Shown here: piece by piece, positions 1 through 23,709 of the stretch
Layout of the letters: each line of letters begins with the position of its first letter
How positions within the stretch are numbered: the first letter of the stretch is position 1
The notes under the pieces: model-generated
What the model saw: the letters and a program-made list of their open reading frames with translations, nothing else
Told to the model about the DNA's origin: nothing
Database searches by the model: none
DNA from: a virus
Direction: 5' to 3' (one strand)
Virus record (IMG/VR): IMGVR_UViG_3300043438_001095
Span: 1-23,709 of that record
Length of the DNA: 23,709 nt
Made by a program: the position numbers and the translations under genes

Positions 1-50
1 CTTTTAATATAAATCCAAACATGCTAGTTCCTGTAGAACATCAGAGGTAA
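1..50 (+). CDS. 3' end of an upstream gene (partial)
   Basis: The frame beginning at base 3 is open from the left edge to a TAA at 48-50 and encodes FNINPNMLVPVEHQR. The next gene starts 2 nt later with its own Shine-Dalgarno inside this tail, which is the spacing used throughout the window. It is most likely the C-terminal tail of a gene that begins outside the window. An internal ATG at 21 would give only a 9-residue peptide. The product cannot be assigned. Confidence 0.4.
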   Translation, partial: FNINPNMLVPVEHQR

Positions 51-52
51 CA

Positions 53-208
53 GTGGAACAGCAATCCCACGTCTTCGACGAGTTAAGAGCCAGTGTCCGC
101 AATCAGATGGCCAAGGAGATACTTGAGGGTGTTCAAGGCTTAAATTTATCGGCCCCCGCTATTGATCAGATAACCCAGATAGTCAAGGATGCTCAAGAAG
201 CGCCTTAA
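53..208 (+). CDS. Small hypothetical protein (51 aa)
   Basis: A GTG start at 53 follows AGAGG (43-47) by 5 nt, a well-placed ribosome binding site. The product is a short, mainly helical, acidic and Gln-rich protein with VFDELRASVRNQMAKEILEG in its N-terminal half, and it ends QIVKDAQEAP. It has no cysteine pairs, membrane segment or recognisable domain. It lies 2 nt after the preceding stop, so it is probably co-transcribed with the upstream gene. Function unknown. Confidence 0.5.
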   Translation: MEQQSHVFDELRASVRNQMAKEILEGVQGLNLSAPAIDQITQIVKDAQEAP

Positions 209-263
209 TATTTTTTCTCAGCATTAACCAAAGCAGTAGCCAAGAGGGTATAGGGTGTACCCC

Positions 264-404
264 ATGCGTCTATTTGGATTAAAGATAAAGAGACCCTCTA
301 AGAAGAGGGCGATAGTCATGGTCACCTGTTTCAGGTGTTCTATGAACTTCTTTATCTCTAAAGAACATCTGCGGGCGTACAACTACTGTCCAACCTGTAA
401 ATAA
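264..404 (+). CDS. Small zinc-ribbon protein (46 aa)
   Basis: The 46-residue product carries two CxxC knuckles, C22-F-R-C25 and C42-P-T-C45, which would bind one zinc ion. A basic N-terminus (KIKRPSKKR) suggests nucleic-acid contact. AGGG at 252-255 sits 8 nt before the ATG. A GTG at 255 is in frame and has GAGGG 6 nt upstream, so a start three codons earlier is possible. The stop is followed by AAGGAG for the next gene. It is one of many zinc-knuckle miniproteins in the window. The exact role is unknown. Confidence 0.6.
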   Translation: MRLFGLKIKRPSKKRAIVMVTCFRCSMNFFISKEHLRAYNYCPTCK

Positions 405-414
405 GGAGAACTAA

Positions 415-978
415 ATGAGAAATAGACCAAACTTTTTGACCCTGAATAACCCAAAAGGTATTGTAGATGTATTCCTAGAAAAGCCTAAGAAGTACATGGT
501 GGCGCTTACATTGGCTCAAGAGGTACTAAGAGAGCCATCCGCACTATCTCCTCAAGATAGAGAATTAATTGCCGCCTTTACATCTAAGTTAAATAAATGC
601 GAGTACTGCTTTGGTTCGCACAAACTCTTTACGGAGTCAATTGATGCCGAACAATCAGATATTACATGTGTGTTAGTAGACAATGATTATTCGGGTCATA
701 GATTAGAGTCCATCTTAAATTATGTAAAGAAGTTAACCCTCTCCCCATCTTCTATAGAGCAATCCGATCTAGAAGCCGTCTTATCGGCAGGATTTTCTGA
801 GGATGAGTTAAAAGATGCAATTGCAGTATGTGCCGCCTTTAACTTTTATAACCGAATTGTAGAAGGTCACGGAATTGCTGAGAATGCTGATACTTGGTCT
901 GAAGCAGCCCAAATGATAAATAAGATAGGTTATGATCGTCGGTATGATGATCAAAGCCACTTGGAACAAGTGAACTAA
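415..978 (+). CDS. AhpD/carboxymuconolactone decarboxylase-like protein
   Basis: The 187-residue all-alpha protein contains the AhpD-type redox signature: E50, C62, C65 and H69 have the 12-3-4 spacing of the Glu-Cys-Cys-His proton-relay motif (NKCEYCFGSHK). Members of this fold reduce peroxides through the Cys pair, usually with a disulfide-recycling partner; others are decarboxylases or peroxidase-related proteins. Many cellular homologues are of similar length. The start follows AAGGAG with good spacing, and a second AGGAG follows the stop for the next gene, giving a co-directional small operon. In a phage it may protect the infected cell from oxidative stress, for example in sunlit water; that is inference. 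No physiological substrate can be read from the sequence. Confidence 0.8.
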   Translation: MRNRPNFLTLNNPKGIVDVFLEKPKKYMVALTLAQEVLREPSALSPQDRELIAAFTSKLNKCEYCFGSHKLFTESIDAEQSDITCVLVDNDYSGHRLESILNYVKKLTLSPSSIEQSDLEAVLSAGFSEDELKDAIAVCAAFNFYNRIVEGHGIAENADTWSEAAQMINKIGYDRRYDDQSHLEQVN

Positions 979-990
979 AAAGGAGAACTA

Positions 991-1164
991 ATGATTCTAA
1001 TAACTGACTTCTTAGCATTAACCTGTGTGACTGTCGTAGCACTGTATGTATTGTGGGTATCTCGCAAGGCTGATAAATCCGTCTATCTAGTAATGAAGAT
1101 CTTGTCGGTAATTGTCGCCATCCTTTGGATTGTTGCGGCCTTTCTATATTCTTCTCAGCAATAA
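991..1164 (+). CDS. Small two-helix membrane protein (57 aa)
   Basis: The 57-residue product has two hydrophobic segments, about residues 4-23 (LITDFLALTCVTVVALYVLW) and 34-53 (LVMKILSVIVAILWIVAAFL), separated by a short basic loop SRKADKSVY. AGGAG at 982-986 gives a good ribosome binding site, and the gene follows the AhpD-like gene by 12 nt. Such two-segment miniproteins are common in phages as accessory membrane proteins or holins, but this gene is not beside the endolysin, so a lysis role is not supported. Function unknown. Confidence 0.65.
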   Translation: MILITDFLALTCVTVVALYVLWVSRKADKSVYLVMKILSVIVAILWIVAAFLYSSQQ

Positions 1165-1169
1165 CTTAA

Positions 1170-1538
1170 ATGCCCTACAAGGACAGGAAGTCCGATAAGG
1201 CGCAAGAGAGTAGTAGGAAGAGCGGTAAGAAGTACTACCTTAAAAATAAGGGCGCCCAGTTAATCCGTAATAAGACCAAGAAGGATCAGATACGTGATTA
1301 CATCCGTAAGTACAAGGAGCATCGTGGCTGTATGGATTGTGGAGTTAAGTATCCCTACTATGTCTTAGATCTAGATCATAGAGATCCTTCTGAGAAAAAA
1401 TTCACTCCCGCCGTCCTTCATAAGACGGGCAGTTGGGACAAGATGATTAAAGAGATCCGTAAGTGTGATGTAGTATGCTCTAACTGTCATAGGGAGAGAA
1501 CCCACCAGAGAGGGCACTACACCCATACCAATAGTTAA
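1170..1538 (+). CDS. HNH family endonuclease
   Basis: The 122-residue protein has the zinc-bound HNH arrangement typical of small phage endonucleases: C54-MD-C57, then the catalytic strand VLDLDHRDP (D69-H70), then C103-SN-C106-H107-RER. The N-terminal 50 residues are very Lys/Arg rich and helical, which suggests DNA binding. Between the two halves lies the segment KKFTPAVLHKTGSW, with the invariant-looking W89. Phage HNH proteins can be homing nucleases or packaging partners of TerL. This one is far from the terminase in this window and stands after a membrane miniprotein, so a free-standing homing-type or general endonuclease is more likely. The ATG is only 5 nt after the previous stop and lacks a clear Shine-Dalgarno, so translation may depend on coupling. 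Confidence 0.85.
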   Translation: MPYKDRKSDKAQESSRKSGKKYYLKNKGAQLIRNKTKKDQIRDYIRKYKEHRGCMDCGVKYPYYVLDLDHRDPSEKKFTPAVLHKTGSWDKMIKEIRKCDVVCSNCHRERTHQRGHYTHTNS

Positions 1539-1594
1539 TACAAGGAAACATAGCCCAAGATTCTTGAAACTCGAAGAGTTAGGCAGTGGCTATG

Positions 1595-1603
1595 TGATAG
1601 GGT
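1595..1603 (+). promoter_or_regulatory. Extended -10 promoter, leaderless type
   Basis: TGA-TAGGGT lies exactly 6 nt before the ATG at 1610. TAGGGT matches the actinobacterial TANNNT -10 box and the TG one base upstream forms an extended -10. The start would then coincide with the transcription start, giving a leaderless mRNA. The wider string TGTGATAGG recurs before two other genes. No convincing -35 is visible. The AGGG inside could alternatively act as a weak ribosome binding site. Confidence 0.6.
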
Positions 1604-1609
1604 GGGTAA

Positions 1610-2314
1610 ATGGTTTGGAAAAAAACTACAAAGATTCTTAAATATAAATCTTTACATGCAGAGTCCCCCAAGACATTATCTACTCTGTCTCCTTTAGTAC
1701 CTAAATGGTTTAAAGACATTCCCTTGTGGAAAAATGATGAAATTAAAATATATCCTGAAAATAATAAAACCTTAAAACATTGTGTCCCATTTTTAGACAG
1801 CCTTTTAACAGGTTATGCAGTGACTTTGTCTGCAGACATGCTTGTATCACCAAATAGTCTTAGTTACATGAGTTGGGGCAGCAGTTATTCATTAGCAGGT
1901 ATTAGAACCAATCCTTCATCAACAACCCTTCCAGTCCCTTTAGGATGCTCTCCCGTAGAGTTAACTTGGATATCACCTGTTTCAGTAAAAATTCCAAAAG
2001 GATACAGTGCACTGGTTACACACCCATTAAATAGATACGATCTTCCTTTTGTAACTTTAACAGGCGTTCTTGATGGTGAATTTGTTTTTTATGGCGGAGG
2101 AAATATCCCCTTTTTTATGAAAGAAGGTTTTGAGGGTGTTATTCCAAAAGGAACTCCAATTGCTCAAATTATTCTTTTTAAAAGAGAACCTTGGAAACTA
2201 AAGGAAGATGACGCAATTTTAATTGAAGGAGAACTTACTACAAAGAAAAGCGCTGCTTCAGTTTTTACGGGTTGGTATAAAACAGAGATTTGGAAAAAGA
2301 AGTACTATCAATAG
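1610..2314 (+). CDS. Uncharacterised phage protein, beta-rich, DUF6065-like
   Basis: The 234-residue protein has no signal peptide. Its C-terminal half carries a run of short conserved-looking blocks: LTWISPVSVKIPKGYSALVT, HPLNRYDLPFVTLTGVLDG, GNIPFFMKEGFEGVIPKGTP and IAQIILFKREPW. The pattern (Pro/Gly-spaced beta strands ending in a PF-KRE-W type motif) resembles uncharacterised proteins I know from cyanophages and, more distantly, the DUF6065 family; no activity has been established for these. It starts behind a leaderless-type promoter and runs convergently toward the carbamoyltransferase gene, with 6 nt between the stops. The gene is clearly more AT-rich than the HNH gene before it, as is the carbamoyltransferase, which suggests joint acquisition. 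Function unknown. Confidence 0.6.
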   Translation: MVWKKTTKILKYKSLHAESPKTLSTLSPLVPKWFKDIPLWKNDEIKIYPENNKTLKHCVPFLDSLLTGYAVTLSADMLVSPNSLSYMSWGSSYSLAGIRTNPSSTTLPVPLGCSPVELTWISPVSVKIPKGYSALVTHPLNRYDLPFVTLTGVLDGEFVFYGGGNIPFFMKEGFEGVIPKGTPIAQIILFKREPWKLKEDDAILIEGELTTKKSAASVFTGWYKTEIWKKKYYQ

Positions 2315-2320
2315 TTAATG

Positions 2321-3856
2321 TTATTTTTTATAAATAGTATTCCCAATAATCATATAATCAATTTTAGATCGATAAAACAAGTCTAAAGCAGCCTCTGGGT
2401 AAGCAGCAATAGGTTTACCATTTATATTTAAACTAGTATTTAAAAGAATTGGACAATTAGTTATTTCATAAAATTTCTCTAACAATTTTCTAAAACTATC
2501 CATGTTTTTAGGCACAGATTGAACTCTGCATGTTTCATCTACATGCGTTATTGATTTAAGATTATTAACTTTTAGTAGATTTGTAAATAACATATATTTA
2601 TCATCAATATCAAGAGTAAAATAATCTTTTAAATACTCCTTTAGAATTGAAGCACCAAACGGTCTGTAATTTTCTCTTTTTTTAACAGAGTTAATAAGTT
2701 TTTTACCATCAGGAATTCGTGGATCCATTAAAATTGATCTATGACCTAACGCTCTTGGACCAATCTCTCCGTGACCCTGATACCACCCAATAATTTTGCC
2801 TTCCGCCAATGCTGTGGCTGCAAATGTTATGGTTTCTTCATTTGGTTCTGTTAAAGGGGCTTCATCGGTTTGAGCGTAAGGAAAATTAGGCAGTGTCATT
2901 GGAGGTAAATTATTTTTAATTCGTAAAAACTCCAGTGTTCCAAGACTAGTTCCCTCATCACTAGAATGAGGAGGAATTATAATATTTTTAAACTTTTTAA
3001 TTAATTTGGTATTCCAAATAACGTTTTGAGCAACACCGCCTGAATATGAAATAACATCGTCTGGAGAAGCATACTCACTAATAAACTCAACTAAAAGATC
3101 TCCAATTCTTTCATGAAGTGTTCTTAACCAGTCTAAATTTGTATGTCGTGCAAGAATTAAATCTCCTTTATGTTCAGTCCATTGCTTGACGTCAAAAATT
3201 TGATTAATTTGATTAATATCAAATTGATTTAACACCTTTAAAAATTCCTCATCAAGTTTTCCATAAGATTGTAAACCCATTAATTTTCCAGCATGATCTA
3301 ATTTAGTAAATGAGGTCACTCCCATCCAGTCCCCTACGTCTTCCATTCCAAAACCAATAGAACCAGTAGTCCAACTAACGCTTTTAATTATTTGGTCATT
3401 TTTAAAGATAGTTACTGTTTTTCCATCACCTGCTGCGTCCACAACTACTCTTATTAAAGGTTTGTTGTTTAAGTCTTCAAGCATCCAACTTGATAGTGCA
3501 TGAGCATAATGATGATTTACATGCCAGGCATTTTTTATACCATATTGATTAAAAACATTATAATTGTCTTTTATTTTATAAAAGAGATGATTTAAGTTAT
3601 ATATGTTTTGATAATCTTCGCTATTTAAATACTCTTTTGATACTAACTCTGGATCCATGTCTACGGCAATTTCATCAATTTCTTCTATTTTTATACCCCA
3701 AATTTTTTCGGCTTCCTTTATCCATTGCCACACCGTGTCAAAATAAAAATGTTTAAATTGTTTTACTCTTTCAAATTTACAGTAATAAACCTGCTTACCA
3801 TCAAAATAAGCCATATTATGGTCATGATTGCTTATGCCGACTGTTAATAATTTCAT
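2321..3856 (-). CDS. O-carbamoyltransferase (NodU/CmcH/TobZ-type)
   Basis: The 511-residue protein has the full two-domain layout. The N-terminal Kae1/HSP70-like domain has the metal-binding H115-H116-x2-H119 (VNHHYAHALSSW), DAAGDG at 140-145, the KLMGLQSYG block near 191 and the nucleotide loop SGGVAQN at 272-278. The C-terminal YrdC-like domain has GHGEIGPRALGHRSILMDPR (361-380), NYRPFGASIL and ILLNTSLNINGKPIA. Family members transfer a carbamoyl group from carbamoyl phosphate, through carbamoyl-adenylate, to a hydroxyl of a sugar or antibiotic. In a phage the target may be a host surface glycan or a modified base or sugar; the sequence does not say which. The gene is AT-rich, opposite in direction to its neighbours and has its own promoter. 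Such genes also occur in cyanophages. Confidence 0.92.
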   Translation of the reverse strand: MKLLTVGISNHDHNMAYFDGKQVYYCKFERVKQFKHFYFDTVWQWIKEAEKIWGIKIEEIDEIAVDMDPELVSKEYLNSEDYQNIYNLNHLFYKIKDNYNVFNQYGIKNAWHVNHHYAHALSSWMLEDLNNKPLIRVVVDAAGDGKTVTIFKNDQIIKSVSWTTGSIGFGMEDVGDWMGVTSFTKLDHAGKLMGLQSYGKLDEEFLKVLNQFDINQINQIFDVKQWTEHKGDLILARHTNLDWLRTLHERIGDLLVEFISEYASPDDVISYSGGVAQNVIWNTKLIKKFKNIIIPPHSSDEGTSLGTLEFLRIKNNLPPMTLPNFPYAQTDEAPLTEPNEETITFAATALAEGKIIGWYQGHGEIGPRALGHRSILMDPRIPDGKKLINSVKKRENYRPFGASILKEYLKDYFTLDIDDKYMLFTNLLKVNNLKSITHVDETCRVQSVPKNMDSFRKLLEKFYEITNCPILLNTSLNINGKPIAAYPEAALDLFYRSKIDYMIIGNTIYKK

Positions 3857-3862
3857 GTTTGA

Positions 3863-3871
3863 ACCCTATCA
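3863..3871 (-). promoter_or_regulatory. Extended -10 promoter for the carbamoyltransferase
   Basis: Read on the minus strand, TGA-TAGGGT is followed by 6 nt and then the ATG at 3856. It shares TGTGATAGGGT with the promoter at 1595. No AAGGAG-type ribosome site precedes the gene, so a leaderless transcript is likely. Confidence 0.6.
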
Positions 3872-3926
3872 CATGTTATTTGAGTGGTAAAAAAGTTAAA
3901 TAAACCCCCCCAAAAAGTAGTCCTAG

Positions 3927-3935
3927 TGTCACAAT
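3927..3935 (+). promoter_or_regulatory. Weak leaderless-type promoter of the small-gene operon
   Basis: TGT-CACAAT ends 6 nt before the ATG at 3942. The hexamer differs from TANNNT at its first base, but the TG extension and the N6 spacing match the stronger promoters. No Shine-Dalgarno is present, and this is the only gap that could start the operon running to 7601. Confidence 0.35.
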
Positions 3936-3941
3936 AAGACC

Positions 3942-4319
3942 ATGGCTAATACACCTAATGAAGATGGCAGTTTTGAAATACACCTAGATGAACACTCTAT
4001 AAATGCTTACAAGCAGATTCACGCTGCAGCAAAGATGGCCGCAATGGGCTCTGAGATTGAAAGAACCCGCTCAGTAAGTATCCACAACCATGCTGATCTA
4101 CTAGATCATCTGCAATCAGATAATGGTCACATCATGGGAAAGTACGCCCAATACAGAAATACTCATGAAGATACACATATCCCAGGAGTACGACCAATAG
4201 ATAACGACTTCGATCATGAGTTATCACATAAAGAATTAATTGCTTTACACCATCACGATCACAACAAATACCCAGATGATCCACACACTACAGTTGATGG
4301 CGAACACTTCCATCACTAA
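3942..4319 (+). CDS. His-rich hypothetical protein (125 aa)
   Basis: First gene of the rightward operon. The product is rich in His and Asp, with clusters HNHADLLDHLQ, ELIALHHHDHNK and a C-terminal EHFHH. It shares the string TPNEDGS (residues 4-10) with the protein at 5448. The spacing of His in H-x2-L-L-D-H-L and L-x2-H-H-H-D-H resembles small actinophage proteins with HLxxDHG-type motifs, whose function is unknown. Metal binding is plausible from composition but no defined fold can be named. The stop overlaps the next ATG as TAATG, so translation is coupled to the ART-like gene. Confidence 0.6.
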   Translation: MANTPNEDGSFEIHLDEHSINAYKQIHAAAKMAAMGSEIERTRSVSIHNHADLLDHLQSDNGHIMGKYAQYRNTHEDTHIPGVRPIDNDFDHELSHKELIALHHHDHNKYPDDPHTTVDGEHFHH

Positions 4320-4630
4320 TGAGCAATCTATCTAAGCAGCAGTTTGGCCCCATGTACCATGGCACTCGTGCAGATGTAAGTGGTGGCTTTGTATTACCTG
4401 CTGTCACTGAAGGTGAAGGTCGCATGGCTCGTGCATGGGCTACAAGTGATCCAGATCAGGCAAGATTCTTTGGCGAAACTAAAATGCCAAAGGGTGCTGA
4501 GAAGAATCCAGTTAAGGTTTATAAAGTATCACCAGTTAGCGATGAAGTTAAAGAAGAGTCTGGGAACATAGAGGGTGAACGCTTCTATTCCTCCCCTCAC
4601 GGATTTATGATTACAGGAGAACACAAATGA
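4319..4630 (+). CDS. Arr-like ADP-ribosyltransferase fold protein (103 aa)
   Basis: After a tag-like N-terminus (MSNLSKQQF) the protein shows the Arr/H-type ADP-ribosyltransferase pattern: YHGTRAD with H14 as the NAD-binding His, WATSDPDQARFFG (about 40-52) where Arr has the VYFT...A..WGAE block, then VKVYKVSPVSDE and a Ser/Pro-Gly end, SSPHGFMITG. Arr enzymes (about 140 aa) modify rifamycin; phage and actinobacterial relatives have unknown targets. This copy is shorter and has W or T where Arr has Tyr, so activity is uncertain. It is coupled to the genes before and after by TAATG and ATGA overlaps. See the finding on the shared N-terminal tag. Confidence 0.55.
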   Translation: MSNLSKQQFGPMYHGTRADVSGGFVLPAVTEGEGRMARAWATSDPDQARFFGETKMPKGAEKNPVKVYKVSPVSDEVKEESGNIEGERFYSSPHGFMITGEHK

Positions 4631-4758
4631 GCGCCCAAAATTTATCTACTCAACAATTTGGAGTTAAGGTAATGCCTAAAGAGATGTATGTAAATGTCGC
4701 TATGCAGATGACACCTCCATCAGAAGCATCCAATACAGTAAGTAGTACAAAAGCATGA
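4627..4758 (+). CDS. Tag-only miniprotein with NLSTQQF N-terminus (43 aa)
   Basis: The ATG at 4627 overlaps the previous stop (ATGA), and its own stop overlaps the next ATG in the same way. The product begins MSAQNLSTQQFG, the same N-terminal signature as its neighbours at 4319, 5925, 6278 and 6742. It then has only about 30 further residues, rich in Met, Thr and Ser, with no domain. It could be a remnant of a lost effector, or the tag itself may be functional. The context and peptide conservation support it as a real gene. Confidence 0.55.
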   Translation: MSAQNLSTQQFGVKVMPKEMYVNVAMQMTPPSEASNTVSSTKA

Positions 4759-4886
4759 GCGCCAAATACTCACGTAACGAACCATTTAACAAGATGCAGA
4801 TTAAAGATGGCTGGATAGTCATCATGCGAAAAGATGGATCTATCAAGTCACGCATTGAGCCATACCGACCAAAGGTTAAAAAATAA
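4755..4886 (+). CDS. Small basic hypothetical protein (43 aa)
   Basis: The start overlaps the preceding stop (ATGA) and the stop overlaps the thermonuclease ATG (TAATG). The product, beginning MSAKYSRNEPFNKMQIKDGW, is strongly basic and contains a beta-hairpin-like stretch, DGWIVIMRKDGSIKSRIEPY. No cysteine, membrane segment or known domain is visible. Position and tight coupling suggest a role in the same operon. Function unknown. Confidence 0.5.
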   Translation: MSAKYSRNEPFNKMQIKDGWIVIMRKDGSIKSRIEPYRPKVKK

Positions 4887-5290
4887 TGTATGAGTACCGT
4901 GTTAAGAAGGTCCACAAGGTAGTTGATGGCGATACTATCGATGTTGATATTGATTTGGGGTTCTCCGTCTCATTCTTCTCTCGTGTGCGCCTAGCAGGTA
5001 TAGATACACCTGAGAGCCGTACAACTGATGCAAAAGAAAAAGCCCTCGGCTTGGAAGTTAAAGAAAAGATTAAAAAAGAATTAGCGGCGGCAAAAGACGT
5101 TGTAATTAAGACGGAGAAGCCTGACTCATCAGAGAAGTACGGACGCATACTTGGGTGGGTATTCTTAGATGGCGCCGATCTCTCACTTAATCAAAAACTA
5201 ATCAATGAAGGTTATGCTTGGACATATGGTGGCGGCACGAAGATTAAAGACTTTGATGAATTAGTAGCAAAGAGACAGGTGAACCCATGA
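4886..5290 (+). CDS. Staphylococcal-nuclease-like thermonuclease
   Basis: The 134-residue OB-fold nuclease has the complete SNase active site. R35 and E43 lie in RVRLAGIDTPE, R87 in SEKYGRILGW, and the calcium ligands D21, D40 and T41 fall at the same numbers as in the S. aureus mature enzyme. The N-terminus runs VVDGDTIDVDID as in the family. There is no signal peptide, so it should act in the cytoplasm or inside the virion rather than being secreted. Substrate: DNA or RNA phosphodiester bonds, calcium dependent in the family. It is coupled to both neighbours by TAATG and ATGA overlaps. In phage genomes such nucleases may degrade host DNA or help processing; the role here is inferred. Confidence 0.9.
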   Translation: MYEYRVKKVHKVVDGDTIDVDIDLGFSVSFFSRVRLAGIDTPESRTTDAKEKALGLEVKEKIKKELAAAKDVVIKTEKPDSSEKYGRILGWVFLDGADLSLNQKLINEGYAWTYGGGTKIKDFDELVAKRQVNP

Positions 5291-5451
5291 CGACCATGTG
5301 TGAGCATGTCTATAAGAGTATAGGCGTAAGTTTGTGCCCCAAGTGCGGTCTTGATACTCACGACACTAATTGGAATAAACAAAATAAATTAATGGCTCAA
5401 TGGCATACTGATAATCCTGATGCTGAGTATGAGGGATGGATGTCGATATGA
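5287..5451 (+). CDS. Small zinc-binding protein (54 aa)
   Basis: The ATG overlaps the thermonuclease stop (ATGA). The product has C5-E-H7 and C17-PK-C20-G followed by H25, a compact zinc knuckle, then a helical tail ending DNPDAEYEGWMSI. The CPKCGLDTH and YEGWMSI blocks resemble small proteins I recall from other aquatic phages, none with a known function. The stop overlaps the next ATG. It is probably an adaptor or nucleic-acid-binding miniprotein; no specific role can be assigned. Confidence 0.6.
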   Translation: MTTMCEHVYKSIGVSLCPKCGLDTHDTNWNKQNKLMAQWHTDNPDAEYEGWMSI

Positions 5452-5681
5452 GTAAGAAGAAGTGGATCCCACATCCAACTGAAAATTATCATGTAGATTG
5501 GCACGCTCTTAGATGGCACAAACATGCTATGACCATGGAAGACAGTAACAAGTTTATGTCTACACCTAATGAGGATGGATCACGTAAGACAAAGTTTGAT
5601 TATCATCAACACCTACATGACACAGGACAATTTGGTCTTGGCGAGCCTCATGATCACTTTACTCCCAAGGATAAGAAATGA
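5448..5681 (+). CDS. His-rich hypothetical protein (77 aa)
   Basis: The start chosen is ATG 5448, which overlaps the preceding TGA, rather than the upstream in-frame ATG at 5436 inside that gene. The product is rich in His, Lys and Trp (VDWHALRWHKHAM, YHQHLHDTGQFG, EPHDHF). It contains MSTPNEDGS in mid-protein, the same string found near the N-terminus of the protein at 3942, which is also His rich, so the two probably share ancestry. Metal binding is plausible. Function unknown. The stop overlaps the next start (ATGA). Confidence 0.55.
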   Translation: MSKKKWIPHPTENYHVDWHALRWHKHAMTMEDSNKFMSTPNEDGSRKTKFDYHQHLHDTGQFGLGEPHDHFTPKDKK

Positions 5682-5932
5682 AGAAGAAGAGTTTTTCAAA
5701 GAGTGGTTACTCTAGATCTTCTTATGGGAAAAGATCCGTCCAGGAGCGCTTTAAAGTTAAAGATGTAAATGAAGAGGGTGGAGCCGATTATATTTCTGCA
5801 TGGGTAAACAATAATTTAAATAAGACACAAATGGCGAGTGCTGAGGGAATTAAAGATTTAATGCAAGGACCAAAGTTAGGTTATAACGTAAGGAAGCCTA
5901 AGAGGTCTGAGCCAAGGGAAGAAGATGAGTAA
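5678..5932 (+). CDS. Basic hypothetical protein (84 aa)
   Basis: The N-terminus is low complexity and very basic (MKKKSFSKSGYSRSSYGKR), followed by a short helical middle (DYISAWVNNNLNKTQMASAE) and a charged tail ending EPREEDE. It may bind nucleic acid through the basic tail, but no fold is recognisable. It begins in the ATGA overlap with the preceding gene and overlaps the next gene, the first R-S-E ADP-ribosyltransferase, by 8 nt. Confidence 0.5.
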   Translation: MKKKSFSKSGYSRSSYGKRSVQERFKVKDVNEEGGADYISAWVNNNLNKTQMASAEGIKDLMQGPKLGYNVRKPKRSEPREEDE

Positions 5933-6278
5933 TTTATCTCCTAAACAATTTCACACTCTCTATCGTGGATTAAGTTTTACTACAGATGTAAAAAAACCCC
6001 TCGGCATGCATTGGACAGAAGACCCAGAGAGAGCCGTCGGCTTTGCAAGAAATCCTATTCGGCGTGGACCTGGCGTTGTAATTGAAGGACAAGTGGCTAA
6101 GAAGAGTCGTGAAACTCGTCCTGATGTATTAAAGAAGAATCAAGTCTACGATGAGTATTGGGAAAATGAAGTTCCTGTTAAGAAGGGCAGCACCGTGCAC
6201 GTAACTGCTGTTACTAAGTTAAGTGACAAGAGAGATCGCACACGCACCTACACTCCACCACGAAAGTGGAAAGCATAA
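5925..6278 (+). CDS. Predicted R-S-E type mono-ADP-ribosyltransferase (117 aa)
   Basis: Behind the tag MSNLSPKQF the protein shows the three blocks of arginine-type ARTs. These are LYRG with R14, GMHWTEDPERAVGFA with T31 at the position usually Ser (STS motif), and WENEVPVKKG with E80-N-E82, an ExE motif followed by the strand VHVTAV. This is the toxin/T4 Alt-ModA layout in minimal form. The substrate would be an arginine side chain of a host protein, with NAD as donor. At 117 residues it is near the lower limit for the fold. The next gene is a diverged paralogue (see the GMHW-DP, EVPVK-G and V-VT strings). Function inferred from motifs only. Confidence 0.55.
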   Translation: MSNLSPKQFHTLYRGLSFTTDVKKPLGMHWTEDPERAVGFARNPIRRGPGVVIEGQVAKKSRETRPDVLKKNQVYDEYWENEVPVKKGSTVHVTAVTKLSDKRDRTRTYTPPRKWKA

Positions 6279-6742
6279 TGGCTGCTCAAGATAATTTATC
6301 TAAACAACAATGGAATCAATCAGAATTAACTTTTCAAGTACACCGTGGTGTAACTCGTAAATTTAAAAAGGATGCACCTCTTGGAATGCATTGGTCAGCA
6401 GATCCTCAAGTAGCAAGAAGGTTTGCTGGATCTTTTGGCACCGTCATGCATGCCGAAGTTCCTATCAGTGCTGTAGAGACAGATAGTAAGAGATTGAGTC
6501 GTGCTCAAGTTGATTTGCGTGATAAAGAAATGAAGCGTCCAGAAAAGGAAGTTCCAGTTAAACCTGGCGCAAAAGTAAAAGTTACAGGTATCTCTGGACC
6601 TGAAGCAGATCCTGTTACAGGCAATTGGAATGGATTAAGAAGAAATGAATCTCCAACATTCTCTTCTTGGGTAGCAAGTAAAGATAGCAAACGTCCAGCA
6701 AGAAAACGTACATATAAAAATCCTAAAGAGATGCAAGCATAA
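6278..6742 (+). CDS. Predicted R-S-E type mono-ADP-ribosyltransferase, paralogue (154 aa)
   Basis: The ATG at 6278 overlaps the previous TAA; an in-frame ATG at 6266 lies inside the previous gene and is less likely. After the tag-like MAAQDNLSKQQW the ART blocks are VHRG (R23), LGMHWSADPQVARRFAG (S40) and EKEVPVKPGAKVKVTG (E89-K-E91). The Ser is retained here, so the R-S-ExE triad is complete. The middle is longer than in the paralogue upstream. A basic C-terminal tail (KRPARKRTYKNPKEMQA) follows, similar in character to the RTRTYTPPRKWKA tail of the paralogue. Expected reaction: NAD-dependent ADP-ribosylation of a host protein. Target unknown. Confidence 0.55.
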   Translation: MAAQDNLSKQQWNQSELTFQVHRGVTRKFKKDAPLGMHWSADPQVARRFAGSFGTVMHAEVPISAVETDSKRLSRAQVDLRDKEMKRPEKEVPVKPGAKVKVTGISGPEADPVTGNWNGLRRNESPTFSSWVASKDSKRPARKRTYKNPKEMQA

Positions 6743-7248
6743 TGTTAAATCAAAGACAATTTAATATGCCTGTTCCTGAAAATGTTCAAATAAGAAAAGC
6801 AGGCGGTAAAGGTCATCTTGAAGGCGATAAGAGTGAGAGTGCTACTGGCATGGTTAGAACTGAGCGATTAATTCCTTTGATGGAACATAGGCGCCTTGGT
6901 GCTGATGCCCAACCTTCTAGTTCTAAAGTTATTGCTGGAATTAGAGGAGACATTAAGAGTGGCAAAGGTATTAATAATCCAATCATGGTTGCATATGATC
7001 ACGCTAATAAGTGGGGCGTTGTTGGTGAAGGACACCATAGATTAGAGGCTGCAATGGCAGAGGGCGTTACCCATGTGCCCGTGACAGTTTATCGTCAGCC
7101 AGGATTAGGTGAAAGAAAAGAAAACTTTAAAGGCGGTCATTTAGCCATGATAACTAACTTCACTGATAAAGGAAGTTATGAAGAACGTACAGGAAAAGAA
7201 TATGTGCCTACTAATATTCACCCCGCTCACTTTAAGCAGTTTCAATGA
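6742..7248 (+). CDS. ParB/sulfiredoxin-like domain protein (168 aa)
   Basis: The N-terminus MLNQRQF is a shorter version of the tag on neighbouring proteins. From about residue 60 it follows the ParB-N/sulfiredoxin pattern: IRGDIKSGKGINNPIMVAY, then WGVVGEGHHRLEAA (93-104), where ParB proteins have the GxHR nucleotide-binding box, then VTHVPVTVYR. ParB-fold proteins act as CTPases, nucleases or kinases, and phage versions are diverse. There is no helix-turn-helix after the domain, so this is not a segregation ParB. The context (ART genes, SNase) suggests a modifying enzyme or nuclease effector. The start overlaps the previous stop (TAATG) and the stop overlaps the next start (ATGA). Confidence 0.65.
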   Translation: MLNQRQFNMPVPENVQIRKAGGKGHLEGDKSESATGMVRTERLIPLMEHRRLGADAQPSSSKVIAGIRGDIKSGKGINNPIMVAYDHANKWGVVGEGHHRLEAAMAEGVTHVPVTVYRQPGLGERKENFKGGHLAMITNFTDKGSYEERTGKEYVPTNIHPAHFKQFQ

Positions 7249-7601
7249 ACAACTACGATCATCAAATAGTTTCTAATGTTAGAGAGCATCTAACTGATGA
7301 CCTACGTAGTGCAAAGTTTCGTGGACACGAGTGCAAGACCGCTGGCCACTGCTACGTCGCCAGTGAGGCGGTGTACCACTCACTAGGTGGTAAGTCTGCT
7401 GGCTATACTCCAATGCAGATTAAACATGAAGGAACTAGTCACTGGTTTTTAAAGCATTCATCAGGAAAGATAATTGATGCAACCTCAGATCAATTTGCAA
7501 CTGCAGTTCCTTATGAGAAAGCCAAGGGAAGAGGCTTCCTCACTAAGGAGCCGTCTAGACGTGCAAAGACATTAATGAGTCGTCTGGAATCGAATCCCTA
7601 A
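7245..7601 (+). CDS. Cys-His-Asp thiol-enzyme-like protein (118 aa)
   Basis: Last gene of the operon. The product has a papain/transglutaminase-like order of residues: GHCYVASEAVYHSLGG with C36 at a helix start, TSHWFLKHSSG with H66, and KIIDATSDQF with D78, followed by VPYEKAKGRGFLTKEPSRRA. This resembles small phage and archaeal hypothetical proteins I recognise by the GHCYVASEA and HWFL-IDAT strings. A protease, transglutaminase or amidase activity would fit the Cys-His-Asp set but is untested. It has no tag at its N-terminus. Its last 47 nt overlap the 3' end of the leftward gene at 7555. Confidence 0.6.
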   Translation: MNNYDHQIVSNVREHLTDDLRSAKFRGHECKTAGHCYVASEAVYHSLGGKSAGYTPMQIKHEGTSHWFLKHSSGKIIDATSDQFATAVPYEKAKGRGFLTKEPSRRAKTLMSRLESNP

Positions 7602-8088
7602 ACTCCTCTATTGGAACTCTCCAACAGTTTCCTGACTTCTCTTGAGACCACCACTCATCTTTTTGACATTCTGCTACTGGTAACCAGCCATATATCTCTA
7701 CTGAAGAGAAATACTCTAGATCGTGAATTCTTGTGCCAACAATTATGGCGTTCTTATTTACATCCTTGCTCCATACAGGTATTGCATCTTTTGTTCTGAC
7801 ACAACGCACCTCTAAGTTATTCCCAACATCAGGGTGATTAATACGGTTCTTATGCTCCTCATTTGTATACCAAGGAACGTTCCAGGGCATTTTATAAAGT
7901 TTAGCCACCGCATACTCTGCGACATTTGCTCTTATATTTGCATTTAGTTCAAACTCAAGCCAACCTTGACGTTTGCCCTCAGCATAGTTTGGGCGATCTA
8001 TACTGCCCCATTTTAATAGCCAGCGTTCCATACCCAGTTGAGCACAGATTCTAATCTCATCTTTTGTTAGTTCTACTATTTTTGCCAT
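7555..8088 (-). CDS. PD-(D/E)XK nuclease-like hypothetical protein (177 aa)
   Basis: The leftward gene is read from its own promoter at 8095-8103. Residues fit a restriction-endonuclease-like core loosely: E58 in the first helix (NVAEYAVAKLY), D87 in HPDVGNNLEVR with E93-V-R95 on the next strand, and later strands NAIIVGTRI and VEIYGWLPVAE. The xR in place of the usual xK and the absence of other landmarks make this assignment tentative. Trp-rich ends (EWWSQ, GNCWRVP) may form a lid. Similar proteins occur in phages without a known role. It is isolated by orientation from both flanking rightward units, with a 47-nt tail-to-tail overlap with the thiol-enzyme gene. Confidence 0.5.
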   Translation of the reverse strand: MAKIVELTKDEIRICAQLGMERWLLKWGSIDRPNYAEGKRQGWLEFELNANIRANVAEYAVAKLYKMPWNVPWYTNEEHKNRINHPDVGNNLEVRCVRTKDAIPVWSKDVNKNAIIVGTRIHDLEYFSSVEIYGWLPVAECQKDEWWSQEKSGNCWRVPIEEFRDSIPDDSLMSLHV

Positions 8089-8094
8089 GTGCCA

Positions 8095-8103
8095 AACCTA
8101 TCA
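8095..8103 (-). promoter_or_regulatory. Extended -10 promoter for the leftward nuclease-like gene
   Basis: On the minus strand TGA-TAGGTT is followed by 6 nt and the ATG at 8088. It shares TGTGATAGG with the promoters at 1595 and 3863. No Shine-Dalgarno of the AAGGAG type is present, so a leaderless mRNA is likely. Confidence 0.6.
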
Positions 8104-8137
8104 CACTGCGACAATAGCCCCATACGAAAGGAGCCAG

Positions 8138-8878
8138 ATGGCAGACAAAGGCACAGCAGCAGCAATTATTGAGGTTGCAGAAAAAGAAGTTGGCACTATT
8201 GAAGGTCCAAAAGATAACGAAACTAAGTACGGTAAGTTTACCAAGGCTGATTTTCTACCATGGTGTGGGTCTTTTGTTATGTGGTGTGCTAATCAGGCAG
8301 GTGTAAAGGTTCCTAATACAGTTTCAACTGTGGCAGGTGCAACAGCATTTAGAAAGATGGGTACCTGGGTAGACGCAAAAGATGCCTCTCCAAAACCAGG
8401 AGACATAGCCTATTTTGATTTTCCAGGAGATGGTGTAGATAGAATTTCTCACGTAGGTATTGTTGTATCTAACAATGGAGATGGAACAGTTACCTGCATT
8501 GAAGGCAATACTGCAGGAACTGCAAAAGGTGATCAGCGCAATGGTGGAGAAGTTTGTAAAAAAGTTCGTGGCTACATATCCAATAAAAAGAAGGTCATGG
8601 TATCTGTTGTTGGATTTGGTCGCCCTAACTATGTTGGTAACGAAGTTGAGGCAAGCGTCCCTGTTTCAGAGACACCAACCTTCCCAGGAACTATTAAACC
8701 TGGAAGTAAAGGAAACAACGTCAAGGTTGTTCAACGTGCTCTTGGTCTAATGGCTGATGGAGACTACGGCCCAGCCACAAAGAAGGCTGTAATTGCATTT
8801 CAAGACAATCACGACATTTTGGACTCTAACGGAATTGTTGGCCCCAAGACCTGGGCAGAACTGGTCAAACTCCTATAA
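8138..8878 (+). CDS. Endolysin: CHAP amidase/peptidase plus peptidoglycan-binding domain
   Basis: The start is ATG 8138, set by AAGGAG at 8128-8133; the longer in-frame version from 8087 overlaps the promoter of the divergent gene and is not supported. The 246-residue product has an N-terminal CHAP domain (about 1-170) with C43 in FLPWCGSFVMWC, H105 in ISHVGIVV and the acidic/Asn partner in CIEGNT (120-125). A C-terminal PG_binding_1 domain (about 185-246) contains GSKGNNVKVVQRALGL, DGDYGPATKKAVIAFQ and GIVGPKTWAELVKLL. It cleaves cell-wall peptides or amide bonds at lysis. No signal peptide is seen, so it needs a holin; candidates lie at 15873-16278. A strong terminator follows the stop. Confidence 0.88.
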   Translation: MADKGTAAAIIEVAEKEVGTIEGPKDNETKYGKFTKADFLPWCGSFVMWCANQAGVKVPNTVSTVAGATAFRKMGTWVDAKDASPKPGDIAYFDFPGDGVDRISHVGIVVSNNGDGTVTCIEGNTAGTAKGDQRNGGEVCKKVRGYISNKKKVMVSVVGFGRPNYVGNEVEASVPVSETPTFPGTIKPGSKGNNVKVVQRALGLMADGDYGPATKKAVIAFQDNHDILDSNGIVGPKTWAELVKLL

Positions 8879-8898
8879 ACTGGACATTTTACCCCCAT

Positions 8899-8937
8899 AG
8901 CCCCCTAAGAACCATCTGGTATTCTTGGGGGGCTTTC
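8899..8937 (+). terminator. Rho-independent terminator after the endolysin gene
   Basis: AGCCCCCTAAGAA (8899-8911) pairs with TTCTTGGGGGGCT (8922-8934), a 13-bp stem with one G-T pair and a short loop, followed by TTTC. It lies 21 nt after the endolysin stop and just before the Ntn-hydrolase gene. Confidence 0.85.
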
Positions 8938-8953
8938 TACTGAAGGGGTGCCC

Positions 8954-9499
8954 ATGACAACTATCATCGGAGTACAGTACGAAGATCGCTGCATCTTACT
9001 TGCAGATAATCAAGTAACAGATGACAGTGGTCGAATCTATCGACATCCACAGATGGCAAAAGTTACCGAACGTGGTGATTTTATAATTGCTGGTTCTGGA
9101 GAGGTGTCTCCTTGCGACATTGCTCAACACATTTGGAATCCACCAAAATTAACTGCAAAAGATTCTAAAGATGTCTATCACTTTATGATTGCAAAGGCTA
9201 TGCCTTCTTTTAGAAAATGTTTGACTGAAAATGGATACGACTTTAATGAGGACCACGACAAGTCTAAAGAAGGGTTACGATTCCAATTCTTAATGGCTGT
9301 TGGTGGCGAGTTGTTTGATATTGATCAAGATTTGGCTGTTATGAGAAGTATGGATGGAACATATGCAGTTGGCTCTGGTGCAACGTACGCTTTAGGAGCC
9401 TTACATGCTGGTGCTAAACCAATGAAGGCTATGGAAATTGCTGCAAAACTCACAGCCTTTACTTCAGGTCCATACATTGAAAAGGAACAACTTAAGTAA
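8954..9499 (+). CDS. HslV/proteasome-like Ntn-hydrolase (181 aa)
   Basis: AAGGGG (8943-8948) positions the ATG at 8954 as start; an in-frame GTG at 8948 overlaps that site. Removing Met1 exposes TTIIGVQYEDRCILLADNQV, the T1-family start. It has a catalytic Thr1 and a D17 equivalent; a Lys in the next block (QMAKV) would stand for K33. Further family marks are DFIIAGSGEVSPC and the late block YAVGSGATYALGALHAG with EIAAKLTAFTSGPY, as in HslV and 20S beta subunits. These enzymes are self-compartmentalised proteases. No ATPase partner is in the window. A phage copy could degrade or process proteins during infection or act as a head-maturation protease; both are inference. Confidence 0.8.
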   Translation: MTTIIGVQYEDRCILLADNQVTDDSGRIYRHPQMAKVTERGDFIIAGSGEVSPCDIAQHIWNPPKLTAKDSKDVYHFMIAKAMPSFRKCLTENGYDFNEDHDKSKEGLRFQFLMAVGGELFDIDQDLAVMRSMDGTYAVGSGATYALGALHAGAKPMKAMEIAAKLTAFTSGPYIEKEQLK

Positions 9500-9535
9500 C
9501 TTTTGTGGGATACATCACACTTTATAAAAGTTACT
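9495..9535. terminator. Long stem-loop at the end of the Ntn-hydrolase gene
   Basis: AGTAACTTTT (9495-9504) pairs perfectly with AAAAGTTACT (9526-9535). Inside, GTGGGAT and ATCACAC add six more pairs with one mismatch. The stem starts within the stop codon region. There is no T-run after it, so it may be a 3' stabilising structure rather than a classic terminator. Confidence 0.5.
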
Positions 9536-9708
9536 CCTGATATAAACATAAACATGTATTAAAATAACAGCGTCTATTATAGATACTGCTCTTTTACTAT
9601 TTTTAACACTTTTAACAACATTTCGACTCCTTCAGTGTCTTATTAGATGTAAGAAGATAAGGTATTTAAAGACTCCATCGTGAGCCTATTTTAAGGAGAC
9701 ACAACTAA

Positions 9709-10671
9709 GTGATATCACTGAAAAAAATCGCACTTGTTAGTGCTGCAGCATTGACAAGCACCGTTCTTTTAGTTCCATCAGCAAATGCAAATATATTAAC
9801 TCTGACCGTTAACGGTTCAGCAGCAACTGGAGGCACAGCAGCAACTGCTCCTGTAGCACTTCCTGTTCCAGCAGATAACAGCGTTGATTTAGCAGATGCA
9901 TTAAAAATTGCTGTAACAGGTTTAGATACTGGTACAGTTGTTACTGCTGTTGCTACAAATGCAACATTAGTTCCAGCCGTAGCAACTTCTACTGCTCCAG
10001 TTACTGCATCCTCTGGAACTGCAAGTCTTTCTATTAGTACAGGAACTGGTACCACTGCTGATATTTTTGTTTATACAAAAACAACTGCAGTAGGGTCTGT
10101 TGCTGTAACTATCCGTGGAAATACAACTACATATTACGTACAAGGAACTGCTGGTGCACTTAATGCAATTGCACTAACCGCACCTGATTCAGCAGCGGCT
10201 GGAAGTACTCAATCATTAAAGGTAACTGGATACGATGTATTTGGAAACTTAAAGGGTGGAGCATCTATCAATGCTGTTGTAAGCAATGGGTCTACAGCCT
10301 CTGCAACTACTTTAACAACAGACACTGTTACAGCAACAAATGGAACTAAAACATTTGATGTAGCAATTCCAGCAGCAGGTCAAGTTACTGTAATTGTTTA
10401 TGCAACTGTTGCTACTGCAATTGCTGGCATGTCAACTCCTGTTGGGTCAGTTAGCAAGAACATTGCTATTCGTGATCTTGCAGGTGAGTTAGCAGCAGTC
10501 CAAGCAGCACTTGCAGCAGAGAAGGTTGGTCGTGCCGCTGATAAAGCAGCCTATGACTCAGCCACCGCAACTGCTACAAAGCAGATTGCTGATCTAAATG
10601 CAGCAATTGCAAGTCTAAAAGCCCTTTATAACAAGTTGGCTAAGAAGTACAAATTAAAGACTATTAAGTAG
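9709..10671 (+). CDS. Secreted Ala/Thr-rich surface protein (320 aa)
   Basis: A GTG start follows AAGGAG. The N-terminus is a signal peptide (MISLKKIALVSAAALTSTVL, then LVPSANA, likely cleaved near residue 27). The mature part is Ala/Thr/Val rich with beta-strand repeats of Ig-like character (ALTAPDSAAAGSTQSLKVTG, YDVFGNLKGGASINAVVSNG). The C-terminus is a coiled coil (LAGELAAVQAALAAEKVGRA, KQIADLNAAIASLKALYNKL) with a basic end KKYKLKTIK. This architecture looks like host cell-surface proteins of small freshwater actinobacteria rather than a typical virion protein. It could alter the infected cell surface or be a host gene captured by the phage. The 209 nt before it hold no other gene; TCTATTATAGA (9573-9583) is a small palindrome there. 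Confidence 0.7.
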   Translation: MISLKKIALVSAAALTSTVLLVPSANANILTLTVNGSAATGGTAATAPVALPVPADNSVDLADALKIAVTGLDTGTVVTAVATNATLVPAVATSTAPVTASSGTASLSISTGTGTTADIFVYTKTTAVGSVAVTIRGNTTTYYVQGTAGALNAIALTAPDSAAAGSTQSLKVTGYDVFGNLKGGASINAVVSNGSTASATTLTTDTVTATNGTKTFDVAIPAAGQVTVIVYATVATAIAGMSTPVGSVSKNIAIRDLAGELAAVQAALAAEKVGRAADKAAYDSATATATKQIADLNAAIASLKALYNKLAKKYKLKTIK

Positions 10672-10737
10672 TATTTCCCTACAACTTAATATGAGCCTCC
10701 TGAGCATGAGGACGCAAAAACTGCTCACTTAAATTTA

Positions 10738-10746
10738 TGGTAGGCT
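10738..10746 (+). promoter_or_regulatory. Extended -10 promoter, leaderless type
   Basis: TGG-TAGGCT ends 6 nt before the ATG at 10753, the same geometry as the promoters at 1595, 3863 and 8095. The intervening CTAGGG is too close to the ATG to be a good ribosome site. Confidence 0.5.
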
Positions 10747-10752
10747 CTAGGG

Positions 10753-11016
10753 ATGTCTAAAACCCAAGATAAAAAAGTACAGAGAAAGATAGAGCATGCC
10801 GAGTTCCTTTGGAATCAGGCACAATTACAATCAGCCCTAATCAAAAATCAATTGGATCTTGCTGTTCAAACCTTTAAAGAATTAAGTGGAGAAATGACTG
10901 AAGAACAGATAAAGGCAACTGAAGAACAGACCCAAATTCAATATAAACGTATTGAAGAGTACTTAATGAAGGAAAAAGAGAAGTATTTAGAACGTCTTGG
11001 AATAAAAAATGACTAA
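10753..11016 (+). CDS. Coiled-coil hypothetical protein (87 aa)
   Basis: The product is almost wholly helical and charged: KVQRKIEHAEFLWNQAQLQS, LDLAVQTFKELSGEMTEEQI and YKRIEEYLMKEKEKYLERLG. No cysteine, membrane segment or enzyme motif is visible. It begins behind a leaderless-type promoter and overlaps the next gene by 8 nt, so the two form a small operon. A structural adaptor or scaffold role is possible; function unknown. Confidence 0.6.
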   Translation: MSKTQDKKVQRKIEHAEFLWNQAQLQSALIKNQLDLAVQTFKELSGEMTEEQIKATEEQTQIQYKRIEEYLMKEKEKYLERLGIKND

Positions 11017-11755
11017 ATTAAAACCTTTGATAATTTATTGGTCTCCAAGTTATCTTATGCAGTCAGACCAATCACAAGATTGGAATATGTTATACCAAGA
11101 ACCTAAAAATTTATTTTCTGAATTAATTAAAAATAAACATGTAAATGCTGGTCCATTCCAATTTTTTTCATGCCCTGCTGTGTCTGGAAGATTAAAAAAT
11201 ACTTTTATTTTTTATAATATGTTAGATACTTTTTTTGAATATGTTACAAACAAAACTGGTGAAACTACAATTACTAACACAGAACCCTACGGTTTATCAC
11301 AAACTATTTTACGACCATCTCCATTACAAAATAGTGCTTCCATACGATTGGGATTAGCCTATACTTTTTTTTCTGAAGAATCAGTACTAGGGTTTGTGAA
11401 TGCTCCAATATTGCATAAACCTAATTATACAAATTATGGAACAGTTATTTCTGGAGGATATGATTTTAGTAAGTGGTATAGACCTGTGACCGTAGAAATC
11501 TTAACATGGAAAGACTCTGGAACATTTAAACTTTTTAAAGATGAACCTTTATTTTATTTGGAAATGATTACTGAAAGACCCGTTATTCTAAAAAGGTATG
11601 TTATGTCAAAAAAACTTCAGGAATACAGTGATGCTTGCGTAAATGCCCCTAATTTTCATGGTCTTTTTAAACCTTTAAAAGAACGTTATAAAATTTTTAC
11701 TTCTACCAGAACAAACGAATTAGTACTAAAAGAAATACAAAAAAATTTAATTTAA
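11009..11755 (+). CDS. Uncharacterised AT-rich phage protein, cyanophage-type (248 aa)
   Basis: The product begins MTKLKPLIIYWSPSYLMQSD and has blocks FQFFSCPAVSGRLKNTFIFY, SIRLGLAYTFFSEES, ISGGYDFSKWYRPVTVEI, EPLFYLEMITERPVILKRY and HGLFKPLKERYKIFTSTRTN. I recognise this set as typical of uncharacterised cyanophage proteins; the YRP...W...DEPLFY stretch also recalls the strand pattern of the protein at 1610. The gene is markedly AT-rich, like 1610-3856, and unlike the genes just before and after, which suggests recent exchange. It is translated with the 10753 gene (8-nt overlap). There is no signal peptide. Function unknown. Confidence 0.6.
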   Translation: MTKLKPLIIYWSPSYLMQSDQSQDWNMLYQEPKNLFSELIKNKHVNAGPFQFFSCPAVSGRLKNTFIFYNMLDTFFEYVTNKTGETTITNTEPYGLSQTILRPSPLQNSASIRLGLAYTFFSEESVLGFVNAPILHKPNYTNYGTVISGGYDFSKWYRPVTVEILTWKDSGTFKLFKDEPLFYLEMITERPVILKRYVMSKKLQEYSDACVNAPNFHGLFKPLKERYKIFTSTRTNELVLKEIQKNLI

Positions 11756-11831
11756 ACCGTAAAAATAGGTTTATTTAAGAATAATACTTAAAAAAACAGG
11801 CATTTAGAAAGACTAGATATTCTATAAGACT

Positions 11832-11837
11832 GATAAT
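11832..11837 (+). promoter_or_regulatory. Possible -10 box for the lipoprotein gene
   Basis: GATAAT ends 6 nt before the ATG at 11844 and no Shine-Dalgarno is present. The hexamer differs from TATAAT at one base. The N6 spacing matches the leaderless promoters elsewhere in the window. Confidence 0.35.
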
Positions 11838-11843
11838 TCGTCT

Positions 11844-12044
11844 ATGTTAAAAAGGATATTTTTTACAGTTGCCTCGGTTGCCCTTCTTTCGGGATGCGGG
11901 TATGATGGGCATTTCAGGTATCCTTGTCAAGATCCTGCAAATTGGGAGAATGCAGAATGCAAACCACCAATCTGTACAGCCAACGGGGCATGTCCAGAAG
12001 ATCTAGTTGGTCAAAAAGAACCAGAAGGAACACAAAATGGCTAA
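11844..12044 (+). CDS. Small lipoprotein (66 aa)
   Basis: The N-terminus MLKRIFFTVASVALLSGCGY is a lipoprotein signal peptide with lipobox LLSGC, so C18 would be lipidated and the protein anchored outside the membrane. The mature part carries four further Cys in FRYPCQDPANWENAECKPPI and CTANGACPEDL, probably two disulfides. This RYPCQDPANW...ECKPPIC pattern resembles small lipoproteins of T4-like cyanophages. It overlaps the following membrane-protein gene by 8 nt, and those two genes are adjacent in the cyanophage genomes I recall. A role in superinfection exclusion or envelope change is possible but untested. Confidence 0.75.
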   Translation: MLKRIFFTVASVALLSGCGYDGHFRYPCQDPANWENAECKPPICTANGACPEDLVGQKEPEGTQNG

Positions 12045-12417
12045 AGAAAGATTAACACCTCAAGACTTAGATGCAAGATTAAAGTTTATTTTAGGTATCA
12101 CGTTAGGTTCTATCTTATTCATTACATCAACAGGAATTATGTATGCGTTAATATTTGTAACTCAACCAATCACTGGTCAATCTGAAAATGACAAAATGTT
12201 TTTCAATGTATTGGGCAGTGTGGCTACTTTTATTACAGGAACACTTGCTGGTCTTTTAATTGGTCGCAGTGGTTCTGATGCAGTCGCTACTGCTGTAAAA
12301 GATACTGTTGCTGAAATTACACCTAATGTTTCTGAAGTTACACCTAGTGTTGCTGAGGTTAAAACAACTACAGAAGAAATTCCTGCAGCAAAGTTAGATG
12401 ATCCTAACTATAATTAA
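12037..12417 (+). CDS. Two-helix membrane protein with charged tail (126 aa)
   Basis: AAGGA at 12025-12029 supports ATG 12037 as start; an in-frame upstream start at 12007 lacks one and lies inside the lipoprotein gene. After LTPQDLDARLKF there are two membrane segments, about 20-42 (LGITLGSILFITSTGIMYAL) and 60-80 (VLGSVATFITGTLAGLLIG). The soluble tail contains a short repeat, ITPNVSEVTPSVAEV, and ends LDDPNYN. The ELDARLKFILG start and the FITGTLAG segment resemble cyanophage membrane proteins next to the lipoprotein. They may work as an envelope pair, perhaps spanin- or exclusion-like; this is inference. The stop overlaps the end of the leftward FmdB-like gene. Confidence 0.7.
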   Translation: MAKERLTPQDLDARLKFILGITLGSILFITSTGIMYALIFVTQPITGQSENDKMFFNVLGSVATFITGTLAGLLIGRSGSDAVATAVKDTVAEITPNVSEVTPSVAEVKTTTEEIPAAKLDDPNYN

Positions 12418-12593
12418 CGATTGTCTGTCTTGTAAAAACCGCCGCTTTTAAAAACGGCTGTAACAGGAGAGTAGATTCGAATTAGAGCGTAGCCACACTT
12501 TTCGCAGAAATATTTGTTTTCTGGATCATTGATGCCACGCTCTTTTTCATAATCAATATCACAACTAACACATGCGTATGAATATATTGGCAT
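12414..12593 (-). CDS. FmdB-like zinc-ribbon protein (59 aa)
   Basis: Leftward gene in a gap between rightward genes. The product starts MPIYSYACVSC and has C8-x2-C11 and C30-x2-C33 (YFCEKCG), then ends VFKSGGFYKTDNR. The MP-Y-Y-C start, the second knuckle and the FK-GGFY-TD end are the hallmarks of FmdB-family regulatory zinc ribbons, usually 60-110 aa. The ATG shares its A with the stop of the preceding leftward gene (TAATG), so they are coupled. The stop overlaps the rightward membrane-protein gene by 4 nt, tail to tail. Likely a nucleic-acid- or protein-binding miniprotein; target unknown. Confidence 0.7.
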   Translation of the reverse strand: MPIYSYACVSCDIDYEKERGINDPENKYFCEKCGYALIRIYSPVTAVFKSGGFYKTDNR

Positions 12594-12733
12594 TATGAAT
12601 GAGTAGTCATTACTGAAACCATCTGACCACAGTCAACACATGTCTCATAGGTTTTAGCGGTAAATGGGCATGAACTTTTTTCAGTAGTAACATGCTTGCA
12701 CCAAAACGCCTTTATTACTTCTAGTAGTTTCAT
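12593..12733 (-). CDS. Small zinc-binding protein (46 aa)
   Basis: On the minus strand a strong site, AGGAGG, precedes the ATG at 12733. The product has C12-K-H14 (FWCKH), C22 and C32-VD-C35-G, a short zinc-finger-like set similar to the CEH/CPKC protein at 5287. It is the first of a two-gene leftward operon with the FmdB-like gene. No function can be assigned beyond likely metal binding. Together the two genes fill the 372-nt gap between the rightward genes at 12417 and 12790. Confidence 0.6.
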   Translation of the reverse strand: MKLLEVIKAFWCKHVTTEKSSCPFTAKTYETCVDCGQMVSVMTTHS

Positions 12734-12777
12734 TTTTACTCCTCCTGGTATGAGTATACATTACCTGGTAAACAGGG

Positions 12778-12783
12778 CATAAT
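12778..12783 (+). promoter_or_regulatory. Possible -10 box for the DUF7455-like gene
   Basis: CATAAT ends 6 nt before the ATG at 12790, in the short divergent gap. No AAGGAG site is present. One mismatch to TATAAT; the spacing matches the leaderless pattern. Confidence 0.35.
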
Positions 12784-12789
12784 TAGGTT

Positions 12790-12996
12790 ATGCCTACTAT
12801 ATTAGAGACGCATAAGCCGATAGCGATTACTGATCGCTGCGATCAGTGTGGGGCTCAGGCTATGGTCAGAGCAACTCTAGCAAGTGGAGAGTTATATTTT
12901 TGTGGTCATCATGCTAGAAAGACTGGTAATAAACTAGTTATACAATCTTTAGTGGTGTTTGATCCTCATGAGGTATTTAACTATGGCAGGCAATGA
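12790..12996 (+). CDS. DUF7455-like zinc-binding protein (68 aa)
   Basis: The product has C17-DQ-C20-G, then the strand QAMVRATLASGELYF and C38-G-H40-H41-ARK. This DRCDQCGAQA...V...SG.L.FC.HH pattern matches the small actinobacterial DUF7455 proteins, found in both hosts and their phages, and is one of the better clues to the host phylum. The likely role is a zinc-stabilised adaptor; no activity is known. It overlaps the next gene by 14 nt. Confidence 0.75.
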   Translation: MPTILETHKPIAITDRCDQCGAQAMVRATLASGELYFCGHHARKTGNKLVIQSLVVFDPHEVFNYGRQ

Positions 12997-13348
12997 TTAT
13001 TACCGTACTGGCAAAGGAATATTTGGCGGACCAGGTGGTACATATGGAAGATATGGGGTGAGTAAAATGGCAGGTAACTTATCTTCTCAATTTGATAAAG
13101 CGGAAAATATAGAAGAAAAACAACGTCGTAGATTTGGACGTAAACGTGAGTCTGGATATTCAGGTGCAGGATTTTGGTTTGGTAGTTATCCCTACATGAT
13201 TGGTGCAATGAGTTCTGGTACAGATCCTCGTGAAGGAAATGTTCCAGATAGAGATCAGGCCCCAAATGAAAGTGGAGAGTCTGCTTCTGATACAAGTGGA
13301 TTAGGAAGTGGCGGAACTGCCGCAGGATTTGTTGGAGGACTAGATTAA
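12983..13348 (+). CDS. Gly/Ser-rich hypothetical protein (121 aa)
   Basis: GAGG at 12970-12973 supports the ATG at 12983 rather than the in-frame ATG at 12959. The N-terminus MAGNDYYRTGKGIFGGPGGT is Gly/Tyr rich, the middle is charged (EEKQRRRFGRKRESGYSGAG), and the C-terminus is Ser/Gly rich and acidic (ESGESASDTSGLGSGGTAAG). The composition suggests a flexible, possibly virion-associated, protein. No domain is recognisable. Its stop overlaps the next start (TAATG). Confidence 0.55.
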   Translation: MAGNDYYRTGKGIFGGPGGTYGRYGVSKMAGNLSSQFDKAENIEEKQRRRFGRKRESGYSGAGFWFGSYPYMIGAMSSGTDPREGNVPDRDQAPNESGESASDTSGLGSGGTAAGFVGGLD

Positions 13349-13563
13349 TGGCTCAATTAAATCGTAAACCGTTAACTGTAAATCCAAATCGTAGAACTAG
13401 AAAACAAGAATTTAATTTTAATACTAATTTAGGTTATAAATCAAAAGCAAATCCAAGTGTTGTTACTTGGGCATCACCTGGAAAAGGCGTACAAGGTGAA
13501 TCAGTTAACTCACAGAACACTGCAAGCAAGTTTATTATAAATAGAAATTGGAAGCCGCTATAA
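13348..13563 (+). CDS. Basic hypothetical protein (71 aa)
   Basis: The product is rich in Asn, Lys and Arg (RKPLTVNPNRRTRKQEFNFN, KFIINRNWKPL) with no cysteines or membrane segment. It is coupled to the preceding gene through TAATG. The next gene starts 33 nt later with its own ribosome binding site. A small structural or nucleic-acid-binding protein would fit; function unknown. Confidence 0.5.
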   Translation: MAQLNRKPLTVNPNRRTRKQEFNFNTNLGYKSKANPSVVTWASPGKGVQGESVNSQNTASKFIINRNWKPL

Positions 13564-13596
13564 TATAGTTGGGCTTTAACATTCCGAGGGGAATAC

Positions 13597-15876
13597 TTGA
13601 AAATACTGCGTCTATTCGCAGCACTATCTGTCGTACGTAATATTGGAAGACTTATTTTATGTGGAGGAGTTGTTACTCTCTTCCTTGTATTTGGCATGTC
13701 TCAAGAAGTTTATGCTGAGGACAATCAAGAACAAGTTGTGGTCAGTCCTGCTCAACAAGCAGTTAACTCAGCACTTGCCACAGCAACTACAGAAGTACAA
13801 CAGGCTATTGCAGCCACAGATACTGCCACAGCCACAATAGCAACAGCACAGACAGAATTAACTCAGGCTCAATCTGCGGTAGAAACCATAACTGCAACTG
13901 TAGTTGTAGCACAAACAAGTGTTGCTTTAATTGATACAGCAACAGCCACAATAAACGCTATTGATTTAACTGTTACACCTGTCGATCAAAGTTCACCAGT
14001 AGTTCAAGATGCTAAAGACACTGTTATAGATGCTCAACTTGCCATTAACAATATCGATACAACAACTGCACAAACAGAATTAACTCAAACAATTACGGCT
14101 CGAACAGCGGCAGTAACAGCACAGGCAACAGCACAGACAGAATTAACTCAAGCCAATATTGCTATTGATAATGCTCAAACAGCAGTTAATAATTTGCAAG
14201 CAACAATTGGCACTAGTACCAATGTTTTGGCTGGAGTCGATGACGCTGGTATAAGAATGACTCTTCCATTTAATTTATTAATGGGTGACACGCTTTATAG
14301 CAACGTATATGTTGGATCAAATGCCACAATAACTTTTGGCGTAGATGAAGGATGGGTTTATTATCAAACCCCAAATGCTCCATCAGTTTCTATTGCTGGA
14401 TGGGATTGGACAACTTGGAGCACAGGAACAGGAATTACTTACGCTACAACTGGATCAAGTCTAGATATTGCTTGGGATGTTAGACCTTTTCCCCAGCAAG
14501 ATGCTTCAACTCAAATGGTTCAAATAAGATTTAATGCTGATGTTAATCCAACTAACGGAGCATGGATAGCAAATGTAACTGCGGTCGGACCAATACCAGA
14601 ACAAGCAAGATTTAACTACAGAGAAACAACAAATGGAACTATAACCCCTGTAGAAGATACAAATACAGGCTCTGGATTTGCTGGACAAATAAGTCAAGGT
14701 CCTGCATTCACTCCAACTGTAGATACCAGCACAGCAGGTGTTCAGGCAGCAGTAGACGCAGCAAATGCAACTATTGCACAGTTAAATCAAAGTCTAACTC
14801 CAGTAGTTACTCAAAATACCTTAAATAACTCTGCTAATGCTGTACTAGGTACAAGTATTACAACATTAACTAACACACTTAATACAGCAGTAGCAACAAA
14901 GACAACTCTTCAATCAGAGTTAGTACTTAAAGCAGCAGAATTAAATTCTGCAATTAGTTTAATTCCCGAGGTTCCAGAACCTCAACCTTCTCCTCAGCCT
15001 CAACCAGAGCCAATCTTTGGAGGAGTTCCTGATTTTCAACCAGAGTTTGTTGAACCGCCTGTTGAAACCGTTCCTGACGTTCCTGTTGAAGAAGAGATAC
15101 AGCCAACCCCAGAACCTGAGACTGTTCCTGAGCCAGAACCAGAAGTCGATCTTGAGCCTGCTCCAGAGCCTGAATTAACTCCTGATGATTCATCTGAAAC
15201 CTCCTTAGAAGAACAAGAGTCTATAGTAAATGAACTTTCTAATGATGGCGAATTATCAGAATCTGATGCAGAAACAGTGTTAGATGCTTTAAGTTCAGAT
15301 GGAGAAATTACTCAAGAAGAAGTAACTAATCTTGCAGAAACACTTTCTGAAGATGGAGAGTTTACTGAAGCAGAACGAGAGTTAGTTGCAGAAGCCTTAA
15401 TTGAGTCTGCAGAGGGAGAAGCAGTCACCGCTGAAGCAATTGAAGAAGCAGGACTAACTTATGAAGACTTACCAGCAGAAACTCCTGTTGAGGTTCGCCA
15501 AGATGAAAATGGTAATGAAGTTATAATTACTGCAGAAGTAGCAGCAGCACTTACTGTACTAGAAAGTCCTGCTGAATTTATTGGTGCAATATTCGATGAT
15601 CCAGGACAAGCATTAACAGCCGTATTAAATATTGGTGCTGACATGTCCGTTGAAGAGCGAGAAGAGTCAGAGAAAATTATTGTTGCAGCAGTAATTGCTG
15701 GTCAAGCCGCTATTAATGCAGCGACAATGGCAGCAACAGGTGCGGCAACAACTGCCGCTGTTAGTGCAGCAACAACTGCAACAGGAAGTACAACGCCAAG
15801 CAGTAGCGGTGGCGCTGGTGGACCTGCTGCTGGAAATGACAAACCAAAGAGAACGTTTAGGAGACGTGCTAAATGA
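13597..15876 (+). CDS. Large exported repeat protein with beta domain (759 aa)
   Basis: A TTG start is set by GAGGGG (13586-13591). Residues 1-40 form a signal peptide or anchor (RLILCGGVVTLFLVFGMSQE, cut near VYA). Residues 45-205 are an Ala/Thr/Gln coiled coil with AQTELTQ three times. Residues 210-345 form a beta domain resembling nidogen/NIDO-type domains (LPFNLLMGDTLYSNVYVGSN, ITFGVDEGWVYYQTP). A second coiled coil follows, then a Pro/Glu-rich linker (about 455-530). Residues 547-600 are three exact 18-residue repeats starting LS-DGE. An Ala-rich segment and a basic tail KRTFRRRAK close it. The layout suggests a surface or virion fibre-like adhesin. Its stop overlaps the next start (ATGA). 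Confidence 0.65.
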   Translation: MKILRLFAALSVVRNIGRLILCGGVVTLFLVFGMSQEVYAEDNQEQVVVSPAQQAVNSALATATTEVQQAIAATDTATATIATAQTELTQAQSAVETITATVVVAQTSVALIDTATATINAIDLTVTPVDQSSPVVQDAKDTVIDAQLAINNIDTTTAQTELTQTITARTAAVTAQATAQTELTQANIAIDNAQTAVNNLQATIGTSTNVLAGVDDAGIRMTLPFNLLMGDTLYSNVYVGSNATITFGVDEGWVYYQTPNAPSVSIAGWDWTTWSTGTGITYATTGSSLDIAWDVRPFPQQDASTQMVQIRFNADVNPTNGAWIANVTAVGPIPEQARFNYRETTNGTITPVEDTNTGSGFAGQISQGPAFTPTVDTSTAGVQAAVDAANATIAQLNQSLTPVVTQNTLNNSANAVLGTSITTLTNTLNTAVATKTTLQSELVLKAAELNSAISLIPEVPEPQPSPQPQPEPIFGGVPDFQPEFVEPPVETVPDVPVEEEIQPTPEPETVPEPEPEVDLEPAPEPELTPDDSSETSLEEQESIVNELSNDGELSESDAETVLDALSSDGEITQEEVTNLAETLSEDGEFTEAERELVAEALIESAEGEAVTAEAIEEAGLTYEDLPAETPVEVRQDENGNEVIITAEVAAALTVLESPAEFIGAIFDDPGQALTAVLNIGADMSVEEREESEKIIVAAVIAGQAAINAATMAATGAATTAAVSAATTATGSTTPSSSGGAGGPAAGNDKPKRTFRRRAK
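13846..14150 (+). repeat. Three near-identical 20-nt repeats coding AQTELTQ
   Basis: Copies at 13846-13865, 14068-14087 and 14131-14150 encode AQTELTQ in the first coiled coil of the exported protein. The first and third are identical; the second differs by one base (A for G at the sixth position). Confidence 0.7.
15235..15396 (+). repeat. Three tandem 54-bp (18-residue) DGE repeats
   Basis: Three in-frame units begin LSNDGEL, LSSDGEI and LSEDGEF, each 18 residues with an acidic loop followed by an amphipathic helix. The loops resemble half EF-hand or dockerin-type calcium loops but are shorter than a canonical 12-residue loop. Confidence 0.75.
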
Positions 15877-16040
15877 TGAAACTACTTAAAGACATGGTTG
15901 ACCAACTATGGACACTTCTCGGAATGTTTATTGCTTGGGTTGTACTTGATGGAAGTGCAAAAACTATCGTTGGATACGCAATTTTAGGAACATTAGTTGC
16001 ATGGGCAGTAACGTATCCCCTGCGTAATCGAGAAGATTAA
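15873..16040 (+). CDS. Small membrane protein, holin-like (55 aa)
   Basis: The ATG overlaps the preceding stop (ATGATG). The product has two membrane segments, about 11-26 (LWTLLGMFIAWVVL) and 31-49 (TIVGYAILGTLVAWAVTY), joined by the short loop DGSAK, and a charged tail RNRED. Small two-helix proteins of this size with a WV-L-GSAKT-VGYAIL pattern are common near actinophage lysis or tail genes. It precedes another holin-like gene by 43 nt. A holin or holin-partner role is likely but not shown. Confidence 0.6.
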   Translation: MMKLLKDMVDQLWTLLGMFIAWVVLDGSAKTIVGYAILGTLVAWAVTYPLRNRED

Positions 16041-16083
16041 GGGATTATTTGTTCTTGAGGTTGGGCACTTTGTAAGGAGATGT

Positions 16084-16278
16084 ATGGATAAGAAAGCACT
16101 AGAAGCCGCAGCAGGTACGTACCTACGTGCAGCAGCAGCCGCAGTTGCCGCTTTGTATATGAGCGGTATTACAGACCCAAAGACTTTAGCAAATGCTTTT
16201 CTTGCAGGTCTTCTCGGCCCATTAGCCAAAGCATTAAATCCAAAGGATGCGTCCTACGGATTTGGCGCTAAGAAGTAA
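16084..16278 (+). CDS. Putative holin (64 aa)
   Basis: AAGGAG at 16074-16079 sets the ATG. The product has an Ala-rich helix (YLRAAAAAVAALYMSG, about 13-28), then ITDPKTLANAFLAGLLGPLA and the end LNPKDASYGFGAKK. The TDPK...NPKD...FG pattern resembles holins of actinophages and other aquatic phages (r1t-like, 60-90 aa). It would form membrane lesions releasing the CHAP endolysin encoded at 8138. It lies in a cluster of three membrane proteins (15873-16674), though 7 kb from the endolysin. Confidence 0.6.
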   Translation: MDKKALEAAAGTYLRAAAAAVAALYMSGITDPKTLANAFLAGLLGPLAKALNPKDASYGFGAKK

Positions 16279-16302
16279 CTTCAAGAAAGGTACATAAGTC
16301 GG

Positions 16303-16674
16303 ATGACCAACAATATGATAATCACTGTCTTTGCAACGGTTGGAATAATAACCGCAGCCCTATTAGGGCTTCGTCAATTAGTTGAACCTTATAAAGAAAA
16401 GGCAGATTTATTTATGAGTTGGTTTGAAGATTTTAAACGAGATTGGTCTGGAGAAGAGGAGTCTCCAGGCCGAGATCGTGTTCCAGGAGTTATGGAAAGA
16501 TTAAATCGCCTAGATGGAGAACTTTCCAGTAATGGCGGAAAATCAACAAAAGATGTAGTCAATAAACTATATGACAACCAGGGAGTCCTAATGGAGGCCT
16601 TCGTTGAAATGGGAGAGCGTCTAATTAGCATTGAAGAACACCTATCAGTTAACAAGTCTAAAGAACCTGTTTAA
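16303..16674 (+). CDS. Membrane-anchored DUF2746-like protein (123 aa)
   Basis: A single N-terminal membrane segment (MIITVFATVGIITAALLGL, about 5-24) is followed by a cytoplasmic or external helical domain: FEDFKRDWSGEEESPGRDRV, PGVMERLNRLDGELSSNGGK, and a coiled coil to the end. The W-GE...PGR..VPGV.ERL..L.GEL...GGKS pattern matches the actinophage family I know as DUF2746, which is usually encoded near holins and minor tail genes. It could be an antiholin or lysis regulator, but no function has been established. AAAGG lies about 13 nt before the ATG, a poor site. Confidence 0.65.
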   Translation: MTNNMIITVFATVGIITAALLGLRQLVEPYKEKADLFMSWFEDFKRDWSGEEESPGRDRVPGVMERLNRLDGELSSNGGKSTKDVVNKLYDNQGVLMEAFVEMGERLISIEEHLSVNKSKEPV

Positions 16675-16688
16675 GGGATGATATACCT

Positions 16689-17075
16689 ATGAGTATGCAG
16701 ACCCCAAACAATCCAAACCCATTTGCTATAGCAAGCAGGTTTATTGCTCAAAAGTATAAAGAAGGAGCACGTTCTCAACGTGACCTTGAACAGCACAACT
16801 TAACCCAATCAACTCTAGCAATGCACGCTGCTCAACATGAAGCAACGAAAAGACAGACTTCGCAACAGGCTCGCCTTACTGAAAAAGCGGAAACAGCAAA
16901 ACACGGCAGAGTTATGCATTTTACAAATACAATACAAGGATTTGCACAACCAGGAGCACAAGTATCGATAAAGCATGGAGACGTCTCTGCAACTTATACT
17001 CCTAAAATGCCAACACCTCAAACCCCAGGAAGAGTTCCTGTGAAGAAGAACAGGGGCGGAAAGAAAGTTCCATAA
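16689..17075 (+). CDS. Hypothetical Gln/Lys-rich protein (128 aa)
   Basis: The N-terminus is disordered (MSMQTPNNPNPFAI), followed by a long helical part rich in Gln, His and Ala (NLTQSTLAMHAAQHEATKRQ) and a basic C-terminus (RVPVKKNRGGKKVP). It has no recognisable domain. The gene begins 14 nt after the DUF2746-like gene with a weak ribosome site and is coupled to the next gene by TAATG. It may be a small structural protein. Function unknown. Confidence 0.55.
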   Translation: MSMQTPNNPNPFAIASRFIAQKYKEGARSQRDLEQHNLTQSTLAMHAAQHEATKRQTSQQARLTEKAETAKHGRVMHFTNTIQGFAQPGAQVSIKHGDVSATYTPKMPTPQTPGRVPVKKNRGGKKVP

Positions 17076-17425
17076 TGGCTGGCGCTATTGATAAAGGCCA
17101 TCAGTCCTATAATGACTTTAATTCTGGAGCATCAGTAAGTCAGACTCCTCTTACAACTGTTGATAAAAAGATTTTAGACTTTGCTATTAAAGTTTCTAGA
17201 AATCCTGTCATAAAAACTCACGGTCAAATTCTTCGTAACTTTGGTATGTATCCCCCTGAATTCTGGACCCGTGCTCAAAAACTTTCAGATCATCCAGAGG
17301 TAGACCTACAGACAAAAGAACAGTTATCTAATATATTTTCAGACCCATCACGTCCAGGACCAATGACTGGTGGCGCACCGATTAACGTTAATGGCAAACA
17401 GTTTTCTCATGGATTGGAGTGGTAA
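17075..17425 (+). CDS. DUF3263-like helical protein (116 aa)
   Basis: Residues about 26-90 match the pattern of the actinobacterial DUF3263 family: LTTVDKKILDFAIKVSRNPV, then ILRNFGMYPPEFWTRAQKLS and DHPEVDLQTKEQLSNIF. This is a helix-turn-helix-like arrangement in which the FG(L/M)-P-Y/W block is the presumed recognition turn. DUF3263 proteins are found in actinobacteria and their phages without known function; a small DNA-binding role is plausible. The start and stop overlap both neighbours as TAATG, inside the 16689-17936 operon. Confidence 0.65.
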   Translation: MAGAIDKGHQSYNDFNSGASVSQTPLTTVDKKILDFAIKVSRNPVIKTHGQILRNFGMYPPEFWTRAQKLSDHPEVDLQTKEQLSNIFSDPSRPGPMTGGAPINVNGKQFSHGLEW

Positions 17426-17700
17426 TGGCAAAGACAGCAGCGTGGACACGCAAAGAAGGAAAGAATGCAAAGGGTGGTCTTAATGAAAAGGGCCGCAAAT
17501 CATATGAAAAGGCTAACCCTGGTTCAAACCTAAAGCCACCAGTTAAGAAAGAACAAGCAGCAAAATCAAAGAAGTCTGCAGCACGTCGTAAGTCTTTTTG
17601 TGCAAGGATGGAGGGTATGAAACAAAAAAATACCTCATCTAAGACTGCTCGTGATCCAAATAGTCGTATTAACAAATCTCTAAGAGCATGGGATTGCTAA
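17425..17700 (+). CDS. DUF6321-like basic protein (91 aa)
   Basis: ATG 17425 overlaps the previous TAA. The product starts MAKTAAWTRKEGKNAKGGLN and continues EKGRKSYEKANPGSNLKPPV, RRKSFCARMEGMK and DPNSRINKSLRAWDC. This string of blocks (AAWTRKEGK..GGLNEKGR, SFCARM.GM, NKSLRAW.C) is a well-conserved signature of DUF6321 proteins in T7-like, T4-like and other aquatic phages. It is very basic, so nucleic-acid binding, perhaps head-internal, is plausible. No function has been established. The stop overlaps the next ATG. Confidence 0.75.
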   Translation: MAKTAAWTRKEGKNAKGGLNEKGRKSYEKANPGSNLKPPVKKEQAAKSKKSAARRKSFCARMEGMKQKNTSSKTARDPNSRINKSLRAWDC

Positions 17701-17936
17701 TGAAGTGTGCTAACTGTGATAAGAACGCTATGTTTGAATATCGGATCACAAAACAAGAATCCATTCTTTATTGTGGCAAATGTTTACCTTCCTTTTTGAA
17801 TGATCGTAAAAAGGCAGGATTACTTGCTATTACTCAGCAGTATAAAGATGATCAAGCATCTGCTTTAAAAGCATTAGCACCAAAACCTGTTGAAGCACCA
17901 AAAAAGAAGGCAGCAGCCAAAAAGTCGGAACAATAA
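17700..17936 (+). CDS. Zinc-ribbon protein with Ala/Lys tail (78 aa)
   Basis: ATG 17700 overlaps the previous TAA. The product has C3-AN-C6 and C25-GK-C28 in MKCANCDKNAMFEY and ILYCGKCLPSFL, a complete four-Cys zinc ribbon. The tail is flexible and basic, rich in Ala, Lys and Pro (PKPVEAPKKKAAAKKSEQ), resembling a histone-like tail. It probably binds DNA, RNA or another protein; function unknown. Confidence 0.65.
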   Translation: MKCANCDKNAMFEYRITKQESILYCGKCLPSFLNDRKKAGLLAITQQYKDDQASALKALAPKPVEAPKKKAAAKKSEQ

Positions 17937-17937
17937 A

Positions 17938-18168
17938 TTGAAGTTAATTCGCAAATTTGCAGTGCAGGGCCATTACGTCCCATCTTCATCTCACGCTCCT
18001 AGAGGCCCCTTTCCTCCAGAAGTTTTAGCAGGACCACAAATGGAGCAAGATCTTGATCATGCCGACTCCCTGCATGTGGCTTTAGATGATGTTAAGTTCT
18101 TTAAATGCAAAGATTGTGAAAACATTTTAGGAGAATCTGAACTAGACGATCACGAGTGTTACGATTAA
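17938..18168 (+). CDS. Small protein with C-terminal zinc finger (76 aa)
   Basis: A TTG start at 17938, one nucleotide after the previous stop, gives MKLIRKFAVQGHYVPSSSHA; earlier in-frame starts lie inside the previous gene and lack any ribosome site. The C-terminus has C57-KD-C60 and H72-E-C74 in FKCKDCENILGESELDDHEC, a C2HC zinc finger. The middle is Pro-rich (PRGPFPPEVLAGP). The start codon is uncertain because the Shine-Dalgarno is weak. It is the last gene of the 16689-18168 set. Function unknown. Confidence 0.55.
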   Translation: MKLIRKFAVQGHYVPSSSHAPRGPFPPEVLAGPQMEQDLDHADSLHVALDDVKFFKCKDCENILGESELDDHECYD

Positions 18169-18211
18169 ACCCTGACATTTTATCTATCTTCTTGGATACT
18201 TACTTTTAAGG

Positions 18212-18232
18212 TTCCCTAAGCGCATAGGGGAA
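18212..18232 (+). terminator. Stem-loop in the gap before the structural gene
   Basis: TTCCCTA (18212-18218) and TAGGGGAA (18225-18232) pair with one bulged G around a 6-nt loop. It lies in a 93-nt gap between co-directional genes and has no T-run after it. It could be a weak terminator or a 5' leader structure for the abundant-looking protein that follows. Confidence 0.35.
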
Positions 18233-18261
18233 AATAAACCTCTCTAGAGAAAGAAGATAAC

Positions 18262-18924
18262 ATGGCAGTAAATAACAACGGTAATCTTTTAGATACCGCA
18301 GGTGAAGTCGCTATTGACTTCGTATGGGGAAACTTTCCTATTCAACCAAACGATGCTCGTCCAGATGCGACAGCAAACCGTCTAGACCCAGCGCTAGACA
18401 ACCACATCATCGCTCTTTCAGGATGGAACGGTTTCCCACAGTACAACCCAAATACAGCAGGAGAAGACGTAGCAGGAGCAACTGACTACGTACTCGTACC
18501 TTCAGTAATTGGTTTAACAACTGCTCTTGCACAAGACGCAATGAAGGACGCATCACTTGTAGTGACAACTGCTTCTGGTGCTTCTAACGTAGGAAAGACT
18601 GTAACAGCAGTATCACGTACCGCTGGTTCAGCAGTCATGACTATCACTGCTGGAAGCCACGGCTTTGCTGCAGGTAACAAGGTAACAATTTCTGATGTTT
18701 CAGGTGGAGATACTGTAAACGGAGTTTGGACAGTTCTTGCTGTTACTAACGCAAACGTTTTCACCGTCACTGGTACAGCAACAACAGTTCAGGCTCTAAC
18801 AAGTCTTGCTGGAGTTGTGTCAGGTGTTGCTGGAACAATCAAGACACAGTCAATTGCAGCGGGTGCAAACAACACAGCACCAGGTGCAGCAGTTACAATT
18901 ACACCATTCGCAGCAGCATCTTAA
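18262..18924 (+). CDS. Putative structural protein with PASTA-like and beta domains (220 aa)
   Basis: The N-terminal half (LDTAGEVAIDFVWGNFPIQP, HIIALSGWNGFPQYNP) precedes DYVLVPSVIGLTTALAQDAM with KDASLVVTT, which has the VP.V.G.....A...L...GL.V pattern of a PASTA unit. The C-terminal part is a beta domain: ITAGSHGFAAGNKVTISDVS, VNGVWTVLAVTNANVFTVTG. Codon use is more uniform than in neighbours (many GTA, ACT, GCA), as expected for a highly expressed virion protein. PASTA units bind peptidoglycan in kinases and PBPs. A minor-tail, head-decoration or host-binding role is plausible. It lies 20 nt before the KTSC-domain gene. Confidence 0.6.
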   Translation: MAVNNNGNLLDTAGEVAIDFVWGNFPIQPNDARPDATANRLDPALDNHIIALSGWNGFPQYNPNTAGEDVAGATDYVLVPSVIGLTTALAQDAMKDASLVVTTASGASNVGKTVTAVSRTAGSAVMTITAGSHGFAAGNKVTISDVSGGDTVNGVWTVLAVTNANVFTVTGTATTVQALTSLAGVVSGVAGTIKTQSIAAGANNTAPGAAVTITPFAAAS

Positions 18925-18943
18925 TCGGAGTTTAAATAGACAA

Positions 18944-19699
18944 ATGGCAAGAGTGTCAGGTGGAGGAGCATCTCGTAACAAACGGGCTGCTCTTCCTTCT
19001 GCTCAAGAATTACTCGGAGCCTTTTACGGTTTAGGCCCTAAACAAACCGCAGGTATTTCTAAAGTAACTGGATCTGGTGCTGGCATATTTGCTGGTCTTC
19101 CAACTGCAAGTTCTGTTGGTGAATTTGGTGAATTTATTTCCTTAACTAAAGCCAATGACACAATGCGTTATTACACTGGTGCAAAAAAAGTAGCAAACTT
19201 AGCAGGAGAGGCATTAGCCCCCAATATTGATAGTGACGTCTACTACGTAGACAAAGATGGAAATTTTGTTGATAGATCCGTATATCGTCAGTCATATGAT
19301 GTGGACGATGATACTGGTGAGTTAATTGTCCCAGGTGAGAAGGGACCCCAATTTGGAGAGTCCGACGCCCCTGCTCCCATAACAGTTGTTCCAACTAGCA
19401 CATCTAACCCATCACGGCCACGGACAGTTGCCGCTGGATATGATAGAGATCGTCAAGTTATCACAGTTGTGTTTAGAGACGGAACCTTCTACAATTACTA
19501 CGAAGTAACACCTGGTGAATGGCAAAAATTTAAATCCGTAGTCTCTAAAGGTCAGTACATCTATACCTTCTTAGATTACAAACCTCGTGGTGCTGCTGAT
19601 GTCTCTACCCTATCTGCTAATGCAAGGAAATCTTTCTACAAGTTTACTCGTGCCGCTCAGTTACACTACGGAGGACGTCAGTCTAAGAAAAGGACATAA
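18944..19699 (+). CDS. KTSC-domain protein (251 aa)
   Basis: ATG 18944 is chosen: the in-frame sequence upstream lies wholly inside the structural gene and translates to low-complexity Gln/Leu. The C-terminal 90 residues fit the KTSC fold: RTVAAGYDRDRQVITVVFRD, GTFYNYYEVTPGEWQKFKSV and VSKGQYIYTFLD. KTSC domains are small beta-alpha domains found in phages and toxins with unclear function, sometimes RNA binding. The N-terminal part is Gly/Ala rich (LLGAFYGLGPKQTAGISKVT) and may be disordered or membrane-associated. It is coupled to the next gene by TAATG. Confidence 0.65.
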   Translation: MARVSGGGASRNKRAALPSAQELLGAFYGLGPKQTAGISKVTGSGAGIFAGLPTASSVGEFGEFISLTKANDTMRYYTGAKKVANLAGEALAPNIDSDVYYVDKDGNFVDRSVYRQSYDVDDDTGELIVPGEKGPQFGESDAPAPITVVPTSTSNPSRPRTVAAGYDRDRQVITVVFRDGTFYNYYEVTPGEWQKFKSVVSKGQYIYTFLDYKPRGAADVSTLSANARKSFYKFTRAAQLHYGGRQSKKRT

Positions 19700-20097
19700 T
19701 GCCAAAGGCTCACAAAATCGGACCCAAACACTTTGTACAATTAACAAACTTTCCTTTTAAATGGGGCTTTAAGTTCATTGTCCGTGGTTGGACGCAGGAG
19801 ATTGAACCCCCATATCGCACATCTAACCCATTTATAGTACGCTTACCTAGATACAAAGCGTTAGTGTTTGGAGCGTGGAGCGGAATGAAGGATGAAGAGG
19901 AAGCATTAAGTACTGCATTAGGAAGGCGGGAAGTTACTTACGATGATTTTACGAAAGAAGCGGGATGGACACCAGCCCCAGACTCGGATCGAGAAGCGAG
20001 TATCGACAATCTCTACTCCCGATTTGATCTCATGGATGGAGCAGTCGATGTATACGATTGGCAGACATATCACAATCTGGCAAAGACAGCAGAGTGA
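19699..20097 (+). CDS. Hypothetical protein upstream of terminase (132 aa)
   Basis: The product begins MPKAHKIGPKHFVQLTNFPF and contains the Trp-rich segment KWGFKFIVRGWTQEIEPPYR, then RLPRYKALVFGAWSGMKDEE, and ends YHNLAKTAE. It is coupled to the KTSC gene (TAATG). No domain is recognised. Past its stop, the +1 frame continues with convincing helical sequence to 20185 and no ribosome site, so this protein may really be longer (see the separate feature and finding). Its position just before TerL would also suit a packaging-related protein. Confidence 0.6.
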   Translation: MPKAHKIGPKHFVQLTNFPFKWGFKFIVRGWTQEIEPPYRTSNPFIVRLPRYKALVFGAWSGMKDEEEALSTALGRREVTYDDFTKEAGWTPAPDSDREASIDNLYSRFDLMDGAVDVYDWQTYHNLAKTAE

Positions 20098-20185
20098 AGC
20101 AGATCTAGATGAAATTCTTATGGGAGCAGAAGCCTTCCATGCAATTGCTAAAGAGTTAAAACGACGCTCCAAGGCTGTGTTATGA
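20098..20185 (+). other. Helical coding-like tail in the +1 frame (possible frameshift extension)
   Basis: Directly after the TGA at 20095-20097 the +1 frame reads EADLDEILMGAEAFHAIAKE, then LKRRSKAVL and a stop at 20183-20185. The only internal ATG (20120) and the earlier ones (20036, 20048) have no Shine-Dalgarno. The sequence looks like a real amphipathic C-terminal helix and would join smoothly to LAKTAE of the preceding gene. It could be a programmed +1 frameshift, a natural or sequencing indel, or a very small coupled gene. Confidence 0.4.
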
Positions 20186-20218
20186 TTTACTGTCTTACTC
20201 TCTTACAGGTCAGGCGTT

Positions 20219-20249
20219 AACCCATCCTCAGTGGTGGGTTTCGCTATTT
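20219..20249 (+). terminator. Hairpin terminator before the terminase gene
   Basis: AACCCATCC (20219-20227) pairs with GGTGGGTT (20233-20240) with one bulged T and a TCAGT loop, followed by the T-rich TTCGCTATTT overlap. It separates the preceding small genes from terL; the weak T-tract may allow read-through. Confidence 0.65.
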
Positions 20250-20261
20250 AATAAGGACACT

Positions 20262-21842
20262 ATGTCATTCGATAAAGAAAAGTTTGAAGAGATTACACCT
20301 GAGTTCTATCAGACTGAAGAAAAACCTGTAGAAGATCCAGTAGAAGATTTATTAGATGAACTGTCTCAAAAGTTTGTAGATACTTTAATAGATAAGATGA
20401 TGGACTTCTTAAAAGTATTAGTTGGACATGATTTACACCCATATCAAAAGCCATTGGCTAGACGCATTATGGAGTCTGTAATTATTAATGATGGCGAAGA
20501 AGTTACCGCCCTTGCTTCCCGTCAGTCGGGTAAATCTGAAACAGTTGCCGATACCGTAGCCACACTAATGATTCTTCTTCCTCGTCTTGCAAAGTTGTAT
20601 CCTGATTTATTAGGTAAGTTTAAAGATGGAGTTTGGGTTGGATTGTTTGCGCCAACAGAGTCTCAGGCTGAGACATTGTTTGGACGTGCTGTTACTCGTT
20701 TAACATCAGAACGAGCAGTAGATATTATGGGTGACGTTGAGATTGATGATTCTGCAGTTCGTGTAGGTGGTGTAACTCGACAGATAAAGTTAAAGAAGTC
20801 TGGATCAACAATAACAATGATGACTGCTAATCCTCGTGCAAAAATTGAGTCCAAGTCATTCCATTTGATTGTTATTGATGAGTGTCAAGAAGCAGATGAT
20901 TTTGTTGTTTCTAAATCAATTTCTCCCATGCTTGCATACTATGCGGGAACTATGGTTAAAACAGGAACTCCAACTACAAGTAAGAATAACTTTTATAGAT
21001 CAATTCAATTAAATCGTAGACGTCAGACAACCAAAGGAAATAGACAGAACCATTTTCAATGGGACTGGAAAGATGTAGCCAAATTTAATCCAAACTACGA
21101 AAAGTTTATTCGCAAAGAGATGCTACGTATCGGAGAAGAGTCCGACGAATTTCAAATGTCATACAACTGCAAATGGCTCTTAGAGAGAGGTATGTTTATT
21201 ACTTCCTCAATCATGGATGAGTTAGGGGACACATCTCAAGAACTTGTTAAGGTATGGCACAAGACTCCAGTTGTTGTTGGCATTGACCCTGCTCGTAAAA
21301 CTGACAGCACAGTTGTTACTGTGGTTTGGGTTGATTGGGATCGTCCTGACGAGTTTGGTTATTTTGATCACCGAATCCTTAACTGGTTAGAGATGCAAGG
21401 AGATGACTGGGAAGAACAGTATTATCAAATAGTAAACTTTTTAAGTAACTACGATGTCCTTGCTATTGGAGTAGATGCTAACGGCGTTGGAGATGCTGTT
21501 GCCCAAAGATTAAAGTTACTCTTACCAAGAGCAGAGGTTATGTCTTTAACATCAAGTCCTTCTGAGCAGTCTAAGAGGTGGAAACATTTACAAGCCTTAG
21601 TTCAAAGAAAGATGATTGCGTGGCCTGCTCACGCCAAAACTAGGCGTTTAAGAACTTGGAAGAGGTTCTATCAACAGATGGTTGACGCTGAGGTGCAATA
21701 TAAGGGCCCAAATTTTCTTGTAGCAGCCCCTGATGAATCCTATGCACATGACGATTTTGTAGACTCTTTATCAATTGCATGCTCTTTAACTCAAGACTTA
21801 GTAATGCCAGAAGTAGTAGCCTCTAGCAATCCTTTTTTCTAG
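20262..21842 (+). CDS. terL: Terminase large subunit
   Basis: The 526-residue packaging motor and nuclease has both domains. The ATPase domain has Walker A SRQSGKS (86-92), a second block LFAPTESQAETLFGRA, Walker B HLIVIDE (201-207, D206-E207) and the coupling motif KTGTPTTS. The C-terminal RNase H-like nuclease has D342 in VVVGIDPARKTDST, D405 in AIGVDANGVGDA and the acidic cluster D497/D498/D501 in YAHDDFVDSLSIA. It cuts concatemeric DNA and pumps it into the prohead through the portal encoded downstream. AAGGA lies just before the ATG. The length is somewhat long for the family, with an acidic N-terminal extension (residues 1-50). A small terminase subunit is not identified in the window. 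Confidence 0.95.
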   Translation: MSFDKEKFEEITPEFYQTEEKPVEDPVEDLLDELSQKFVDTLIDKMMDFLKVLVGHDLHPYQKPLARRIMESVIINDGEEVTALASRQSGKSETVADTVATLMILLPRLAKLYPDLLGKFKDGVWVGLFAPTESQAETLFGRAVTRLTSERAVDIMGDVEIDDSAVRVGGVTRQIKLKKSGSTITMMTANPRAKIESKSFHLIVIDECQEADDFVVSKSISPMLAYYAGTMVKTGTPTTSKNNFYRSIQLNRRRQTTKGNRQNHFQWDWKDVAKFNPNYEKFIRKEMLRIGEESDEFQMSYNCKWLLERGMFITSSIMDELGDTSQELVKVWHKTPVVVGIDPARKTDSTVVTVVWVDWDRPDEFGYFDHRILNWLEMQGDDWEEQYYQIVNFLSNYDVLAIGVDANGVGDAVAQRLKLLLPRAEVMSLTSSPSEQSKRWKHLQALVQRKMIAWPAHAKTRRLRTWKRFYQQMVDAEVQYKGPNFLVAAPDESYAHDDFVDSLSIACSLTQDLVMPEVVASSNPFF

Positions 21843-21924
21843 TTAGACAACAAAAAGTATCGAAAAGGGTGGAAACTATTACCAAGGAAAAGGCCTTTCC
21901 CAAATTAATCCTTAAGGAGTCACT

Positions 21925-22320
21925 ATGACAATCTCACCAGCACCTCGTTTCCCAGAGCGTGCACCACAGGTTTATGAGCGCAAGGGTGCAGACAATGCAA
22001 CTCGCCGTGGACCGCTTCGTTTTGAAGAAGGTGTCGCAACTGATACCGATATTCCAAACGATTTTCAATTAGGAATGCAACAAGGTTCTGCAGTTGCTGC
22101 AGGACGCCCAAACCGTAATGCACCAGTATGGCAAAAGCCTGCTGCTGAAACACTTGCAGAACGTGCTCACGTAGGTTCTGCTTCATGGACAGAGGCACCA
22201 ACATTTCTTGGTGAGTTTGCTCATGGAACAATGAACGACTACTCAGCCGCACAGATTGAGACAGTTGCTCGTTCAGGTGGACGGACTCAACGTCAGTCCC
22301 CAACAGTCGTAAACGACTAA
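21925..22320 (+). CDS. Hypothetical protein between TerL and portal (131 aa)
   Basis: AAGGAG precedes the ATG with good spacing. The product is Ala/Pro/Arg rich and largely disordered (PAPRFPERAPQVYERKGADN, FQLGMQQGSAVAAGRPNRNA), with a more ordered part near SASWTEAPTFLGEFAHGTMN. No cysteines or membrane segments. Its codon use is even and G/C-richer than the cargo genes, similar to the structural gene at 18262, which suggests high late expression. It may be a small virion or head-associated protein. Function unknown. Confidence 0.6.
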   Translation: MTISPAPRFPERAPQVYERKGADNATRRGPLRFEEGVATDTDIPNDFQLGMQQGSAVAAGRPNRNAPVWQKPAAETLAERAHVGSASWTEAPTFLGEFAHGTMNDYSAAQIETVARSGGRTQRQSPTVVND

Positions 22321-22339
22321 GTAACTTATTAACACCTGA

Positions 22340-22369
22340 CTCCGCTCATGCTATAAGGTATGAGCGGAG
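22340..22369. other. Perfect 10-bp stem-loop between structural genes
   Basis: CTCCGCTCAT (22340-22349) pairs perfectly with ATGAGCGGAG (22360-22369) around the 10-nt loop GCTATAAGGT. No T-run follows. The next gene's ribosome site (GGAGGAG) begins 12 nt later. It may be an RNA processing or attenuation structure, or a protein-binding palindrome. Confidence 0.6.
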
Positions 22370-22395
22370 ATCGGTCATCTACGGAGGAGACGTAA

Positions 22396-22659
22396 ATGCG
22401 TAAGCCTGCTAACCCAAAACTTTATGCGATGTTTGTTGCACAAGCACGGGCAAAGTATTCTAACTATCCAAATCCTGGTGCAAGTGCGTGGGTAAGTAAG
22501 AAGTATCAACAAGCAGGTGGTCAGTATGTTGAAACAACTGAAGCAACTCGTCGTGCAAATATGACAAGAAAAAAACAAGAGAATGCTAAGAACAAAGAAC
22601 GTGAAAGTAAAAAAGAAGTAAAGAATTCTAAAAAAGAAAAAGATAAAGGCAATAAGTAA
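22396..22659 (+). CDS. DUF5872-like basic protein (87 aa)
   Basis: A strong site, GGAGGAG, precedes the ATG. The N-terminal half MRKPANPKLYAMFVAQARAK, YSNYPNPGASAWVSKKYQQA, GGQYVE has the KP-(N/D)P-L...A+..Y..YP...A..W....Y...GG.Y pattern of small phage and virus proteins I associate with DUF5872. The C-terminal half is extremely Lys-rich and helical (KKQENAKNKERESKKEVKNS), fit for DNA contact. Its stop overlaps the portal start (TAATG), so it is translated with the portal gene. Function unknown. Confidence 0.6.
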   Translation: MRKPANPKLYAMFVAQARAKYSNYPNPGASAWVSKKYQQAGGQYVETTEATRRANMTRKKQENAKNKERESKKEVKNSKKEKDKGNK

Positions 22660-23709
22660 TGTCATTTTTGGACTTTAGTCCGCCGTCATATAGAGCGGCA
22701 TCCTCTGACTTAACTATTTCTATTTCCCCATTGGGTTTAGTAGAACTTGCTGATGAAGAGTTTGAAGTCCACGGTCCTCGCCTAAACCGTTATTCATTAA
22801 ATTGGGCAATGTATTTAGGCCACCATTGGGGGTATCGTCGTGAGCAAGGCGAAATGCAGATCGCTGTTAACTATTATCGGGCGTTTAATGATTATCTTTC
22901 CCGTTTTACTTTTGGTCGTGGGGTTCACTTTAGGTCTCCAAAAGCGACTGAAGCGATTGTACCTGACAGGTTGGAACGTGTTTGGGAAGTAGATAATGAC
23001 AAGATGCGTGTCCTACTTGAGATGGGACAACAAGGCGGAATTACTGGAGATTGTTTTGTAAAGGTTGCGTATGAAGAACCTTGGACAGATTCTGCAGGCT
23101 TAGTACATCCTGGTCGTGTTCGTATTCTTCCAATGAACTCATCGTTTTGTTTCCCTGAGTTTCATCCGCATGATAGAAATAGATTATTAAGATTTAAACA
23201 AAAGTATCGTTTTTGGGGAACATCTCTAGAGGGTACTCGTCAAGTATTTACTTACACTGAAATTCTTACTGATGACATGATTGAAGAGTATGTCAACGAT
23301 GAACTAATTGATTCACGCCCAAATCCACTTGGCGTAATCCCTGTAGTTCACATTCCTAATGTTCCTGTTTCAGGATCTCCGTGGGGTCTCTCCGACGCAC
23401 ACGACATCATCACTATCAACCGTGCATATAACGAAATTAGCACTGATGTTGCAGACATCATTAACTACCACGCATCACCTGTAACGGTAATCGTGGGTGC
23501 TAAAGCCTCTAACTTAGAAAAGGGCGCAAAGAAGGTTTGGGGCGGTCTTCCAAAAGACGCCCAAGTCTTCAACTTAGAAGGCGGTGCACAAGGTATTGAC
23601 GGAGCCTTGAAGTACCTAGAACTTCTAAAACGTTCAATGCATGAGTTAATGAATATTCCAGAAACTGCATTAGGACAAGTTCAACCAATTTCAAATACTT
23701 CTGGTGTAG
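22659..23709 (+). CDS. Portal protein (partial, runs off the right edge)
   Basis: The frame from ATG 22659 (overlapping the previous TAA) is open for 350 codons to the window end. Features match SPP1 gp6-like portals: WAMYLGHHWGYRREQGE near the start, FTFGRGVHFRSPKA, the GGITGDCFVKVAYEEP block, RILPMNSSFCFPEFHP, NPLGVIPVVHIPNVP, and the helical stem region RAYNEISTDVADIINYHASP, then MNIPETALGQ. Portals form the dodecameric ring at the capsid vertex through which TerL packages DNA. It follows terL by about 0.8 kb with two small genes between, the usual head-module order. The C-terminal part, including most of the crown domain, lies outside the window. Confidence 0.88.
   Translation, partial: MSFLDFSPPSYRAASSDLTISISPLGLVELADEEFEVHGPRLNRYSLNWAMYLGHHWGYRREQGEMQIAVNYYRAFNDYLSRFTFGRGVHFRSPKATEAIVPDRLERVWEVDNDKMRVLLEMGQQGGITGDCFVKVAYEEPWTDSAGLVHPGRVRILPMNSSFCFPEFHPHDRNRLLRFKQKYRFWGTSLEGTRQVFTYTEILTDDMIEEYVNDELIDSRPNPLGVIPVVHIPNVPVSGSPWGLSDAHDIITINRAYNEISTDVADIINYHASPVTVIVGAKASNLEKGAKKVWGGLPKDAQVFNLEGGAQGIDGALKYLELLKRSMHELMNIPETALGQVQPISNTSGV

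Follow-up and report, generated by a model that had tools for sequence, protein, structure and literature searches.

A proteasome-like Ntn hydrolase gene of actinophages and its changing place in their genomes

A 23,709-nt stretch of IMG/VR virus record IMGVR_UViG_3300043438_001095, hereafter the window, comes from a freshwater bacterial virus and carries a gene that an initial annotation read as a phage HslV/proteasome-like Ntn hydrolase, acting either as a head-maturation protease or as a particle that degrades host proteins. Is the product such an enzyme, and which of the two roles suits it better? Phage proteasome homologues are a known kind, and what is new here is the genomic context. 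Fuchs, Alva and Lupas 2021 described group I proteasome homologues in phages, PPH and AAH (PMC8665760), and HslV without HslU has been reported in a Salmonella jumbo phage (PMC7823757). In the excerpts of PMC8665760 that we consulted, no context suggesting a function was found for the new homologues, nor an Actinobacteria-specific phage for AAH; the group I-like homologue described below is common in freshwater actinophages.

The gene, its start and its neighbours

The open reading frame at 8954-9499 (+) is uninterrupted and encodes 181 aa, Met followed by Thr1. The protein begins MTTIIG and holds both GSGEVSP and the late block YAVGSGATYALGALHAG, as annotated. The proposed D17-like Asp is residue 18, which becomes 17 after Met loss, and it is invariant. 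The ATG at 8954 is preceded, at a spacing of 5 nt, by the Shine-Dalgarno sequence AAGGGG (8943-8948, +), read by eye in a conserved region. Because an in-frame GTG at 8948 overlaps AAGGGG, translation probably begins at the ATG of 8954.

A conserved hairpin immediately before the Shine-Dalgarno sequence (approximately 8899-8934, +) had been taken for a strong terminator. It is strong (z -2.85 for the folded stretch), but a terminator scan did not call it because its T run is interrupted; the earlier description is only partly borne out. In the predicted fold of 8879-8960, the GGGG of the Shine-Dalgarno sequence pairs with an upstream ACCCCC, a pairing that could control translation of the Ntn gene. 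The upstream neighbour is an endolysin gene (8087-8878, +) with CHAP and peptidoglycan-binding domains. Downstream, the gene at 9709-10671 (+) starts with a signal-peptide-like stretch, judged by eye, in agreement with its earlier description as a secreted protein gene. It is not always present: a gene of this type comes next in 44 of 76 endolysin-type Ntn contexts.

Family, fold and active site

The window protein matches PHROG 1040, 'peptidase HslV family', with E = 9.2e-28 and has relatives encoded in 169 IMG/VR stretches, which puts the resemblance far above chance. The Pfam Proteasome match stays under its cut-off (20.8 bits vs 22.4). With tblastn, 109 of 50,697 phage records gave a match, all below 60% identity, and a genome-contig scan with two peptide patterns returned one cellular relative, 26% identical. 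By sequence, its closest relatives of solved structure are BPH (E = 8.4e-4 with the single sequence, 1.2e-10 with a 35-row profile) and HslV. Phages of PHROG 1040, phAPEC8 and ESCO5 for example, encode proteins of the same profile family, but these are about 29% identical and their neighbours are unrelated to those of the window.

The name HslV fits only as a resemblance. Fold (Z about 17-17.5), TTI start and GSG motif are shared with HslV, whereas the pore loop of the window protein is longer and the cut-offs of the curated HslV models are far from reached (TIGR03692, 22.2 bits vs 157.75; NF003964, 22.8 bits vs 137). Among PPH, AAH and CPH, the group I homologues reported in phages in the part of PMC8665760 consulted, the comparison was made with PPH, by description. 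PPH has about 140 residues and lacks helix H2 (PMC8665760, in excerpt), while the window protein has 181 and retains helix 2, and we therefore rejected this identity. The 'peptidase' gp42 of phage LuckySocke shows no resemblance to the window protein by eye.

AlphaFold2, given 35 aligned sequences, predicted a monomer with a mean pLDDT of 91.6 and a pTM of 0.88. The model and its structure matches display the alpha-beta-beta-alpha Ntn fold, with all four helices in place (51-60, 74-92, 143-151 and 156-166). BPH (5ovs, 5ovt, 5ovu) is the best solved match both by fold and by profile, in a comparison that leaves AAH and CPH outside. VIA-align superposed 159 residues on 5ovt with Z 18.5 and rmsd 2.3, placing Thr2 of the model on residue 1 of the BPH chain, at an overall identity of 22-23%. 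The two differ in setting, BPH being a bacterial gene of stress-linked operons (PMC5777263, in excerpt) and the window copy a phage gene.

The active site is conserved throughout. Thr2 (codon 8957-8959, +), the nucleophile Thr1 once Met is removed, is Thr in all 35 aligned relatives and in 189 of 189 complete proteins. Equally invariant (35/35), and aligned with the same residues of BPH, are Asp18 (9005-9007, +; the Asp17 equivalent), Lys36 (9059-9061, +; Lys33) and Gly49 (9098-9100, +; likely the oxyanion-hole Gly47). In the GSG motif the Ser is kept in 30 of the 35, with T in four and A in one. Canonical active proteasome subunits also have Asp166. At the equivalent position, set by eye, T occurs 11 times, N 10, S nine and D five times; as Asp is thus missing from 30 of 35 relatives, activity may be reduced or altered. 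Asp166 lies outside the triad that defines the family (PMC8665760, in excerpt). From helix 2 to the next strand runs loop 92-109 (9227-9280, +), a BPH-like long acidic pore loop. Across the 35 sequences it has 15-19 residues, with a mean of 5.3 acidic and 2.4 basic ones, and it aligns gap-free with one BPH. The BPH loop is likewise long and acidic, and BPH is not known to work with an unfoldase (PMC5777263, in excerpt). Fold prediction, active-site residues and conservation all agree, and at the level of sequence and model they confirm the predicted product as a real proteasome-like (T1) Ntn hydrolase. Neither outcome that the initial annotation named as refuting it, a model lacking the Ntn fold or a Thr1 that varies among relatives, was observed.

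Position, absence and exchange of the gene

The window terminase is 53-54% identical to those of the Streptomyces phages BRock and LuckySocke. WhiB is encoded by three genomes that share the window's neighbourhood (G004, G006, G007) and by 11 of 18 searched records overall; it was not found in the window, which is a fragment. The nearest phage records, OX376641 and OX376640 (listed as 'Caudovirales sp. ct2KA10'), appear to be LanE43AprF5 and LanE43AprE7, which were cultured on 'Ca. Planktophila' (PMC10202952). Their Ntn hydrolases are 41-42% identical to that of the window over the full length and have the same active-site residues. Two cultured 'Ca. Planktophila' phages carry the gene. The main text of PMC10202952 makes no mention of a protease or proteasome, and the excerpted PMC6802176 none of proteasome, HslV or protease. 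By title and opening we found no paper on a proteasome-like protease behind a portal, in a search that left subscription literature mostly outside, and no relevant paper linking Planktophila with the proteasome.

In OX376641 the Ntn gene lies directly behind the portal gene, whereas the window copy follows an endolysin. We collected contexts from the best 80 of 169, of 199 and of 399 relatives, with overlapping loci. In these 194 overlapping contexts, the gene directly upstream is a portal in 106, an endolysin in 76 and neither in 12. The position behind the portal occurs in a large actinophage clade that includes the family copies of both 'Ca. Planktophila' phages, portal adjacency being established in one. 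Phage F5 of this portal clade has the order terminase, portal, Ntn hydrolase, small proteins, giant protein, two more, scaffold-like, capsid (head gene matches: terminase 1.6e-66, portal 8.4e-28, capsid 5.2e-82, scaffold weak at 0.0038). The giant protein of the clade, for example L087:11087-16222 (-), has 1500-1900 aa, and its first 350 residues are hypervariable even from one close relative to the next (median 14% identity). In the window lineage the order is terminase, portal, scaffold-like, capsid, the scaffold-like protein having no PHROG match and being named from its alignment with the LuckySocke scaffold. No recognised protease lies among the genes from terminase to capsid there, and in the window the Ntn gene is separated from the terminase by 11 kb and from the portal by 13 kb.

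Neither position is always occupied. Of 80 loci anchored by the endolysin, 57 have the Ntn gene 74-77 nt behind it, and the other 23, with endolysins 78-81% identical, lack it at that place. The records of ten of these 23 were searched, and five have a diverged Ntn gene elsewhere; in the four that were inspected (G026, G030, G031, G032) it lies directly behind a portal. In G014, a T2-like copy is found at a distance from the head genes, with genes of the opposite strand beside it. Among the matches listed, 80 loci are anchored by portals 84-97% identical, of which 77 are testable once three incomplete ones are left out. Behind the portal, 67 of these 77 have the gene on the same strand, typically after a 14-nt gap (one measured at -55 nt, probably from a misplaced start). 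In the remaining ten, whose portals are 85-87% identical, no Ntn gene follows within the 1160 nt or more that the locus offers, and none was found elsewhere in their records, which measure 5.8 to 39.9 kb, the longest being accompanied by one of 37.5 kb. There the portal is followed by an ORF of 73-86 aa and then by one of 128-146 aa, which is similar to p160 in nine of ten; in L264 the ORF at this position had no match. The more distant Immanuel3 and Kumquat (Beephvirinae; portals 42% identical), as well as BRock and LuckySocke, have no Ntn gene. One Ntn-less phage has a lysine-rich ORF of 457 aa between terminase and portal (L378:16517-17890, -).

Where the gene is present, its type changes. 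In 1523 of 2741 comparisons among 116 distinct portal/Ntn pairs, taken from overlapping loci, portals more than 85% identical carry Ntn hydrolases less than 50% identical. Four types (T1 to T4) occupy the slot, 25-49% identical between types, and the window protein is best placed in T2, judging by identities of at least 61% to several T2 members. Mapping types and 'none' on a 75-row portal tree requires 16 changes, where four is the least possible; with five long-branch rows taken out, the 70-row tree requires 13. The tree was built by a quick method and many of its forks are weak, the portal may itself recombine, and the starred branches alone force fewer changes (T2 six, T1 four, T3 four, T4 three, none two, each counted alone). 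The labels are still clustered, with none of 200 shuffles as low, indicating that short-term inheritance is also real. Over the 60 of 75 tree rows with all four genes, Ntn identity shows no correlation with that of p160 (rho 0.06) or of the giant protein (0.02; noisy, being taken over its variable first 350 aa) and hardly any with that of the portal (0.12). Ntn type is independent of the downstream virion genes. That deeply diverged types replace each other repeatedly at a single slot suggests that selection favours changes of specificity, and this pattern distinguishes the Ntn hydrolase from a structural enzyme.

Possible roles of the enzyme

The slot directly behind the portal is the usual place of a head-maturation protease. 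During assembly such an enzyme would cut the scaffold, the portal or one of the internal proteins that are ejected, and several observations would suit it. Among the matches listed, most portal-clade phages retain the gene roughly 14 nt downstream of the portal, which fits a virion role and goes against the reading that we prefer below. The slot also lies upstream of genes for putative internal proteins, scaffold and capsid, and other candidates are scarce: no ClpP-type protease was found in nine records, and Peptidase_S78 occurs in only one of 13. However, the ten Ntn-less portal loci among the matches listed speak against it, with no replacement protease recognised in the phage with the extra terminase-portal ORF, which has no family match, and no ClpP-type one in G017 and G022. 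Capsid N-termini of phages with and without the gene align from residue 1, small internal gaps aside, and the swapping of types, their independence of the downstream virion proteins and the distance of the window copy from the head genes oppose it as well. We consider this half of the original proposal improbable, and the gene looks like an exchangeable accessory rather than a core capsid-maturation enzyme.

HslV and the 20S proteasome act with AAA+ partners, and a phage ring might instead dock on a host AAA+ unfoldase and redirect it to substrates of the phage's choosing. As the initial annotation had it, no ATPase partner is nearby, the window having neither an AAA_2 nor an AAA match, and the lack of a recognised phage unfoldase near the gene would be in keeping with a borrowed one. 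Farther afield the picture is mixed. AAA_2 (HslU/ClpX-type) was above cut-off in none of 13 phage records, some possibly fragments, with one sub-threshold match, while PF00004 (AAA) gave matches in eight of nine records, five of nine above cut-off. In phage F5 the AAA match is a DnaB-like helicase and was rejected as an unfoldase. That in G006, a relative of the window phage, is a CobS/MoxR-like AAA_5 (L108:8251-9117), which makes an ATPase partner possible in the window lineage. The AAA_5 gene adjoins a large ORF and is about 9 kb from the Ntn gene. Since the pore loop is like that of BPH, dependence on a host unfoldase seems unlikely to us. It is very improbable that the fold has been repurposed as a specific ligase like connectase, or as an inactive decoy. 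Proteasome-like proteins do include a protein ligase (PMC8665760, in excerpt), and the Asp166 equivalent is mostly lost, but the invariant catalytic Thr, Asp, Lys and Gly argue against a decoy and the predicted helices 1 and 2, absent in connectase (same excerpts), against a ligase of that kind.

Taken together, we lean, at little better than even, toward an intact, accessory threonine peptidase that is host-directed and independent of an unfoldase, its rings, activity and targets being putative. The particle degrading host proteins is accordingly the better of the two roles first proposed, with ring and targets again putative. This reading draws on what was computed here: predicted fold, active site, BPH-like pore loop, movement between sites and lineages, and absence in close relatives. 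The Ntn hydrolase would be made together with the late genes, and host methionine aminopeptidase would remove Met and expose Thr1. Subunits may then form a self-compartmentalising ring that needs no unfoldase of its own, as proposed for BPH, and this accessory enzyme would cut proteins of the host, or unfolded ones present during infection, while head building proceeds without it. A more daring and rather doubtful extension is that in actinophages the place behind the portal serves as a dedicated exchange slot, with deeply diverged protease types swapped there repeatedly and independently of the virion genes, and with copies moving elsewhere, as in the window. Each type might then serve as a specificity module, eliminating some host factor, perhaps a defence protein, with no unfoldase required. 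Natural Ntn-less relatives make the role of a viral proteasome homologue directly testable.

Other genes of the window deserve mention. In a run of small ORFs at 4319-7601, two or three look ADP-ribosyltransferase-like by eye, the Pfam Arr-ms match being without significance at E 0.2. The same run encodes a ParB-like protein (PHROG 2e-5) and one that is YunG-like, at 27.3 bits against a cut-off of 27. The gene at 13597-15876 encodes 759 aa with a signal-like start, an acidic proline-rich middle and no Pfam match. A Nol-like carbamoyltransferase is encoded at 2321-3856 (-; PHROG 1601, 3e-140), and an AhpD/carboxymuconolactone decarboxylase-like protein, possibly serving in peroxide defence, at 415-978.
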